The notes below the pieces were generated by a model, which was not told where the DNA came from, did no database searches, and worked only from the letters and a program-made list of their open reading frames with translations. Source: Cryobacterium levicorallinum (GTDB lineage: Bacteria; Actinomycetota; Actinomycetes; Actinomycetales; Microbacteriaceae). Taken from it: DNA of 64,000 bases. Below, piece after piece: positions 1-64,000 of the stretch; the stretch's first letter is position 1, and the number at the start of each line of letters is the position of its first letter. The stretch is taken from assembly GCF_004402405.1 (NCBI RefSeq), contig NZ_SOFE01000036.1, positions 1-64,000 of the forward strand. Direction: 5' to 3'. The position numbers and the translations under genes were made by a program.

Positions 1-183
1 AACGCCGTTCTCATCTGCAACGCCGCGCATGCCAGCATCGAAACATCCGGATGGAACATCGACATGCGACACGGACGCCCCTGGGTCCGCGGACCCCTCA
101 TCTTCGACCTCACCCAAACCTGGCGCCCCGCCGGCCAAAACCGCGCCGCCACCCCAGCCGAGAAACCCCACTGGGAAAAGTGA
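1..183 (+). pseudogene. C-terminal fragment of an HNH endonuclease-like (DUF222 family) protein, cut by window edge
   Basis: The reading frame is open from base 1 and ends at TGA 181-183. Its 60 residues resemble the tail of the abundant actinobacterial DUF222/HNH proteins: a Cys-containing core, then GW-I-MR-G-PW and a Pro/Thr-rich end. The usual C-x2-H-H-x3-H zinc/HNH signature reads CNAAHASIE, so two of three histidines are replaced. That suggests a degenerate copy, but most of the gene lies outside the window, so a divergent intact gene is possible. Family assignment rests on short similarity recalled from the family. Confidence 0.5.
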
Positions 184-522
184 GCGCCACCGCGCTGGGC
201 GCGACGCCGCTACCGGGTCGGATGGGTCTGTGACAGTCTCGCTCGCTTCGACAGGCCCCATGGCCGGTTTTCACAAACAGTCTGCGCTGGTCGATGGCGG
301 TCCCGACAAGCGCGACCAATGGAAATGGGCGCGCTGTCAAAACTGGATCGTTTGCTGCGCACCGCGGTCTCGACCAGCTCGACCAGAGGAACGCGGACAT
401 CGGCGAAGGCTGAGGGCAGGACTTCAGAAACGAGTGGCACCCGAAGTAGGCTAGTCAGGTTGCACAATCGATGCACCAGACGCGCGCGTACAGCGCGGGT
501 CACCTGACTCAGGGGGCGGCAC
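184..522. other. Non-coding stretch with a REP-like palindrome
   Basis: I see no credible gene in these 339 bases; open frames here are short and lack a ribosome binding site. At 366-384 there is a GGTCTCGA-CCAGC-TCGACC element, a short imperfect palindrome of the kind scattered between genes in Microbacteriaceae. The only other recognisable signal is the AGGGGGCGG ribosome binding site at 511-519 for the following permease. Confidence 0.5.
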
Positions 523-1998
523 TTGACCGACAGCACGATATCCACGACCGACCGCGGCATTCCGAGCACGAACCGAAAGGTCATCGCGCTGGCCATCGCC
601 GGTGCCCTCGGCGGGTTTCTGTTCGGCTTCGACTCCTCGGTCATCAACGGGGCCGTCAACGCGGTCCAGCAGGAATTCGGGCTGAACGCCACCCTGACCG
701 GGTTCGCCGTGGCCTGCGCGCTGCTCGGCGCCGCGGCCGGAGCGTTCTTCGGCGGGCGCTTCGCCGACCGTTACGGCCGCATCCCCATGATGGTGGTCGG
801 CGGCGTGGTGTTCCTGGTCAGCTCGATCGGCTCCGGCTTCGCCTTCGGCGTCGTCGACCTGATCATCTGGCGGGTGGTCGGCGGACTCGGTATCGGTCTC
901 GCATCCGTTGTCGCACCGGCCTATATCGCCGAGATTTCGCCGCGTCAGATGCGTGGGCGCCTCGGCTCGCTGCAGCAGCTCGCGATCACCCTCGGAATCT
1001 TCACCGCGCTGCTCTCCGATGCCCTGTTCGCCGAGAGCGCCGGCGGCGCCGGCAGCGAGTTCTGGTTCGGCCTCGAAGCCTGGCGCTGGATGTTCCTGGC
1101 CGGCGCGGTTCCGGCCATCGTCTACGGCGGAATCGCGTTCATCCTGCCGGAATCCCCGCGTTTTCTCATTCTGAAAGATAAAGAAGCGGATGCCCGCGCC
1201 GTCTTCACCCGGCTCTGGCCGAGCGGCGACGTCGATCGCGAGATTCGCGACATGCGACGGTCGATCGAGGTCGACGCGCGATCCCAGAAATCGGGCTCGC
1301 TGCGGGGGGGTACCTTCGGGCTGAAGCCGATCGTCTGGGTCGGTATCATACTGTCGGTGTTCCAGCAGTTCGTCGGCATCAACGTGATTTTCTACTATTC
1401 GACCACCCTCTGGGAGGCCGTCGGGTTCGAAGAATCCAACTCGCTGACCATCTCGGTGATCACCTCGGTGACCAATATCCTGGTCACCCTGGTCGCGATC
1501 GCCCTGGTCGACCGGATCGGACGGCGACCGATTCTGCTCACCGGTTCCATCGGCATGACGGTGTCGCTCGCCACCATGGCTATCGCGTTCAGCCAGTCGG
1601 TGACGGTGGGTGGCGAGTTGAGCCTGCCGGGGGCGTGGGCGCCGATCGCGCTCGTTGCGGCCAACCTGTTCGTGATCTCGTTCGGCGCGTCCTGGGGTCC
1701 CGTGGTCTGGGTGTTGCTCGGGGAGATGTTCCCGAACTCGATTCGGGCCAAGGCACTCGGGCTCGCCGCGGCGGCCCAGTGGATCGCGAACTTCCTTATC
1801 ACAGTCAGCTTCCCCCCGATGGCGGATGCCTCACTGCCGATCACCTACGGCCTCTACGCCCTGTTCGCCGGGTTGTCGTTCTGGTTCGTGCTGCGCAAGG
1901 TTCCCGAGACGAACGGTATGTCCCTCGAAGAGGCCGATACCCTGCTGCCGCCGAAGAACTCGGCGAAGAAGGCGGCCGCCGCCGCCCCGGCACGCTAA
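523..1998 (+). CDS. MFS sugar transporter (sugar porter family)
   Basis: This is a 491-residue, 12-helix sugar:H+ symporter of the major facilitator superfamily located in the inner membrane. It shows the family signatures: GFDSSVINGAV in helix 1, RFADRYGR between helices 2 and 3, PESPRFL before the central loop, a second copy of the loop motif at DRIGRRP, and VPETNG in place of the usual C-terminal PETKG. The start is a TTG preceded by AGGGGGCGG; no better start exists before helix 1. It stands alone between two non-coding stretches. The substrate (glucose, xylose, galactose or myo-inositol) cannot be told from sequence. Confidence 0.92.
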   Translation: MTDSTISTTDRGIPSTNRKVIALAIAGALGGFLFGFDSSVINGAVNAVQQEFGLNATLTGFAVACALLGAAAGAFFGGRFADRYGRIPMMVVGGVVFLVSSIGSGFAFGVVDLIIWRVVGGLGIGLASVVAPAYIAEISPRQMRGRLGSLQQLAITLGIFTALLSDALFAESAGGAGSEFWFGLEAWRWMFLAGAVPAIVYGGIAFILPESPRFLILKDKEADARAVFTRLWPSGDVDREIRDMRRSIEVDARSQKSGSLRGGTFGLKPIVWVGIILSVFQQFVGINVIFYYSTTLWEAVGFEESNSLTISVITSVTNILVTLVAIALVDRIGRRPILLTGSIGMTVSLATMAIAFSQSVTVGGELSLPGAWAPIALVAANLFVISFGASWGPVVWVLLGEMFPNSIRAKALGLAAAAQWIANFLITVSFPPMADASLPITYGLYALFAGLSFWFVLRKVPETNGMSLEEADTLLPPKNSAKKAAAAAPAR

Positions 1999-2081
1999 CC
2001 CGGGCGCCGTCGCCCAGACCGCTGTCGTGGCTGCAAATTTGTGATTGTGCCCGAAAGCTGCTTGCACGCCTGGCCTGCCGG

Positions 2082-2156
2082 ACGCGTGAGCAGCGTCCGC
2101 TCGCGCCTGCAGCGTTCAGCCTCGGCCGTACTGGGTTAGACCCAACGCGTGAGCAG
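2082..2156. repeat. 12-bp direct repeat pair in intergenic region
   Basis: ACGCGTGAGCAG occurs at 2082-2093 and again at 2145-2156. The first copy sits inside a small hairpin (GGACGC 2080-2085 with GCGTCC 2093-2098) and could help end transcription of the permease. The second copy runs into TTTTT. The role is unknown. Confidence 0.4.
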
Positions 2157-2287
2157 TTTTTGGCCACACGACGAGACCCACTGCGCATAAATCAGTGGTT
2201 CAGGCGACGCGTCAAGCCCCCGAAGGGGAATTCGCACAGCCGGCGGTTTGTCGATAACTTCACAACACAAGATTGTGGAGTGTGACC

Positions 2288-3547
2288 ATGCCCGAACGTG
2301 GATACGCCGTTATAAGTTTAAAAACCACTGGACTGTTCCCGTACCAACGGGACCGGGTCGTCGAGGTCGCCGTGGTGCACCTCGACGAGGGTGGTCACAT
2401 TACTGCGCGGTGGGAGACTGTCGTCAACCCGGAAAGCAACGTGGGGGGCGCGACGAACCATGGCGTCAGCACGGCCGAGCTGCTGCGCGCACCGACGTTT
2501 GCCCAGATCGCTCCGCGCCTGGTCGATCTGCTCAGCGGACGTGTGCTGGTCACCCACAATGCCCAGTTCGTCACCGGCTTTCTGATGAGCGAGTTCGACC
2601 AGATCGGCTACGCCCCCGGTCGCGGACTCGAAGCTGTCTGCACCATGCAACTGGCCCGCAGCTACCTGCCGGGTGCCGGACGACTGCTGGTGGATTGCTG
2701 CGCGGCCTACGACATTGAGATCGAGCCCGGCCCTGGAGCACTCGTGCAGGCCGTCGCCGGTGCGAGCCTGCTGGCGGCCTATCTGCACGGTTCGCCGAGC
2801 GCTGCCCCGTGGACCGACGCCCTCGACCGGGCCGAGCTGAATGTCTGGCCGGCCCTCCCGCGCGCAACCACAGGCACTGCGCCGGTCGGCACTGCGCCGG
2901 CCTGGGTGCACCGCGACCCGACACCCACGGTTGTCCTGGCGACGCCGAGTTTTCTCGCCCGGGTGACCGTGAAGCTGCCCGACTACACCGGCCCGGAGGA
3001 GCACCTCGACTATCTCGCCCTGCTCGATCTGTGTCTGCTCGATCGCGTGCTTCTGCCTCGTGACACGCGTGAGTTGCGCATACAGGCGGAAGTCAGCGGG
3101 ATCAGCCCGACCGACTGCACCGCCCTGCACCGCGGCTACTTCGAAGACCTCGTGCGCGTCGCGTGGTCGAGCGGCGCGCTGAGCATTGCCGATTCGGCCG
3201 AGCTGATCGCCGTCGCCCGCATGCTCGATGTTGCCCCCGAGGTCGTCGCGACCGCGCTGGCTACGCCCGCCTTGGCGCCGCGTCAACCGGTTACCTCCAT
3301 CGACGAAGTACTGCTGGAACGCGGCGATATCGTCGTGTTGACCGGTGACATGGCCCGCGCCCGCGCCGACTGGGGCAAAGAATTGGTTGCCCGCGGACTG
3401 TCTCTGGGCACGGCGGTCACGATGCGCACCCGGCTGTTGGTCGCCGCCAACCCGGAGTCGTTCACCGGAAAGACCGGCAAGGCCCGCGACTACGGCATCC
3501 CGATCGTCTCCGAGTTCGGGCTGCGCTCGCTGATCGGCGTGCGTTGA
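2288..3547 (+). CDS. DnaQ-fold exonuclease-like/BRCT domain protein lacking catalytic residues
   Basis: This 419-residue protein has an N-terminal DEDDh exonuclease fold (about residues 5-165) and a C-terminal BRCT-like domain (about 345-419), an architecture known from actinobacterial DNA polymerase III epsilon-like proteins. The four acidic metal ligands are gone: the first motif reads SLKTTG (S10, K12) instead of D-x-E, the HNAxFD motif reads HNAQFV, and the last motif reads GALVQA where H-x4-D is expected. It probably binds DNA or a partner rather than cutting DNA. ATG 2288 is chosen because GGAG lies 7 bases upstream; TTG and GTG codons further up in frame are less favourable. Confidence 0.8.
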   Translation: MPERGYAVISLKTTGLFPYQRDRVVEVAVVHLDEGGHITARWETVVNPESNVGGATNHGVSTAELLRAPTFAQIAPRLVDLLSGRVLVTHNAQFVTGFLMSEFDQIGYAPGRGLEAVCTMQLARSYLPGAGRLLVDCCAAYDIEIEPGPGALVQAVAGASLLAAYLHGSPSAAPWTDALDRAELNVWPALPRATTGTAPVGTAPAWVHRDPTPTVVLATPSFLARVTVKLPDYTGPEEHLDYLALLDLCLLDRVLLPRDTRELRIQAEVSGISPTDCTALHRGYFEDLVRVAWSSGALSIADSAELIAVARMLDVAPEVVATALATPALAPRQPVTSIDEVLLERGDIVVLTGDMARARADWGKELVARGLSLGTAVTMRTRLLVAANPESFTGKTGKARDYGIPIVSEFGLRSLIGVR

Positions 3548-3597
3548 CGCGGCATCTGCTGCTGCACAACTCCCGCGTAGCGTGAAAGTGGGTGCAG

Positions 3598-3984
3598 CTA
3601 GCGTCGTCGCTGCGCGGCCGTCTCGGCGCAGGCGATGCAGAGGTCGGCGGCGGGCTTGATCTGCAGCCGGCCCTCGGGGATAATCTCGCCGCCGCGCACG
3701 CACCGGCCGTAGCTGCCATCGACGATGCGCTGCAGGGCCCGGTCGATGGCCGCGAGCTCTTCGACGGCCTCGCCCTGAAATCCCGACATGCGTGACCATT
3801 CGGTGCGCAGCGAGGAAGCCTCAGCGTCGTGGGCGCCATCGGCCGAGCCGTCGCTACGAGAGCTTTGCACGCCGGCGAACGTGTCGGCGAGACGCTGGGA
3901 CTTCTCGGTCAGTTCGAGGCGGCGTTCGCCGAGTGCGGTCTCGAAAACGTGCAATTGCGTGGGATTAAAGGGTGAAACGATCAT
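3598..3984 (-). CDS. TraR/DksA family zinc-finger protein
   Basis: This small protein (about 128 residues) has an N-terminal helical coiled-coil region and a C-terminal DksA/TraR C4 zinc-finger region. The finger reads GRCVRGGE...LCIAC, so the second cysteine of the first C-x2-C pair is glycine and only three of four zinc ligands remain. Family members bind RNA polymerase through the secondary channel; whether this one keeps zinc is doubtful. It lies just downstream of rnhA on the same strand and converges on the exonuclease-like gene. ATG 3984 is chosen; a GTG five codons upstream is possible. Confidence 0.8.
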   Translation of the reverse strand: MIVSPFNPTQLHVFETALGERRLELTEKSQRLADTFAGVQSSRSDGSADGAHDAEASSLRTEWSRMSGFQGEAVEELAAIDRALQRIVDGSYGRCVRGGEIIPEGRLQIKPAADLCIACAETAAQRRR

Positions 3985-4002
3985 GTTCCATGGTCTCACG
4001 CC

Positions 4003-4800
4003 CTAGATCAGACCGCGTAGGTACTCCTCGACGGTCACGTTGCGGGCAGCGGCCCGCTGCACCAGGCGCTGGTGCTCCTCGGCGCTGAGCGACAGGGTCA
4101 CCCGGTGCAACTCGCCCGCGCTGCGCACCGCGCTCGTGCCGTGTGGGTCGGTCAGGTCGCGAAAATTCTCGCCGATGTCGTGACCGAGATCGTCGAAAGA
4201 GAACAGCTCATCGTGTGCGTAGGCCGAAGCCTGCTCCGTCATCCGGTCCGCGGTCAACGTCGGCGAGCGCTGACCGACGGATGCCGCAGCCGTCGCAGCG
4301 CGCCCTCCGCTAACACCAGGCTCGGCCGCCGCTCCGCCCGCGCGAAAACCCGGCCCGGCCGGTGCCGGACGGCCGCGCTGAAACGCCTCGGCCGCCCCGC
4401 GCGCACGCTCGTCGGCGGCCTCGTTGAGCGGATGCCCGACGTGCCCCTTGACCCACTCGAACCGGTAGCGACGCCCGGCGATGGCCTCGTCGATCTCCTT
4501 GAGCAAATCCAGATTCATGACCGGTTTGCCGTCGCCCTTGCGCCAGCCCTTCGCCTTCCAGCCCTTCATCCACTTGGTGACGGAGTTGATCACGTACTGG
4601 CTGTCGCAGAGCACGAGCAGATCGTCATCGATGTGTGCGGTCGCCCGAAACAGTTCGAGCACGGCCTTGAGCTCACCCTGGTTGTTGGTCGCGTGCTTCC
4701 AGCCGCCAGCCGCCCAGGAGGAGTCGTCGACGTACCAGGCCCAACCGGCTGGTCCGGGGTTTCCGAGGGCAGAACCGTCGGCGGCAGCGGTGATCGTCAT
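4003..4800 (-). CDS. rnhA: Ribonuclease HI with extra C-terminal domain
   Basis: RNase HI cleaves the RNA strand of RNA-DNA hybrids. All four catalytic acidic residues are visible: D8 in DGSALGNPG, E43 in NNQGEL, D66 in LCDSQ and D130 in NEAADERA. The catalytic domain ends near residue 150, about the length of a whole typical enzyme. It is followed by a Gly/Ala/Pro-rich linker and a tail of about 75 residues ending in HRVTLSLSAEEHQRLVQRAA, which looks like a ribbon-helix-helix or other small helical domain. ATG 4800 is preceded by AAAGG at 8 bases; in-frame codons further up are not needed by the domain. Confidence 0.92.
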   Translation of the reverse strand: MTITAAADGSALGNPGPAGWAWYVDDSSWAAGGWKHATNNQGELKAVLELFRATAHIDDDLLVLCDSQYVINSVTKWMKGWKAKGWRKGDGKPVMNLDLLKEIDEAIAGRRYRFEWVKGHVGHPLNEAADERARGAAEAFQRGRPAPAGPGFRAGGAAAEPGVSGGRAATAAASVGQRSPTLTADRMTEQASAYAHDELFSFDDLGHDIGENFRDLTDPHGTSAVRSAGELHRVTLSLSAEEHQRLVQRAAARNVTVEEYLRGLI

Positions 4801-5034
4801 TAGGTGGCCTTTCAAACAGCGGAGCGCAGGTTGACTAAGTCTGCCACCCTCGTCATCCGTTGCCCGTATTGTGTCCGTCATGTAACAGCGCCCCATCACG
4901 TCCCCCGAGCTGGTGTGATCATCTCGTGATCGAAAGGTAACCGGTGCCACGGTTGCCGGAAACACGCGCTGGCTAACGTCGAAGTCATGGCTAGCCGCTC
5001 GGGCTGCCTGCCGCTTCATCCCGAGGGGACTTCG
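4801..5034. promoter_or_regulatory. Divergent control region of rnhA and the nitrate assimilation operon
   Basis: This 234-base divergent spacer must hold promoters for both directions. It contains a TGATC pair (GTGATCATCTCGTGATCG, 4914-4931) and, just after, GTAAC and GAAAC half-sites. These loosely resemble the GTnAC/GAAAC elements of actinobacterial GlnR, the usual nitrogen regulator of nitrate assimilation. The spacing is not ideal, so the operator is only a suggestion. Confidence 0.3.
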
Positions 5035-6441
5035 ATGACATCCAGCACCGTTGAATCAGCACCGAACGTGATCGATACAGACACCGCCGTGCTCGTGCAC
5101 CGTCCGGGCCGGTGGATCGACAATTGGAACCCGGAGAACAAGAAGCAGTGGGAACAGGGCGGCAAGCTCATCGCCGCCCGCAACCTCAAATGGTCGATCT
5201 TTGCCGAGTTCCTCGGCTTTGTGGTCTGGCAACTGTGGAGCATTGTCGTCGTGTCGTTGCCGGCCGCCGGCTTCACCTTCTCCACCACCGAGGTGTTCTG
5301 GCTCATCTCGATGCCGAGCCTCGTCGGCGCGACCCTGCGCTTTCCGTACACGTTCATGGTGCCCAAGTTCGGCGGTCGCAACTGGACCATCATCTCGGCC
5401 GGCCTGCTGCTGATACCCTCGATCGCCCTCGGAATCTGCGTCGGCAATCCGGACACCCCGTTCGGCGTCATGCTGTTTGTCGCCGCGCTCGCCGGCTTCG
5501 GTGGCGGCAATTTCGCCAGCTCGATGTCGAACATCACCTACTTCTACCCGCAGAGCCAGAAGGGCTACGCGCTCGGCCTAAATGCCGCAGGCGGCAACCT
5601 CGGCGCCGGGGTGGCCCAGCTCATCGTGCCGATCGTGATCACCCTCGGTGCCGTCGGCACCCTGAACATCAGCTTCGCCGGCTGGTTCTGGATTCCCCTC
5701 ATCCTCGTCGCCATGTGGGGCGCCTGGAAGTACATGGACAACCTCACCAACGCCAAGGCCGACTTCGCCGGTTCGATCGCCGCGGTCAAGGAACCGCACT
5801 TCTGGATTCTCGCCGTGCTCTACATCGGCACCTTCGGCTCATTCATCGGCTTCGCGAGCGTCTTCCCCAAGCTCATCGCCGACCAGTTTCCGGCGTACTC
5901 CACCTTCCAGGTCGCATCCGCCTCCCTGTCGCTCGCTTTCATCGGCGCTCTCGTCGGTTCGCTGGCCCGCCCGGCCGGCGGACGCCTGGCCGACCGCTTT
6001 GGCGGGGCATCCGTCACCGTCGCCGCCTTCGGCGTGATGGCCGTCGGAGCTCTCGTGGTCGTCGCGGTGCTGCCGCTCGGTAACTTTTGGGCCTTCCTCG
6101 GCAGTTTCCTGCTCATCTTCGTCGCCACCGGAATCGGCAACGGCTCGACCTACCGCATGATTCCGAGCGTGTTCTCGGCCCGCAGCGGTGTGAAAGACGC
6201 CCACCAGAACTCGGGCGACGTCAACACCCAGCGTAAAACGGCCGCGGCCCTCGGCCTCATCTCCGCGGTCGGCGCCTACGGCGGGTTCATCATTCCGCAG
6301 GTGCTCGGCTATTCCAAGACCACCACTGGGGACTATTCCAGCGCGATCTACGCCTTCGCCATCGCCTATGTTGTGATGATGTGCGTCACCGCCTTCGTCT
6401 ATCTCCGCCGCGGTTCCTCCGTCGCCGGCCAGAAGATCTAG
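5035..6441 (+). CDS. narK: Nitrate/nitrite MFS transporter (NarK/NasA type)
   Basis: This 468-residue, 12-helix permease takes up nitrate and may export nitrite. It has both nitrate signatures of the NNP family: GGNFASSMSNITYFYP after helix 4 and GLISAVGAYGGFIIP near the C-terminus. The N-terminal NPENKKQW segment is also typical of actinobacterial NarK. ATG 5035 is chosen because GAGGGG lies 6 bases upstream; an ATG 48 bases earlier has no such signal. It is followed after 6 bases by the nitrate reductase gene, so the operon supplies assimilatory rather than respiratory nitrate reduction (no narGHI nearby). Confidence 0.95.
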   Translation: MTSSTVESAPNVIDTDTAVLVHRPGRWIDNWNPENKKQWEQGGKLIAARNLKWSIFAEFLGFVVWQLWSIVVVSLPAAGFTFSTTEVFWLISMPSLVGATLRFPYTFMVPKFGGRNWTIISAGLLLIPSIALGICVGNPDTPFGVMLFVAALAGFGGGNFASSMSNITYFYPQSQKGYALGLNAAGGNLGAGVAQLIVPIVITLGAVGTLNISFAGWFWIPLILVAMWGAWKYMDNLTNAKADFAGSIAAVKEPHFWILAVLYIGTFGSFIGFASVFPKLIADQFPAYSTFQVASASLSLAFIGALVGSLARPAGGRLADRFGGASVTVAAFGVMAVGALVVVAVLPLGNFWAFLGSFLLIFVATGIGNGSTYRMIPSVFSARSGVKDAHQNSGDVNTQRKTAAALGLISAVGAYGGFIIPQVLGYSKTTTGDYSSAIYAFAIAYVVMMCVTAFVYLRRGSSVAGQKI

Positions 6442-6447
6442 GACCCT

Positions 6448-8607
6448 ATGACCGCGACCGCCACCCACTGCCCGTACTGCGCTTTGCAGTGCGCGATGAC
6501 ACTGAGTTCCGCTGCTGCGACAGCGAGAGAAGCGGATGCTGACGGCTCCGCTTCGCTGGCCGCCGCGGTAACGGTCGCGGGCCGGGACTTTCCGACCAAC
6601 CGTGGCGGCCTGTGCAAGAAAGGCTGGACCTCGGCCGAACTGCTCGTCTCGCCGGACCGGATTCTCGAACCCCTGCTGCGCCAGGCCGACGGAACCTTCG
6701 AGCCGGCCGCCTGGAGCGACGCGCTCGACCTCGTCGCCGCGAAGCTGCGCGAGACCCGTGCGGAGTTCGGGGCCGACGCGGTCGGCGTGTTCGGCGGCGG
6801 CGGCCTGACCAACGAGAAGGCCTACCAGCTCGGCAAATTCACCCGGGTGGCGCTTCGCTCCAGCCGCATTGACTACAACGGCAGGTTCTGCATGTCGAGC
6901 GCCGCCGCGGCCGGCAACCGTGCCTTCGGCCTCGACCGAGGGCTGCCGTTTCGGGTGGACGAGCTCGATGCGGCCGACACCATCCTCATTCTCGGCTCCA
7001 ACGTGGCACAGACCATGCCTCCGTTCATTGGCCACCTCGACGGAGCCCGCGCCGCCGGTGGCCTCGTGGTCGTCGACCCACGGCGTACCGCGACCGCCCG
7101 GCTCACCGCGGACGGCGCCGGCATGCACGTGCAGCCGACCCCGGGCAGCGACTTCGTGCTGCTGCTCGGGCTGACCCACATCGTCATCGCCGAGAAACTC
7201 GTCGACCAGGACTACCTCGAAGCCCGCACCACCGGGTTCGACGCCGTGCGCCGCAGCGTGAGCCAGTGGTGGCCGACCCGCGTGCAGGAACAGACCGGCG
7301 TTCCGGTCTGGCAGCTGCGCGAACTCGCCCGCCGCCTCGCCGCCGGCGCTGCCCGGGGAGCCGCGACCGGCAGTGGCACCTACATTCTCACCGGGCGCGG
7401 CGTTGAGCAGCACGCCGACGGCACCGACACAGCGACCGCGGCCATCAACCTCAGCCTCGTGCTCGGCCTCGTCGGCACGAGCCATTCCGGTTACGGCACC
7501 CTCACCGGCCAGGGCAACGGGCAGGGCGGTCGCGAGCACGGGCAGAAGTGCGACCAGCTACCGGGCTACCGCAAGATCACCGACCCTGCCGCCCGGGCCC
7601 ACGTCGCCGGGGTCTGGGGCGTCGACCCCGACAGCTTGCCCGGTGTGGGCCTGCCCGCGGTCGAGCTGCTGAGCGCACTCGGCGAGCCGGGCGGCATCCG
7701 CTGTCTGCTGGTACACGGCTCCAACGTCGTCGTCTCCGCGCCGAACGCCGACCGGGTGCGGGCCGCTCTTAAAACGCTCGATTTTCTGGTCGTGGCCGAC
7801 TTTTTCTTCTCCGAAACCGCGGTGCTGGCGGACGTGGTACTGCCGGTGACCCAGTGGGCCGAGGAAGAGGGGACCATGACGTCGCTCGAGGGCCGCGTCA
7901 TTCGTCGTCGCCAGGCCGTCGAGGCTCCGGGGGGAGTGCGCAGCGAACTGTGGATCTGGCAGGAACTCGCCAGACGGCTGAATTCTCCGGGAACCTTCAG
8001 TGCCGAGGCGGCTGCCGTGTTCGACGAACTCTGCCAGGCCTCCGCGGGCGGGCTGGCCGACTACTCCGGCCTGAGCTATGCCCTGCTCGACTCCGAGGAA
8101 CCGGCCTTCTGGCCTTACCCGGTCGGGTCCACCGGAACGCCGCGGCTCTTTCTGGATCGCTTCGCCCACCCCGACGGCCGCGCGCACTTCGTCGCCGTCA
8201 CGGCGCGGCGCCTCGGCGCGCCGGCCCAGGTCGGCGGCACCCTGACTCTGATCACCGGTCGCCTGCTCGAGCACTATCAGAGCGGAACCCAGACCCGGCG
8301 GGTGAAAGAACTGGCCGATGCGCGGCCGGAGGCCCGCCTGCAGCTGCACCCGGCCACCGCCGAGCAGCTCGGGATCGAGGACGAGGCCTGGGTCGAAGTC
8401 AGCAACGACCGCGGAACGGTGCGCTGCCGCGCCCAGGTGAGCACCGACATCCGCTTCGACACGGTGTTTCTACCGTTTCACTTTGCCGGCGACCAGCGCG
8501 CCAACCTGCTGACCGATGACGAGACCGATCCCATCAGCGGCATGCCCGAATTCAAGAAGACGACCGTTCGAGTGAAAGCACTCGTGGAAGCAGGCGCCCA
8601 TGTCTGA
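6448..8607 (+). CDS. Assimilatory nitrate reductase, molybdopterin catalytic subunit
   Basis: This 719-residue cytoplasmic molybdoenzyme reduces nitrate to nitrite. The N-terminal CPYCALQC with a later CKKGW supplies the four cysteines of a [4Fe-4S] cluster. The body is a bis-MGD oxidoreductase fold (for example GSNVAQTMPP and the GQGNGQGGREHGQKCDQLPGY region), and the molydopterin-dinucleotide-binding domain lies in the last 120 residues. There is no Tat signal, which fits the assimilatory class. It overlaps the next gene by 8 bases. B. subtilis NasC and Klebsiella NasA are the equivalents, so I leave the symbol blank. A nitrite reductase is not in the window. Confidence 0.93.
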   Translation: MTATATHCPYCALQCAMTLSSAAATAREADADGSASLAAAVTVAGRDFPTNRGGLCKKGWTSAELLVSPDRILEPLLRQADGTFEPAAWSDALDLVAAKLRETRAEFGADAVGVFGGGGLTNEKAYQLGKFTRVALRSSRIDYNGRFCMSSAAAAGNRAFGLDRGLPFRVDELDAADTILILGSNVAQTMPPFIGHLDGARAAGGLVVVDPRRTATARLTADGAGMHVQPTPGSDFVLLLGLTHIVIAEKLVDQDYLEARTTGFDAVRRSVSQWWPTRVQEQTGVPVWQLRELARRLAAGAARGAATGSGTYILTGRGVEQHADGTDTATAAINLSLVLGLVGTSHSGYGTLTGQGNGQGGREHGQKCDQLPGYRKITDPAARAHVAGVWGVDPDSLPGVGLPAVELLSALGEPGGIRCLLVHGSNVVVSAPNADRVRAALKTLDFLVVADFFFSETAVLADVVLPVTQWAEEEGTMTSLEGRVIRRRQAVEAPGGVRSELWIWQELARRLNSPGTFSAEAAAVFDELCQASAGGLADYSGLSYALLDSEEPAFWPYPVGSTGTPRLFLDRFAHPDGRAHFVAVTARRLGAPAQVGGTLTLITGRLLEHYQSGTQTRRVKELADARPEARLQLHPATAEQLGIEDEAWVEVSNDRGTVRCRAQVSTDIRFDTVFLPFHFAGDQRANLLTDDETDPISGMPEFKKTTVRVKALVEAGAHV

Positions 8608-10225
8608 GAAACCCGAGCGCATCGTGCTGGTCGGCTACGGCCCGGTCGGTGCCCGTTTCGTTGAAGAGCTGCTGCCGCTCGTGCGCCAGGGCGCGGCCAC
8701 CCTGACCGTGGTCGGGGCCGAGAGCGCCGACGCCTACAATCGGGTGCTGATCGCCGAATATGCCGTCGGAAACGCCGACCGGGAGAGCCTGGATATCACC
8801 GACACGCTCGCCGCCCGGGAGGCCGGCGTGCACCTGCGCCGCGGTGTGGGTGTCACGGCCATTTTGCGCAGCCGCCGGGTGGTGTCCCTCAGCGATGGCA
8901 CCCTGCTGCCCTACGATCGGCTCGTGCTCGCGACCGGCGCCCGCGCCAATATCCCCACGCTCGACGGCGTCACCCGGGTGCGCCGAGACCGCCAGATACC
9001 TCCAACGGATGCCGCCACCCTCGACACAAGCGGCGCCCCGCTCCCGCGCGGGGTTACCGTGTTGCGTGACCTGGACGACGCGGAGCGGGTACTCGCAGCA
9101 GTGACGGCCGGCAAACGCATCGTCGTGCTCGGCGCCGGAGTGCTCGGCATGGAGATCGCGCTCGCCGCTGCCGCCGCCGGGGGAGAGGCCTGTGTCGTCT
9201 ACCACGGAGAGATTCCGATGGCGCGCAACCTCGACCGGGGCGGCGGCAGCGTGCTCGCCCGGAGCGCCCGGCGGGCCGGCGTCACCATGGTCAACCACTC
9301 CCGCGCCGAAAGCCTGCTGTTTCACCAGGACGACGACGGCGTCGACCGCTTCGACGCCCTGATCTGCGCCGACGGCAAACAGATTCATGGCGACCTGCTG
9401 CTGCTCTCCTGCGGGGTCGGCGCCCGCACCGAACTGGCCCAGCTGGCCGGTTTGCCGGTCTCGACCGGGGTCCTGGTCGATGAGAACCTGCAGAGCTGGA
9501 CCGACGCGCGCATCTACGCGATCGGCGACTGTGCCCACGTGGCAGCCGCGCCCCGCGCCGGCGATTCGACGGCGCCGCCGGCCGGCGGGCCGAGCGGCCT
9601 GATCGGTCCGGGCTGGCGCCAGGCCGACTGGCTCGCCGCACGATTCATCGCCTCGGTGCTGGGCCGGCCCGACACGGCGGCGCTCGCGGCATCCGCTTCG
9701 GCCGTCGTCATGCTCAAAGCCGAGGGAATCGACGTCGTCTCGGTCGGCAACACCTCCGCTGACCCCGGGGACCTTTCAGTCGACGACCACGCTGCGGGGT
9801 GTGCATCCGCTCCGCTGCACGTGTCGCAGTGGGCCGACCCTGAGCACGGACGCTATGTGAAAATGGTCACCCGCGACGGCATTCTCGACGGCTTCGTCTG
9901 CGTCGGGATGCCGCGCACGGCCGCCGAGCTGACCCTGCTGTTCGAGCGCGGCAGTGAGCTGCCGGCGGACCGCTCTGTCCTGCTGCGCTACGACGGACCG
10001 GACTACGAGCCCGAGGCTGGCAGCGCGTTCGCGCGGGACGCGACCGTGTGCTGGTGCAACGGCGTCACCGTCGGCGCCATTGCCGACTCTGCCGAAGCCG
10101 GCAACACCACCATCGCCTGCATCGGTGCGGCCACTCGCGCCGGCACCGGATGTGGCGGCTGCAAAGCGCGGATCGGGGATGTTCTCGAGCGCTTCGCCGC
10201 GGCGACGGCCGAGTCAGCCAGCTGA
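8600..10225 (+). CDS. Nitrate reductase electron-transfer subunit: NAD(P)H/FAD oxidoreductase with BFD-type [2Fe-2S] domain
   Basis: This 541-residue protein feeds electrons from NAD(P)H to the catalytic subunit. It begins with a Rossmann FAD motif (VGYGPVGARF), has a second nucleotide-binding motif near residue 175 (VVLGAGVLGMEIALAA), an IYAIGDCAH flavin motif, and a C-terminal BFD-like domain with CWC and CGGC cysteine pairs (about residues 480-525). It lacks the siroheme domain of NirB, so it matches NasB of Bacillus or NasC of Klebsiella rather than nitrite reductase. The start overlaps the upstream gene, implying translational coupling. Confidence 0.92.
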   Translation: MSEKPERIVLVGYGPVGARFVEELLPLVRQGAATLTVVGAESADAYNRVLIAEYAVGNADRESLDITDTLAAREAGVHLRRGVGVTAILRSRRVVSLSDGTLLPYDRLVLATGARANIPTLDGVTRVRRDRQIPPTDAATLDTSGAPLPRGVTVLRDLDDAERVLAAVTAGKRIVVLGAGVLGMEIALAAAAAGGEACVVYHGEIPMARNLDRGGGSVLARSARRAGVTMVNHSRAESLLFHQDDDGVDRFDALICADGKQIHGDLLLLSCGVGARTELAQLAGLPVSTGVLVDENLQSWTDARIYAIGDCAHVAAAPRAGDSTAPPAGGPSGLIGPGWRQADWLAARFIASVLGRPDTAALAASASAVVMLKAEGIDVVSVGNTSADPGDLSVDDHAAGCASAPLHVSQWADPEHGRYVKMVTRDGILDGFVCVGMPRTAAELTLLFERGSELPADRSVLLRYDGPDYEPEAGSAFARDATVCWCNGVTVGAIADSAEAGNTTIACIGAATRAGTGCGGCKARIGDVLERFAAATAESAS

Positions 10226-10342
10226 CGATAACCGGCTAGCAGAAACCTTACGGCCGCAGGAAATGCTGAGCTTTTCCCGGATTTGTCGGTGCTGCGGCGG
10301 ATACACTGCTGCACGACCGACTTGATTCGAAGGAGAATTCAT

Positions 10343-10576
10343 ATGCTGGCCAACCTGACCGGATGGCATTTTCTGATCATTCTCGTTGTGATCCTGTTGT
10401 TGTTCGGCGCTCCGAAGCTGCCGGGGCTCGCCCGCAGCCTCGGCCAGTCGATGAAGATCTTCAAGAGCGAGATCACGCCGGACCGCAACAGTGAAACTCG
10501 GCCAGCCGACGGCAGCACGAGCGCCCACAGCAGCCCCAGTACAGACTCGCGCGGCGCACCACACCCGAAAGCCTGA
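10343..10576 (+). CDS. tatA: Sec-independent translocase protein TatA
   Basis: This 77-residue protein has one N-terminal membrane helix, the FG hinge ([20 protein letters not shown]), an amphipathic helix and a disordered Ser/Thr/Pro tail. TatA subunits assemble the pore for folded twin-arginine substrates. ATG 10343 follows AAGGAG by 7 bases; upstream codons in frame lack support. The stop overlaps the tatC start by one base (TGATG). No TatB gene adjoins it. Confidence 0.95.
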
Positions 10577-11373
10577 TGGTGGTTCAGGGGGTGCGCAGCA
10601 CTCCCGACAAGAGCAAAATGTCGCTCGGGCAGCATCTGCTGGAATTGCGCAAGCGCCTCTTTCTCGCCGCTGCCGGGATCCTGGTCGGTGCGATTGCGGG
10701 CTGGCTGCTGTCTGGATTCGTCTGGGACGGGCTGCGCGAGCCGATCTATGCCATCGTTCGGGCGCAGAACCGCAACGCGCAGATCAACTACCCCGACATC
10801 ACGAGTGCGTTCGACCTGAAGCTGCGCATCTCGTTCTACGTCGGGTTGATCGTCTCGAGCCCCGTCTGGCTCTACCAGATATTCGCCTTTCTGGTCCCCG
10901 GGCTGACCCGCCGCGAGAAGCAATACACCTTCGGATTCTTCTTCTCGGCCGTTCCGCTATTTCTGATCGGCTGCGCGGCTGGCTGGTACGTGCTGCCGCA
11001 CGTCGTCGAGCTCATGACGAGTTTCGCGCCGCAGCAGGACGCAGCGCTCATCAACGCCCAGAACTATTTCGATTTCGTGCTCAAACTCATGATCGCCATC
11101 GGTATCGCGTTCGTGCTGCCGGTGTTCATCGTGCTGCTGAACTTCGCCGGGGTGATCAGCGCCCGTTCGGTCATCAAATCCTGGCGGGTGGCCATCCTCG
11201 TGATCATTCTGTTCACCGCCATCGCGACGCCGGCCGCCGACGTCGTATCGATGTTCCTGCTCGCGGTGCCCATGGTCGCGCTCTACTTTGCCGCCTACGG
11301 CATCGCCGTGCTGCACGACCGCCGGGCCGCCCGGCGCCTGGCTCCCGTCGGAGCGGACGGGCTGCTGCTCTGA
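10576..11373 (+). CDS. tatC: Sec-independent translocase protein TatC
   Basis: This 265-residue, six-helix inner-membrane protein is the receptor for twin-arginine signal peptides. It carries the family start SLGQHLLELRKRL, the conserved first periplasmic loop with FDLKLRISFYVGL, and the SSPVWLYQIFAFLVPGLT segment. It is translationally coupled to tatA. Directly downstream lies a gene whose product has a twin-arginine signal, and a membrane-bound sulfite-oxidase-type protein with an RRRFL motif follows on the other strand. Confidence 0.97.
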   Translation: MVVQGVRSTPDKSKMSLGQHLLELRKRLFLAAAGILVGAIAGWLLSGFVWDGLREPIYAIVRAQNRNAQINYPDITSAFDLKLRISFYVGLIVSSPVWLYQIFAFLVPGLTRREKQYTFGFFFSAVPLFLIGCAAGWYVLPHVVELMTSFAPQQDAALINAQNYFDFVLKLMIAIGIAFVLPVFIVLLNFAGVISARSVIKSWRVAILVIILFTAIATPAADVVSMFLLAVPMVALYFAAYGIAVLHDRRAARRLAPVGADGLLL

Positions 11374-11524
11374 TCGTGGATCAGCATCCGCTTAAAGCGC
11401 ACGTACTCCTTATCGTTTGCTTACGTCCGTGTCCAGCCGTTAGGGCGATCTGTTTTGCGCGGGTAGGTTGACGAGGTCTGTTCAGACACGCTCGGCACAT
11501 TCATACAACGTCAGGAGAACAAGG

Positions 11525-12481
11525 ATGTTCGATCAGGGTTTCATTACGAATGCCATCAACCGCAGTGCAGAGAATTCCACGGACCGCCGCAACTTTCTGC
11601 GGGCTGCCGGTGTGGCCGGCTTCGGCGTGGGAGCGGCGGTACTCGCCACCGGCGGTCCGGCGCTCGCGGCGGAAGCTGCCGTGGCACCAGCGGCCGCGCC
11701 CAGCGACGCCTCCATTTTGAACTTCGCACTCAACCTTGAATACCTCGAGGCTGAGTTCTACCTGCGCGCCACGACCGGCAGCGGGCTGCCCGACGGCCTG
11801 ACCACAGGAACCGGAACCCGCGGCGGGGTGACCGGCGGTCGCATGGTGCACTTCAAGACGGCCATTATCAAGAAGTATGCCGACGAGATCGCCGCCGACG
11901 AGAAGGCGCACGTGGCCTTCCTGCGGTCAGCGCTCGGCAGCGTCGCCGTGTCCCGCCCCAAGATCAACCTCGATGCGAGCTTCACGGCTGCCGCCCAGGC
12001 GGCCGGCCTGGTCAAGCCGGGGCAAAAGTTCGACGTCTACGCCAACGAGGCGAACTTTCTGTTCGGTGCCTTCATTTTCGAAGACGTCGGAGTGACCGCC
12101 TACAAGGGCGCAGCGCCCCTGATCTCGAACAAGACGTTCCTGGAGGCGGCGGCTGGCCTGCTCGCGGTCGAGGCATATCACGCCGGTGTCATTCGCAGCA
12201 CGCTCTACGCGCTCGGTATTGCCCTGCCGTCGGTCTACACGACCGCCCAGGCGATCTCCGATGTGCGCGACGCCGTCGATGGTTCGTCCGACCTCGACCA
12301 GGGCATTGGCAACGCGTCGAAGGCGAACCTCGTGCCGACCGATGCCAACGGTCTGGCTTTCAGCCGCAGCGCCGCCCAGGTGCTCAACATCACGTATCTC
12401 AACGCGGCCCCGGTGCGTTCGGGCGGGTTCTTCCCGGCCGGCGTCAACGGCGTGATCAACACGAGCGGGGCCAACGGCTAG
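11525..12481 (+). CDS. Tat-exported ferritin-like domain protein
   Basis: This 318-residue protein has a twin-arginine signal (DRRNFLRAAG, R21-R22, followed by a hydrophobic run and ALA-AE cleavage site). The mature part is a ferritin-like four-helix fold (Ferritin_2 type), with EYLEAEFY, DEKAHVAFL and EAYHAGVIR segments that supply the Glu/His pattern of a di-iron site. The physiological reaction is unknown for this family; stress-linked desiccation proteins belong to it. AGGAGAA precedes ATG 11525. It sits right after tatAC, so transporter and substrate may be co-inherited. Confidence 0.88.
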   Translation: MFDQGFITNAINRSAENSTDRRNFLRAAGVAGFGVGAAVLATGGPALAAEAAVAPAAAPSDASILNFALNLEYLEAEFYLRATTGSGLPDGLTTGTGTRGGVTGGRMVHFKTAIIKKYADEIAADEKAHVAFLRSALGSVAVSRPKINLDASFTAAAQAAGLVKPGQKFDVYANEANFLFGAFIFEDVGVTAYKGAAPLISNKTFLEAAAGLLAVEAYHAGVIRSTLYALGIALPSVYTTAQAISDVRDAVDGSSDLDQGIGNASKANLVPTDANGLAFSRSAAQVLNITYLNAAPVRSGGFFPAGVNGVINTSGANG

Positions 12482-12517
12482 TCGGTCGCCCTCGAACGGG
12501 GAGTGTCACGCGGCGCG

Positions 12518-12537
12518 GGACTTGCGCCAGTGCGCGG
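12518..12537. repeat. Dispersed GC-rich intergenic repeat, copy 1
   Basis: The 20-mer GGACTTGCGCCAGTGCGCGG at this place recurs exactly, in reverse complement, at 57793-57812. In both places it is embedded in a GC-rich stretch with several GAACTCCCGCG or CGCGGGAGT motifs (here up to about 12690). It is probably a dispersed non-coding repeat family. Confidence 0.6.
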
Positions 12538-12711
12538 TAGGCGCAACTCCGGCGCAGCCCCCGCGCGACGGGTGGCGCGGGAGTGCTGGCCACGCCCGAA
12601 CTCCCGCGTTTCTGCGCGTCTCCCGCGCACCGTGCTCGCCCGGCCTCACCCCGCTACCCGAATTCCCGCGTTCTGGCGCAGCCCCCACGCGTCTCGCTGC
12701 GGCGCCACAGG

Positions 12712-12900
12712 CCATTCGCCCTGATCGCAGCGGCGAGCGCCAAGCGCCTGCAGTTGGGCGTCAATCTGGCGGATGCCGCGCCCACCGACCGATTGCTGCT
12801 GGCCGGCGGGATATGCACCCACACGTTGTCGGTGACGAGTCTCGCCGAGGTCGACCCGGAGCTGCTCGGCTGGCTGCGCGCCGCCTATGAGGGCAACTGA
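12712..12900 (+). pseudogene. C-terminal remnant of a DUF5655-like protein
   Basis: Sixty-two codons ending at TGA 12898-12900 read like the end of a DUF5655/YdhG-like protein: KRLQLGVNL, then CTHTLSVTS-EVD-ELLGWLRAAYE. There is no start codon or ribosome binding site; upstream the frame runs into the GC-rich repeat region. This looks like the surviving 3' end of a gene truncated by repeat insertion or deletion. The family name is recalled from short similarity only. Confidence 0.5.
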
Positions 12901-12911
12901 CTCCGAATGAA

Positions 12912-14498
12912 CTACGAGACAGACACCGAGATTTCGTGCAGTCCGGTGGCGCCGTCGGGGGCGACGTCGGCTGTGGCCGACGTTTGAACGAGGCCAGCGG
13001 CATCCGTTGCCCGCACCCTTATGGTGTGGTCGCCGGCGATGGCGTCGGTCCAGGTGTACGCCCACTGCCGCCAGGTGTCGACTGAGATCGCGTCGGCGAG
13101 CGTAGTGTCCTGCCAGGGGCCGTCGTCGATCTGCACCGCGACGGCGCTCACGCCCACGTGCTGGGACCAGGCGACACCGGCAATGACGACCGACCCGGCC
13201 GTAGCCGACGTTCCGGCGCGCGGTACGTCGATGCGCGAGGAGACTTTGACCGGCCCGAGGGCGGACCAACCGCGCGGCGTCCAGTAACCCTGCTCATCGG
13301 CGAAGCGCGTGAGCTTGAGTTCCACCACCCACTTTGTCGCTGACACGTAGCCATACAGGCCGGGTACCACCATGCGCACCGGGTAGCCGTGTTCGAGCGG
13401 CAGCGGTTCGCCGTTCATGCCGACCGCCAGAATGGCGTTGCGCCCATCGGTCAGCGCCTCGATCGGGGTGCCGGCGGTGAAACCGTCCTGGCTTCGGGAG
13501 AGCACCATGTCGGCCCCGGTCTGCGGTTTCGCCCGGGCCAGCAGCTCGCGAATCGGATAGCCGAGCCAAGTGGCATTGCCGATCAGGTCGCCGCCGACAT
13601 AGTTGGAGACGCAGGCGAGCGTCGTTGTGCTCTCTTCGAGCGGCAGGGCGAGCAGTTCGGCGAAGTCGATCTCGACCTCGTTCTCGACCATTCCGGTGAT
13701 CTTCAGCCGCCAGTCGCGCGGGTCGATGCGCGGCACGCTGAGGGCGGTATCGATGCGGTAAAAGTCGGCGTTCGGGGTGATCAGCGGGGTGATGCCCGCC
13801 ACGTCGAGGCTCGCCCCCGCCGGTATGGCGGCTTGTCGAACGGATGCCGGTGGCAGCGTGAACAGCGCGCGCGCGGCATCCGCTGCCCGGGTCGCTGCGG
13901 CGCTGATCTGGCCGCCGGCCAGGGCGAGCAGCCCGATGCCGGCGGTCACGCCGGTGTAGACGAGAAACCGACGACGGTCAGGGCCGTTCAGGTCGCGGGG
14001 TGCGCCGGCCAGTTCCGGCGCGGACCGCGGCAACCGGGTCGTGAGAAGGGTCAGCGCGATCGCCGCGACCCCCATGGCGACGACGGCGGGCACCGCGTCG
14101 AGGGTAGAGGCGCTCGAGCGGGACAGCGCCGCGAACAGGGCGATCCCCCCGATGAGTACGACGAGCAGTCGGCCGAACGGCGGGCGCCGGCTCTCCAGGA
14201 TTCCGGCGAGGGCGGCGAGTACCAGCAGCACGAGCACGATGGTGACGATCAGCACGATCTTGTCGGCCGTGCCGAACAGGCCGATCACCAGGTCTTTGAC
14301 GCCGGCAGGAACGATGTCGATGACGAGCGCGCCGACCGTGAGTACCGGGCTCGCGCCGGGGGCGATCCACGCGGCAGTCAGCTCGGCCAGCCCGAGGCCA
14401 GCCAGCGCCGCGGCGAGCCCGGCAGCCGCCGGTCGCCAGAGTGACCGGGCACGACTTGGCGTGGCAACAGCAGCGGTGTCCGGGGTGACGTAGACCAT
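12912..14498 (-). CDS. Membrane-anchored sulfite-oxidase-type molybdopterin oxidoreductase
   Basis: This 528-residue protein has an N-terminal part with about four or five membrane helices (residues 20-200), including a twin-arginine-like DRRRFLVYTG near residue 175 just before the last helix. The outer part is an SUOX/MsrP-type Moco domain; C296 in TTLACVSNYVGG is the expected molybdenum ligand, and WLGYPI and GYPVRMVVPG are family motifs. A C-terminal Mo-co dimerisation (Ig-like) domain follows. It likely acts on an extracytoplasmic S- or N-oxide; the substrate is unknown. It faces the tat genes, whose machinery could export the domain. Confidence 0.9.
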   Translation of the reverse strand: MVYVTPDTAAVATPSRARSLWRPAAAGLAAALAGLGLAELTAAWIAPGASPVLTVGALVIDIVPAGVKDLVIGLFGTADKIVLIVTIVLVLLVLAALAGILESRRPPFGRLLVVLIGGIALFAALSRSSASTLDAVPAVVAMGVAAIALTLLTTRLPRSAPELAGAPRDLNGPDRRRFLVYTGVTAGIGLLALAGGQISAAATRAADAARALFTLPPASVRQAAIPAGASLDVAGITPLITPNADFYRIDTALSVPRIDPRDWRLKITGMVENEVEIDFAELLALPLEESTTTLACVSNYVGGDLIGNATWLGYPIRELLARAKPQTGADMVLSRSQDGFTAGTPIEALTDGRNAILAVGMNGEPLPLEHGYPVRMVVPGLYGYVSATKWVVELKLTRFADEQGYWTPRGWSALGPVKVSSRIDVPRAGTSATAGSVVIAGVAWSQHVGVSAVAVQIDDGPWQDTTLADAISVDTWRQWAYTWTDAIAGDHTIRVRATDAAGLVQTSATADVAPDGATGLHEISVSVS

Positions 14499-14610
14499 GT
14501 CGCCAGCCTAGAACGGGCTGCTGTGATTACCACCCAGCGGGGGGCGCAGGATCAGTTTCGTCAGACATCCGTCACATCTTGTGCGCGCGGTAGTGCAGTC
14601 TTGAGGGACT

Positions 14611-17109
14611 ATGTCTGTGCTTGAACGCCTCGAAAACGAAACCGACCCCGATGTTCTCTTCGAGGCGTTCGAAAGCTGGGCGGCCGAGCAGGGCCTCACC
14701 CTGTACCCGGCGCAGGAGGAAGCGGTCATCGAAATCGTCTCCGGTGCCAACCTCATTTTGAGCACACCGACCGGAACCGGCAAGTCACTCGTGGCTGTCG
14801 GGGCCCACTTCGCCGCGCTCTCGGCCGGCAAGCGCAGTTTCTACACCGCGCCGATCAAGGCCCTGGTGAGCGAAAAGTTCTTCTCCCTGGTGGAGACCTT
14901 TGGAGCGGAGAACGTCGGCATGATGACCGGCGATTCGAGCGTCAACGCCGACGCTCCGATCATCTGCTGCACGGCGGAGATCCTCGCCAACCTCGCGCTG
15001 CGCAACGGTGAGGACACCGAAGTCGACCTCGTCGTGATGGACGAATTTCACTTCTACGGTGACCCGGAGCGCGGCTGGGCCTGGCAGGTGCCGCTGCTGT
15101 TGTTGCCGCGGGTGCAATTCATTCTCATGTCGGCCACGCTCGGTGACGTGAAGTTCATCAGCGACGACCTGTCCCGGCGTACCGGACGGGACACGGCCGT
15201 CGTGACCGGGGTGGAACGCCCGGTCCCACTCAGCTACTACTACGAGCAGACGCCCGTGCACGAAACCGTCGAAGAACTGTTGCACACCGACAAAGCCCCG
15301 GTGTATATCGTGCATTTCTCTCAGGCGGCCGCCCTGGAACGCGCCCAGGCCCTCGCGAGCGCCAAGGTCGCCTCCCGCGAGCAGCGTGATGTGATCGCCG
15401 AACTGATCGGCGAGTTTCGGTTCACCACGAGTTTCGGCAAGACCCTGTCGCGGCTCATTCGCATGGGAATCGGCGTGCACCACGCCGGCATGCTGCCCAA
15501 ATACCGTCGGCTGGTCGAGCAGCTCGCCCAGCGCGGCTACCTGCGCGTGATCTGCGGCACCGACACCCTCGGCGTCGGCATCAACGTGCCCATTCGCACC
15601 GTGCTGTTCACCGCGCTCACCAAGTACGACGGTGTGAAAATGCGCCAGGTCAACGTGCGCGAGTTCCATCAGATCGCCGGGCGGGCCGGGCGGGCCGGCT
15701 ACGACACCGCCGGCACGGTCGTGATCCAGGCGCCGGAGCACGAGAGCGAGAACCTCAAGGCCATTGAAAAGGCCGGCGACGACCCGAAGAAGAAGCGCAA
15801 GATCGTGCGCAAGAAGGCACCCGACGGCTTTGTGTCCTGGGGCGAACCGAGTTTTCGCCGACTGGTCGACGCCGAACCCGAGACCCTGTCGTCGAGCATG
15901 CAGATGACCGCGGCGATGCTGATCAACGTGATCGGGCGCGGCGGCGACGCCTTCGCGCACGTGTACTCGCTGGTCTTCGACAACCACGAACCGTGGCGGC
16001 GACAGCTGGTGCTGGCCCGGCGCGCGCTGGGCATCTACAAGACCCTCCGCGAAGCCGGAATTGTGGAGCAGAGCGCGAGCGGCAGCATCCGTTTGACCGT
16101 CGACCTGCAGGCCAACTTTGCGCTCAACCAGCCGCTCTCGCCGTTCGCGCTGGCCGCGTTCGAGCTGCTCGACCCCGAAGCGCCCACCTACTCGCTCGAC
16201 ATGATCTCGATTCTGGAATCTACCCTGGACGACCCGCGGCCGGTGCTCATGGGGCAGCAGTTCGCCGCCCGCGGTGAAGCTGTGAATGCGATGAAGCGGG
16301 AAGGCATCGAATACGACGAGCGGATGGCGCTGCTCGAAGAGATCACCTACCCCAAGCCCCTCGAGGAGCTGCTGAACTACACCTTCGAGACCTACAAGGC
16401 CTCCCAGCCATGGATCGCCGACTTCGAGCTGCGACCGAAGACCGTCGTGCGCGACATGTATGAGCGGGCCATGTCGTTCGGGGAATTCATCGCGTTCTAC
16501 AAGCTCGCCCGCAGCGAGGGTGTCGTGCTGCGCTACCTGTCTGACGCCTACCGGGCGGCCCGACAGACCATTCCCGACGAGGCTAAGAACGAAGACCTGC
16601 TCGACCTGATCGAATGGCTCGGCGAGCTCGTGCGCCAGGTCGACTCGAGCCTGCTCGACGAGTGGGAGGAACTGCTGCACCCCGATCTCGCCGTGCACGC
16701 CGCCGAATCGCACGCGATTCTGCCGCCGCCGCCGCGCCGCCTCACCACCAACACGCGGGCCTTTCGCATTCTGGTGCGGAACGAACTGTTCCGCCGGGTG
16801 CAGTTGGCCGCACTCGAGCACTACGACCAGCTCGGCGAACTGGACCGCGAGTACGGCTATTCCAGTGACGTCTGGGCCGAGGCGATGGATGGCTACTTCG
16901 CCGAGCACAATGAGCTGCTCACCGGCGGCAACGCGCGCAGCTCCGACCTGCTCATGATCGAGGAGGGCGCCGAAGAGTGGATCGTGCGCCAGATTCTCGA
17001 CGACCCGGCCGGGGACCACGACTGGGGAATCAGCGCGAGCGTGAACCTCGCCGACTCTGACGAGCTCGGCGAAGCCGTCGTGCGCGTCACCGGGGTCAAC
17101 CGGCTGTAG
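14611..17109 (+). CDS. Ski2-like DEAD/DEAH-box RNA helicase with C-terminal DUF3516-type region
   Basis: This 832-residue helicase has Q-motif YPAQEEA, Walker A TPTGTGKS, Walker B DEFH (VVMDEFHFYG), SAT motif SATLGD, and motifs V/VI (GTDTLGVGIN and QIAGRAGRAG), typical of superfamily 2 Ski2/HelY-like enzymes. The last 400 residues match the actinobacterial DUF3516 type that accompanies such helicases. A short KKKRKIVRKK basic stretch lies between the core and the C-terminal region. It probably remodels RNA or ribonucleoprotein. It is monocistronic, converging on sseA with a hairpin between. Confidence 0.93.
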   Translation: MSVLERLENETDPDVLFEAFESWAAEQGLTLYPAQEEAVIEIVSGANLILSTPTGTGKSLVAVGAHFAALSAGKRSFYTAPIKALVSEKFFSLVETFGAENVGMMTGDSSVNADAPIICCTAEILANLALRNGEDTEVDLVVMDEFHFYGDPERGWAWQVPLLLLPRVQFILMSATLGDVKFISDDLSRRTGRDTAVVTGVERPVPLSYYYEQTPVHETVEELLHTDKAPVYIVHFSQAAALERAQALASAKVASREQRDVIAELIGEFRFTTSFGKTLSRLIRMGIGVHHAGMLPKYRRLVEQLAQRGYLRVICGTDTLGVGINVPIRTVLFTALTKYDGVKMRQVNVREFHQIAGRAGRAGYDTAGTVVIQAPEHESENLKAIEKAGDDPKKKRKIVRKKAPDGFVSWGEPSFRRLVDAEPETLSSSMQMTAAMLINVIGRGGDAFAHVYSLVFDNHEPWRRQLVLARRALGIYKTLREAGIVEQSASGSIRLTVDLQANFALNQPLSPFALAAFELLDPEAPTYSLDMISILESTLDDPRPVLMGQQFAARGEAVNAMKREGIEYDERMALLEEITYPKPLEELLNYTFETYKASQPWIADFELRPKTVVRDMYERAMSFGEFIAFYKLARSEGVVLRYLSDAYRAARQTIPDEAKNEDLLDLIEWLGELVRQVDSSLLDEWEELLHPDLAVHAAESHAILPPPPRRLTTNTRAFRILVRNELFRRVQLAALEHYDQLGELDREYGYSSDVWAEAMDGYFAEHNELLTGGNARSSDLLMIEEGAEEWIVRQILDDPAGDHDWGISASVNLADSDELGEAVVRVTGVNRL

Positions 17110-17173
17110 CGCGGCTCCGCGCCCTTAACCGCGCCCGCGCCCTTAATCGCGCACAGGGTCTTGACCGCGCCCA

Positions 17174-17229
17174 CGCCCGAGACTGGTAGCCGCTACGGTA
17201 ACGGGCATAGCGGCTACCCAGATCGGGCG
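17174..17229. terminator. Bidirectional terminator between helicase and sseA
   Basis: An inner perfect 10-bp stem (GGTAGCCGCT 17184-17193 with AGCGGCTACC 17208-17217ff.) is extended outward by CGCCCGA/TCGGGCG arms at both ends, giving a long hairpin with a 14-base loop between two converging genes. There is no clear T-run. Confidence 0.65.
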
Positions 17230-17258
17230 TGCGCGTGCGGTGTCGGCGTGCTGCGCCG

Positions 17259-18182
17259 CTACGCGCCGGGAGCGCTCAGCGGCGCGGCCGCGTCGGCCGT
17301 CCATTCGTTGAGCGACCCGTCATAGATCGAGACGTGCTCGTTGCCGGCGCGGATGAGCGCGAGAGCGCTGGCCGCCGCGGCGATCCCGCCGCCGCAGTAG
17401 GTCACGAGGTGAGCGCTTGAGGTCACGGTGGGCGCGAGGGTCGCTTTGAGCGCGTCACCACGGAGGAACGCGTTCGTGACGGGGTCGACGAGCTTCGCGG
17501 CTGGCAGGCTAATGCTGCCCGGAATGTGCCCGGCGCGCGGGCGGGTTCCGGCCGTACCGGCGAACTCCGCCGGCGGTATGGAGCAAACGAGGGCGGCATC
17601 CGCGTGGCCGGCGACGATCGACTCGACAAAGCTCTTGTCGACCCACAGCTCGGGCCGCGGCGTTGCCACAAAGCCGCCGGAGAATCTTGGGTGCGTGCCG
17701 CCGGCGACCCGCGGGCGTACGGCGCCGGTGGCGTACGGGCGCGTTTCGGCGTGCCACTTGGTCAGGCCGCCGTCGAGCACGGCGACATTGTCGTAGCCGA
17801 AGGATCGGAACAGCCACCAGATGCGCGCCGCCCATTGACCGACGACGGCGTCGTAGACGACCACCGTGGTCTCATTGTCAATGCCGACGGATGCTGCGGC
17901 CGCTTCAAACAGTTCGGCGTTCGGCCGCGAGAAGTCGAATTCGCCGGTCGGGTCGGAGAAAACGTCGAACAGGTCGGCGAACACGGCACCGGGGATGTGT
18001 CCCTTGGTGAGGTAGTCCTCGCGCCCACTGAGGTAACGCGGCCCATCGGGGGTGACGGGTGCCAGGGCAAACACGGTGGCGTCGAGAATGACCAGATTGT
18101 CGGAACCGAGATGGTCGGCCAGCCATTGCGTGGACACAATGGGGCTGGACACGACGAGTGAGGATGGCACGGGTGAAGTCAT
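17259..18182 (-). CDS. sseA: Sulfurtransferase (thiosulfate/3-mercaptopyruvate, two rhodanese domains)
   Basis: This 307-residue protein has tandem rhodanese domains. The first (residues 10-150) is inactive in this family; the second carries the active-site loop with C263 in TYCGGGIAA. It transfers sulfur from thiosulfate or mercaptopyruvate to cyanide or thiols. RARAGHIPGS is the typical pre-catalytic motif. ATG 18182 is the first start; the N-terminal VSTQWLADHL begins the domain. It stands downstream of a LysM lipoprotein on the same strand, but a functional link is not evident. Confidence 0.9.
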   Translation of the reverse strand: MTSPVPSSLVVSSPIVSTQWLADHLGSDNLVILDATVFALAPVTPDGPRYLSGREDYLTKGHIPGAVFADLFDVFSDPTGEFDFSRPNAELFEAAAASVGIDNETTVVVYDAVVGQWAARIWWLFRSFGYDNVAVLDGGLTKWHAETRPYATGAVRPRVAGGTHPRFSGGFVATPRPELWVDKSFVESIVAGHADAALVCSIPPAEFAGTAGTRPRAGHIPGSISLPAAKLVDPVTNAFLRGDALKATLAPTVTSSAHLVTYCGGGIAAAASALALIRAGNEHVSIYDGSLNEWTADAAAPLSAPGA

Positions 18183-18254
18183 AATTCAAGGCTAGCGGTG
18201 GCCGCCGACACCGGCCGGAATCGGAGTCGGTTCAGGTCGTTCAGAGACACACAG

Positions 18255-18758
18255 CTACAGCGTCGTGGTCCAATCGAGGTTGATTTTCTGTTTGATGTAG
18301 ATGTTCTCGCCGAGTCCGGGCACGGAGGGATTCATGGTGAGCAATAGCTGCACCGGGATATTGAATCGCTGGGCAATATCGAAGAATGCGTCACCTTCGA
18401 TGACCGTGTAGGTGAGCAGCGCGCCGGCACCATCGGACATCGTGGTGCCGCGCGCGCCGGGTGTGCTGCCGAGGTCGACGGCCGGCCCCTGGGGCAGCGG
18501 CACGGGTTCCGCGTTCGGCACGAGATCGGGTACTTCCGGGTTGGGAATCAATGCCGCTTCCTCCGTGGGTGTCGGAGTGGGCGTGGGCGTCGGGGTGGGC
18601 GTCGGCGAAGGCGTCGGTGCGACGCTCGGCGTGATGGTCACCGTCACCGCGGGTGCTGGTTCACCGGCGCAGCCGACCAGCGCAACGAGCAGGAGGGCAG
18701 CGACGGCGATGCCCGGGGGGCGACGTGCGAAAACGGTGCGAATGGTGGAACCCTTCAA
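18255..18758 (-). CDS. LysM-domain lipoprotein
   Basis: This protein of about 167 residues has a lipoprotein signal with lipobox LVGC (Cys about residue 30), a Pro/Thr repeat spacer (PTPTPTPT), and a single C-terminal LysM domain (TYTVIEGDAFFDIAQRFNIP...LLTMNP). LysM binds peptidoglycan, so the protein probably bridges membrane and wall. The only in-frame start before the signal is TTG 18758; no convincing ribosome binding site precedes it, so the start is uncertain. Confidence 0.8.
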   Translation of the reverse strand: MKGSTIRTVFARRPPGIAVAALLLVALVGCAGEPAPAVTVTITPSVAPTPSPTPTPTPTPTPTPTEEAALIPNPEVPDLVPNAEPVPLPQGPAVDLGSTPGARGTTMSDGAGALLTYTVIEGDAFFDIAQRFNIPVQLLLTMNPSVPGLGENIYIKQKINLDWTTTL

Positions 18759-18904
18759 AGAAAGACGGTGCGGCCCGGCCGAGCCACGCGTTCAGCCAGC
18801 TTAGGGGGAGACCGGTCCGGTCGGACAGGCAGTACTACCCCCATGTGGGGATCAGATCAGCACTCGATCACGTTGACCGCGAGGCCATCCTCGCTGGTTT
18901 CCTT

Positions 18905-20100
18905 TTACTTCGTCATCATGTCGAGTCCGGTTTGGCGCATGGTTTCGATCACGGTGTCGAGGGAGACCAGGTGTGTCCCATCGCCGTGGAGCGCCAGCCG
19001 GGCCGCCGATACGGCCGTGGACGAGGCGATGGCGTTGCGTTCGATGCAAGGTACCTGTACCAGGCCGCCGACCGGGTATCAGGTCAGTCCAAGGTGATGC
19101 TCCATCGCGATCTCGGCCGTATTTTCGACCTGGCGCGGTGTGCCGCCGAGCACGGCACAGAGCGCACCGGACGCCATGGCACACGCAGCTCCGACCTCGA
19201 CCTGGCAGCCGCCCCGTTGGTCGGCGCGGTGACACGCGGCCGCCGGCCGCATTCTCTTCGTTGACCGCGAGCGCGAAGGCGTGCAGCCACTTGGTCGAGG
19301 TGTCCTGGTCGTGTGCGGGCAGGCGGTCATATTCCTCTAAGCGCATACGTACCGCTGCGGCCCGACGCTTGACCTTGAGTCCGCCCGGCAGCGTGCCCTC
19401 GGCGACCAGGCCGGCTTCGACACAGACGTGCATGGCGTCCCAGATGGCGTCGAGTCCGGCATCGAATGCGGCGCTGCCATGGATGGCTCCTTCGTTGCGG
19501 CGCGCGACCTCGCAGATGCTGAGCTCGTGCGCGTCGCACAGCGCGAGCAATTCGGCACTGGACTCGAAGGGGAGCGGCTGCTGAGGAGCGGCCACGCGAA
19601 TCTGGTCGCCGTCGTGCCGAATAAAACCCCCCCCCGATGAAATAGTACGTCTCCTCGAACAGCGCCGTCGAGTCGTCGGTGCCAAACGGATCGGCTCCAA
19701 ACGCGGACAGGGTCAGCGCGTTCGGATGCCCGGGGAGCCGGGTATGCGGTTCGAAGTGCACATCACTCTGGAGGATCGGGATCGTGTGCCCGCCGAGCAG
19801 CGTGATGGTCGCGCCGGTGTCGAGGCCGGACCAGGCCGCGCGCACGTCACTCGGATCGCAGGTTTCGGGTCGAAGCCCCCGGAGGCCGGCCAGGACGGCG
19901 TCGGGAGTGCCGTGGCCGAGTCCGGTGGAACCGAGCGAGCCAAAGAGAGAACAGCGGATGCGGGTGACCTCGGCCAAGCGGCCGGTCGCGACCAGGTGTT
20001 CGGCGAACACGCGCGCAGCACGCAGCGGTCCCACCGTGTGGGAACTGGATGGACCCATGCCGATGGAGAAGAGGTCGAGAGCCGAGACGGACGCTGTCAC
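18905..20100 (-). pseudogene. sdaA: Decayed L-serine dehydratase (iron-sulfur type)
   Basis: The frame from GTG 20100 reads a normal N-terminus (SALDLFSIGMGPSSSHTVGPLRA). A run of nine C's at 19627-19635 (IGGGF motif) has one base too many, shifting the frame. Near 19234 a base is missing in the GRVVTAPTNG motif. About 48 codons between APTNGA and GCQ-EVG are deleted. The cluster cysteine in LTCDPVGG is TGA. The remainder ([14 protein letters not shown] to DMMTK) is readable to TAA 18905. Four independent lesions make this a pseudogene and not a sequencing artefact. Confidence 0.93.
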
Positions 20101-20188
20101 ACTCCCAAGATAAGTCTTTCGGCCGGGAAAGCCCCTTCGGGTCGCAGGCCGGATGCCAGCCACCGAAACGTGTGCGGCTTAAATACTC

Positions 20189-20218
20189 GAGCCACCCTTG
20201 CGGCAACAAGGGAGGCTC
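20189..20218 (-). terminator. Terminator hairpin after the WxL locus
   Basis: GAGCCACCCTTG (20189-20200) pairs with CAAGGGAGGCTC (20207-20218) with one A-A mismatch and a 6-base loop. On the minus strand it follows the last WxL gene by about 26 bases and runs into TATTT. Confidence 0.6.
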
Positions 20219-20244
20219 AAGAGTTCGGTGGGGCGTACTGAGCG

Positions 20245-20823
20245 TTACGCGATCGTGAAGGTGATGGTCGCGATGTAAGGGTTGACGGTGACGCCATCAT
20301 CGCCGGCGTAATTGGAGCGGAAGGCGTTGGCCGGAACGGTCAGGTCGAACACCGGGGTCAAGGTGAAGGTGCCCTTGCCCGAGGTAGACGAGACCAGGGC
20401 CTGAGCCGTGCCGGACATTGTGACCGGCGCCGTAGTCGGAGCGGCGTCGGAGCCGGTGCCCGCGGTGACGGATCCGGGGGTGATCACGAGGTTGTTGGCG
20501 GCCAGCTCGCGCTCAACCGTGTCGACGGATCCCGCGGCGCTGGTGAAGGGGGTCACGCTGGCCGAGAGCGTCCAGGGGGCGGCGGTGCCGCGAGCGTTGA
20601 CGACCTTCCACTGCGGGGCCTGGCCGGTCGAGGTCTTGTTGGAGATGCCGTCGAGCATGACACTGGTCATCGAGTCGGGCGCACTGGCCGCGAAGCTCAG
20701 AGTTCCGGCGCTGACGGTGGCGTCAACGGTGTCGGTGTCGGCGGCGTAAGCGGGGGAGAGGGCCAGACCGAGCAGCACGCCGGTGGTAGTGGTGATGACG
20801 ATGCCTTTGATAAGAGCGTGCAT
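20245..20823 (-). CDS. WxL-domain-like surface protein
   Basis: This 192-residue secreted protein has a Sec signal ending AYA-AD (about residue 28). The rest is one WxL-like domain: a proximal APWTLSASVT motif (W-T-L) and a conserved tail NPYIATITFTIA that corresponds to the distal YxxTLTWTL motif of Firmicutes WxL domains with F for W. Such domains bind peptidoglycan and DUF916-type partners non-covalently. AGAGGA precedes ATG 20823; upstream in-frame codons are not part of the protein. It is the last gene of the minus-strand WxL locus, 227 bases after the DUF916 gene. Confidence 0.8.
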   Translation of the reverse strand: MHALIKGIVITTTTGVLLGLALSPAYAADTDTVDATVSAGTLSFAASAPDSMTSVMLDGISNKTSTGQAPQWKVVNARGTAAPWTLSASVTPFTSAAGSVDTVERELAANNLVITPGSVTAGTGSDAAPTTAPVTMSGTAQALVSSTSGKGTFTLTPVFDLTVPANAFRSNYAGDDGVTVNPYIATITFTIA

Positions 20824-21050
20824 GGTGTGTCCTCTGGATGATGCGGGTGCGGGCGCGCCAAAAAACGCGGCCACACGGTGCGGGCTGGCGAAGAAGAAGG
20901 GACAACTGGTCGCAGGGGATGAGCCGAACTTGTCAGTTGTGAGAACAAGCTCCGGTGGCGATAACCAATCTTCACACGGGCAAACCCCGAAATGGGGCTC
21001 GGTGGCGCAGGACTCGATCAGGGTTGGCGCAGGGTTCGCGCAGGGTACGG

Positions 21051-22079
21051 CTACGCGCCCTGTTCGGCCCGGGCGACCTGGGCGATGGCCTGCCGGGCGC
21101 GTCGGATGAACCGCGTGGTGCGCCAGCTGGCGAAGGCCAGGAGCAGCGGGACAAGCACGGCGACGGCGATGATCCACCACGGCAGATAGACGAGGCTGGT
21201 GCTGACCGTTTCGGCGCCGGCATCGCTCTGCAGAGTGGCGCGCGCGGTGCCAGCTTGGATGAGCGGCAGCTCGGTGAGCACGGCTCGCAGCGTTAGCGTC
21301 GCCCCGGGCAGGATGCTTTCGGGGGTGTTGAAGCTGAGCGAGTCGTTCACCCCGATGGCGCTGTCAATCGACAGCTCCGTGACCGGGAAGAGAATCGTGT
21401 TGCCGGTATTCGTGATGGGCAGCGCAAAGGTGATCGAATCACCCGAGCGTTCCCAGCTCAGGTCTCCGTGAGCCAAGGTCGCCGAGGCCGTTCCGTCGAC
21501 GGTGAGGTAGATGCGCACCCCCTGACGCTGGATCACGTCGAGCCGCAGCGCTGCGTCACCGTTGCCCGTGGTTGTTTCGCCCTGCACCGGCGGACTTTGA
21601 ATGATCAGCCCGCCGGCGTAGTCGCCGGGGGTCGTGCCGACCGGAACGGTCAGTCGGAATGGTACGGCGAGATCGGAATTGGCGGGAACGGTGATTTCCT
21701 CAGCGTCGAGGGCGACCCAGGCGCCCACCCCCGCTCTCGTGTCGGCCTGCGCAGCGAGGGCGAAGGCGCCCTGGGGGGTGCTTTGACCGTCGACGGCATA
21801 GTTGAGTAACGTCACCGCAGCATCCGTGTAGTTACTAACGATCGCGGTCGCATCGATGGCCGCGCCGGGTGCGAGAACAATGTGAAAGAAATCCGACTCA
21901 AGCTGAGGACGGATGCCCAGGGTTCCGTCATCGATAGCCTGAGCAGACTGCGGCATGGCCAGGGCCAGACCAACCGGCGCAAGCAGGGCGGCGGCCAGCA
22001 GCACGACCAGGATGGTAAGGGGCCGGGCCGTTCGCTCGGTCCGACGGGTACGGGGGAGACGTCCAAACGTGGGAAGCAT
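21051..22079 (-). CDS. DUF916-type WxL-interacting membrane protein
   Basis: This 342-residue protein has a signal/TM segment (residues 20-45), an extracellular part with two Ig-like halves, and a C-terminal helix (WWIIAVAVLVPLLLAF) ending in a basic cytoplasmic tail. The pattern IRPQ-E-DFFHIVLAPGA...VSNYTD...VPFRLTVPVGTTPGDYAGGLIIQS is typical of the DUF916 peptidoglycan-binding domain that accompanies WxL proteins. It likely docks the neighbouring WxL proteins at the wall. ATG 22079 follows AAAGG by 8 bases. It sits between the ice-binding fusion and another WxL gene. Confidence 0.82.
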   Translation of the reverse strand: MLPTFGRLPRTRRTERTARPLTILVVLLAAALLAPVGLALAMPQSAQAIDDGTLGIRPQLESDFFHIVLAPGAAIDATAIVSNYTDAAVTLLNYAVDGQSTPQGAFALAAQADTRAGVGAWVALDAEEITVPANSDLAVPFRLTVPVGTTPGDYAGGLIIQSPPVQGETTTGNGDAALRLDVIQRQGVRIYLTVDGTASATLAHGDLSWERSGDSITFALPITNTGNTILFPVTELSIDSAIGVNDSLSFNTPESILPGATLTLRAVLTELPLIQAGTARATLQSDAGAETVSTSLVYLPWWIIAVAVLVPLLLAFASWRTTRFIRRARQAIAQVARAEQGA

Positions 22080-22150
22080 GGGGTGAACCTTTGCCGAGGA
22101 AGCGGAGTGCCCCCGCGTGGGGGCCACTGAAATGTGAAGTGGGTCGTACT

Positions 22151-23338
22151 TTAGCTGATGGTGAAGGTGAGGGTCGTGACGTACGGGTTCACCGGGGAGG
22201 CGTTGATCTCGCCGGAAAAGTTGGACCGAAAGGCGTTCGGCGGAACAGCCAGGCTGAAGGACGGGGCCAACAGGTAGGTGCCCGGGTTGGATCCGACGGT
22301 CGAGAGCAGCACCTGCGGCGTACCCGACATGGTGAGGGGCCTGCCCACGATGCGCGCTGGGTTGGAGCCGTTCGGGCCCGCCGTGATCGGCCCGGGATCG
22401 ATCACCAGGCTGTCGATGGGCAGGGTGCGGGCGATCAATTCCGTGCTGCCCGGTGCACTCGTCGCCGCCGTAGCGGTCACCGTGAGCGTCCACGGGGCTC
22501 CGGTACCCCGATCGTCGACGATCAACCACTGCGGGCCGGAGCCGGTGGCATACTGTGTGCTCGTGCCGTTCAAGACGACCGCTGACAGTGCCGCGCCGCC
22601 GGTCGAGGCGGTCAGGGTGCCCAGTCGCAGGGGCGTGAGCGTAAAGATGTTCGAATCGAGAGTGACCGCTGCGGTCACGGCGAGGGCGCGACCGTCGAAC
22701 GTCGTGCCGGTCGTGACGGTGATCGACGCCAGGGCGAGGATCGTGCCGGCGAATGTCGAGTAGGTACCCATGGTCGCGGAGCTACCGACCTGCCAGAACA
22801 CGTTGGCCGCCTGCGCTCCGTTGACCAGACGCACCGAGCTGCCGGACGCCGTCGTGAGGGTCGAGCCGATCTGGAAGATGAAGACGGCGTTGGGATCATT
22901 GCCGGCGTCGAGTGTGACGCTTCCGGTGATGGCGAGGGTGCTGTTCGCGCGGTAGACCCCCGGCGTGAGGGTTGACGCGCCGATTTCGGGGGAGAGAATG
23001 GTCTGCGAGACGCGGCCGACGGCATCCGCATAGGCGCTTTCCAGGTCGGCGTGGGCCGCTCCGGCGTCGGCGCCAACCAAGATGAGGCCCCCCACTTGGC
23101 CCGCCGACATGCCCGTGACGGACGTGCCGGGGCTGACGCCGAGGTCGCCGCTCGTGGTCGTGTGGCCGGTGTTGGTAACCGTCGATGCACCGAGTACCGA
23201 GTAAGTCTGTGCCGCTCCGAGATCGAGCGGTGCCGGCGACGGAGCAGCCTGCGCCGGCAGCGTGGGGCCTCCGATCAGGGCGAGGGCGAGGCCGAGAACG
23301 GCCAGAATGCCGTGCAGTCGTGGCGCGTGCCTGGTCAT
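22151..23338 (-). CDS. Ice-binding protein (DUF3494) fused to a C-terminal WxL-like domain
   Basis: This 395-residue secreted protein has a signal ending AQA-AP (about residue 31). Residues 37-235 form a complete DUF3494 ice-binding beta-helix: YSVLGASTVTNTG, TSGDLGVSPGT, LTPGVY, AVFIFQIGSTLTTASGS, NVFWQVGSSATMGT and GRALAVTAAVTLD. Residues 236-395 are a WxL-like domain with GAPWTLTVTA and the tail NPYVTTLTFTIS. Ice binding is established for the first family; wall attachment through the second is inferred. It starts 3 bases after the previous WxL gene and precedes the DUF916 gene, so it is cotranscribed with its presumed anchor. Confidence 0.9.
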   Translation of the reverse strand: MTRHAPRLHGILAVLGLALALIGGPTLPAQAAPSPAPLDLGAAQTYSVLGASTVTNTGHTTTSGDLGVSPGTSVTGMSAGQVGGLILVGADAGAAHADLESAYADAVGRVSQTILSPEIGASTLTPGVYRANSTLAITGSVTLDAGNDPNAVFIFQIGSTLTTASGSSVRLVNGAQAANVFWQVGSSATMGTYSTFAGTILALASITVTTGTTFDGRALAVTAAVTLDSNIFTLTPLRLGTLTASTGGAALSAVVLNGTSTQYATGSGPQWLIVDDRGTGAPWTLTVTATAATSAPGSTELIARTLPIDSLVIDPGPITAGPNGSNPARIVGRPLTMSGTPQVLLSTVGSNPGTYLLAPSFSLAVPPNAFRSNFSGEINASPVNPYVTTLTFTIS

Positions 23339-23341
23339 GGG

Positions 23342-23953
23342 CTACGCCATTGTGAAGGTGATGGTCGACGCGTACGGGTGCACGCCGTCGACGCCGACGT
23401 TGGAACGAAAGGCAGTGGCGGGAATGGTCAGGTCGAACAATGGAGCCGACAGCACAAAGGAACCCTTGGCTCCCGTTGCGGAGGGTGGCGCCCAGACGAG
23501 CGCCTGGGCGAGGGTGGACATGGTGAGGGCGGACGTCTCGGGGGCGGTGTCAGCACCGCCGGTGGCGACCACGGTGCCGGGTGTGATGACGAGATTCGCA
23601 ACGCTGATCGTGCGCGGAACCAATTCGTCCGCCGAAGTTCCGGGGGCGCTCGTGAAGTCTGAGGCGGATGCCGACAAAGTCCAGCCGGCTCCCGACCCGC
23701 GAGCATCAATGATGGTCCAGGCCAGGGCGGTTCCGGTTGAGCGCTGCTCGCCGCTACGCAGCACGACGGACGACATATTGCTCGGCGCCGACACCGTGGA
23801 TTGGAGCCCACCTGAGGTGATCGTGAACTCCGCGGTATCGGCGGACTCGGCCGAGGCCGGCGGCGTGCCCAGGAATGACGCGCCGACGAGGCAGCCTCCA
23901 ACCAGCAGGCTGGTCAGCGTACCGGTGCCAATCCACGTAGTGCGTGTGTGCAA
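23342..23953 (-). CDS. WxL-domain-like surface protein
   Basis: This 203-residue protein has a signal peptide (cleavage near ASA-ES, residue 35) and one WxL-like domain with GAGWTLSASAS and the tail HPYASTITFTMA. It is closely similar in layout to the protein at 20245-20823 and to the C-terminal half of the ice-binding protein, so the three probably arose by duplication. It is the first gene of the locus, behind an AT-rich leader. No sortase motif is present, so attachment should be non-covalent. Confidence 0.8.
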   Translation of the reverse strand: MHTRTTWIGTGTLTSLLVGGCLVGASFLGTPPASAESADTAEFTITSGGLQSTVSAPSNMSSVVLRSGEQRSTGTALAWTIIDARGSGAGWTLSASASDFTSAPGTSADELVPRTISVANLVITPGTVVATGGADTAPETSALTMSTLAQALVWAPPSATGAKGSFVLSAPLFDLTIPATAFRSNVGVDGVHPYASTITFTMA

Positions 23954-24106
23954 TGGACGTCTCCTGAGCGAGAAAGGGGCGGGAATAGAGTCGTGGTGTG
24001 CCGGTTCAGAGACCCTGAAGGCTCAGCTCGCTGGTCGTGCGAACTGAGGGCCTGTCGTTGCCGCGAAAAACGCTCAGAGAGAAACAAAAAGTCGTATTGA
24101 GTGATG

Positions 24107-24112
24107 ATTATA
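24107..24112 (-). promoter_or_regulatory. Candidate -10 box for the WxL/ice-binding locus
   Basis: On the minus strand TATAAT is found with a weak -35 (GTCAAA) 17 bases upstream, about 155 bases before the first WxL gene, in an unusually AT-rich stretch (24050-24160) for this genome. Confidence 0.4.
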
Positions 24113-24167
24113 ACACCGAACAATACCCATTTGACACATTCTCAGAAATGGTCCAGCTGCGATGCAC

Positions 24168-24195
24168 GAAGGCCGCCTCCGGAGAGACGGCCTTC
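24168..24195 (-). terminator. Hairpin after the desaturase gene
   Basis: GAAGGCCG (24168-24175) pairs perfectly with CGGCCTTC (24188-24195) across a 12-base loop, 21 bases past the desaturase stop. There is no strong T-run. Confidence 0.6.
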
Positions 24196-24215
24196 AGGTA
24201 CTCGGTGCTGTGGAA

Positions 24216-25316
24216 CTAGTGCGTGCGGAACCGTGCGGTCATCGGGCAGTCGAACGGGTCACGAGCGGCCAGGCCGACCTTGTTGAGGTAAGCGATGACG
24301 ATGCCGTAGCTTTCGAAGACGCCGGTCTCGGTGTACTTCACGCCGTGCGACTGGCAGTATTCCTTGGCGATTTCCTGCGCCTTGCGCAGGTGCGGTCGGG
24401 CCATGTTCGGAAACAGGTGGTGCTCAATCTGGTAATTGAGCCCGCCCATATAGGTGTCGATGAAGGTGCCACCGCGAATATTGCGGCTGGTCAGCACCTG
24501 GCGGCGCAGAAAGTCGACCTTGCTTTCGGCCGGAAGCTGCGGCATCCCCTTGTGGTTGGGGGCAAAGGATGCACCCATGTAGACGCCGAACACGGCCATC
24601 TGCACGCCGACGAAGGCGAAGGCCATGCCGAGCGGCAGAAAGAAGAAGATGACGGCGAGGTAGAGCGAGATGCGGGTGACGAGCATCGTGATCTCGATCC
24701 AGCGCTGGTCGACCTTGTGCTTGCCGAAGACCGTCTTGAAGCCCTGAATGTGCAGGTTGATGCCTTCGAACATCAATAGCGGAAAGAAGAAGTAGCCCTG
24801 CTTGCGGGTGACGAGTGCGCCGAGGCGGCTGACCTTCTTGGCGTCTTCCTCGCGGAACACGATGAAGTCGGGCTCGATGTCGGGGTCCTTGCCGATGACG
24901 TTCGGGTTGGCGTGGTGCCGGCTGTGCTTGGTCATCCACCAGGCGTAGCTGATGCCGACGAACAGGTTGGCCAGGATGCGACCGGCTCGGTCGTTGGCTT
25001 TGCCGGAGGTGAACACGGCACGGTGTGAAGCTTCGTGCGCCAAGAAAGCGAACTGGGTGAAGATGAGGCCGAGGGCTGCGGCGATGATCAGCTGATACCA
25101 GGTGTCACCGAGCAGAACGAAACCGGCAATAGCGCCGCCCGTAGCGACGACGAGGATGGAGAACACCATCCAGTAGAAACCGGTGCGACGGCCGAGCAGG
25201 CCCAGATTGCGCACGGTGTGCAGGAGTGCGGAGTATTCGGTTGTGGGGTTCTTGGTGTCTCCACCCGGGCGGGTCCTGATGATGCGGACCGAGGGTGCGG
25301 CTAGTGCTTCCGACAT
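24216..25316 (-). CDS. Acyl-lipid fatty acid desaturase
   Basis: This 366-residue membrane di-iron enzyme introduces double bonds into membrane acyl chains. The three histidine boxes are present: HEASH (94-98), HSRHH (131-135) and QIEHH (296-300). The Q in the third box marks the front-end/linoleoyl-type subgroup; there is no fused cytochrome b5. Hydrophobic segments flank residues 50-90 and 210-250. Desaturases raise membrane fluidity in the cold, which fits the neighbouring ice-binding locus. A candidate -10 box lies about 120 bases upstream, leaving a long leader. Confidence 0.93.
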   Translation of the reverse strand: MSEALAAPSVRIIRTRPGGDTKNPTTEYSALLHTVRNLGLLGRRTGFYWMVFSILVVATGGAIAGFVLLGDTWYQLIIAAALGLIFTQFAFLAHEASHRAVFTSGKANDRAGRILANLFVGISYAWWMTKHSRHHANPNVIGKDPDIEPDFIVFREEDAKKVSRLGALVTRKQGYFFFPLLMFEGINLHIQGFKTVFGKHKVDQRWIEITMLVTRISLYLAVIFFFLPLGMAFAFVGVQMAVFGVYMGASFAPNHKGMPQLPAESKVDFLRRQVLTSRNIRGGTFIDTYMGGLNYQIEHHLFPNMARPHLRKAQEIAKEYCQSHGVKYTETGVFESYGIVIAYLNKVGLAARDPFDCPMTARFRTH

Positions 25317-25437
25317 GAGGCCTTAGTGGATCGGGACTTCTCAGTCGGGACGTGAGCGATTACTCGTCGTGCAGATAGTCGTCAGTCTACGGTCGTCCGA
25401 CCGCGATTCGTGCCTCATTCACACAGCATTCCCAGTC

Positions 25438-25443
25438 ATTATA
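25438..25443 (-). promoter_or_regulatory. Candidate -10 box for the desaturase
   Basis: A perfect TATAAT on the minus strand (in GGCATATAATGACTGG) lies just after the pmt stop and about 120 bases before the desaturase start, in an AT-rich island. The -35 is weak. The implied 5' leader of roughly 110 bases is long. Confidence 0.4.
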
Positions 25444-25471
25444 TGCCAAAAATGGAATGTATTCGACCGTT

Positions 25472-27043
25472 CTATCGCCAACTTGGCATCCATATATGCA
25501 GTTGCCAAAACGAGAATGATGTCTGCATTCCGGTCCATACCGGTAAGAAAAACGCCGTGAGCAGCAGGGCGACGCCGAGTCCGACGATGACCGCCCGAAG
25601 AGCCCCAGGCTGCGGTTGGGGGTCGTATTCCGGTACCTGCGAATGTGCTGAATGCTTGCGTTTGGGCTGCGCCTGGTCGGGAATTTGCTTCAGTACCAGG
25701 CCAATGACGAAGGTGAGTCCGAGCAGCAGGTACGGTTCGAAGGCGATCGTATAAAACTGAAAAACCGTGCGGTTGAGATACATCAACCACGGTAGGTAGC
25801 CGGCGACCATGCCCATCAATATGAAACCGACCCGCCATTCCCGATACCGAGCCAGCCGGTAGACGAGGTAGAACAGCGCTGCCGTCGCCGCCCACCAGAT
25901 GAGGGGGTTACCGACCGATGTGATGGCCTCAGAGCAGCTCTGCAGCTGGCAGCCGGGTTCACCCGAGCTGGAACCGCGGTAGTACATGCTGGTCGGTCGG
26001 GTCATGAACAGCCAGGTCAACGGGTTTGCCTGGTACGGATGCGGTGTCGCGAGCCCCACGTGATAGGTGTACGCAGCCGCCTGGTAGTGCCAGAAGCTCT
26101 GCAGGGTATGCGGAACCCAGGCGAGCGGACCGGTCCAGGCGGCCCCTGCCCCGTCGGCCCCGGTCGAATCGGCCCATTGGCGGTAGTACCCACCGCGCGT
26201 GACAAACCACCCGGTCCAGGAAACCAGGAACGTCATGACGGCAATCGGAACCAGCAGCAGAAACGTGACCGGGGCCTGTTTGAGGATGGCGGCGCTGAGC
26301 CAGAATGACACGCCATTACGGCGCCGGGCCAGCGCATCCACGACGACGAGGTAGATGCCGAACGCGGCGAGAAAATAGACGCCGGACCATTTCACCGAGC
26401 TGGCCAGACCGAAGGCGAGGCCGGCGGCGAGCAGCCAGGGCCGCCACCACAGCGCCGGACCCCAGCCCTGCTCGCGGAGCCCGGCCAGTCGGCTGGCCAG
26501 TCGAGTCGCGTGCCACTCGCGGTCCAGCAAGATTGCCCCGAAACCGAGCAAGGCGAAGAACATCACGAAGTTGTCGAGCAGCGCCACGCGGCTCATGACG
26601 ATGGCGTGACCGTCGATCGCGAGCAGAAAACCGGTGATCAGGGCGAGCAAGCGGGACTGAAACAGCTTCTGCGCCACGAGCATGATGAGCACGACCGCGA
26701 GCACCCCCACCAAGACCGTCGCCAGCCGCCAGCCCCACGGGTTGCCGGGGCCGAGCAAATTCATGCCGAGCCCGATGAGCCATTTTCCGAGCGGTGGATG
26801 CACGACAAAGGACGGGTCGGTTGTGAATATGTCGGTGTGGCCCGCCTCGAACTGAACGTTGGCGTCTGCCGGCCAGGTGGACTCGTAGCCGTTATTGAAC
26901 AGGCTCCAGGCGTCCTTGACATAGAACGTCTCGTCGAAGACGAGCGCGTGCGGCACACCGAGGTTCCACAGCCGTAGCACCGCGGCCAGGAGGACCACTG
27001 CGAGGGGAGCGCCCCAGCGAACCCATCGACTAGTAGCGAGCAC
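25472..27043 (-). CDS. pmt: Protein O-mannosyltransferase (dolichyl/polyprenyl-phosphate-mannose:protein, Pmt family)
   Basis: This protein of about 523 residues is a multi-helix GT-C glycosyltransferase that mannosylates secreted proteins. VFDETFYVKDAW (with the acidic DE of loop 1), the second acidic motif near DPSFVVHPPLGKWLIGLG, and the closing LHIWMPSW are typical of actinobacterial Pmt. Many secreted Thr/Ser/Pro-rich proteins in this window are plausible substrates. I take GTG 27043 as the start because it gives a compact N-terminus before helix 1; in-frame ATGs at 27106 and 27112 would overlap the divergent rsmI start. The start is uncertain. Confidence 0.88.
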   Translation of the reverse strand: MLATSRWVRWGAPLAVVLLAAVLRLWNLGVPHALVFDETFYVKDAWSLFNNGYESTWPADANVQFEAGHTDIFTTDPSFVVHPPLGKWLIGLGMNLLGPGNPWGWRLATVLVGVLAVVLIMLVAQKLFQSRLLALITGFLLAIDGHAIVMSRVALLDNFVMFFALLGFGAILLDREWHATRLASRLAGLREQGWGPALWWRPWLLAAGLAFGLASSVKWSGVYFLAAFGIYLVVVDALARRRNGVSFWLSAAILKQAPVTFLLLVPIAVMTFLVSWTGWFVTRGGYYRQWADSTGADGAGAAWTGPLAWVPHTLQSFWHYQAAAYTYHVGLATPHPYQANPLTWLFMTRPTSMYYRGSSSGEPGCQLQSCSEAITSVGNPLIWWAATAALFYLVYRLARYREWRVGFILMGMVAGYLPWLMYLNRTVFQFYTIAFEPYLLLGLTFVIGLVLKQIPDQAQPKRKHSAHSQVPEYDPQPQPGALRAVIVGLGVALLLTAFFLPVWTGMQTSFSFWQLHIWMPSWR

Positions 27044-27104
27044 GTGACCATCGTACAGAGGGACCGAAGAACGGATGCTCGGCTGGTGCTGCGAGAATTG
27101 CAGC

Positions 27105-27977
27105 ATGATCATTCTTGCTGCCACCCCGATCGGAAACCTCGGCGACGCCTCCCGGCGCCTGATCGAGACCCTGAGCACCATCACCATCGTGGCGGCCGAA
27201 GACACCCGCGTCACCGTTCACCTGCTCAAGGCCCTCGGCATCGAGAATCGGCCCAGACTCATTGCCCTGCATGATCACAACGAACGCGGCAAGGCCGCCG
27301 AACTGGTCGAACTGGCTCGCGACACGGACATTCTCGTACTCAGCGACGCCGGCATGCCCACCGTCTCTGATCCCGGCTTTCATTTAGTGGATGCCGCGGT
27401 CGCCGCCGGCGTGCAGGTCACCGCCCTGCCCGGCCCGTCCGCCGTGCTGACCGCCCTCGCCGTGTCCGGGCTGCCGACCGACCGGTTCACGTTCGAGGGG
27501 TTCCTGCCGCGCAAACACGGCGAGCGGGTCAAACTGCTGCGCGATCTCAGCGCTGAACGCCGCACTATGGTCTTCTTCGAATCGCCCAATCGCCTGGCGG
27601 ACTCGCTGCTCGACCTCGCCGCAACGCTCGGCCCTGACCGCCGCGTCGTGGTCTGTCGCGAGCTGACCAAATTTTTTGAGGAGGTCAAGCGCGGCACGGC
27701 AAGCGAACTGGCCGAGTGGGCGGCAGCGGGGGTGCGTGGCGAGATCTGTATCGTCGTTGCCGGTGCGGAAGTGCGGGTGCTGGACCTGGCCATGGGCGTG
27801 GCCGAGGTGCTGGATTTGGTGGCTGGCGGCATCCGCTTGAAAGAAGCTGCGGCCGACGTGTCCGCGGCCAGCGGACTTGGCAAGCGTGAACTGTACGAGC
27901 ACGCGCTGCAGGCCAAGGCCGGCCCGGGAAAACCTGCCGTAAAAAAACCGGAATACCCGAGTCCTCTTCAGCGTTAG
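27105..27977 (+). CDS. rsmI: 16S rRNA (cytidine-1402 2'-O) methyltransferase RsmI
   Basis: This 290-residue SAM-dependent methyltransferase of the tetrapyrrole-methylase fold modifies C1402 in the 16S decoding centre. Motifs: ILAATPIGNLGDAS at the N-terminus, AAEDTRVT, SDAGMPTVSDPG and PGPSAVLTALAVSGL. The C-terminal extension (VLDLVAGGIRLKEAA) is the usual RsmI tail. ATG 27105 begins right at the first beta strand. It is divergent from pmt, and the short spacer must hold both promoters. Confidence 0.96.
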   Translation: MIILAATPIGNLGDASRRLIETLSTITIVAAEDTRVTVHLLKALGIENRPRLIALHDHNERGKAAELVELARDTDILVLSDAGMPTVSDPGFHLVDAAVAAGVQVTALPGPSAVLTALAVSGLPTDRFTFEGFLPRKHGERVKLLRDLSAERRTMVFFESPNRLADSLLDLAATLGPDRRVVVCRELTKFFEEVKRGTASELAEWAAAGVRGEICIVVAGAEVRVLDLAMGVAEVLDLVAGGIRLKEAAADVSAASGLGKRELYEHALQAKAGPGKPAVKKPEYPSPLQR

Positions 27978-28026
27978 GTTCGATAGGTGTGAGTCGCACG
28001 GTCGCGACCAACCTCGGGAGGTTCTC

Positions 28027-29034
28027 ATGTGGCGCTCGGTGCAATTCTCCCGCTATGGGGGGCCGGAAGTTCTCGATCTGGTCGAGATGACTGCGCCGGT
28101 TCCTGGTGTCGGTGAGGTGGTCGTCGAGGTCATGGCGGCAGGCCTGAACCCTGGCGAATCCAGTATTCGGGAAGGGCGACTCGACAACGAGTGGCCTGCG
28201 CACTTCCCGGCAGGACAGGGCAGCGACTTCGCCGGCTTTATCGCGGGCGCCGGAGCGGGCGTCACCGGGTGGAAAATCGGCGACGCGGTGCTCGGTCACA
28301 CGGTGCGCGGTTCCCAGGCGAATTTTGTCACAGTCCCGGTAGGGAACATCATTCACAAGCCCGAGCGGTTGCCGTGGGAGATCGCCGGCAGCCTTTACGT
28401 TGCTGCAACGACCGCGTGGCAGGCGGTCTCCGGCGCAAGCCCCGGCCCGGGTCGCACGGTGCTCGTGCACGCCGCACACGGTGGTGTCGGCGTGATCGCG
28501 GCACAGTTGGCCAAACGACGCGGAGCCCGAGTTATCGGCACCGCCAGCCCGAACAGTTTTGACTACCTGCGCCAAATCGGCGTGATACCGGTGGAATACG
28601 GTCCAGGATTCGACGAGCGGTTGCGGCGGATTGCGCCCGATGGTGTTGATGCCGAGCTGAATCGCCTGGGCGACAACGGACTGATGAATGTTGACTCGAC
28701 CGACACCGTCGTGCTTGAGAAGATTGCGCGCCTGATCGCCGACCATCAGATCGTGATTCCGGTTGCCGCCATTTACCCATTCGAACGGGTGCGGGACGCC
28801 TATCGGGAGCTGGAAGCTGGGCATGCCCACGGCAAGATCGTGCTGTGCATGATGCCAGTCGAGTATGCGCACCAGAAGGTACGTGGCATCGACGTGCGCG
28901 AGAGCGAGGTAACGAAGGATGTCCCGAACCGCCCGCCGGTTCCGCCCATCCACGAGGCGCTCCCGCCGGTCTTCGGCCATCGACACCACCTGGCAGCCGC
29001 CGGCCCAGCGGCGGAGAGCTCCCACAGCGAGTAA
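28027..29034 (+). CDS. MDR-family quinone oxidoreductase-like protein with internal deletion and foreign tail
   Basis: This 335-residue NAD(P)H-dependent medium-chain reductase has GGPEVL, a GROES-like N-terminal half, and a Rossmann motif HAAHGGVGVIAAQLAKRRGARVIGT. No zinc ligands of the alcohol dehydrogenase class are seen. After DGVDAEL the sequence goes directly to VLEKIARLIAD, so some 45 residues of the nucleotide-binding domain are missing. The family normally ends at GHAHGKIVL (here about residue 274), but 60 further residues without family similarity follow. It may be damaged. GGGAG lies close upstream of ATG 28027. Confidence 0.75.
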   Translation: MWRSVQFSRYGGPEVLDLVEMTAPVPGVGEVVVEVMAAGLNPGESSIREGRLDNEWPAHFPAGQGSDFAGFIAGAGAGVTGWKIGDAVLGHTVRGSQANFVTVPVGNIIHKPERLPWEIAGSLYVAATTAWQAVSGASPGPGRTVLVHAAHGGVGVIAAQLAKRRGARVIGTASPNSFDYLRQIGVIPVEYGPGFDERLRRIAPDGVDAELNRLGDNGLMNVDSTDTVVLEKIARLIADHQIVIPVAAIYPFERVRDAYRELEAGHAHGKIVLCMMPVEYAHQKVRGIDVRESEVTKDVPNRPPVPPIHEALPPVFGHRHHLAAAGPAAESSHSE

Positions 29035-29073
29035 CAAAACGTCAGGTCCGCACGCTGCGCATAAGATGAACGC

Positions 29074-30645
29074 ATGTCCGCAGGCTCTTTTTACATCACC
29101 ACGCCCATTTTCTACGTGAATGATGTGCCGCACATCGGGCACGCCTACACCGAGGTCGCCGCCGATGTGCTCGCGCGCTGGCACCGGCAGTCGGGCGATG
29201 ACGCTTGGCTGCTCACCGGCACCGACGAACACGGCCAGAAGATTCTGCGCACCGCCACCGCCAACGGCGTCACGCCGAAGGAATGGGCCGACCGGCTGGT
29301 CGAGACCGCGTGGAAGCCGCTGCTGGAGACCGTCAATATTGCCAACGACGACTTCATCCGCACCACCGACGAACGCCACGAGGTGAACGCGCAGAAGTTT
29401 CTGCAGCACCTGCACGACGAGGGCCACATCTACACCGGCGAGTATGAGGGCTACTACTGCGTCGGCTGCGAGGAATACAAGCAGACCACCGACCTCGTCG
29501 ACGGCACCGGCGAATACGCCGGCCAACCGGTCTGCGCGATCCACTCCAAGCCGGTCGAACTGCTGCACGAGAAGAACTACTTCTTCAAGATGAGCGCCTT
29601 CGCCGACCGTCTGCTCGCGCTCTACGAAGAAAACCCTGACTTCGTGCAGCCGGAAGCGGCCCGCAACGAGGTCATGTCCTTCGTCAAGCGCGGCCTGAGT
29701 GACCTGTCGATCTCCCGCTCGAGCTTCGACTGGGGCATCAAAGTGCCGTGGGACGAATCGCACGTCGTCTACGTCTGGTTCGACGCGCTGCTCAACTACA
29801 TCACCGCGGCCGGCTACGGCCAGAACGACGAGGAATTCGCGAGCCGCTGGCCCGCGACCCACATCGTCGGCAAGGATATTCTGCGTTTTCACGCCGTCAT
29901 CTGGCCGGCCATGCTCATGGCCGCCGGTATCGAGGTACCCAAGCAGGTCTTCGGCCACGGCTGGCTGCTGGTCGGCGGCGAGAAGATGAGCAAGTCCAAG
30001 CTCACCGGTATCGCCCCGAGCCAGATCACCGACACTTTCGGCTCCGATGCCTTTCGTTACTACTTCATGCGTGCCATCAGCTTCGGCCAAGACGGTTCGT
30101 TCAGCTGGGAAGACCTCTCGGCCCGCTACCAGTCCGAACTCGCCAACGGCTTCGGCAACCTCGCCTCCCGCGTGATCGCCATGGTCGTGCGCTACTGCGT
30201 CGGCGTTGTGCCGGCCGCCGGCGAGCTCACAGCCGATGACCTCGCGATTGCTGCCACCGAACAGCGGGTGACGGATGCCGCGGCGCAAGCCATCGAGACC
30301 CTCGCCATCCACGACGCCCTCACCAGCGTGTGGGAACTCGTCGACGAACTCAACGGCTACATCACCCTGCAGGAACCGTGGGCCCTGGCCAAGAACCCGG
30401 AAACCCGGGCGCGCCTGGAGACCGTGCTGCACACGGCCGTGCGCGGCCTCGGCACCCTCACCGTGCTGCTCTCTCCGGTCATTCCCATTGCCACCGCCAA
30501 GCTGTGGACCGCCCTCGGCGGCGACGGCGCCCTCACCGACCAGCGCGTCGACCGGGCCTGGGAGTGGACCGGCGGCGCCCAGGTCAGCCCGCTCGAACCG
30601 CTGTTCCCGCGCATCGAATCGATCGTGGAGCCAGCCGATGCCTAA
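29074..30645 (+). CDS. metG: Methionyl-tRNA synthetase
   Basis: This 523-residue class I aminoacyl-tRNA synthetase charges tRNA-Met. The HIGH motif is literally HIGH (H20-H23), and the KMSKS loop is at residues 304-308 (KMSKSK). A zinc-knuckle region with CVGCEEY and CAIH lies around residues 128-155. The anticodon-binding helical domain fills the C-terminus, and there is no appended tRNA-binding domain. It overlaps the next gene (tatD) by 8 bases, giving the classic metG-tatD-rsmA-ispE order of actinobacteria. Confidence 0.97.
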   Translation: MSAGSFYITTPIFYVNDVPHIGHAYTEVAADVLARWHRQSGDDAWLLTGTDEHGQKILRTATANGVTPKEWADRLVETAWKPLLETVNIANDDFIRTTDERHEVNAQKFLQHLHDEGHIYTGEYEGYYCVGCEEYKQTTDLVDGTGEYAGQPVCAIHSKPVELLHEKNYFFKMSAFADRLLALYEENPDFVQPEAARNEVMSFVKRGLSDLSISRSSFDWGIKVPWDESHVVYVWFDALLNYITAAGYGQNDEEFASRWPATHIVGKDILRFHAVIWPAMLMAAGIEVPKQVFGHGWLLVGGEKMSKSKLTGIAPSQITDTFGSDAFRYYFMRAISFGQDGSFSWEDLSARYQSELANGFGNLASRVIAMVVRYCVGVVPAAGELTADDLAIAATEQRVTDAAAQAIETLAIHDALTSVWELVDELNGYITLQEPWALAKNPETRARLETVLHTAVRGLGTLTVLLSPVIPIATAKLWTALGGDGALTDQRVDRAWEWTGGAQVSPLEPLFPRIESIVEPADA

Positions 30646-31642
30646 TGACGCGGTGCCTAATGACGGGCCTGGTCCTGACGGCATCGACGGCTACGGCAGT
30701 GCCATTCGCCGCCGCGACAGTACCGCGGGCCGCGACCTGAGCTACCCACCGCTACCGGAGCCACTCACGGTTCCCGTCTACGACAACCACACCCATCTCG
30801 AAATCGCCGATGGGGAGCATCCGCTCAGCTATCGGGAACAGCTCGACCGCGCCTCGAGCGTTGGCGTGCGTGGTGTGATCCAGGTCGGCGGAGACGTCGA
30901 AACCTCACGTTGGTCGGCTGCTGCTGCCCGGATCGAGCCGCGCATGCTGGCCGCCGTCGCGATCCATCCCAACGAGGCACCCGATCTCGAGGAAGCCGGA
31001 ACTCTCGACGACGCCCTCGCCGTGATCAACGAACTCGCCGGCCAGCCGCGCGTGGTCGCGGTCGGGGAGACCGGCCTCGACTTCTTTCGTACGGGTCACG
31101 ACGGTCGCGCCGCCCAGTTCCGCTCCTTCGAAGCGCATATCCGCATCGCCAAGGAGCACAACCTTGCACTTCAAATTCACGACCGCGACGCCCACGAGGC
31201 CGTGATCGAAACTCTGCTTCGGGTTGGCGCCCCCGAACGTACGGTCTTTCACTGCTTCTCCGGCGACGCCGACATGGCTCGGCTGTGCGCCGAGCACGGC
31301 TGGTATATGTCCTTCGCCGGCAATGTCACGTTCAAGAACGCCGGCAACCTGCGGGAAGCCCTGTTCGCCGCCCCGCGCAACCTGCTGCTGGTCGAAACGG
31401 ATGCCCCCTTTCTTACGCCGCTGCCCTACCGTGGCCGGCCCAATGCGCCGTACCTGCTGCCCAACACGCTGCGCGGCATGGCCGCCCACCTCGAAACGGA
31501 TGTCTCCCTGCTCTCCGCGCAAATCACCGCCAACACCGAGCTGGTCTACGGACGCTGGGACGCCGAGCCCGTCACCGCTGCCTTCGCCGCCCCAAACGAC
31601 GAGCAAAATCCCGATCAGGCCCCACTCGGCGGCCTCGCATGA
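30638..31642 (+). CDS. tatD: TatD family metal-dependent DNase
   Basis: This 334-residue TIM-barrel hydrolase has the metal ligands HTH in YDNHTHLE, the GETGLDFF glutamate, QIHDRDAH, FHCFSGD and the terminal D in VETDAPFL. TatD proteins act as 3'-5' exonucleases or D-aminoacyl-tRNA-like hydrolases in nucleic-acid turnover. The first 45 residues before the barrel form an unusual N-terminal extension. ATG 30638 overlaps metG; the stop overlaps rsmA (ATGA). Confidence 0.93.
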   Translation: MPNDAVPNDGPGPDGIDGYGSAIRRRDSTAGRDLSYPPLPEPLTVPVYDNHTHLEIADGEHPLSYREQLDRASSVGVRGVIQVGGDVETSRWSAAAARIEPRMLAAVAIHPNEAPDLEEAGTLDDALAVINELAGQPRVVAVGETGLDFFRTGHDGRAAQFRSFEAHIRIAKEHNLALQIHDRDAHEAVIETLLRVGAPERTVFHCFSGDADMARLCAEHGWYMSFAGNVTFKNAGNLREALFAAPRNLLLVETDAPFLTPLPYRGRPNAPYLLPNTLRGMAAHLETDVSLLSAQITANTELVYGRWDAEPVTAAFAAPNDEQNPDQAPLGGLA

Positions 31643-32541
31643 CCGGCCGCCACTCCCCGGAGCCCGTCCCCGCTGACCCCGCCATCGCGGCCAAGCCCAC
31701 CAAGACGCTCCTCGGCCCCGCCGAGATTCGCGACCTCGCCGAGATGCTCGGAGTCAACCCCACCAAGAAGCTCGGCCAGAACTTCGTCATCGACGGCAAC
31801 ACCGTGCGGCGCATCGTCAAGGTCGCCCGGGTCGCGCCGGGTGACACCGTTGTCGAGGTCGGCCCGGGCCTCGGCTCACTCACCCTCGGCATGCTCGAAA
31901 TCGGCGCGGCCGTTGTCGCCGTGGAGATCGACGACCGCCTCGCCGAGCAGCTTCCGCTGACGGTCGATCTCATGCAGCCCGGTGCTGCGCTCACGGTCAT
32001 CCGCGCCGACGCCCTCAAGATCACCGAACTGCCCGGCGACCCGACCCGGCTCGTCGCCAACCTGCCCTACAACGTGTCCGTTCCGGTGCTGCTCTACCTG
32101 CTCGAGCACTTCGATTCGATTCGCGCTGGTGTGGTCATGGTGCAGGCCGAGGTCGGCGAGCGTCTCGCCGCTCCTCCCGGCAACAAGGTCTACGGCAGCC
32201 CAAGCGTCAAAGCCGCCTGGTACGGCGATTTTCGCACCGCCGGCAAGGTCAGCCGCCAGGTGTTCTGGCCGGTTCCCAACGTCGATTCGATCCTGATCGC
32301 CTTCGATCGTCGCGCCACCCCGCTGGAATCCGAGGAACTGCGGCTGAAGACCTTCGCGCTCGTCGACGCCGCTTTTCAACAGCGCCGCAAGATGCTGCGC
32401 CAGTCACTGTCGGTCGTTCTCGGGGACTCGTCGGCGGCATCCGCTCTCATGTCGGAGGCCGGAATCGACCCGACCACCCGCGGCGAACAGCTGACCGTGC
32501 ACGACTTTCTCGCCATCGCCCGGGTCTGGATACCGGCTTAG
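31639..32541 (+). CDS. rsmA: 16S rRNA (A1518/A1519 N6,N6) dimethyltransferase
   Basis: This 300-residue Rossmann methyltransferase (KsgA) dimethylates two adenines in helix 45 of 16S rRNA. Motifs: KKLGQNFVID, the SAM motif VEVGPGLGSLT, and the catalytic NLPY in VANLPYNVSVP. It has an extra N-terminal stretch of about 35 residues. ATG 31639 overlaps the tatD stop by 4 bases, so translation is coupled. Confidence 0.97.
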   Translation: MTGRHSPEPVPADPAIAAKPTKTLLGPAEIRDLAEMLGVNPTKKLGQNFVIDGNTVRRIVKVARVAPGDTVVEVGPGLGSLTLGMLEIGAAVVAVEIDDRLAEQLPLTVDLMQPGAALTVIRADALKITELPGDPTRLVANLPYNVSVPVLLYLLEHFDSIRAGVVMVQAEVGERLAAPPGNKVYGSPSVKAAWYGDFRTAGKVSRQVFWPVPNVDSILIAFDRRATPLESEELRLKTFALVDAAFQQRRKMLRQSLSVVLGDSSAASALMSEAGIDPTTRGEQLTVHDFLAIARVWIPA

Positions 32542-32590
32542 CACGAGCGTGCTGTCCGTGCGGGTAGACAGGCTGGGCTAAGTTAAAAGC

Positions 32591-33526
32591 ATGATGACGA
32601 CCGCCGGCAGCCCCGTTGTGCACGCGCGGGCTCCCGGCAAAATCAACGTCTTTCTCAAGGTCGGTGCCGTCATGGAAGACGGCTACCACGACCTCGCGAC
32701 GGCCTATCAGGCCGTTTCCCTGTTCGAAGAAGTGCGCGCCACGCCCGCTACCGACTTCTCGGTCGAATTCTGCGGCAGCATCGACGCCTCCGGCCTCGCG
32801 ACCGGCGGCACCAACCTCGCCATCAAGGCCGCTCGGGCCCTGGCCCGCAAGGCGGGCTATCGCGGCGGCGTGCACCTCGAGATCGAAAAGAACGTACCCA
32901 TTGCCGGTGGAATGGGCGGCGGCTCCGCGGACGCCGCAGCCACCCTTCTAGCCTGCGACGCGCTCTGGGGCACCAACGCCACCAAGGACGAGCTGCTCGG
33001 GATCGCCGCCAAGCTCGGCGCCGACGTGCCGTTCTCCTTCACCGGCGGCACCGCGATCGGCACCGGCCGCGGCGACCAGCTCAGCCCGGCGCTGGCAAAG
33101 GGCAAATTTCAGTGGGTGCTCGCCCTCGCCGACTTCGGTATGTCGACACCCGGTGTTTATCAGGAACTCGATCGGCACCGCGACCGCCACGCCCAGGATA
33201 TTTTTCCGGCCCAGCACCAGCCCTCCGTCGACGCAAACGTGCTGCAGGCGTTGCGGGCCGGCGACCCGCACATGCTCGCCGACGTGCTGCACAACGACCT
33301 ACAGGCCCCCGCTCTGCACCTCGCGCCCGGCCTCGCCAAGGTGCTGCAGCTCGGTGAAGAAAACGGAGCCCTCGCCGGTATCCTCTCCGGCTCCGGCCCG
33401 ACCGTGGCCTTTCTGGTAGCGGATGCCGACAGCGCGCTCGAATTGCAGGTCGCGCTCTCCGCCTCCCGCCTGCGCGTCGTGCGCGCCACCGGCCCGGTGC
33501 ACGGCGCCCGCCTGATCAACGACTAG
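32591..33526 (+). CDS. ispE: 4-diphosphocytidyl-2-C-methyl-D-erythritol kinase
   Basis: This 311-residue GHMP kinase of the MEP isoprenoid pathway phosphorylates CDP-ME at the 2-hydroxyl. Motifs: [11 protein letters not shown] at the start, the ATP loop [17 protein letters not shown] and the C-terminal [11 protein letters not shown]. Two adjacent ATG codons (32591 and 32594) are both possible starts. It is the fourth gene of the metG-tatD-rsmA-ispE cluster, 49 bases after rsmA. Confidence 0.96.
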
Positions 33527-33567
33527 TCCGGAATCGTACGCCCCGGCGTGCCGTAAACTTGGAGGCT

Positions 33568-35361
33568 ATGGCACATCTTCTCGGGGCTGAGTCCCTGCAC
33601 CTCGAATTTCCCACCCGCGTCATCTTTGACAGCGTCACCGCCGGCCTCAACGAAGGCGACCGCATCGGCGTCGTCGGCAAGAACGGCGACGGCAAGTCCA
33701 CCCTGATGCGTCTGCTCGCCGGCCGCATGGAACCCGACGAAGGCCGGGTCACCCGTCGCCGCGGCGTCACGATCGGCATGCTCGACCAGTCCGACGACCT
33801 CGCCAGCGGCCAGACCGTCGGCCACACCATCGTCGGCGGGATCGAAGAACACGTCTGGGCTGGCGACGCCAAGGTGCGCGACGTCATCGGCGGTCTCGTG
33901 CGCGACATCCCCTGGGACGCCCTCGTCGACGACCTCTCCGGTGGCCAGCGCCGCCGCGTTGCCCTCGCCGCCGTGCTCATCGGCGATTACGACTGCATCT
34001 TCCTCGATGAGCCCACCAACCACCTCGACGTGGAAGGCATTTCCTGGCTCGCCGGTCACCTCAAGACCCGCTGGGCAGCCCAGTCGGGCGGACTCGTGGT
34101 CGTCACCCACGACCGGTGGTTCCTCGACGAGGTCTGCAATATCACCTGGGAGGTGCACGACCGCCTGATTGAGCCGTTCGAGGGTGGCTACGCCGCCTAC
34201 ATTCTGCAGCGCGTCGAGCGCGACCGCATGAGTTCCGTCGTTGAATCCAAGCGCCAGAACCTCATGAAGAAAGAACTGGCCTGGCTGCGCCGCGGCGCCC
34301 CGGCCCGCACCGCCAAGCCCAAGTTCCGCATCGATGCCGCCAACGTGCTGATCGAGAATGAGCCGCCGCCCCGCGACACCGTCACGATGCAGTCGATGGC
34401 GATGCAGCGCCTCGGCAAGGACGTCGTCGACCTCATCGACATCGGCGTGAAGTTCGGCGACAAGACCGTGCTGAACGACATCACCTGGCGCATCGCGCCG
34501 GGGGAGCGCACCGGCATCATGGGCGTCAACGGCGCAGGCAAGTCCACCCTGCTGAACCTCGTCGCCGGCACCCTGCAGCCGACGACGGGAACGGTCAAGC
34601 GCGGCAAGACCATCAAGGTGGCCGTGCTCACCCAGCAGCTGTTCGAACTCGACGAGATTCGCAACGACCGGGTCAGCGACGTCATCGGCCGCCAGAAAAC
34701 CAGCTACATGGCCGGCGGCAAAGAGATCACGCCTGGCCAGATGCTCGAACGCATGGGCTTCTTGAGCGCACAGCTCACCACCCAGGTCAAGGACCTCTCC
34801 GGTGGCCAGAAGCGCCGTCTGCAACTGCTGCTCATCGTGCTGAGCGAGCCGAACGTGCTCATCCTCGACGAGCCCACCAACGACCTCGACACCGACATGC
34901 TCGCCGCCATGGAAGACCTGCTCGACTCCTTTCCCGGCACCCTGCTCGTCGTGTCGCACGACCGGTACCTCATCGAGCGCGTCACCGACAACCAGTACGC
35001 GGTCATGGACGGCGGCTTTCGCCACCTGCCCGGCGGCGTCGACCAGTACCTCGAGGTACGCCGCAGGGCGGTCGCCGGCCCGGCAGCCGGTTCTCCAACG
35101 GATGCCGCTGGCAAGACCAAAAAGATCCCCAGCCTGGGCGGCGCTGAACTGCGCAACGCCCAGAAGGAGCTCGGCTCCATCGACCGCAAGGTGGTCAAGT
35201 TGCAGGAGCGTATTGCGCAGAAGCACGAGAAGCTCGCCGCCCACGACCAGTCCGATTTTGCCGGTCTCGGCGAACTCGGCGTGAAGCTGACCGAACTCGA
35301 AGAGACCATCGCCACGCTGGAAACCCGCTGGGTCGAACTTACTGAGCTGATCGAGGGCTAG
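33568..35361 (+). CDS. ABC-F family ATPase (ribosome-associated)
   Basis: This protein of about 597 residues has two ABC ATPase domains without membrane helices. Walker A motifs are GKNGDGKST and GVNGAGKST; signature motifs are LSGGQRRRV and LSGGQKRRL; Walker B is followed by EPTNHLD and EPTNDLD. The linker between the domains and a C-terminal coiled coil (about residues 520-597) are typical of ABC-F translation factors. GGAGG lies only 2 bases before ATG 33568, so a TTG at 33559 is an alternative start. It follows ispE, as in many actinobacteria. Confidence 0.93.
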   Translation: MAHLLGAESLHLEFPTRVIFDSVTAGLNEGDRIGVVGKNGDGKSTLMRLLAGRMEPDEGRVTRRRGVTIGMLDQSDDLASGQTVGHTIVGGIEEHVWAGDAKVRDVIGGLVRDIPWDALVDDLSGGQRRRVALAAVLIGDYDCIFLDEPTNHLDVEGISWLAGHLKTRWAAQSGGLVVVTHDRWFLDEVCNITWEVHDRLIEPFEGGYAAYILQRVERDRMSSVVESKRQNLMKKELAWLRRGAPARTAKPKFRIDAANVLIENEPPPRDTVTMQSMAMQRLGKDVVDLIDIGVKFGDKTVLNDITWRIAPGERTGIMGVNGAGKSTLLNLVAGTLQPTTGTVKRGKTIKVAVLTQQLFELDEIRNDRVSDVIGRQKTSYMAGGKEITPGQMLERMGFLSAQLTTQVKDLSGGQKRRLQLLLIVLSEPNVLILDEPTNDLDTDMLAAMEDLLDSFPGTLLVVSHDRYLIERVTDNQYAVMDGGFRHLPGGVDQYLEVRRRAVAGPAAGSPTDAAGKTKKIPSLGGAELRNAQKELGSIDRKVVKLQERIAQKHEKLAAHDQSDFAGLGELGVKLTELEETIATLETRWVELTELIEG

Positions 35362-35368
35362 TTTCGCA

Positions 35369-35414
35369 GAAGCTGTGACGCAGTGTGTCGGTGCAGGCCA
35401 CGCGTCGCAGCTTC
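35369..35414 (+). terminator. Hairpin after the ABC-F gene
   Basis: GAAGCTGTGACGC (35369-35381) pairs with GCGTCGCAGCTTC (35402-35414), 12 of 13 positions plus one wobble, across a 20-base loop. No T-run follows. No SAM riboswitch is recognisable in the rest of the spacer before metQ. Confidence 0.5.
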
Positions 35415-35601
35415 GGCACGTATCGTTGAGGGGTGCCTGCGCAGCCGCGGTACACAGCTCCTCGTGGGCGCAGCCTTCTGGTTTGACCGGTCGTTGTTGT
35501 GTGCCCGCGAGCTGTCAGTGCGTCTCGTTGAACCGTGACGAAATACACTGTGCTGCGCCCTGCCATACGAAACCGAACCCACAGCGCCTGAAGGAATTAC
35601 C

Positions 35602-36507
35602 GTGAAGAAAATCGTGAACAAGAAGAGCCTGCTCGCTGGTCTCGCCCTCGTACCGCTCGTCGCCCTGCTGGCCGGCTGTGCCGGAGCCTCCGAAGGACCG
35701 GCCACCGGTACCGAGGGTGATGCCATCAAGATCGGCGTCGTCGGAGCGAGCGACCCGTACTGGGAGATCTACACCGAGGCCGCAGCGGCCGAGGGCATTG
35801 AGATCGAGATCGTCGACTTCGCGCAGTACCCGCAGGTGAACCCGGCCCTCGCCGCCGGAGAGGTCGACCTCAACCAGTTCCAGCACATCGTCTACCTCGC
35901 CGAATACAACGAGGCGAGCGGCGACAACCTGGCTCCGATCGGCGCCACGGCCATCTACCCGCTGGGCCTGTACTCCACCGAGTACAGCAACGTCGATGAC
36001 ATCGTGAAGGGCGACACCATCGCCGTGCCCGACGACGACAGCAATCAGGCACGCGCGCTCGTCATTCTGCAGTCCAACGGTCTCATCGTTCTGAAAGACG
36101 GCGGATCCATCTTCTCGAGCCTGTCCGACATCGACGAGGAGGCCTCCAAGGTCAAGGTCACGGCCCTCGACGCCTCGCTCACCGTCGCGTCGCTGCCCGA
36201 CGTCGCCGCCGCGGTCATCAACAACGACTTCGCCGAGAAGGGCGGACTCAAGTTCGAGGACGCCATCGCCACCGATGACGCGACCGACCCGCAGGCGCTG
36301 CCCTACGTCAACATCTTCGCCTCGCGGGACGAAGACAAGGACAACGCGACCTTCCAGCAGCTCGTCGAGATCTACCAGAACACCCAGGACGTGCAGGACG
36401 GCGTGCTGGCCGTCTCGGGCGACACCGCCGAAATGGTGACCACCCCCGCCTCCGACCTGGCCAAGTCGCTCGCGACGGTTCAGGCCGATATCAAGGCCGC
36501 CAAGTAA
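35602..36507 (+). CDS. metQ: Methionine ABC transporter substrate-binding lipoprotein
   Basis: This 301-residue NlpA-family lipoprotein has a signal with lipobox LAGC (about residue 25) and the conserved IKIGVVGASDPYWEI start of the mature protein, VDFAQYPQVNPALAAGEVDLNQFQH and a terminal SLATVQADIKAAK. It binds methionine outside the membrane and delivers it to MetNI. AAGGA lies 6 bases before GTG 35602. The gene heads a metQ-metN-metI operon with a 95-base gap before metN. Confidence 0.95.
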   Translation: MKKIVNKKSLLAGLALVPLVALLAGCAGASEGPATGTEGDAIKIGVVGASDPYWEIYTEAAAAEGIEIEIVDFAQYPQVNPALAAGEVDLNQFQHIVYLAEYNEASGDNLAPIGATAIYPLGLYSTEYSNVDDIVKGDTIAVPDDDSNQARALVILQSNGLIVLKDGGSIFSSLSDIDEEASKVKVTALDASLTVASLPDVAAAVINNDFAEKGGLKFEDAIATDDATDPQALPYVNIFASRDEDKDNATFQQLVEIYQNTQDVQDGVLAVSGDTAEMVTTPASDLAKSLATVQADIKAAK

Positions 36508-36602
36508 GCATCCGCTTCATCAGCGCAGTCCGGGGGAGCAGGCGCCCTGGACTGCGCTGTTGTGTCGGGTATCACGGAGCATGAAATGAGCGAGGCAAAC
36601 GG

Positions 36603-37631
36603 ATGGCTGTAGTCAGTCTGCGCAATGTGGGCAAGATCTACCCGCCCACGTCCAAAGACGGCGCGAGCGTCACGGCGATCGCCGATGTCAGCCTCGACGT
36701 TGAAGCCGGCGATATTTACGGCATTATCGGCTATTCCGGTGCCGGCAAGAGCACCCTGGTGCGTCTGGTCAATGCTCTCGAGCGTTCGACTTCCGGTGAA
36801 ATCTGGGTCAACGGGCAGAACATCGCCGCGCTGCGAGAGCGCGAGCTGCGCCAGGTGCGCCTCGGCATCGGCATGATCTTTCAGCAGTTCAACCTGCTCG
36901 GCTCCCGCACGGTGGCCCGCAATGTGGCCTACCCGCTCGAAGTCGCCGGATATCCCAAGGAGAAGCGCGCCGCACGCGTGGCCGAGCTGCTCGACTTCGT
37001 CGGCCTCAGCGACAAGGCCGGGTCCTTTCCCGACCAGCTCTCCGGTGGCCAGAAGCAGCGGGTCGGTATTGCCCGTGCCCTCGCAACCCAGCCGAGCATC
37101 CTGCTCGCCGACGAGGCCACGAGCGCCCTCGATCCGGAAACCACCCACGAAGTCCTCGCCCTGCTGAAGCGAGTGAATGCGGAATTCGGGGTCACCATCA
37201 TCGTGATCACCCACGAAATGGATGTCATCCAGACCATCGCGACCAAGGTCGCCGTGATGGACCAGGGCCGGGTCATTGAACGCGGACCCGTCTTTGATGT
37301 GTTCTCGAACCCGCAAGCCGCGGCATCCGCTCGGTTCGTCTCAACCGTGGTCAAGGGGGTGCCATCTCCGGCCGAACTCGCCGTGCTGCGCGAACGTCAC
37401 GCCGGCCGCATCGTCACGCTGGCCTTTCGCGACAGCGCGGTCGACCAGGGCGCCGTCTTCGGTGAACTGGCCAGGGCCGGCATCGCCTTCGAGGTCGTCT
37501 ACGGCGGCATTAACGAGATTCAGGGACGCCCGTTCGGGCACCTCACTCTCGCCCTCACCGGCGCTGACCCGGTCGTCGACCAGGTACTTGCCCATATTCG
37601 AACGCTCACGACCGTCACGGAGGTGCGCTGA
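36603..37631 (+). CDS. metN: Methionine ABC transporter ATP-binding protein with NIL domain
   Basis: This 342-residue protein has an ABC ATPase domain (Walker A GYSGAGKST, signature LSGGQKQRVGIARAL, Walker B LLADEATSALDPET) and a C-terminal ferredoxin-like NIL domain (about residues 265-342) that senses methionine and inhibits transport in E. coli MetNI. Its stop overlaps the metI start by one base. Confidence 0.96.
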   Translation: MAVVSLRNVGKIYPPTSKDGASVTAIADVSLDVEAGDIYGIIGYSGAGKSTLVRLVNALERSTSGEIWVNGQNIAALRERELRQVRLGIGMIFQQFNLLGSRTVARNVAYPLEVAGYPKEKRAARVAELLDFVGLSDKAGSFPDQLSGGQKQRVGIARALATQPSILLADEATSALDPETTHEVLALLKRVNAEFGVTIIVITHEMDVIQTIATKVAVMDQGRVIERGPVFDVFSNPQAAASARFVSTVVKGVPSPAELAVLRERHAGRIVTLAFRDSAVDQGAVFGELARAGIAFEVVYGGINEIQGRPFGHLTLALTGADPVVDQVLAHIRTLTTVTEVR

Positions 37632-38290
37632 TGGATGCCCTGATCAATCTGCTGCCCGAACTCTGGACGGCCACCTACGAGACGCTCTACATCGTCGCGC
37701 TCACTCTCTTCTTTGGTGGCCTCGGTGGGCTGCTGGTGGGCCTCGGGCTCTACCTCACCCGGGCCGGCAGTATCCTCGAGAACAAACCGTTGTTCTTCGT
37801 GCTCAACCTGGTGGTGAACTTCATTCGCCCGATTCCGTTCATCATCTTTCTCGCGGCGGCGCAACCACTGGCCCGGGCCGTCACCGGCAGCGGCATCGGC
37901 AATAACGCGATCATCTTCACGATCGCTCTCGCGGCGTCCTTCGCCATGGCGCGCATCGTCGAGCAGAACCTGCTCACCGTGACGCCCGGCGTGATCGACG
38001 CGGCGCGCAGCGTCGGTGCCGGGCCGATTCGCATCATCTTCACGGTGCTGCTGCCCGAAGCGCTCGGGCCGCTGATTCTCGGCTATACCTTCATCTTCGT
38101 GGCGCTCGTGGACATGTCGGCGGTCGCCGGCTACGTCGGCGGCGGCGGCCTGGGCAACTTCGCCCTGCAGTACGGCTACCGCCAGTTCAACCCGATCGTG
38201 ACCTGGGCGGCCGTGCTGCTGATCATCGTGCTGGTGCAGTTCGTGCAGTTCTTCGGCAACTACCTCGCCCGCAAGGCGCTTCGCCGCTAG
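37631..38290 (+). CDS. metI: Methionine ABC transporter permease
   Basis: This 219-residue permease has five or so membrane helices and the ABC permease EAA-like segment VIDAARSVGAGPIRIIFTVLLPEALGPLILG. It forms the translocation path of the MetNIQ importer. The start codon overlaps the metN stop. A short perfect hairpin (CTAATC-GCC-GATTAG, 38320-38334) lies 30 bases downstream and may mark the operon end. Confidence 0.95.
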   Translation: MDALINLLPELWTATYETLYIVALTLFFGGLGGLLVGLGLYLTRAGSILENKPLFFVLNLVVNFIRPIPFIIFLAAAQPLARAVTGSGIGNNAIIFTIALAASFAMARIVEQNLLTVTPGVIDAARSVGAGPIRIIFTVLLPEALGPLILGYTFIFVALVDMSAVAGYVGGGGLGNFALQYGYRQFNPIVTWAAVLLIIVLVQFVQFFGNYLARKALRR

Positions 38291-38467
38291 TTGAGGCTGC
38301 GCGTGCGGACTAATCGCCGATTAGACTCTCGTCGTTCACCTCCTCGTAACCTGCCAGCCAACTGATCGTCACCTTAGCGACGGAAAGTTCTCGTCTAGCC
38401 GGGTTTACTCCAGCCGTCGCACCACCGAGACGGACAAGGTGTGCGCTCATTGTTTACGGGAGCCAGC

Positions 38468-38992
38468 ATGCCAGGCAGAAGTCACGTCGTGTTTTCGGCA
38501 TTTAGCACACTGGCCGATCCGCGACTGCAGGGCTGGGCAACTCTTCGTGGTCAAATTAACGCTGGTTCGCCGTCGATGACGCCCATCTCTCGCCCGGTAG
38601 CTGCCCGGACGTTGCCTGATGTGGCCGCCGTTCAGGCTGGACTGTGGCGCCTTCTCGCCCCCAACAATCGAGAACTCGGTCGCAGCGCGTCGGTTTACAG
38701 TTCGCTGGGGAGTGCCCGGGCACACGTTCTGCGGCTTCAGGGCCTCGTGGCGGAAATGCGCGCAGCGTCGGTAATCGGCCCCGCGTCGGGAACTTACGGT
38801 TTCTGCATATTTCTGGACGAAACGGTCGTGATGACCAACGGTCGCTGGTTTGCTGCTGCCGCGGCGAGCCTCGAAGCTGCTGCGGCTACCATCGAGGCGT
38901 TGGGCGGTGCGATGGTCATAGCCGATGCTCCAGTGCCACAGAATAGCGGCGCACACGAGCAGCCAGAAGCGACGAAAATTTTGTCGTGGTAA
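38468..38992 (+). CDS. Hypothetical protein, possible tandem DUF1508-like units
   Basis: This 174-residue protein has no signal peptide or membrane segment. Residues 65-100 (WRLLAPNNRELGRSASVY-S---A--HVL-LQ) and 115-155 look like two copies of a small YegP/DUF1508-type beta-beta-alpha unit; this is a weak call from pattern. GGGAG lies 5 bases before ATG 38468; a GTG 27 bases upstream is less likely. It ends 28 bases before the PASTA kinase, so the two are likely cotranscribed. Confidence 0.6.
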   Translation: MPGRSHVVFSAFSTLADPRLQGWATLRGQINAGSPSMTPISRPVAARTLPDVAAVQAGLWRLLAPNNRELGRSASVYSSLGSARAHVLRLQGLVAEMRAASVIGPASGTYGFCIFLDETVVMTNGRWFAAAAASLEAAAATIEALGGAMVIADAPVPQNSGAHEQPEATKILSW

Positions 38993-39020
38993 CCCAACGA
39001 CGTTCGGGTAGGTAGCGTCG

Positions 39021-40820
39021 ATGATGGATGCCTCCGCTGACGGTCTTATCGCTGGCCGGTACCGCCTCGGGAATCTGCTCGGCACGGGAGGGACAGCGTC
39101 GGTCTTCTCAGCCGTCGAGGTCGCCTCGGGGCTGCCCGTGGCTTTGAAGATTCTGCATCCGCACCTGTCTGGTTCGGTTGAGTCCCGGGCGGCGTTCTTC
39201 GCCGAGGCCCGTTCGGCCTCCGAGGTGCACCATCCGAATGTCGTCAACGTTCTCGGTATCGGGGGAGAGGACGCCGTCGTACGGCACCGTGATGCCGGAG
39301 ACCAGGACGGCACGGGGGGACCCGTCGACGTACCCCCGGCCTGGATTGCCCTGGCGCTTGCTCCCGGATTGAGTCTGGCCGAGATGGTGGAGAGAGACGG
39401 CCCGCTATCTGTCAGTAGTGCACTCGCCATGGCCAAGGGAGTGCTGCAGGCCCTTGTCGCGGTACATTCCGCGAGGCTCATCCACCGCGACGTGTCGCCG
39501 GCCAATATCATGGTGGCGCCGGAACCAGACGGTTCCCTATGGCCCGAACGAGTTGTGTTGCTCGACTTCGGCCTGGCCGATGCTGCGGGGCGTAGTACCG
39601 CCACCGTAAGCGCAGAAATGGCTGCGCCGAGTGCCGTTCAGGGTGCCCCGCCGGGGGTTCTCGGCACGATGAACTATCTGTCACCAGAACAGGCTCGGGG
39701 ACTGGCGGTCGACGAACGCGGCGACATCTATCAGATGGGCGGGGTGCTCTACTTCGCTCTGACCGGCCGGCCGCCGTTTGCGCGAGAGACGGTTGCCGCA
39801 GTCTTGCGCGCACACGCGCAGTCGCCGCCCCCGGTCCCTTCCGTGGTGAGGTCGGGCGTATCCCGCGCGCTCGATGGCATCGTGGTCAAGGCGTTGCTCA
39901 AGGATCGCGGAAATCGGTTTGCGAGTGCCGGTGACATGCTCTCGTCGATCGAATCGCTCGCAGCGACGAGCGTTTCCACTGCGGAGGCGAGAACCAGAAT
40001 TCTCACCGGGCCAGCGCTGGGCGCTGCCGATCAGATCACGTCTGTGCTTGCACGGCAGCTGACCGCGACGACGGCGACCGCTCGGGGCAACGAGCCGGGC
40101 GTGCGGGCGCTTTCGCGCCGGAGACGGCCTCATCCCGGATTCGCTGGCTGGCTCGCACTTCTGCTCGTCACTTCCTCCGTGGCCGGGGGCTGGGTGCTGG
40201 CTGCCCAAGGACAGGGCCAGCCGGCGAATGACTCCGCGAGCCAGATTCCGGTTGCTTCTCCCAGCGTGTCACCGCCAGTGGCGGCCCCGGTGGAGCAGTC
40301 TGTGGTGCCAGTTGCTGCCTCGATCGTCGTTCCAGAGCTGGTGTCCCTCAGCCTTGCGGCGGCGAAAGCTGTACTCGAAGCTGCGGGGCTGAGAGTGGGA
40401 ACACTCACCATAGAGAATTCAGCGAATCCGGGTGACAGCGTGCTGGCGCTCGCGCCGGTCGCAGGCACCCGCATCGTTTCCGGCGGGATCGTCGACCTGG
40501 CGATCGCCTCGGGGTTCAACCCGATTCCCTCCCTTCGGAATCGCTCACCTGATGGCGCCACAACCGTGCTGCAGGCCGCCGGATTCAGCACGCAGATCGA
40601 TTTTCGGACCAGCGCAACTGCACTTGCTGGCACGGTTGTGACGAGCGAACCCGACGAGGGGGTCGTGCACAGGCTGGGCGAGATCGTCACGATAGTGGTG
40701 TCAACCGGCCAGGCACCGACACCCATTGGCACCCCCGCGGTCACGCCAACGCCAACGCCAACGCCAACGCCTATCCCGACGCACACTACTCCTCCGGCAC
40801 CGACAACGTTCATGGGCTGA
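39021..40820 (+). CDS. Membrane Ser/Thr protein kinase with two PASTA domains
   Basis: This 599-residue kinase is of the PknB type. Kinase domain residues 12-320: glycine loop GTGGTAS, K43, catalytic HRD 155-157 with N162, DFG 182-184 and SPEQARG in the activation segment, with a short insert around residues 83-105. One membrane helix lies near residues 375-395, followed by two PASTA domains (about 435-500 and 505-570) and a PTPTPT tail. PASTA domains bind peptidoglycan fragments. Its position ahead of the pst-like operon suggests that it couples wall sensing to that system. Confidence 0.92.
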   Translation: MMDASADGLIAGRYRLGNLLGTGGTASVFSAVEVASGLPVALKILHPHLSGSVESRAAFFAEARSASEVHHPNVVNVLGIGGEDAVVRHRDAGDQDGTGGPVDVPPAWIALALAPGLSLAEMVERDGPLSVSSALAMAKGVLQALVAVHSARLIHRDVSPANIMVAPEPDGSLWPERVVLLDFGLADAAGRSTATVSAEMAAPSAVQGAPPGVLGTMNYLSPEQARGLAVDERGDIYQMGGVLYFALTGRPPFARETVAAVLRAHAQSPPPVPSVVRSGVSRALDGIVVKALLKDRGNRFASAGDMLSSIESLAATSVSTAEARTRILTGPALGAADQITSVLARQLTATTATARGNEPGVRALSRRRRPHPGFAGWLALLLVTSSVAGGWVLAAQGQGQPANDSASQIPVASPSVSPPVAAPVEQSVVPVAASIVVPELVSLSLAAAKAVLEAAGLRVGTLTIENSANPGDSVLALAPVAGTRIVSGGIVDLAIASGFNPIPSLRNRSPDGATTVLQAAGFSTQIDFRTSATALAGTVVTSEPDEGVVHRLGEIVTIVVSTGQAPTPIGTPAVTPTPTPTPTPIPTHTTPPAPTTFMG

Positions 40821-40855
40821 GTCTCCAACACCCAGCGGCACTGCACATCCCGCAA

Positions 40856-40888
40856 CCAGTGGATAACCAGTAGATAACCGGTGGATAA
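40856..40888. promoter_or_regulatory. Three 11-bp direct repeats, PHO-box-like, before pstC
   Basis: CCAGTGGATAA, CCAGTAGATAA and CCGGTGGATAA follow each other without gaps, each differing by one base from the first. On the minus strand each unit reads TTATCCACTGG or a one-base variant. Eleven-base tandem units are the hallmark of actinobacterial PhoP boxes. The unit also matches 8 of 9 bases of a DnaA box (TTATCCACA). A GTTCACC lies at 40906-40912. Confidence 0.6.
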
Positions 40889-40990
40889 CCTAATTGGCAC
40901 CTGCTGTTCACCTTCCAAAATCAAAATCGACCTCAGGCCACGAAGCTCCCACTGTTTCAGCCACTTTCCGAGACTGACTGAGGACGCATC

Positions 40991-42037
40991 GTGACTACGA
41001 CTAACCCCACTGGGCCGCTCGGCCAACCGGCCACGTCGGTGGGCTGGACACCCGATTTCGACGATGCTCCGCGCCGGTCCCTGCTTCCGCGGCCATCGCT
41101 GTCAGACTCCGTGTTCAAGTCGGTCGCTGTCACAGCCGGTGCGACGACAGTGGGCATCATGCTTGCCGTCGGGTTGTTCCTCTCGTTCCGGGCGAGCAGT
41201 GCGCTGCAGGTATCCGGGTTCTCCTTTCTGGTCGAACAGCAGTGGTCACCGGAAACTCAGGTCTTCGGAATCGCATCGATCCTCTTTGGCACCATCACCA
41301 TCGCCCTGATTGCGATGTGCGTTGCCGTGCCGCTCGCCCTCGGCACAGCACTACTCATCTCCGAGATAGCCCAGGGCCAGCTGCGCAAGACCCTGATCAC
41401 CCTGGTCGACCTGATGGCGGCCGTGCCCAGCGTCGTCTTCGGACTCTGGGGCGTCTTCTTCCTGCAGGCCAACGTCATCCCGGTGGCTTCTTGGATCTCG
41501 ACCTACTTCGGTTGGATTCCCTTCTTTCAAGTGACGGATGCCTCCGGTCAGGTGTTGACCGAAGCCAGCGCCTTCACGTCATCGGCCTTCATCGCCGGAA
41601 TCGTCGTGGGCCTGATGGTCGTGCCGACCCAGACATCCGTTATGCGTGAGGCCTTCTCGCAGGCCCCGAACGGCGAGCGTGAGGCTGCATTCGCCCTCGG
41701 GTCGACCCGCTGGGGCATGATCCGCTCCGTTGTTTTGCCGTTTGGCCGTGGTGGAATCATCGGCGGAACGATGCTTGGCCTTGGCCGAGCACTCGGGGAG
41801 ACCATTGCCGTCTACATGATCATTTCGCCCATCTTCACGATCAACTGGCAGGTGCTCAAGACCGGCAGCAACTCGGTGTCTGCGCTCATCGCGCTGCGCT
41901 ACGGCGAGTCGAGCGAGTTTGGTCTCTCGGCGCTCATGGCGGCGGGCCTCGTGCTCTTTTTGATTACCCTGATGGTCAACTTCACCGCCTCGTCTATCGT
42001 GGCCCGTTCGCGTTCCGGCGCCGATAGTGAGGCCTGA
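40991..42037 (+). CDS. pstC: Phosphate ABC transporter permease PstC
   Basis: This 348-residue permease has about six helices after a cytosolic N-terminal stretch of 45 residues. The PstC signature is seen in LALGTALLISEIAQ and in the EAA loop ALGSTRWGMIRSVVLPFGRGGIIGGTMLGLGRALGET. With PstA it forms the phosphate channel. It is the first transporter gene after the kinase, 170 bases downstream, behind the 11-bp repeats; only 2 bases separate it from pstA. Confidence 0.93.
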   Translation: MTTTNPTGPLGQPATSVGWTPDFDDAPRRSLLPRPSLSDSVFKSVAVTAGATTVGIMLAVGLFLSFRASSALQVSGFSFLVEQQWSPETQVFGIASILFGTITIALIAMCVAVPLALGTALLISEIAQGQLRKTLITLVDLMAAVPSVVFGLWGVFFLQANVIPVASWISTYFGWIPFFQVTDASGQVLTEASAFTSSAFIAGIVVGLMVVPTQTSVMREAFSQAPNGEREAAFALGSTRWGMIRSVVLPFGRGGIIGGTMLGLGRALGETIAVYMIISPIFTINWQVLKTGSNSVSALIALRYGESSEFGLSALMAAGLVLFLITLMVNFTASSIVARSRSGADSEA

Positions 42038-42039
42038 GC

Positions 42040-43332
42040 ATGCTCATCGACACTCTCACTCCTGGCACGGCGCCGACCAAGACGACCACCGTCATTCCCT
42101 CCTCGGAGGGGATTGAGATCGGGCCGCGGCGTCGGGTTCGATCCGTGCGCCTCGACGATCGCTTCGACCTCATTGGCGCTGGTGTAGCCGGCATCGCTGT
42201 GGGAACGCTGCTCTTCGGCTGGTTCACGCCCCTGTCTGGTGGTGTGGGGTGGACCATCGTGTCCTTCCTCTCCTTCATCACGTTCTACGCCGTGTTGGTG
42301 GGGATGAAGGCGGATCGCCAGGAAATCAAGGACCGGGTAGTTTCGGTGCTCCTGGCCAGCGCCGGCGTGATCTTATTCGGCGCCCTGGTCTTCGTCGTCG
42401 CTTACACCCTGGTGCGTGGGCAGGACGCGTTGCCGCACCTCAACTTCTTCATCGAGAACATGGAATTGGCTGGCCCGCTCGATCCGCTGTCCGCGGGTGG
42501 AATCCTGCACGCTGTTCTCGGCACTCTGATTCAGATCAGCATCGCGCTGGCGATCACCATTCCGCTGGGCATTCTCACCGCGTTGTTTTTAAACGAGATT
42601 GGTGGCCGCTTCGCGAAGTTCGTTCGAACAATTGCCGACGCCATGACGGCGTTGCCCTCGATTGTGGCGGGCCTGTTCGTGTATTCGGCGATCATCGTGT
42701 TGATCACGCACCAGCGTTCTGGATTTGCAGCAGCCATGGCCATCACCGTCATGATGCTGCCCATCGTCATTCGCGCCTCCGACATTGTGCTGCGGCTGGT
42801 CGCCGGGAACCTGCGTGAAGCGGCGTACGCTTTGGGCGCTACCCGTTGGCGTACGGTCTGGCATGTCGTGCTGCCTACGGCCCGACCGGGGCTGGCGACG
42901 GCCGTCATTCTCGGCACAGCGCGCGGCATTGGCGAGACATCGCCGGTGCTGCTGACCTCCGGAGTCACCGCGGTGACAAATCTCAACCCGTTCTCCGGCC
43001 CCATGATCTCGTTGCCGCTGCAGGTCTTCGACTTCGTCAAGTCGCCAGAACCGAACATGATTGCCCGCGGTTTCGGTACCGCTGCCGTTCTAATCCTGCT
43101 CGTGCTGGCCCTATTCGCGGTGGCCCGGCTGATCGGTGGTCGTGGACCGGGAGAACTCTCCCACGGTCAGCAGCGTCGAGTGCTGGAGGCATCCGCTCGA
43201 GACGTGCGGCGCATCACGATTGCGGCGGACCGTCGTCAGCCTGTGGCCGCGGTTCCGGAACCTGACCCAGCTCCAGGCCTTCCCTCCACGCCAGAACGTC
43301 CCGCACCATCGAAAGAGGAGTCGTCATCGTGA
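42040..43332 (+). CDS. pstA: Phosphate ABC transporter permease PstA
   Basis: This 430-residue permease contains the PstA core with the EAA loop ALGATRWRTVWHVVLPTARPGLATAVILGTARGIGETSPVLLT. It is about 100 residues longer than usual PstA; the extra length is in an N-terminal pair of helices (around residues 50-90) and a charged C-terminal tail of about 60 residues. Its stop overlaps the pstS start (GTGA). Confidence 0.92.
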   Translation: MLIDTLTPGTAPTKTTTVIPSSEGIEIGPRRRVRSVRLDDRFDLIGAGVAGIAVGTLLFGWFTPLSGGVGWTIVSFLSFITFYAVLVGMKADRQEIKDRVVSVLLASAGVILFGALVFVVAYTLVRGQDALPHLNFFIENMELAGPLDPLSAGGILHAVLGTLIQISIALAITIPLGILTALFLNEIGGRFAKFVRTIADAMTALPSIVAGLFVYSAIIVLITHQRSGFAAAMAITVMMLPIVIRASDIVLRLVAGNLREAAYALGATRWRTVWHVVLPTARPGLATAVILGTARGIGETSPVLLTSGVTAVTNLNPFSGPMISLPLQVFDFVKSPEPNMIARGFGTAAVLILLVLALFAVARLIGGRGPGELSHGQQRRVLEASARDVRRITIAADRRQPVAAVPEPDPAPGLPSTPERPAPSKEESSS

Positions 43333-44960
43333 CGCGGAAAAATTACTGGGCGCGCGCAGCCCAAACGCTGACTGCGGCCTTCGTCGTGGCGTTGAGCGTG
43401 GCGACCGTGGTTCCGGCCCAGGCAGTCACGTACGATCCGATCACCGGTACCGGGTCGACGTGGTCGCAGAACGCCCTCGACCAGTGGCGTAAAAACGTTG
43501 CCGCCAATTATGGAATGACCGTGAACTATTCGGGAGTCGGTTCCTCGGCCGGTCGTCGCGATTTTGCCGCCGGCAGCGTGGACTACGCCGTCAGTGAGAT
43601 CCCTTTTCAGTCCAAACCCGAAGACGGTTCGGCCCCGGAGGTGCCCACCCGCGGTTTTGCGTACATGCCCATTGTGGCTGGTGGCTCCTCCTTCATGTAC
43701 AACCTGAAGATCGGTGGGGTGCGGGTGTCGAACCTGCGACTGAGTGGTGAAACGATCACCAAGATATTTACCGGGGTGATCACCAAATGGAACGACCCGA
43801 TCATCGCCACCGACAATCCGGGCCTAACCATGCCGGACAAAGGCATCGTGCCGGTCGTGCGCTCTGACGGCTCCGGCTCGACGGCGCAGTTCACCCTGTG
43901 GATGTCGAAGCAGCACCCGGCACTGTGGAACTCGTACTGCGCATCCGTTGGCAAGGCGACCCCGTGCGGACTCACTTCGCAGTATCCACTCACCGGCAAT
44001 ATGAAGGGCCAGAGCGGTTCCTCCGGCGTCGCCGGCTACGTCAGCCAAGACTACGGCGAAGGTGCCATCACCTACGTCGAATACTCCTATGCCTTGGAAT
44101 CGGGTTATCCGGTGGCCAAGGTGCTGAACGCCTCCGGATATTATGTCGAACCCACCGCGCCGAGCGTAGCCGTCGCCCTGATGCAGGCGCAGATCAACAC
44201 CACCCCCGGCCCCGACTACCTCACCCAGATTCTGGATGGCGTATATAACAGCACGGACCCGCGCACCTATCCACTGTCGAGCTACTCCTACATGATTGTG
44301 CCGACCGAAGTGGTCGCCGGAGGAGTCTTCACCGCGAAGAAGGGCGCCACGCTCGGTGCCTTCGCGAGTTACATGCTGTGCGAGGGCCAGCAGCAGGCCG
44401 AAGCCCTCGGCTATTCGCCATTACCTATGAACCTGGTCCTGGCCGGATTTGACCAGATCGGCCGCATTCCTGGCGCAGCGCCCGCACCCGATCCCAACGC
44501 CTGCAACAACCCGACTTTCAAGCCGGGCGACTCCCCGTCGAATAACCAGCTCGCACTGACAGCTCCGCAGCCCGCGGAATGCGACAAGGTCGGTGCGAAC
44601 CAGTGCACCACTGGCACGGGCGGATCCTTGGCCGAGACGCCCATTTCCGGTGCGGGCACCGGCGGGACCGCGTCCAATGCCGTGGCCGGCTCAGCGGATC
44701 CGGCAACCGCTGCGGCCGCCGGCGCCGCCGGCGCCGCCGCTGGCGTGACGGCAAGCTACGACGAAAACGGCGCTTTGATTAGCGGAACCGGTATCTCAGG
44801 GTCTGCGGTTGCTTCACCGTTCACCCTGGCATCCTCCGCGTGGGGATCCGGCCAATCGACCATGCTCTTCGCCGCAGTCCTCCTTCTGGCAGCGGCACTG
44901 CTTCCGCCCCTAATCTGGCCTCGGCTAAAGCGCACGCCGGCCAAGGTCGTTGCCAAATGA
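43329..44960 (+). CDS. pstS: PstS-type phosphate-binding protein with C-terminal membrane anchor
   Basis: This 543-residue protein has a Sec signal without lipobox (cleavage AQA-VT). The PstS fold contains GTGSTWSQNALDQWRKNV near the N-terminus and the phosphate loop VVRSDGSGSTAQFT. After residue 370 there is a low-complexity Ala/Gly/Thr linker, then a C-terminal helix (MLFAAVLLLAAALLPPLI) and RLKR-K basic stop-transfer end. Normal PstS is a lipoprotein of about 370 residues, so this one is tethered at the other end and can reach outward. The start is a GTG overlapping pstA. Confidence 0.9.
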   Translation: MTRKNYWARAAQTLTAAFVVALSVATVVPAQAVTYDPITGTGSTWSQNALDQWRKNVAANYGMTVNYSGVGSSAGRRDFAAGSVDYAVSEIPFQSKPEDGSAPEVPTRGFAYMPIVAGGSSFMYNLKIGGVRVSNLRLSGETITKIFTGVITKWNDPIIATDNPGLTMPDKGIVPVVRSDGSGSTAQFTLWMSKQHPALWNSYCASVGKATPCGLTSQYPLTGNMKGQSGSSGVAGYVSQDYGEGAITYVEYSYALESGYPVAKVLNASGYYVEPTAPSVAVALMQAQINTTPGPDYLTQILDGVYNSTDPRTYPLSSYSYMIVPTEVVAGGVFTAKKGATLGAFASYMLCEGQQQAEALGYSPLPMNLVLAGFDQIGRIPGAAPAPDPNACNNPTFKPGDSPSNNQLALTAPQPAECDKVGANQCTTGTGGSLAETPISGAGTGGTASNAVAGSADPATAAAAGAAGAAAGVTASYDENGALISGTGISGSAVASPFTLASSAWGSGQSTMLFAAVLLLAAALLPPLIWPRLKRTPAKVVAK

Positions 44961-47569
44961 GTGCAATGATGTCTCGCCAGCGGCGCCTGTTCCTGGGTAG
45001 GTCGACGGCGACTCGCGCTGGCGCTACCGGAGTGGTTGTCGGATTGATCGTCGGCATGGGGATGTCGTTGGTGTCAACGCTGCTGCCGACGCCGGCCGAG
45101 GCCTCAACCTCGAGTGTGGTGACCGTTGCCGCCCGGGGATACGACCTCGACTACGGCAATGCCCCCTTTCCCGACCTCGCGGTGACGGTGTCGAAAACCA
45201 GCGAACTGGTCTCCCAGGGAATTCTGGTGAGTTGGACCGGAGGCAAAAAATCCGTGCGACCGCAGGGAAGCGTTGGCGGCGAAAACTTCATGCAGATCGC
45301 CCAGTGCTGGGGCGAGGACCCACTGAACCCGGGACATCCCGACCGTACGACGTGCCAGTACGGCGCGTTCCCCAACGTCGGCCGCGACTCCAACGTCCTC
45401 GACAACGTCACTGACCCCAACGACGAGACGTTCAATCTTAAGAGCATCGCGCCGGAGGACGAGCAATACACGGCCAAGGGCACCGGCGGATTGGTGCCAA
45501 CGTACACGTCCATTCCGTTCCGGGCTGTGAGCGGTGAAACGGTCGCGTCCGTGGCGCCGAATGCCGAAGGCGTGCTGAAACACGATACGTCCATTGACGT
45601 GAATACGAACGAGTTCTTTACCCAGTTCACCTCCAACGAAATCAAATGGGCCGGCGCCGATGACACCGGAGCTGGTTCCGTAAAGTTCGAGGTTCAAACG
45701 TCGATGCAGTCGCCGGGTTTGGGCTGTGGCCAGCCGATCATCGTGAGCGGTCGACCCATTGTTGGGCAGTCCTGCTGGCTCGTGATCATCCCCCGCGGCA
45801 CCGGCGACTCCGGCGTAAAGAGCATCACCAGGCCGGGTCTGTTTTGGGATGCCTGGCAGCATCATGTCGCCGTCAAGCTAGATTTCAAACCGGTCGGCAT
45901 CCGCTGTGAAATCGGTGGGGCCGAAGCCGCACTTTCGGGCAGTGAACTGATCGGGGGTGCGATCGCATCATGGCAGCCCAGCCTCTGCGCGGGTACCACG
46001 AACTCGGCCTTCGTCTTGAGCACGGGCAATGAAGCGGATGCTGCTTTCAAGGCAAGCAAGACCGTGCCCAGTCCGCTGGCGCTCACGTCCCGGCCCCTAG
46101 GCGCAGACTTCTTGAACGGAGCCGCTGACCCTCTGCAGTACGCTCCCGTCGGAATCTCTGGACTGTCCGTTTCGTTTGCCGTCGACCGCCGCGTCACACC
46201 GATCGACGGCATCAAACAAGAATATAAAGACCGGGAAACGCAAGCTTTTTCGAGCCTCAAGCTCACTCCGCGCCTCGTGGCGAAGCTCTTAACGTCGTCC
46301 TACATTTCGTCCCTGCCGCCGGGGGCTGATCTGACCCACGTGAATTACCACAGTTTTGCTGATCAGGGTAAAAATCCAGCCAACCTCACGCGCGATCGTG
46401 ACTTTCTCGCGATCAACGACGAGGAATGGGCTTCTCAGGACCTGAACAGTACGTCTTTGGCTGACCTTCTGATTCCCTCAGGCCGGTCAGACCTAGCCGT
46501 GGCTCTGTGGCGTTATGTTCTGAGCGATCCGGACGCCGTTGCTTTCCTGTCCGGAACACCGGATCCCTGGGGCATGATCGTGAACCCGTGGTATTCCACG
46601 AGTGCAACGGTCAATCCGAGCACGGTTGGCCTGAGTCTGCCGCGGGACAATTTTCCCAAGGCGGACCCCGTTGAGAAAGCCGGAACGACCGGGTCCAATG
46701 GGGAGGGTCCGGTGAATCTCGTAACCTGGCGCCCCTACACCTCGGACTTCGAAAATGGCGCCTATCTGACCCTCCGTGGTGACGGCCAGCTGCTCGGCGG
46801 TTGGGACACCAGCTACACGCCGCCGAAATATGCCAAGACCGCACGCAGCCTAGTTGGTGAGCAGGGTGTTCTCGGGTTGACGACAACGGCTTCCGCCGCT
46901 CGGTATCAAAACGTTACGGCGTCGCTGTTGAATCCGGCCGGCGAGTACGTCACACCAACGGAGTCGTCTCTGACCGCCGCCGCCGCGGCAATGACACCTT
47001 CTGTGGTCCAGCCGAAGGTTGTGGAATTTGATCCGGATTCATCGGCTGCGATCGCGGCATCCAATGCTTACCCCCTGGCCATGCCAATCTATGCAGCGCT
47101 GAACCCCTTGCAGACCGATGCGGTTCTTCGTGCCAAGTACGCCAATATGATCCGCTACGCTGTGGGTGCCGGACAGATATCCGGCCCGGAGATTGGGCAA
47201 CTGCCCGAGGGGTATGCCCCGCTGCCGGCAAGCTGGGTATCCCAGGCTCAGACTGCGGCCACCGCCATTGAGAAGGGCATCAGCCCGATCCCTGCGGCTG
47301 TCGCGAACGTCGCCCCAACATCGGCGGCGGTGGCGGCCAGCGCACCCCGGCCGGGTTCGGTCCAATCACCCGTCATGGCGCCTGAGACCGCGCCGGTCGT
47401 GACGACACCGGCAGTTACCGGCAATGCCGCCGGACCTTTGCTCGGGCTGGCCACCCCCAAGGACCCTCCGGCAGGTCCGGCGGGAGTGGCTATACCGGCC
47501 GGCCTATTATCCGGCCTCGCGGCTGCTGGTGCTGTCCCCATGATTTCGCGCTTCCGAAGAAGACTTTGA
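44957..47569 (+). CDS. Large PstS-related surface protein
   Basis: This 870-residue protein has a signal (SRQRRLFLG start, hydrophobic run, cleavage near AEA-ST) and no family I recognise with certainty. Several stretches echo PstS: YAPVGISGLSVSFAVDR and SLKLTPRLVAKLLTSSY resemble the hinge and the LTPE-AKIF segment of phosphate-binding proteins. A Pro/Ala linker precedes a C-terminal hydrophobic stretch and RFRRRL, suggesting an anchor. I infer a giant, insert-containing binding protein. ATG 44957 overlaps the pstS stop (ATGA); in-frame codons upstream lie inside pstS. Confidence 0.75.
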   Translation: MSAMMSRQRRLFLGRSTATRAGATGVVVGLIVGMGMSLVSTLLPTPAEASTSSVVTVAARGYDLDYGNAPFPDLAVTVSKTSELVSQGILVSWTGGKKSVRPQGSVGGENFMQIAQCWGEDPLNPGHPDRTTCQYGAFPNVGRDSNVLDNVTDPNDETFNLKSIAPEDEQYTAKGTGGLVPTYTSIPFRAVSGETVASVAPNAEGVLKHDTSIDVNTNEFFTQFTSNEIKWAGADDTGAGSVKFEVQTSMQSPGLGCGQPIIVSGRPIVGQSCWLVIIPRGTGDSGVKSITRPGLFWDAWQHHVAVKLDFKPVGIRCEIGGAEAALSGSELIGGAIASWQPSLCAGTTNSAFVLSTGNEADAAFKASKTVPSPLALTSRPLGADFLNGAADPLQYAPVGISGLSVSFAVDRRVTPIDGIKQEYKDRETQAFSSLKLTPRLVAKLLTSSYISSLPPGADLTHVNYHSFADQGKNPANLTRDRDFLAINDEEWASQDLNSTSLADLLIPSGRSDLAVALWRYVLSDPDAVAFLSGTPDPWGMIVNPWYSTSATVNPSTVGLSLPRDNFPKADPVEKAGTTGSNGEGPVNLVTWRPYTSDFENGAYLTLRGDGQLLGGWDTSYTPPKYAKTARSLVGEQGVLGLTTTASAARYQNVTASLLNPAGEYVTPTESSLTAAAAAMTPSVVQPKVVEFDPDSSAAIAASNAYPLAMPIYAALNPLQTDAVLRAKYANMIRYAVGAGQISGPEIGQLPEGYAPLPASWVSQAQTAATAIEKGISPIPAAVANVAPTSAAVAASAPRPGSVQSPVMAPETAPVVTTPAVTGNAAGPLLGLATPKDPPAGPAGVAIPAGLLSGLAAAGAVPMISRFRRRL

Positions 47570-47627
47570 GGCGTTGAGGCTTGACCGTTCGACCTCCAGC
47601 ATTCCGGTCGGATCGGTTTAGGAGAAA

Positions 47628-47649
47628 AACGGACTCGATCGAGTCCGTT
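47628..47649. promoter_or_regulatory. Perfect 22-bp palindrome inside the operon
   Basis: AACGGACTCGA is followed immediately by its reverse complement TCGAGTCCGTT, 29 bases before the next start codon. It can form a 9-bp hairpin with a GATC loop or bind a dimeric regulator. No T-run follows, so it is more likely an mRNA processing/stability or operator site than a terminator. Confidence 0.6.
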
Positions 47650-47677
47650 CCAAGGTAAGAGACCGAAAGGCATAACA

Positions 47678-48784
47678 GTGATTTCGAAGAGGACTATTGC
47701 ACTTTGCGCAACAGTCGGCGTTGTCGTTTCCGGCATCGTCATCTCCGCTCCGGCACACGCCGAGCCCGTTTCCAACAGCTACTCGATTGTCGGTTCCGAC
47801 ACCCTCGAAGACGTCGTCAACGCACTCGCCAACGGGACAGCCATCACAGGCTCGAGCGTTCGTTCCACGGTCAACAACACCACCATTGGTTCGTTTGACG
47901 CCACTGGTTCTCCTTACATCACCACAAAATCTTCCGGAGTAAGGTTCGGCCGACCCAACGGTTCCGGCGATGGCGTGAAGGCACTCAGCCGCTCGATTGA
48001 CGGTGCCGCGTATACGTCCGCCACGGTCGGGAGCCCTGCGAGCGTGGTCATCACCGGTCAGGTGGATATTGCCCGCTCATCCAGTGGTGGCACGGCCAAC
48101 GCCGCGGGAGAACTGCTGTACGTTCCGTTCGGCCGCGATGCCATCGCCTACGCCTACAAGGGTTCGGCAACCGGCATCGAAACTTTGACGGCATCACAAA
48201 TGAAGAGCCTCTACGAGTGCTCTGCTGGCTTCCAGATCGGTGGCGTAACCGTCACGCCGATCATCCCGCAGGCTGGCTCGGGCACCCGCAAGGACTTCCT
48301 GAACAAGATCGGCTCCACCGAAACCCTGATGAAGACGATCAGCGAAGCTGGCTGTGTCGTCGAAGACCAGGAGCACGACGCGACGAACCTCACGGCCGAG
48401 TCGGTCATGCCCATGGCTGTTTCCCGTTGGATCGCCATGAACACCGGCGCCAGCTACGACAAGCGCGGTACCGGCACCCTCGGCTCTCTCGTCGCCGGAG
48501 TCGTTCCGGTGACCGGAACCGGATCGTCCATGGTTCCGAACGCTCCCTACTACGCCGACACCACCTGGGGTCGCGACACCTATCTGGTCGTGGAGAATGC
48601 TCGGGTTGACCCGGCAAGCGCCAAGTTCGACGCCGGCCTCGCCACGCTGATGGACTCCGCCGTATCGAGTGCTCTGACCAATTCCTCGCCCGTGGTGTCG
48701 CGTTCGGGAGCAGTGAAGAAGAAGTATGGCTTCCTAGCGCCCACCGCAGGTGTCGTCGCATTCCGCGTTGCCAAGACCGCTTAA
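47678..48784 (+). CDS. Secreted PstS-like substrate-binding protein
   Basis: This 368-residue protein has a Sec signal (cleavage near AHA-EP) and no lipobox or C-terminal anchor. SIVGSDTLEDVVNALANG corresponds to the first ligand loop of PstS-like proteins, and IIPQAGSGTRKDFL to the second. VPFGRDAIAYAYKG is the hinge motif. It is therefore a third PstS-fold protein in the same operon, and may act in the wall space between the surface and PstS. AAAGG lies 7 bases before GTG 47678. Confidence 0.85.
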   Translation: MISKRTIALCATVGVVVSGIVISAPAHAEPVSNSYSIVGSDTLEDVVNALANGTAITGSSVRSTVNNTTIGSFDATGSPYITTKSSGVRFGRPNGSGDGVKALSRSIDGAAYTSATVGSPASVVITGQVDIARSSSGGTANAAGELLYVPFGRDAIAYAYKGSATGIETLTASQMKSLYECSAGFQIGGVTVTPIIPQAGSGTRKDFLNKIGSTETLMKTISEAGCVVEDQEHDATNLTAESVMPMAVSRWIAMNTGASYDKRGTGTLGSLVAGVVPVTGTGSSMVPNAPYYADTTWGRDTYLVVENARVDPASAKFDAGLATLMDSAVSSALTNSSPVVSRSGAVKKKYGFLAPTAGVVAFRVAKTA

Positions 48785-48815
48785 TCCATTCCCCTAAGCA
48801 CTGGAAGGTTAAGAA

Positions 48816-49874
48816 ATGTACATGAATAAGAAAATGCGTATTGCAGCAGTCGGTTTCGTCTCCCTGGCCCTCGTGGCCGGTGCGACCGCGGTTGCCTCGG
48901 CCGCGGTCCAGCCGAATGGTTCTGACGCAGCGCTGTACAGCTATGACGCGAACATTGCCCTCGTTACCGATCCGTCGACGGTTTTCACCTGGACCGCCGA
49001 CAACTTTGGCTCGGGTAACAAGGTCTCCTACGATGCGCCGACAACCTGTCCGACAACGGCCGATGATGCCTACATCTTCGTGGCAACGGCCGGAAACGAA
49101 CGGACGAAGGCTGCGTGGAGCGCCTATGGCGATAGCGCATTTGCACCGGGAACCAAAGACGTGATCGCCGCAACCCTGACCCCCGGTGTTGCGCTGACCT
49201 CAGGTAACTACGGCACGGTCAAGTCCAACGGTGGAACGTACAGCCTCGGTATCGCGTGCACGAACAACAACGGCAACACCATCGTCGGAGCGTTTTACCG
49301 TACGGCATCCATCACCGCCGGCACCGGCTCCTACACGATGACCGCGGTGACGGAAGACACGACGACGCCGCCGCCCCCCGCCAACACCGACACTACCGGC
49401 AGCGTCGCGATGTCGCCCCAGACTGTCGGCGCCAACGACGGAGTGCTCAGCTTGATCGTTCCCGTCGGTGCCGCGGCTGTATTCGCCGCCCCAACCCTGG
49501 TCAACAACAAGTCGACCACGACCGGTACTTTAGGCAACGTGACCGTCGCCGACGGTCGTAGCGTCAGCCGTAAGGGTTGGGACCTGAATGCCAGCGTCAC
49601 CGACTTTGTCAACGCCAGTGACGCTACCAACACGATCAGCAAGGCTCAGCTCGGTCTGATACCGAAGATCGTCTCCTCCGAAGCGACCGGCGTGACCGCT
49701 GGTACCGCCCAGGTCGCCGGTTTGGCAACGTACTCGTCGCTCTTCGCGTCGGGCGCAGCGGCAAACACGGTGGGCAACACTGTGCTCAACGCCGACCTCA
49801 CGTTTGTGGCGCCAGCCAACAAAGCTGCGGGCACCTACGTCTCGACCCTCACCCTCACGGTCGTCTCGAAGTAA
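48816..49874 (+). CDS. WxL-domain-like surface protein of the pst operon
   Basis: This 352-residue protein has a signal ending ASA-AV, an N-terminal beta-rich domain with one Cys pair, a TTPPPPANTDTT linker, and a C-terminal WxL-like domain (about residues 195-352) with KGWDLNASVTDF and the tail GTYVSTLTLTVVSK, matching the proximal and distal WxL motifs. It should bind peptidoglycan and the DUF916 protein encoded next. GGAAGG lies 7 bases before ATG 48816. It starts 31 bases after the PstS-like gene. Confidence 0.8.
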   Translation: MYMNKKMRIAAVGFVSLALVAGATAVASAAVQPNGSDAALYSYDANIALVTDPSTVFTWTADNFGSGNKVSYDAPTTCPTTADDAYIFVATAGNERTKAAWSAYGDSAFAPGTKDVIAATLTPGVALTSGNYGTVKSNGGTYSLGIACTNNNGNTIVGAFYRTASITAGTGSYTMTAVTEDTTTPPPPANTDTTGSVAMSPQTVGANDGVLSLIVPVGAAAVFAAPTLVNNKSTTTGTLGNVTVADGRSVSRKGWDLNASVTDFVNASDATNTISKAQLGLIPKIVSSEATGVTAGTAQVAGLATYSSLFASGAAANTVGNTVLNADLTFVAPANKAAGTYVSTLTLTVVSK

Positions 49875-49981
49875 CGACTCCTCGGTAAAAGCAAGATCCC
49901 GATAGCAGGGGGAGAGGTGGTGGGGCGCCTCTTCCTTTGCTTTCACTTGTCGACATTTGTGCAGAAAAGAGAAAGTCCAGC

Positions 49982-51034
49982 GTGATGATCCATCGCCTTA
50001 TACGCCCTCTCGGTCTGTTGGCCGGAGCGCTCCTCATCATCGGATTGACCGTGGGAACGGGAGCGGTGCAAGCCATGAGCTCATCGGCAGCCGAGTCCGA
50101 CGGTATTGCGGGTGCCCCCTCAGCCGACGGTGGGGTCGACCAATCCCGCTCGCGCTACAGCTACCAGATGGATCCGGGACAGGCGGTCTCCGATGAGTAC
50201 CTGGTGCAGAACACCGGAACGACGGCCCAGTCTGTCACCGTCTACGCTACCGACGCCTTCAACGGGGATGACGGCGCCTTCTCGCTCTTAAACGGAGGCG
50301 TATCCCCGGTGGACGTCGGACGCTGGGTGACCTTTGCCAACGGCGCGGACCAGATCACAGCGACCTTGGAGCCCGGCGCGTCCCAGGTGATTCCCTTCAC
50401 CGTGACGACGCCCGCTGATGCCCGTCCCGGGGACCATGCCGGCGGCATAATTGTCTCCGCGCTGTCCCCATCCGGACAAATTTCGCTGGACCGACGGGTT
50501 GCCATTCGTCTCTACGTTCGCGTCAAGGGCGCACTTCAAGCGGGCCTGACCATTAGTAGCATTGCGTCGTCCTATCAGGCCGAATTGAATCCGTTTTCTG
50601 GCAAGACCCAGCTCACCGTGACGCTCAATAACACCGGCAATGTGGCGCTCGGTGCTACGACCGTGTCGCGAGTGCGCGGCATCTTCGGCATTCCGCTATC
50701 AGGAATCAGCCGGGAAGAAATTCCCGAGATGCTGCCCGGCAGCACGCGCACCCTGACCATGACCGTGCCAGGTGTTGGTTCGTGGATTTACCTCAATCCG
50801 CAGGTCAATCTTGCCGCAACGATCGACAAAGAAGCCATCAACCCCGGGGTGCTGCCCACCGCGAGTCGGGACACCGCCTTGATTGTCGTTCCGTGGGGCG
50901 CTCTCATCATCCTGTTGCTCACTGGCCTGATTTATTTCCTAGTGCGGTTCACTCGCCTCAGGGGCGCGCAACGTGCCGCCGCCTGGATCGAATACACCGA
51001 GGCCGAGGCGCGACGCCAGGCTCGGGGGGAGTGA
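49982..51034 (+). CDS. DUF916-type WxL-interacting membrane protein of the pst operon
   Basis: This 350-residue protein has an N-terminal signal/TM helix, RYSYQMDPGQAVSDEYLVQNTG...VIPFTVTTPADARPGDHAGGIIVSA (the DUF916 pattern), and a C-terminal helix (VVPWGALIILLLTGLIYFLVRF) with a charged cytoplasmic tail. It parallels the protein at 21051-22079. I take GTG 49982 as start; ATG 49985 is the next codon and equally possible. It likely holds the WxL protein at the wall. Confidence 0.8.
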   Translation: MMIHRLIRPLGLLAGALLIIGLTVGTGAVQAMSSSAAESDGIAGAPSADGGVDQSRSRYSYQMDPGQAVSDEYLVQNTGTTAQSVTVYATDAFNGDDGAFSLLNGGVSPVDVGRWVTFANGADQITATLEPGASQVIPFTVTTPADARPGDHAGGIIVSALSPSGQISLDRRVAIRLYVRVKGALQAGLTISSIASSYQAELNPFSGKTQLTVTLNNTGNVALGATTVSRVRGIFGIPLSGISREEIPEMLPGSTRTLTMTVPGVGSWIYLNPQVNLAATIDKEAINPGVLPTASRDTALIVVPWGALIILLLTGLIYFLVRFTRLRGAQRAAAWIEYTEAEARRQARGE

Positions 51035-51035
51035 C

Positions 51036-52130
51036 GTGACTGTGTCCAACCAACGCCGATCCCCAAGAATTCGACTCGTCGGTGTCCTTGCCCTTCTCGT
51101 TTTCTTGGGCTCAAGCACCGGAATATCGGGCGCCCAAGCCGCGAACGATGACAGCGGTATCGGCATTAGTGTTCCCGTCGTTGATTCGGCGACGGCGACA
51201 GAGCCGCAGTCCACTATCGCCCTGCCGTTTGGGTCGTCAGCGACGAACGCGCCGGTGGTCATCACCCTCACAGGCCTCAAGCCTTTCTCGTTTATAGAAA
51301 TTTTCGTCAACTCCACACCGGTCTTGCTCGCGAGCGGTCACGCTGATGCTGCCGGATCATTCACCGTTTCGGTGGCTCTGCCCGCCGGGCTGGAAACCGG
51401 TAATCACACCGTGTCGGTGACCGGAACGAGAGCAGACGGGACGGCAGCGGACTGGATCATTTCACAATTCCTGATCACTGCCGGTGGACTCCTGGCACAG
51501 CCGGAGACGCGCGCGGCACCCTCAGCGGCGTCCATAATCCCGTCAGTGAGGAGCATCACCAGCCCGTTAGTTGGCGTGACTGAAGTCGTGGCGAACACTC
51601 CGGCTGCCGCGGCCGATGCACTGGGTGAAGTCCCATTTGATTTGGGCGGCGTCTTCTACTTGAGCGGCTTGGTTGGCAGCGCAGCGTCGGTCGTTGGTCC
51701 CGAAGGTGGGGACATCACCCTCGCGTTCACGGCGAAGAATGTCACCTCGTGGCCGCTCAGCGCTGACTTGCGATTCTGGCTGGAGAACTCCGTTGGAATG
51801 GACGTTGCCCATCCCACCGACAGTCGCGTGATTGATCTGGAGCCGGGGCAAACGAAGACCGTCAGCATCACTCTGTCTGACGTTGGCCAGTGGGGCGTTC
51901 TCAACGCCCATATGACCTTCACTCCGCCAGATACCGTAAACGGAGCCGTGCTAACTCCGGTCACCCGCGACACCCTGGTGATCCTGCCCCCCTACTTCGT
52001 GATGCTTGTTGTGGGCATCCTTGGCGTACTTGTCTTCGCTGCACGCTTTTTATTGGCGTGGCAGCGGTCTCGTCGCCAGAATGCGCCGGCAATCGGTGCG
52101 TCTGAAGTCTCGGTCGAGGCCACAACATGA
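51036..52130 (+). CDS. Membrane-anchored Ig-like surface protein, unknown function
   Basis: This 364-residue protein has a signal peptide (cleavage near AQA-AN), a first beta-sandwich domain (residues 45-160, VITLTGLKPFSFIEIFVNSTPVLLAS), a second Ig-like domain (about 210-320, DITLAFTAKNVTSWPLSADLRFW...LEPGQTKTVSITL) and a C-terminal helix with a basic tail. The second part resembles DUF916-like or CARDB-type domains. GTG 51036 is preceded by GGGGGAG, 1 base after the previous stop, and the end overlaps the sortase-like gene. Confidence 0.72.
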   Translation: MTVSNQRRSPRIRLVGVLALLVFLGSSTGISGAQAANDDSGIGISVPVVDSATATEPQSTIALPFGSSATNAPVVITLTGLKPFSFIEIFVNSTPVLLASGHADAAGSFTVSVALPAGLETGNHTVSVTGTRADGTAADWIISQFLITAGGLLAQPETRAAPSAASIIPSVRSITSPLVGVTEVVANTPAAAADALGEVPFDLGGVFYLSGLVGSAASVVGPEGGDITLAFTAKNVTSWPLSADLRFWLENSVGMDVAHPTDSRVIDLEPGQTKTVSITLSDVGQWGVLNAHMTFTPPDTVNGAVLTPVTRDTLVILPPYFVMLVVGILGVLVFAARFLLAWQRSRRQNAPAIGASEVSVEATT

Positions 52131-53143
52131 TGAGTGCCAGGCGCAGCCTGCCGTCGACCCGACGCCTACTGCGGTCGATCCGCCCAGCACAGCCGCGCCA
52201 GCGGATTATGCCTCCACGTGGATGGAAGCCGGGTCAGACCCTTCCAACCAAACCGCCACTGTGGGCGGCGCCGGTGGCGAGCCCGCGGATCGTGCTGACC
52301 GCGCGAGAACGGCTCGTTCGGAGTTCCCTGGCCATGGTCGCCGCGCTTCTCTTCGGCTTTTTGGCGCAGGTGACCGTTGTTGGACAACTCCAACACCTCG
52401 TCGCTCAACAACAGCTCACCGACACATTTCGCCTCCAGCTGGCCGAGGGAACGGCCCCGGTCAGTGAGGGCACGGTCGAGAAGGTGCTGCTCGCCGATGG
52501 TGCCCCGGTTGCACTCATCGACATCCCGGCCCTTGACGTTCACGAAATCATCGTAGAGGGAACGGACTCGGGTACGACCCAAAACGGGCCGGGTCACCGC
52601 CGCGACACTGTGCTCCCCGGCCAAGCGGGAGTGAGCGTGGTGATGGGGCGTGCCGCAGCCTACGGTGCACCGTTCGCGCGCATTCAGGAGCTGCGACCCG
52701 GACAGAAATTCACCGTGCTGACCGGTCAGGGCAAGTCGACTTTCTCGGTCATCGGGGTTCGGTATGCCGGCGATCCGGCTCCGGCATCGCCCCGAGCTGA
52801 CCAGGGTCGTCTCATCCTGGAGACGGCTCGCGGTTTGGCCTTTGTGCCCAATGGCATTGCCAGGGTGGATGCCGAATTAGTCAGTACAACGCACCCTGCC
52901 GGTCAGCGCCAAACCACCTTTGCCACTCTCCGTCCGGCCGAGCGGGAACTTGCCAGTGACCTGTCTACGGTGTGGGCGCTGGCCTTTGCCCTGCAATTCT
53001 TTCTGCTGGTCGAATTTGCCGTGGTCTGGTCCATTCCTCGCGTTGGCGCACAGAAGACCTGGATCGTTTTCATCCCGGTGGGAGTGCTGAGCGGTCTGGT
53101 CGTCGCCGACCAGGTCGTCCGGCTGCTGCCCAACCTGCTCTAA
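52127..53143 (+). CDS. Sortase-fold protein without catalytic residues
   Basis: This 338-residue protein has an N-terminal cytosolic stretch (50 residues), a membrane helix (near 65-85), a sortase beta-barrel (about 120-260) and two C-terminal helices. The fold is marked by IDIPALDVHEIIVEGT, AYGAPFARIQELRPGQKF and GRLILETA. At the catalytic positions, the GHR histidine is R175 (VMGRAA), the TLxTC cysteine is A234 (LILETARG), and the arginine position appears displaced in GIARVDAEL. It cannot be a transpeptidase and probably serves as a binding scaffold. No LPxTG-type substrate is encoded nearby. Confidence 0.82.
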   Translation: MMSARRSLPSTRRLLRSIRPAQPRQRIMPPRGWKPGQTLPTKPPLWAAPVASPRIVLTARERLVRSSLAMVAALLFGFLAQVTVVGQLQHLVAQQQLTDTFRLQLAEGTAPVSEGTVEKVLLADGAPVALIDIPALDVHEIIVEGTDSGTTQNGPGHRRDTVLPGQAGVSVVMGRAAAYGAPFARIQELRPGQKFTVLTGQGKSTFSVIGVRYAGDPAPASPRADQGRLILETARGLAFVPNGIARVDAELVSTTHPAGQRQTTFATLRPAERELASDLSTVWALAFALQFFLLVEFAVVWSIPRVGAQKTWIVFIPVGVLSGLVVADQVVRLLPNLL

Positions 53144-53222
53144 CTCGCTCTGCCACCAGTATTTTTTCCTTCAACTATTCATATCGTCCCGAGTCACGGG
53201 GCACTAAAGAAAAGATGTGGTC

Positions 53223-54206
53223 ATGACTCCACTGTTCCGCGACGATGACCGAACCCTTACATTGCCCATGCAGGGGGCGTCGCGCTCGAGCCTGGTCGGG
53301 CGGCTGCACGCGCCCATGAATCAACTACGTGCGCGCGCTCCCTGGAGCCGACGTTCGGTCGACTCCTCAGAATCGGCACGGGGCGTCGCAGCAGCGGGAG
53401 TATCCGCTCCCGAACAGACAAACATCCCAGCGCTGGCCACCCTGGAAGGCCGCAACGTCTCAGCGTGGTTCGGTGAACGCCAAGTGCTCGACCGAGTGTC
53501 ACTTACCATGCCGGCCGGTGTCATTACCTCGTTGATCGGCCCATCAGGCTGCGGAAAATCCACGTTTCTGCGCATCCTGAATCGCATGCACGAGCTTGTG
53601 CCATCGGCCAGCCTCGCTGGAGAGGTGCTCCTCGACGGTGAGGACATCTACAACGCAGAACGCAAGCTCGTTGATGCCAGGAAGAGCATCGGTATGGTCT
53701 TTCAGAAACCAAACCCGTTCCCGTCGATGTCCATCTACGACAACGTGATTGCGGGCCTGACTCTCACCGGTACCAGGGCATCGAGTGCCGAAAAGGACTA
53801 CCTCGTTGAAAGTTGCCTCACCAAGGCCGGGTTATGGAAGGAGGTGCGAGACCGACTCCGCTCGCCGGGAAGCGGGTTGTCCGGCGGACAGCAGCAACGC
53901 TTGTGCATTGCCCGATCACTGGCGGTTACCCCGCGCATCCTGCTGATGGACGAACCGTGTTCCGCGCTCGACCCGACGTCGACCCGGGTGATCGAAGAGA
54001 CCATGCTGGAGCTCGCTCAGGAGGTCACGATCGTGATTGTGACGCACAATATGCAGCAGGCGCAGCGGGTATCGCAGAATTGCGCCTTCTTTCTGGCTGC
54101 CCAGGGCACGCCCGGTGGCATCGTGGAGCACGGTCCCACCGACGCCATGTTCGGTGACCCGATCGACAGCCGCACCGCCGACTACGTCAACGGTCGGTTT
54201 GGATAA
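53223..54206 (+). CDS. pstB: Phosphate ABC transporter ATP-binding protein PstB, extended
   Basis: This 327-residue ATPase has Walker A GPSGCGKST, the PstB-specific RILNRMHELVPSASLAGEV and FQKPNPFPSMSIYDNV, signature LSGGQQQRLCIARSL and Walker B LLMDEPCSALDP. A non-homologous N-terminal stretch of about 75 residues (Arg/Ser-rich) precedes the domain; PstB is usually about 255 residues. It closes the operon, 79 bases after the sortase-like gene. ATG 53223 is chosen; GTG 53217 is possible. Confidence 0.93.
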   Translation: MTPLFRDDDRTLTLPMQGASRSSLVGRLHAPMNQLRARAPWSRRSVDSSESARGVAAAGVSAPEQTNIPALATLEGRNVSAWFGERQVLDRVSLTMPAGVITSLIGPSGCGKSTFLRILNRMHELVPSASLAGEVLLDGEDIYNAERKLVDARKSIGMVFQKPNPFPSMSIYDNVIAGLTLTGTRASSAEKDYLVESCLTKAGLWKEVRDRLRSPGSGLSGGQQQRLCIARSLAVTPRILLMDEPCSALDPTSTRVIEETMLELAQEVTIVIVTHNMQQAQRVSQNCAFFLAAQGTPGGIVEHGPTDAMFGDPIDSRTADYVNGRFG

Positions 54207-54223
54207 CCAGCCGGTTTCTGGCT

Positions 54224-54263
54224 GCGGCAAGCGGATGCCGGCGGGCGGGCATCCGCTTGCCGC
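54224..54263. terminator. Bidirectional terminator after pstB and the MarR gene
   Basis: GCGGCAAGCGGATGCC (54224-54239) pairs perfectly with GGCATCCGCTTGCCGC (54248-54263), a 16-bp stem with an 8-base loop, between converging genes. Confidence 0.85.
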
Positions 54264-54296
54264 GCGTGCAGCAAACGGCCGCGCTGGCGCCGGCGC

Positions 54297-54788
54297 TTAG
54301 TCGAAGTCGAGGCTCAACTTGCGCAGCAGGCCGGCCAGGCGCTCCTGGTCGCTCACCGAGAGGGTCGCGAGCAGAGCAGCCTCGGCTTCGACCAGCCGGG
54401 TGATCGCGGCGTCCACTCGGCTGAGGCCGGCGGGCGTCATGCCCACCAGGATTCCGCGACCGTCGTTCGGTGCGGAGCGGCGCTTCACGAGCCCGCGTTC
54501 GACGAGCCCGTCGATGCGGTTCGTCATGGTGCCGCTTGAGACCAGGGTCTGCTGCAGCAGGGCCTTCGGGCTGAGCTCAAAGGGACTGCCGGCCCGGCGC
54601 AGGGCCGACAATACGTCGAATTCCCAGGACGCGAGCTCCGAACGGGAGAATGCGGTACGGCGGGCACGGTCGAGATGCTTGGACAGCCGGGCGACGCGGC
54701 TGAGCACCTGCAGCGGCGCGAAGTCGAGATCGGGCCGTTCACGCAGCCACGAATCAACGATTCGATCGACTTCATCATGGCCAGGCAT
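54297..54788 (-). CDS. MarR family transcriptional regulator
   Basis: This 163-residue winged-helix regulator has the MarR core LASWEFDVLSALRRAGSPFELSPKALLQQTLVSSGTMTNRIDGLVERGLVKRRSAPNDGRGILVGMTPAG. MarR proteins bind inverted repeats near their own or neighbouring promoters, often releasing on a phenolic or other small ligand. It stands alone: no efflux gene adjoins it. GGAG lies close upstream of ATG 54788. Confidence 0.93.
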   Translation of the reverse strand: MPGHDEVDRIVDSWLRERPDLDFAPLQVLSRVARLSKHLDRARRTAFSRSELASWEFDVLSALRRAGSPFELSPKALLQQTLVSSGTMTNRIDGLVERGLVKRRSAPNDGRGILVGMTPAGLSRVDAAITRLVEAEAALLATLSVSDQERLAGLLRKLSLDFD

Positions 54789-54910
54789 TGCTCCATTATC
54801 CCGCTTACCGGGTGCTTTCTTCGCCCAGAGGCCTCCTGCAGGTGCCAGCGGTGCATGCTGGCCGCCGGAATCTGGCAGACTTGACAGGTTGCTGGCCCCG
54901 GTCAGCATGG

Positions 54911-54982
54911 TCCGCCATAGTGTAACGGCAGCACGGCAACCTTTGGAGTTGTTCGGTCCAGGTTCGAATCCTGGTGGCGGAG
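54911..54982 (+). tRNA. tRNA-Gln (anticodon TTG)
   Basis: The acceptor arms TCCGCCA (54911-54917) and TGGCGGA (54975-54981) pair, with G as discriminator base. Anticodon stem GCAAC/GTTGT encloses the loop CTTTGGA with anticodon TTG at 54943-54945. The T arm GGTTCGAATCC is canonical. CCA is not encoded. It lies directly before glmU. Confidence 0.97.
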
Positions 54983-55017
54983 CCCTCACTTTCTTCACCA
55001 AATGCGTTAGGAATCCT

Positions 55018-56457
55018 GTGACAGACGCCCGCCTCGCCATCATCGTGTTGGCCGCCGGCCAGGGCACCCGCATGAAGTCCAGCCTGCCGAAGCTGCTGCA
55101 TCCGCTGGCCGGGGTGCCCATCGTCAGTCACGTTCTCGCGACCGCGCGCGCACTGGACGCCGCCCACGTCATCACCGTCGTGCGGCACGAGCGCGACCTG
55201 CTCGCCGCTGTCGTCGCGCAGGACCTGCCGGAGAGCACCATCATCGACCAGGACGAGATTCCCGGCACCGGTCGTGCCGTCGAGCAGGCCGTCGCCGCGC
55301 TTCCTGCGGGCTGGGACGGTGACGTGCTCGTCATTAACGGTGACGTGCCGCTGCTGAACGCCTCCACGCTCGCCTCCTTCATCGCCTCGCACCGTACCGG
55401 TGCCGCCGCCGGCACCGTACTCTCCGCCTACCCCGACGATGCGACCGGCTACGGCCGCATCATCCGCTCGGTCGAGGGTGTTTTCGACCGCATCGTCGAG
55501 CAAAAAGATGCGACGGATGCCGAATTGGCCGTCACCGAGATCAACGCCGGTGTCTACCTGTTTGGCCTGGCCGAGCTGCGCAAACAGCTCGCGCAGCTCA
55601 CCACCGCGAACGCGCAGGGTGAGAAGTACCTCACCGATGTGATCGAACTGCTGCGCCGGGCCGGCTCCGAGGTGAGCGCCGTTCCCGTCGCCGATGCCTG
55701 GATCGTCGCCGGCATCAACGACCGCGCCCAGCTCGGCGACACCGCGCAGAAGCTCAACGCCCTGATCGTGCGCGGCTGGCAGCTGGCCGGCGTGACCGTG
55801 CAAGACCCGGCCACGACCTGGATCGACCTTAAGGCCGTGCTCGCAGCCGACGTCACTCTGCTGCCGGGCACCCAGATTGAGGGAGCCACCGTCGTGGCCA
55901 CCGGCGCCATCGTGGGCCCGGACACGACCTTGCGCGACTGCGAAATCGGCGAAGGCGCGCGCGTCAACCGTACAGACGCGACCCTCGCGGTGATCGAGGC
56001 CGGGGCATCCGTCGGCCCGTTCTCATATCTGCGCCCGAACACAGTGCTCGGTGCCGATGGCAAGATCGGTGCCTTCGTCGAGACCAAAAACGCCCAGATC
56101 GGCGCGGGCAGCAAGGTTCCGCACCTGAGCTACGTTGGCGATGCCACGGTCGGGGTCGAATCCAATATCGGCGCCGGAACAATATTCGCCAACTATGACG
56201 GAGTGGCCAAACACCACTCGGCGATCGGGTCGCACGTGCGCACCGGGTCGCACAACGTGTTCGTCGCCCCGATTACAATTGGAGACGGGGCGTATACGGG
56301 GGCTGGCACGGTCGTTCGCAAAAACGTTCCGGCCGGCGCTTTGGCCATTAACGTGGCCCCGCAACGCAATATGGACGGCTGGGCCGAGACCAACCGGGCC
56401 GGCACAGCTGCGGCGACAGCAGCCGCAGCGAGCAGCACCACAGAGACTGGAGAATAA
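55018..56457 (+). CDS. glmU: Bifunctional N-acetylglucosamine-1-phosphate uridyltransferase/glucosamine-1-phosphate acetyltransferase
   Basis: This 479-residue enzyme makes UDP-GlcNAc for peptidoglycan. The N-terminal uridyltransferase has AAGQGTRMKSSLPKLLHPLAG; the C-terminal half is a left-handed beta helix with hexapeptide repeats (GAFVETKNAQIGAGSKVPHLSYVGDATVG). A short Ala/Thr tail follows. The GTG start 55018 lies just after tRNA-Gln; prs follows directly after the stop, a common actinobacterial pair. Confidence 0.97.
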   Translation: MTDARLAIIVLAAGQGTRMKSSLPKLLHPLAGVPIVSHVLATARALDAAHVITVVRHERDLLAAVVAQDLPESTIIDQDEIPGTGRAVEQAVAALPAGWDGDVLVINGDVPLLNASTLASFIASHRTGAAAGTVLSAYPDDATGYGRIIRSVEGVFDRIVEQKDATDAELAVTEINAGVYLFGLAELRKQLAQLTTANAQGEKYLTDVIELLRRAGSEVSAVPVADAWIVAGINDRAQLGDTAQKLNALIVRGWQLAGVTVQDPATTWIDLKAVLAADVTLLPGTQIEGATVVATGAIVGPDTTLRDCEIGEGARVNRTDATLAVIEAGASVGPFSYLRPNTVLGADGKIGAFVETKNAQIGAGSKVPHLSYVGDATVGVESNIGAGTIFANYDGVAKHHSAIGSHVRTGSHNVFVAPITIGDGAYTGAGTVVRKNVPAGALAINVAPQRNMDGWAETNRAGTAAATAAAASSTTETGE

Positions 56458-57435
56458 GTGTCGGAAATCAAGACCAGCGGCGACAAACGACTAGTACTGG
56501 TTTCGGGGCGAGCACACCCGCAGCTCGCTCTCGATATCGCCACGGAGCTTGGTTCTGAGCTGCTCCACACCGACGCACGTACTTTCGCCAACGGCGAACT
56601 GTACGCCCGGTTCGACGAGAGCGTGCGCGGCTCGGATGCCTTCGTCATCCAGTCGCACACCGCGCCGATCAACGAATGGCTGATGGAACAGCTCATCATG
56701 GTCGACGCCCTCAAGCGTGCCTCGGCCAAGCGCATCACGGTGGTCGCGCCGTTCTACCCCTATGCCCGCCAGGACAAAAAGGGCCGCGGTCGCGAGCCGA
56801 TCTCGGCCCGCCTCGTCGCCGACCTGTTCAAGGTCGCCGGCGCCGACCGCATCATGTCGATCGACCTGCACGCGGCCCAGATTCAGGGCTTCTTCGACGG
56901 CCCCGTTGACCACCTGTTCGCGATGCCGGTGCTGCTCGAGCACTTCCGCGAGAAGCTCGACCCGGCCACCCTCACCGTAGTCTCGCCCGACATGGGTCGC
57001 GTGCGCGTCGCTGACATCTGGAGCGACCGCCTCGGTGTGCCGCTGGCCATCATCCACAAGCGTCGCGACCCGCTCGTGCCGAACCGCGTCTCCGTGCACG
57101 AGATCGTCGGCCAAGTCAGCGGCCGCGTCTGCCTGCTCGTTGACGACATGATCGACACCGGACGCACCATCGCCCTGGCCGCCGAAGCCCTCCGTGAGGC
57201 CGGCGCCATCGGCGTTGTCGTCGCCGCGACCCACGCCGTGTTCAGCGACCCGGCCGTCGACATGCTGCAGAACCCGGCCATCAGCGCCGTCGTCGTGACC
57301 GACACGCTGCCGATCCCGCCGGAGAAGCGCTTCCCCACCCTGACCGTGCTGCCGATCGCTCCGCTGCTCGCGCGCGCGATCCATGAGGTCTTCGACGAGG
57401 GTTCGGTCACCTCGATGTTCGACGGTGCCGCGTAG
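56458..57435 (+). CDS. prs: Ribose-phosphate pyrophosphokinase
   Basis: This 325-residue enzyme makes PRPP from ribose 5-phosphate and ATP. It has YPYARQDKKGRGREPISARLVADL (regulatory flexible region), DLHAAQIQGFFDGPVDHL and the PRPP loop LVDDMIDTGRTI. GTG 56458 follows the glmU stop with no gap; GGAG sits in the end of glmU. A strong hairpin terminator follows. Confidence 0.97.
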   Translation: MSEIKTSGDKRLVLVSGRAHPQLALDIATELGSELLHTDARTFANGELYARFDESVRGSDAFVIQSHTAPINEWLMEQLIMVDALKRASAKRITVVAPFYPYARQDKKGRGREPISARLVADLFKVAGADRIMSIDLHAAQIQGFFDGPVDHLFAMPVLLEHFREKLDPATLTVVSPDMGRVRVADIWSDRLGVPLAIIHKRRDPLVPNRVSVHEIVGQVSGRVCLLVDDMIDTGRTIALAAEALREAGAIGVVVAATHAVFSDPAVDMLQNPAISAVVVTDTLPIPPEKRFPTLTVLPIAPLLARAIHEVFDEGSVTSMFDGAA

Positions 57436-57461
57436 GTTTCACGCGCCTGACGGGCTGATCT

Positions 57462-57493
57462 CGGGAGGCGGTGGCTGCGGCCATTGCCTCCCG
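57462..57493 (+). terminator. Rho-independent terminator after prs
   Basis: CGGGAGGCGGTGGC (57462-57475) pairs with GCCATTGCCTCCCG (57480-57493) with two G-U wobbles across a TGCG tetraloop, then TTCTATT follows. Confidence 0.85.
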
Positions 57494-57824
57494 TTCTATT
57501 AACGGCGTTAAGTGCGCCAACAACGGATGCTGCCTGCTGCGTTTCGCAGAGATTCGCGCGTTTTCCGTGCCCCGCCTCGAGCATTGGGCAGTACATGGGG
57601 CCGAAGGTAGCATCTCGTGGCGGCTGCCTCGACGAGCCGTGAGTTTTGATCGCCGAGCCGTGAGTTCGCGGCCGTTTTGCGTCATTTTCGGGTCAGAACT
57701 CACGGCTCGGCAACCAAGTTCCGACGGATGCTGCAGCAGGCATCCGTTTCACCCAGCGCGGGAGTTCCGCCGCTGCGCGGGAGGCCGAACTCCCGCGCAC
57801 TGGCGCAAGTCCTGCGCAGCGCAG
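57494..57824. repeat. Non-coding stretch with inverted and dispersed repeats
   Basis: No gene is seen in these bases. GCCGAGCCGTGAGTTC (57652-57667) has its exact reverse complement at 57696-57711, a 16-bp stem with a 28-base loop; a third copy of its core lies at 57633-57645. At 57793-57812 is the second, inverted copy of the 20-mer found at 12518-12537, within a run of GAACTCCCGCG-type motifs. Confidence 0.65.
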
Positions 57825-58190
57825 CTAGGTGCGGGTGGCGGGGGCCAGCTGGCGCGGCGCGGCGGGGATGATGCCGAGCGGCGTGACGAAAGTGTCGCGC
57901 TCGTTCTGGTCGATCGCATAACACTGCCAGCCGAATCCGCCGGGTCCGGTCAGGTCGAAGCGGGCATCGAAGTCGACGGCGAAGGGATAGTACTGGGCCA
58001 CCGCGGCCACGCAGGCGTTGGCCGCGGTGTCGGAGGCGACCCGCATGGTCGTGAGCACGCCCGGCACCACCAGGGCAATGAGCCCGAGCACGACAGCGAC
58101 CCGCAAAATTGCGGTGAAGTGCTTGCCGCGCAGCGGACGGTAGTTGTCGTTCGGCTCGTAACCGGAGAGCTCGGGGTGGTTGTCAGTCAT
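57825..58190 (-). CDS. Small membrane protein, unknown function
   Basis: This 121-residue protein has one membrane helix near residues 27-50 (FTAILRVAVVLGLIALVVPGVLTTM) and an extracytoplasmic part with two Cys residues (VASDTAANACVAAVAQYYPF...GGFGWQCYAIDQ) that may form a disulfide. The N-terminal ELSGYEPNDNYRPLRGKHF is hydrophilic. No known family recognised; similar short proteins occur beside gnd in Microbacteriaceae, from memory. The region upstream holds the gnd terminator. Confidence 0.65.
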   Translation of the reverse strand: MTDNHPELSGYEPNDNYRPLRGKHFTAILRVAVVLGLIALVVPGVLTTMRVASDTAANACVAAVAQYYPFAVDFDARFDLTGPGGFGWQCYAIDQNERDTFVTPLGIIPAAPRQLAPATRT

Positions 58191-58242
58191 GGGGAGTCCA
58201 AGTATTCCAGACGTGGGTGTGAAGCGACCCGGGTAGACAAAA

Positions 58243-58283
58243 CGGCCGGCAGCATCCGTTATATAAGTGGATGCTGCCGGCCG
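58243..58283 (-). terminator. Rho-independent terminator after gnd
   Basis: CGGCCGGCAGCATCC (58243-58257) pairs with GGATGCTGCCGGCCG (58269-58283), a 15-bp stem with an 11-base AT-rich loop, followed on the minus strand by TTTTGTCT. Confidence 0.88.
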
Positions 58284-58297
58284 GCAGAACTGCGGGC

Positions 58298-59755
58298 CTA
58301 GTGAGTCGACGCTTCCGTGGCGATCTCGCTGCGGTCGCCCGACCACAGCGTGTGGAAGGTGCCGGGCATGTCTACGCGGTGGTAGGTGTGCGCGCCGAAG
58401 AAGTCGCGCTGTCCCTGCACGAGCGCGGCCGGAAGGCGTTCGCTCGCGAGCGAGTCGAAGTAGCTCAGGCTCGAACCGAAACCGGGAACCGGGATGCCCG
58501 ACAGTGCGGCGGTCGAGACGACGCGGCGCCACGCGGCTTCACCGGAGGCAATGGCCTCGGCGAAGTACGGGTCGACGAGCAGGCTCGGGATGGACGGGTC
58601 GTTGTTGTAGGCATCGACGATGCGGTTGAGGAACTGGGCCCGAATGATGCAACCGCCGCGCCAGATGGTGGCGATGGCGCCTTTGTCGATGTTCCAGCCG
58701 TACTTCTTGGCTCCGGCGATGATCGCGTCGAAACCCTGCGCGTAGGCAACAATCTTCGAGGCGTAGAGCGCCTGGCGCACGTCTTCCTGAAAGGTGTGAC
58801 CGACCACGGCGATCTCGGGGCGAGCCGTGAGGGTGGCGCGCACGGGGCCGCGCTGTTCCGGGTGGCTGGACACGGCGCGAGCGAAGACGGCTTCGGCGAT
58901 TCCGCCGACGGGAACGCCGAGGTCGAGCGAGTTCTGCACGGTCCAGACGCCCGTTCCCTTCGAGCCGGCCTCGTCGAGAACGACGTCGATGAACGGGGCT
59001 CCGGTCTTGGCGTCAACCTGACGCAGAATCTCGGCGGTGATTTCGATGAGGTAGCTGTTGAGCTCCCCGTCGTTCCAATCGGTGAAGACGTCGGCGATGG
59101 CTTCGGGGGAGTGCCCGCCGACCTTGCGGAGCAGGTCGTAAGCCTCGGCGATGAGCTGCATGTCGGCATATTCGATGCCGTTGTGGATCATCTTGACGAA
59201 GTGACCGGCACCGTCGGTGCCGATGTGGGTGACGCAGGGCACACCGTCGACGACGGCGGCAATGGATTCGAGGATCGGGCCGAGGGTTTTGTACGCCTCG
59301 ACGGAACCGCCGGGCATGATGCTCGGGCCGTTGAGAGCGCCCTCTTCGCCACCGGAGATGCCGGCGCCGACGAAGTTGATGCCCTTGGCGCTCTGCTCCT
59401 TCTCGCGACGGATGGTGTCGGTGAATTCGGCGTTGCCGCCGTCGACGATGATGTCGCCGGGTTCGAACAGCTCGGAGAGCTGGGTAATGACGGCGTCGGT
59501 TCCCTTACCGGCCTGCACCATGATGATTGCGGTGCGCGGCTTGGTGAGCGAGGCGACGAAGTCGGCGATGTTCTCGGAGGCGACGAAGTTCGCTTCCGGG
59601 TGTTCGGTCGTGAGTAGGCGGGTTCGCTCAGGGGAGCGGTTGTACACGGCGACCGTGTTTCCCTCGCGGCCGGCGAGGTTACGGGCGAGGTTCGAGCCCA
59701 TCACCGCCAGTCCGACGACACCAATATTTGCCTGCGCTGCACGGGACTCTGACAC
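58298..59755 (-). CDS. gnd: 6-phosphogluconate dehydrogenase (decarboxylating)
   Basis: This 485-residue enzyme of the oxidative pentose phosphate pathway makes ribulose 5-phosphate, CO2 and NADPH. The NADP motif is GVVGLAVMGSNLARNLA with R in VYNRSPERT favouring NADP. IVDGGNAEFTDTIRR, GAGISGGEEGAL (substrate serine loop) and KMIHNGIEY (catalytic Lys) are present. Its length matches the long dimeric class. A hairpin with T-run lies downstream. Confidence 0.97.
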   Translation of the reverse strand: MSESRAAQANIGVVGLAVMGSNLARNLAGREGNTVAVYNRSPERTRLLTTEHPEANFVASENIADFVASLTKPRTAIIMVQAGKGTDAVITQLSELFEPGDIIVDGGNAEFTDTIRREKEQSAKGINFVGAGISGGEEGALNGPSIMPGGSVEAYKTLGPILESIAAVVDGVPCVTHIGTDGAGHFVKMIHNGIEYADMQLIAEAYDLLRKVGGHSPEAIADVFTDWNDGELNSYLIEITAEILRQVDAKTGAPFIDVVLDEAGSKGTGVWTVQNSLDLGVPVGGIAEAVFARAVSSHPEQRGPVRATLTARPEIAVVGHTFQEDVRQALYASKIVAYAQGFDAIIAGAKKYGWNIDKGAIATIWRGGCIIRAQFLNRIVDAYNNDPSIPSLLVDPYFAEAIASGEAAWRRVVSTAALSGIPVPGFGSSLSYFDSLASERLPAALVQGQRDFFGAHTYHRVDMPGTFHTLWSGDRSEIATEASTH

Positions 59756-59843
59756 GTTTTCTCCTTTGGGACTGTATTGAACAGGCCACTGTCAAGGTTA
59801 TCCCACGAGGCTGCTTCACCCCGCATTCACGGGTCAGTGGGGA

Positions 59844-59882
59844 TCTGGCGGGAGGCTCACTCGGCCGGTTTTCCCTCCCAGA
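59844..59882 (-). terminator. Possible terminator after the mutarotase gene
   Basis: TCTGGCGGGAGG (59844-59855) can pair with CCTCCCAGA (59874-59882) with a small bulge. It lies 45-80 bases after the mutarotase stop and is a weak candidate. Confidence 0.4.
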
Positions 59883-59926
59883 TGGAACTCATCTCGTTGA
59901 AGGAATGCGCCCTGAAGTGGGCCGGT

Positions 59927-60814
59927 TCAGCGGTCCACGCTGATCGTAACGTTGAGCACGTGGCTGGCGCCCGGGCCGAGCGTCTGAGTGCTCTCACGAA
60001 TATTCCCTGATTCGAAGCAAACCATCTTCTTCCAGCCGTCATCCTGGAAGTCATCAAACTCGCGGGCGATTCTTGCTCCGGGATTCCACAGTACAGAACT
60101 CAAACCATTCGACGTGATGCGAGTGTTCCTGCCCGCATCGCTTATCGTGACCGGGTCGGTCAATCCCTGATAAACCCTGGATATCTCATCGCCGACGATC
60201 GTGGGCCCAGACCGGCGCAGGTCGGCTGGGGCCGCCGAGATGAAGGGTGCACCCTCCAACCCGTGAAAGCTCACTGCCCGCAAGTCCCTGATCGCGAAGT
60301 AGGTGTGCAGCATCTCCTCGAAGCTGAAGGCCTGCAGCCCTGTGTTTGTGACCTTCAGGCTGAGCTGCAGTTCCCGGCCAACGGTCACGGAGTAGGTGGC
60401 CGTGAAACTGTGCGGCCAATGCGATGAACGATCGTCAGCTCGGCTGGCCAACTGAAACACCGCGGTCACGGATTCGCTGCTGAGGTTGCTCCCCAAGTAA
60501 TCCCACGCTGACTGCCGGGCAAACCCGTGTTGAGGAGCGAATGTGTCCTCAGATGGCGTGCCGAACCACGGGAAACAAACCGGTATTCCGCCGCGCAGCG
60601 GTGTGATGCCATCGAAGCTGGTGGTCTCGCTCATCCAAAGTACGTCGGGGGCGGCCGCTGATGGCTTCCACGAGGTCACGTGTGCACCGTGGAGGTAAAT
60701 TGTTGCGCACGCGCCTAAAGCCTCAACCGTCAGTTCGAGCAGTCCGTGCTGGTCGCGACCCAATTGTGCACTGGGCGTTGGTGCTGAGGGAGTCTTCTTC
60801 TTCAATCGCATCAT
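59927..60814 (-). CDS. D-hexose-6-phosphate mutarotase-like (aldose 1-epimerase family) protein
   Basis: This protein of about 295 residues interconverts sugar anomers. It has TPLRGGIPVCFPWFG near the middle, the catalytic His in QHGFARQSAWD, and the Glu region VCFESGNIRE. The hydrophobic core starts with LTVEALGACATIYLHGAHV. The family includes YeaD-type hexose-6-phosphate mutarotases. AAGGA lies directly before the tandem ATG codons (60814 and 60811). It is divergent from a FadR/GntR regulator that precedes a sugar ABC operon, so the locus handles a sugar. Confidence 0.87.
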   Translation of the reverse strand: MMRLKKKTPSAPTPSAQLGRDQHGLLELTVEALGACATIYLHGAHVTSWKPSAAAPDVLWMSETTSFDGITPLRGGIPVCFPWFGTPSEDTFAPQHGFARQSAWDYLGSNLSSESVTAVFQLASRADDRSSHWPHSFTATYSVTVGRELQLSLKVTNTGLQAFSFEEMLHTYFAIRDLRAVSFHGLEGAPFISAAPADLRRSGPTIVGDEISRVYQGLTDPVTISDAGRNTRITSNGLSSVLWNPGARIAREFDDFQDDGWKKMVCFESGNIRESTQTLGPGASHVLNVTISVDR

Positions 60815-61012
60815 TCCTTCGAACGTTTCAGAAGAGGGGAGTGCTGTGCTCTGCGTTTGGTCTCGCGCGGCTGTCCGTCGAACAGCGTCACGACATGCGA
60901 TGGCGCGTCGCCCGAGCCTCCACAGAAGCCAAACGTGATTGTTGCACCAGTGCTCCGCGAGCAGAAGCATATCTATCGCCAACGAAACACCTCTACAGGA
61001 TATCATTCGGTC

Positions 61013-61795
61013 ATGAGTGAAGACAGGAACGACGAGCGGGTTGATGCTAGCGAGACCGTAACCTCCGGACTGCATGCACGAGTTGTCGATGCCTTGGGAC
61101 TATGGGTTTGCGGGCAGGAGGTTCCCGCTGGGACTGTCATGAAGATCGAGGAAATGGAACGCGAGTACAAGGCCTCTCGATCGGTCGTTCGCGAAGCGGT
61201 TCGCGTGCTCGAATCCATGGGCCTGGTCGCCTCCCGTCGGCGGGTCGGGGTGCGTGTCTGCCCGCCCAGCGACTGGAACCTTTTCGACCCACAGGTAATC
61301 CGATGGCGCTTGGCCTCTCGCACCAGAGTGACGCAGCTGCGTTCCCTCACGGAGCTGCGAGTTGCCATTGAACCGGAGGCCGCTCGGTTGGCGGCGATTC
61401 GTTCCCCGCTCACAAATGCCAGCGACCTCATGGGACTCGCCGGCCAACTATGGGCAGCGGGGGAGGGGGGAGATGGTGAGCTTTTCCTTGACCTTGACAC
61501 GCGATTCCATGCGCTTGTTCTGGCGAGTTCAGGTAACGAGATGTTCGCCAAGCTCAGCTCCGTGGTCGGCGAAGTGCTGGCTGGGCGCACCCACTACGGG
61601 TTGATGCCGAACAGCCCCCATGCCGAGGCCCTGCAGCTCCACGTCGATGTGGCCTCGGCGATTCAGAGGGGTGCTCCCGAGGCGGCGCAAGGGGCGATGT
61701 TCGCGATTATGAAGCGGACTATGGACGAAATGGCCAAGATATGGGAGTCACCGGTTCAAACAGGGGATTTCATAGCCACGGAACCACATATCTAA
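61013..61795 (+). CDS. FadR/GntR family transcriptional regulator
   Basis: This 260-residue regulator has an N-terminal GntR winged helix (residues 15-85; EMEREYKASRSVVREAVRVLESMGLVASRRRVGVRV) and a C-terminal FCD ligand domain with the acidic/His metal pattern (RVAIEPEAARLAA, DTRFHALVLASSGN, LHVDVASAIQRG). Such regulators sense sugar acids or related ligands. It lies before a sugar ABC importer operon and divergent from the mutarotase, so both are likely targets. ATG 61013 is preceded by AGGA at a longish 14 bases. Confidence 0.92.
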   Translation: MSEDRNDERVDASETVTSGLHARVVDALGLWVCGQEVPAGTVMKIEEMEREYKASRSVVREAVRVLESMGLVASRRRVGVRVCPPSDWNLFDPQVIRWRLASRTRVTQLRSLTELRVAIEPEAARLAAIRSPLTNASDLMGLAGQLWAAGEGGDGELFLDLDTRFHALVLASSGNEMFAKLSSVVGEVLAGRTHYGLMPNSPHAEALQLHVDVASAIQRGAPEAAQGAMFAIMKRTMDEMAKIWESPVQTGDFIATEPHI

Positions 61796-61806
61796 AGATA
61801 ATATTG

Positions 61807-61835
61807 TTGTCGAAAATCTCTTGCATAAGTATGTT
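61807..61835 (+). promoter_or_regulatory. Candidate promoter of the sugar ABC importer operon
   Basis: TTGTCG (61807-61812) and TATGTT (61830-61835) are separated by 17 bases in an AT-rich stretch directly after the regulator gene. Confidence 0.35.
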
Positions 61836-61857
61836 CTTTCGTAATAGGGTCTGTTGA

Positions 61858-61885
61858 AGAGGTCAGGGCTTTCGATCTGACCTCT
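61858..61885 (+). promoter_or_regulatory. Hairpin in the importer operon leader
   Basis: AGAGGTCAG (61858-61866) pairs perfectly with CTGACCTCT (61877-61885) over a 10-base loop. Without a T-run it may be an operator for the neighbouring regulator or a weak terminator of its gene. Confidence 0.45.
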
Positions 61886-61988
61886 GATCGACCACGCGAT
61901 TGACTTCGACCAAGGGATGAGACATGCCGAGACCCCGACAAACAGCTTCATTCCTCGTTGCGGGGCAGCGGCGCGCGAGTGGGCGCAG

Positions 61989-62945
61989 GTGACCGTTACT
62001 TCCCCGATCATTAGCGAAGTTGTGAGGCAGAAAGCCCCGTCGCTAACGACTGCACGCCGATCTCGTCGGCGTGTGCCGACCGGGTTTTTCTTCATTCTCC
62101 CGGCGTTTCTCTTTATTTTCGTGTTCATGCTGTACCCGATCGTGTCTTCGGGATACATGAGTCTTACGGAATACAATTTTGTCTACGACGAAGCACCGAC
62201 TTTTATCGGCATCGACAACTATGTAGCCGCCTTCCAAGACGACAAATTTGTTACGGCTTTGACGAATACGTTTGTATTCGGAATCAGCTTCTTTGTCATC
62301 GTGATGCTGTCATCGCTGTGCATCGCCCTGTTGCTGTTCCAGAAACTGAGATTCAATAGTTTCTATCGAAGCGCGATCTTCGTTCCCATCGTCGTGCCGT
62401 TGTCGTTGGCAGCGTTGATTTTTCTTTGGATTCTCCAGCCAAACTACGGACTGCTCAGCCATGTCGTAGGCGATGTTCTCGGCTGGCACGCTTTGAATCA
62501 ACCGTGGCTCGCGAACGGCACCATCGCAATGATCGCGATCGTGATCCTCGCATCCTGGGCCAGTATCGGATTTGTGACGATTCTCTTCCTCGCTGGGTTG
62601 CAGGGGATCTCCACTGAGACTCTCGAAGCCGCCGAGATGGACGGCGCTGCGGGCTTCAAGAAAGTGCTCCACATCATTCTTCCCAGTCTGCGCGAGACAT
62701 ACGTCTTGACGGGCACGTGGACGATCATCCATGCTCTGAAAGTTTTCGTAGAGCCGATGGTGATGACGGACGGGGGGCCGGGCACGAGCACCCTCGTGTT
62801 GTATCAGCAGGTCTACCTCACCGCTTTCACCTACTTCGACATGGGCTACGCGTCAGCGATGGCTTACATCCTCGGCGCGATCATCTTGGTACTGGTCGTC
62901 GTGAATTTTGCTGTATCGAGAATCAAGGCGGACAAAGATGTTTAG
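61989..62945 (+). CDS. Sugar ABC transporter permease (MalF/UgpA type)
   Basis: This protein of about 318 residues has six membrane helices and the EAA loop ETLEAAEMDGAAGFKKVLHIILPSLRETYVL. It forms half of a carbohydrate importer of the CUT1 class. The start is uncertain: GTG 61989 has a GAGTGGG stretch upstream, while ATG 61917 is directly next to its putative Shine-Dalgarno. It opens the operon with a second permease and a lipoprotein. Confidence 0.88.
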   Translation: MTVTSPIISEVVRQKAPSLTTARRSRRRVPTGFFFILPAFLFIFVFMLYPIVSSGYMSLTEYNFVYDEAPTFIGIDNYVAAFQDDKFVTALTNTFVFGISFFVIVMLSSLCIALLLFQKLRFNSFYRSAIFVPIVVPLSLAALIFLWILQPNYGLLSHVVGDVLGWHALNQPWLANGTIAMIAIVILASWASIGFVTILFLAGLQGISTETLEAAEMDGAAGFKKVLHIILPSLRETYVLTGTWTIIHALKVFVEPMVMTDGGPGTSTLVLYQQVYLTAFTYFDMGYASAMAYILGAIILVLVVVNFAVSRIKADKDV

Positions 62946-62963
62946 CGAAACGAGTAATGCGCG

Positions 62964-63803
62964 ATGAAATCATCTCCCTTTTCCCTCGACCGGCTGAACC
63001 GTGTCTGGATTAATGGCGTCCTCATCGCCCTCGCTGTGTTATTCCTGGCGCCACTGATATATATATTCCTCAATTCATTCAAAGCAGCCGATGAGATATT
63101 TCTCGTGCCGCAGAGCATCTTGCCCCTCAACTGGACACTCGAAAACTATGCCGCAGCTCTCAGCGGTGGTTTCGTCGGATACTTCACCAACAGTGTTGTT
63201 ATTACGGTGGGCGGAGTCGCTCTTACTGTCATTCTCAGTAGTCTCGCCGGCTATGGTTTCGCCAAGCTCCCGTTCAGAGGCGTGAACTTTATCCTTCTCG
63301 TTATCGTGGCAACGCTCACAGTGCCCCTCGTGATCTTTCTCGTGCCGATGTTCCTGATGGAGAACGCCGTGGGGCTGCTTGACACGAACCTCGGTCTTAT
63401 CCTGCCAAACGTTGCAGTGTCACTGCCTTTTGCCATTCTCATCATGCGCGCGTCTTTTGGGGCTATTCCCCAAGAAATCGAGGAGTCTGCGGTCATGGAC
63501 GGTGCCGGCGTGATGCGGCGTTGGTGGACGATCATGCTGCCAATGGCCCGCAACGGGATGGTTCTGGTGGTGATCATGACGACGTACTCAATCTGGGGCG
63601 AGTACACGATGGCCAAGACGCTGGCCATGGATCCCGGTGCAATGCCGTTGTCGGTAGGTCTTACCTTGCTCAAAGGCGAGGTATGGCAGTACGGCGTTCT
63701 CGCTGCCGTCATCGTGCTCGCGGTGCTTCCGCCCGTCGTCATTTTCATCATTTTCCAGCGGCACATCGTTGCCGGAGTTGCCCAGGGCGCGGTCAAGGGC
63801 TGA
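62964..63803 (+). CDS. Sugar ABC transporter permease (MalG/UgpE type)
   Basis: This 279-residue six-helix CUT1-class permease has the EAA loop EIEESAVMDGAGVMRRWWTIMLPMARNGM and the typical F-SL-GYGFAKLPFRG segment after helix 2. It pairs with the preceding permease, 18 bases upstream. No ATPase gene is seen in the window; CUT1 systems often share a common ATPase (MsiK type) encoded elsewhere. Confidence 0.93.
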   Translation: MKSSPFSLDRLNRVWINGVLIALAVLFLAPLIYIFLNSFKAADEIFLVPQSILPLNWTLENYAAALSGGFVGYFTNSVVITVGGVALTVILSSLAGYGFAKLPFRGVNFILLVIVATLTVPLVIFLVPMFLMENAVGLLDTNLGLILPNVAVSLPFAILIMRASFGAIPQEIEESAVMDGAGVMRRWWTIMLPMARNGMVLVVIMTTYSIWGEYTMAKTLAMDPGAMPLSVGLTLLKGEVWQYGVLAAVIVLAVLPPVVIFIIFQRHIVAGVAQGAVKG

Positions 63804-63865
63804 CCTGCGCACGTTGAGTTTTTACGCGAATGCTCTGTCCGTTCAATCAAGAGGGGTGTTACAGA

Positions 63866-64000
63866 ATGAAGCGAACCAAAATACTGGCGATTGCCGCGAT
63901 TGCGTCACTGACGCTAAGCGGATGCGCAGCGCAAGAGGGCGCAGGAGATGGGGATGTCGCAGAATCGACTAATGTCACCGTCGCGGCGCAGGCATGGATG
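63866..64000 (+). CDS. Sugar ABC transporter substrate-binding lipoprotein (partial, right edge)
   Basis: ATG 63866 opens a frame with a lipoprotein signal: basic MKRTK, a hydrophobic run and lipobox LSGC (Cys near residue 20), then an acidic/Gly linker and TNVTVAAQAWM at the window edge. GAGGGG lies upstream. Given its place after two CUT1 permeases, it should be the solute-binding protein of the importer. Only 45 codons are visible. Confidence 0.85.
   Translation, partial: MKRTKILAIAAIASLTLSGCAAQEGAGDGDVAESTNVTVAAQAWM

Follow-up and report, generated by a model that had tools for sequence, protein, structure and literature searches.

The locus examined here raises the question of why an ice-binding domain should be joined to a domain resembling one that binds the cell wall, and whether ice binding could be displayed at a bacterial surface in this way. 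The stretch analysed (the window) comprises 64,000 nucleotides of Cryobacterium levicorallinum DNA. A preliminary description had placed a complete DUF3494 domain and a WxL-like domain in one gene at 22151-23338, in an operon with two more WxL proteins and a DUF916 membrane partner. Both statements stood. An open reading frame occupies these positions, and PF11999 covers residues 48-231 of its product with 195.3 bits (E 1.2e-57; cut-off 28.7). Both small WxL proteins pass PF13731 (Table 1), and PF06030, the peptidoglycan-binding domain of WxLIP proteins, matches the DUF916 protein with 27.2 bits against a cut-off of 27.3. The fusion is a DUF3494 protein, and we consider it probable that it is a large WxL-type surface protein displaying a DUF3494 ice-binding head.

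The fusion gene and its WxL-type cluster

All four cluster genes lie on the minus strand. The first small WxL gene is separated from the fusion by 3 bases, the fusion from the DUF916 gene by 71, and the DUF916 gene from the second small WxL gene by 227, lengths that depend on the assigned start codons. The starts of the DUF916 gene (22079) and of the second small WxL gene (about 20823) lie inside longer open frames, and the earlier picture of the operon is mended to that extent. A promoter and terminator scan found no sigma-70-like site on the minus strand and nothing else useful.

Table 1. Features of the fusion gene, its cluster and neighbouring genes in the 64-kb window
Feature	Positions	Strand	Details
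Fusion gene: signal peptide, DUF3494 and WxL-like domain	22151..23338	-	395 aa; ATG at 23338, TAA at 22151
Signal peptide, residues 1-31	23246..23338	-	By eye from sequence; AQA/AP cleavage
Ice-binding beta-helix, residues 37-235	22634..23230	-	PF11999 and structural matches
Predicted ice face, T160/T162, S187/T189, S205/T207, A224/T226	22661..22861	-	Model strands, 5uyt alignment, published mutagenesis, row counts
WxL-like domain, residues 239-395	22154..22624	-	W283-T-L as first WxL motif; F-T-I in place of second
Small WxL protein, cluster gene 1	23342..23953	-	203 aa, TTG start; PF13731 26.1 bits (cut-off 25)
WxLIP-type (DUF916) protein	21051..22079	-	342 aa; signal segment, two Ig-like domains, C-terminal membrane helix
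Second small WxL protein, final cluster gene	20245..20823	-	192 aa from ATG at about 20823; PF13731 25.1 bits (cut-off 25)
Fatty acid desaturase	24216..25316	-	Neighbour, outside the mechanism; present in 57/57 genus genomes
LysM protein	18255..18758	-	Neighbour, outside the mechanism; adjoins the cluster in 16/16 genus fusion loci

The domain search suggested earlier gave a divided answer, with PF11999 above its cut-off and PF13731 below it. The WxL profile matched residues 241-301 of the fusion at 14.2 bits (15.4 for the domain alone; cut-off 25), so that "WxL-like" had been the right strength of wording. When branch domains were scanned singly, 24 of 26 reached E 0.1 or better, and the window's domain shares 40% and 47% identity with its two small WxL domains. 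The first WxL motif, W283-T-L in the window, is present in 50 of 55 domains. None of the 55 has W-x-L at the second place, where F-T-I is the usual sequence and one more residue completes the chain. Because the published definition requires two motifs (PMC9772566), we call the domain WxL-like, and with a score under the PF13731 cut-off and no second motif the fusion is not a WxL protein in the strict sense. The domain forms the C-terminus of the protein, whose gene is clustered with those of small WxL proteins and a WxLIP. By its sequence it belongs to a divergent WxL-like branch, and it likely functions like a WxL protein. A profile of the branch found no WxL chain among PDB sequences, returning one unrelated row up to E 10. 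In the structural comparison, the WxL-like part of the model scored no higher than Z 7.8 against pilins and sandwiches of that kind, which may reflect only a common arrangement. The long WxL chain of 9i25 is absent among the best 50 structural matches listed; as these are taken up by the beta-helix, the absence carries little weight.

The model of the partner protein has a pLDDT of 81.7 (57.5-69.7 for the other four models) and consists of two Ig-like domains (PGBD and HBD) followed by a C-terminal membrane helix. Among 980 aligned chains, the best match was 9i25_C, a WxLIP bound to a long WxL protein (Z 18.0, rmsd 5.0, 234 aligned), and the second best was another WxLIP, 9i1y_A (Z 17.0). Pilus chaperones came next, at Z 11.9 and below, and transglutaminases were among the other matches near Z 10. 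At the sequence level, the WxLIP-branch profile reached only E 0.13 against 9i25_C, and an alignment of 18 WxLIP proteins contained only a loose counterpart, DFFHIxLAPG, of the NQIDKxxxYFDLK-type sequence. Going by the model, the partner protein has WxLIP architecture. Its loop 162-184, which connects strands 152-161 and 185-194, is modelled with little certainty (block means 71, 59 and 83). A WxLIP hairpin that is unstructured when predicted alone completes the WxL sandwich in predicted complexes (PMC10599100), and by analogy the loop of the window's WxLIP may likewise complete the WxL-like sandwich.

The cluster composition corresponds to that published for WxL clusters, namely a small WxL, a large WxL and a DUF916 protein (PMC9772566, PMC10599100). 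With the Firmicutes clusters represented by 9i25 and 9i1y, the window's cluster shares small WxL proteins, a large protein with a C-terminal WxL-type domain, and a two-Ig-domain WxLIP with a membrane helix. It differs in phylum, in the ice-binding head, in the missing second motif and in a large-protein WxL score below the Pfam cut-off.

The predicted ice face of the DUF3494 half

The predicted model of the fusion has a mean pLDDT of 84.7, with values of about 90 or more across most of residues 40-235, and consists of a beta-helix with a long flanking helix at residues 89-107. Model residues 30-240 (about 36-237) superposed on 25 solved ice-binding entries with Z of 31-35. The closest solved protein by sequence is 6eio, with 47% identity to the ice domain. 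Secreted single-domain DUF3494 proteins of this kind have the same fold and face, but unlike the fusion they have no wall-docking domain and no WxLIP cluster. The earlier remark that known ice-binding proteins usually are secreted free or held in other ways agrees with those parts of the literature cited here.

We picked the outward-facing residues from the model strands (Table 1) and compared them with IBPv (5uyt), in which A364, A391, A410 and G429 were mutated to Leu and bulkier residues on the ice site are reported to lower activity (PMC5673226). In domain 2 of 5uyt, the residues aligned with the first row of the window protein's face are Ala, Ala, Ala and Gly. In residue type and spacing this row fits the mutated IBPv positions, with the equation of numbering and register inferred. 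The active domain of IBPv has an Ala/Gly row beside a second row that is mainly Thr/Ser (PMC5673226). In the single-domain fusions, the first row was all small (A, G, S or T) in 3/3 and the second row was Thr at 12/12 places. Within tandem fusions, the first row was all small in 17/17 first and 16/17 third domains; second domains, with 7/16, carry bulky residues there more often. The corresponding counts were 9/34 for other ice domains of the genus and 20/26 for domains from other organisms. We dropped the notion that tandem copies had lost the ice face, which had come from their Ala-rich rows, since the active domain of IBPv itself has an Ala/Gly row.

Taken together, the model points to a flat ice face of small and Thr residues in the window protein. 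Since ice-site sequences vary widely among active proteins (PMC5673226), this pattern supports ice binding and does not prove it. A PF11999 match alone is no proof of activity either, because only 9 of the 34 other genus ice domains have an all-small first row. The commonest of these (L003-L026) have charged or bulky residues on the counted face, and may bind ice via another face or not at all.

A tree of 113 ice domains was built from domains covering at least 75% of the profile, after dropping L132, L136, L099 and L100 as repeats of L032, L033, L002 and L013. The three single forms clustered together (99/74), beside the tandem ones, a grouping that does not support a separate capture of the single-form ice domain.

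Distribution, two forms and loss of the cluster

Using a profile (A1) of 19 fusion sequences, we searched 57 genomes of the genus. The same fusion, which the preliminary description had proposed to look for elsewhere, was found with a match over both domains as 17 proteins in 16 genomes (in G006, the match starts at profile position 18), and outside the genus in at least three more genomes among 299 of the family. Any PF11999 match was present in 46/57 genus genomes. In the family search, at least seven genomes carried the fusion: four of the genus together with G194 (Frigoribacterium sp. CG_9.8, locus L032), G251 (a Microbacteriaceae MAG, locus L033) and G334, a count made without longer partial matches such as G335 and G349. 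A search of 396 genomes of the phylum found the fusion in the window's genome only. Because only five or six candidates were scored per genome in the family and phylum searches, these counts are lower bounds. One partial match in the phylum search, G658 (profile positions 2-304), was rejected, as it has an ice domain and no WxL-like domain at E below 1. The 17 proteins in 16 genomes with matching neighbours rule out chance or misassembly as the origin of the fusion. Compared with that of G034, the window fusion gave a dN of 0.162 and a dS of 0.839 over 362 codons, and the fusion is under purifying selection.

We identified the neighbours at the 15 other genus loci with phmmer, using the window proteins as queries and stop-to-stop frames, so that lengths are upper bounds. 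Three ice domains were present in 13 of the 17 genus fusions and two plus a fragment in G006, in frames of 713-1029 residues. The single-ice-domain form was found in three genomes (window, G034 and G025). Gene order differed between the forms: small WxL, WxLIP, fusion and small WxL in the tandem form, and small WxL, fusion, WxLIP and small WxL in the single form of the window and G034. G025 has both fusions within one cluster. The WxLIP gene adjoins the fusion in 16/16 genus loci and also in L032, L033 and L133. Two small WxL genes were found in 14/16 genus loci, the first being absent from the sequence read in G032 and G046. In 15/16 fusion loci the desaturase shares the contig and lies no more than about 5 kb away; G012 has it on a different contig. 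Three-domain fusions also occur beyond the genus, in L032 and L133 together with a small WxL and a WxLIP, and in L033 with a short WxLIP, where the sequence read contained no small WxL. WxLIP frames are shortened in G006 and G033 (300 and 311 aa), and some cluster copies may be decaying.

The desaturase is present in every genome of the genus and the LysM gene in 54/57. We chose six cluster-free candidates (G036, G028, G037, G015, G019 and G045) in which the two lie close together, and the window flanks aligned on both sides in all six. In G036, the closest by desaturase identity (98%), the flanks are 89-93% identical in matched pieces, and 307 bases of the last small WxL gene remain at 86% identity, with the rest of the cluster absent. 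A WxL fragment of 92 residues remains in G028 and perhaps one of 24 residues (E 0.0011) in G037; between the aligned flanks of G015, G019 and G045, no remnant was found. Among the six genomes compared, deletion has removed the cluster from at least two lineages, and it is hence dispensable. Along with the absent second WxL motif and the three ice domains of most relatives, this loss in close relatives had been missed in the preliminary description. The window genome has a single PF11999 match, and therefore one deletion should remove all DUF3494 activity. G036 has lost the fusion and has no PF11999 match in its genome, which provides a natural counterpart without DUF3494.

Proteins matching the window WxLIP profile were found in 80 of the 299 family genomes, and we scanned ten proteins, from loci around these genes and others, for other heads. 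The head is a peptidase M64 in L138 and L139 and an X-Pro dipeptidyl-peptidase in L143, and the C-terminal ends of these three scored 28.9 to 34.7 bits with the fusion-branch profile (Pfam WxL: 20.9 bits for L139, 21.8 bits for L143, none for L138). From these profile matches, the WxL-like anchor seems to serve different heads in Microbacteriaceae. L144, with a phosphatase head, was left uncounted because its end scores only 12.7 bits. A supposed unknown head on WxL proteins of G343 and G306 was also dropped; the signal peptide directly precedes the WxL domain, and these are small WxL proteins.

Proposed display at the wall and competing readings

The reading of the fusion as a wall-displayed ice-binding protein is built on domain matches, predicted structures, the residues of the face and the make-up of the cluster, together with its conservation and loss across genomes. 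Beyond these, we infer export, wall docking, ice binding and a benefit to the cell. The fusion would be exported by Sec and its signal peptide removed, and the C-terminal WxL-like domain would then dock on the wall, aided by the membrane-anchored WxLIP and the two small WxL proteins. By analogy with the WxL family, to which attachment of this kind belongs, docking would be non-covalent. The beta-helix would face outward, and its flat face of small residues and Thr could bind ice touching the cell, holding the cell at the ice and hindering ice regrowth against the envelope. We slightly favor short-range pinning and protection over adhesion at long reach, since the junction between the two domains is direct, about five residues in the model, with almost no linker and no stalk. 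Of the earlier interpretation, which predicted an ice adhesin or ice shield, sequence and predicted structure support the ice-binding half, the WxL-like half and the WxLIP partner. The most probable function is ice binding displayed at the wall, and the data do not separate adhesion from protection.

A true ice adhesin, with the cluster fixing cells on ice for a life in ice or snow as MpIBP does in Marinomonas primoryensis, is a serious possibility that we nevertheless find doubtful. Wall-type anchor and head are within one protein, the three tandem ice domains of most relatives would add reach and grip, and MpIBP is a proven case of bacterial ice adhesion by a surface ice-binding protein (PMC5014055). 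Against this stand the single ice domain and direct domain junction of the window form, as well as the little evidence for tethering among the ice-binding proteins surveyed in PMC9957290. It is improbable that the WxLIP serves only export or folding and that most of the fusion is released to the medium, as with ordinary secreted ice-binding proteins. The resemblance of the WxLIP model to pilus chaperones (Z about 10-12, after WxLIP itself) would fit such a role, and wall binding of the divergent WxL-like branch is unproven. However, the WxLIP model carries a C-terminal membrane helix, WxL domains are described as peptidoglycan-binding (PMC9772566, PMC10599100), and a 157-residue C-terminal domain would have been kept in 17/17 genus fusions without reason. 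Large WxL proteins often have adhesive heads, some of them beta-helical (PMC9772566), related genera place peptidases in the large-WxL slot, and the face is altered in many of the genus's ice domains, all of which would suit a beta-helix that binds a polymer or neighboring cells instead of ice. We give this little credence, as the window face retains the small and Thr rows of characterized relatives and the nearest solved protein is an ice-binding protein.

A bolder and rather unlikely extension of wall display is a Gram-positive-type ice adhesin apparatus. The WxLIP would be a membrane-tethered functional analogue of a pilus chaperone, whose domain 1 loop lends the strand completing the WxL-like sandwich and loads the ice head onto the wall, and a general display system of the family would here be turned to ice. 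In common with chaperone-usher pili are the pilus chaperones as next matches of the WxLIP model and the weak pilin matches of the WxL-like domain. In contrast, the window partner is membrane-anchored, the small WxL proteins have no pilin-like N-terminal extension by eye, and no usher is among the cluster's genes. A small-WxL fibre formed by strand exchange was set aside, as the mature N-termini have only about ten residues before the sandwich (by eye). The available text of PMC10599100 contained no match for chaperone or donor strand. The comparison of WxLIP with pilus chaperones may already be in print, as one review (PMC3796261) contains the terms WxL, donor strand and chaperone-usher. Our literature search found no paper on 9i25.

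SfIBP_1 of Shewanella frigidimarina has Ig-like extenders and reportedly has been proposed as an ice adhesin. Its DUF3494 domain (6bg8) was matched at Z 31.6, and it has no WxL system. MpIBP differs from the DUF3494/WxL type in ice-binding fold and secretion, and from the fusion in being Gram-negative, giant and equipped with a long extender. What it has in common with the fusion is an ice-binding domain at the cell surface, and in 2016 this RTX adhesin was described as the only one known to have evolved to bind ice (PMC5014055). IBPv has tandem ice domains with Ala/Gly and Thr/Ser rows, as in the tandem relatives, and is without a WxL-like domain (5uyt, PMC5673226). In the open literature, with preprints and most subscription papers outside this scope, we found no paper joining DUF3494 or ice binding with WxL. 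The word WxL is absent from the available text of a survey of 3,869 ice-binding proteins from the central Arctic Ocean (PMC9957290). Two DUF3494 proteins of 380-389 residues, whose other half resembles nothing known, have been described from Microbacteriaceae (PMC6518244). If displayed at the wall, the DUF3494 fusion would be a route to surface ice binding unrelated to MpIBP, and WxL systems, so far mainly associated with gut bacteria and host adhesion, would extend to ice.

Other layouts were seen in the genus. In G053 (L098, 3318-6889), a protein of 837 residues combines two PF11999 domains with two Ig-like ones (Big_13) and lies next to a protein weakly resembling WxLIP (38 bits); it is perhaps a second surface ice protein. 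In G051 (L097, 3268-5475), several Ig-like domains (Big_13, Big_6) come in a row after a single PF11999 domain, a stalk-like layout.

Elsewhere in the window, a run of plus-strand genes at 47678-53143 without an ice domain contains, besides a PBP-like gene and a sortase-domain gene (52127-53143), a second WxLIP-type gene (49937-51034; PF06030 29.7 bits, above the cut-off of 27.3). A minus-strand serine dehydratase (18855-20163), situated between the LysM gene and the cluster, is split across two reading frames, the beta part in one and a shortened alpha part in the other, and is apparently a decaying gene. A protein O-mannosyltransferase gene (25472-27214, minus strand) lies upstream of the desaturase, near a LysM protein with a long Thr-Pro repeat that is a possible glycosylation target.
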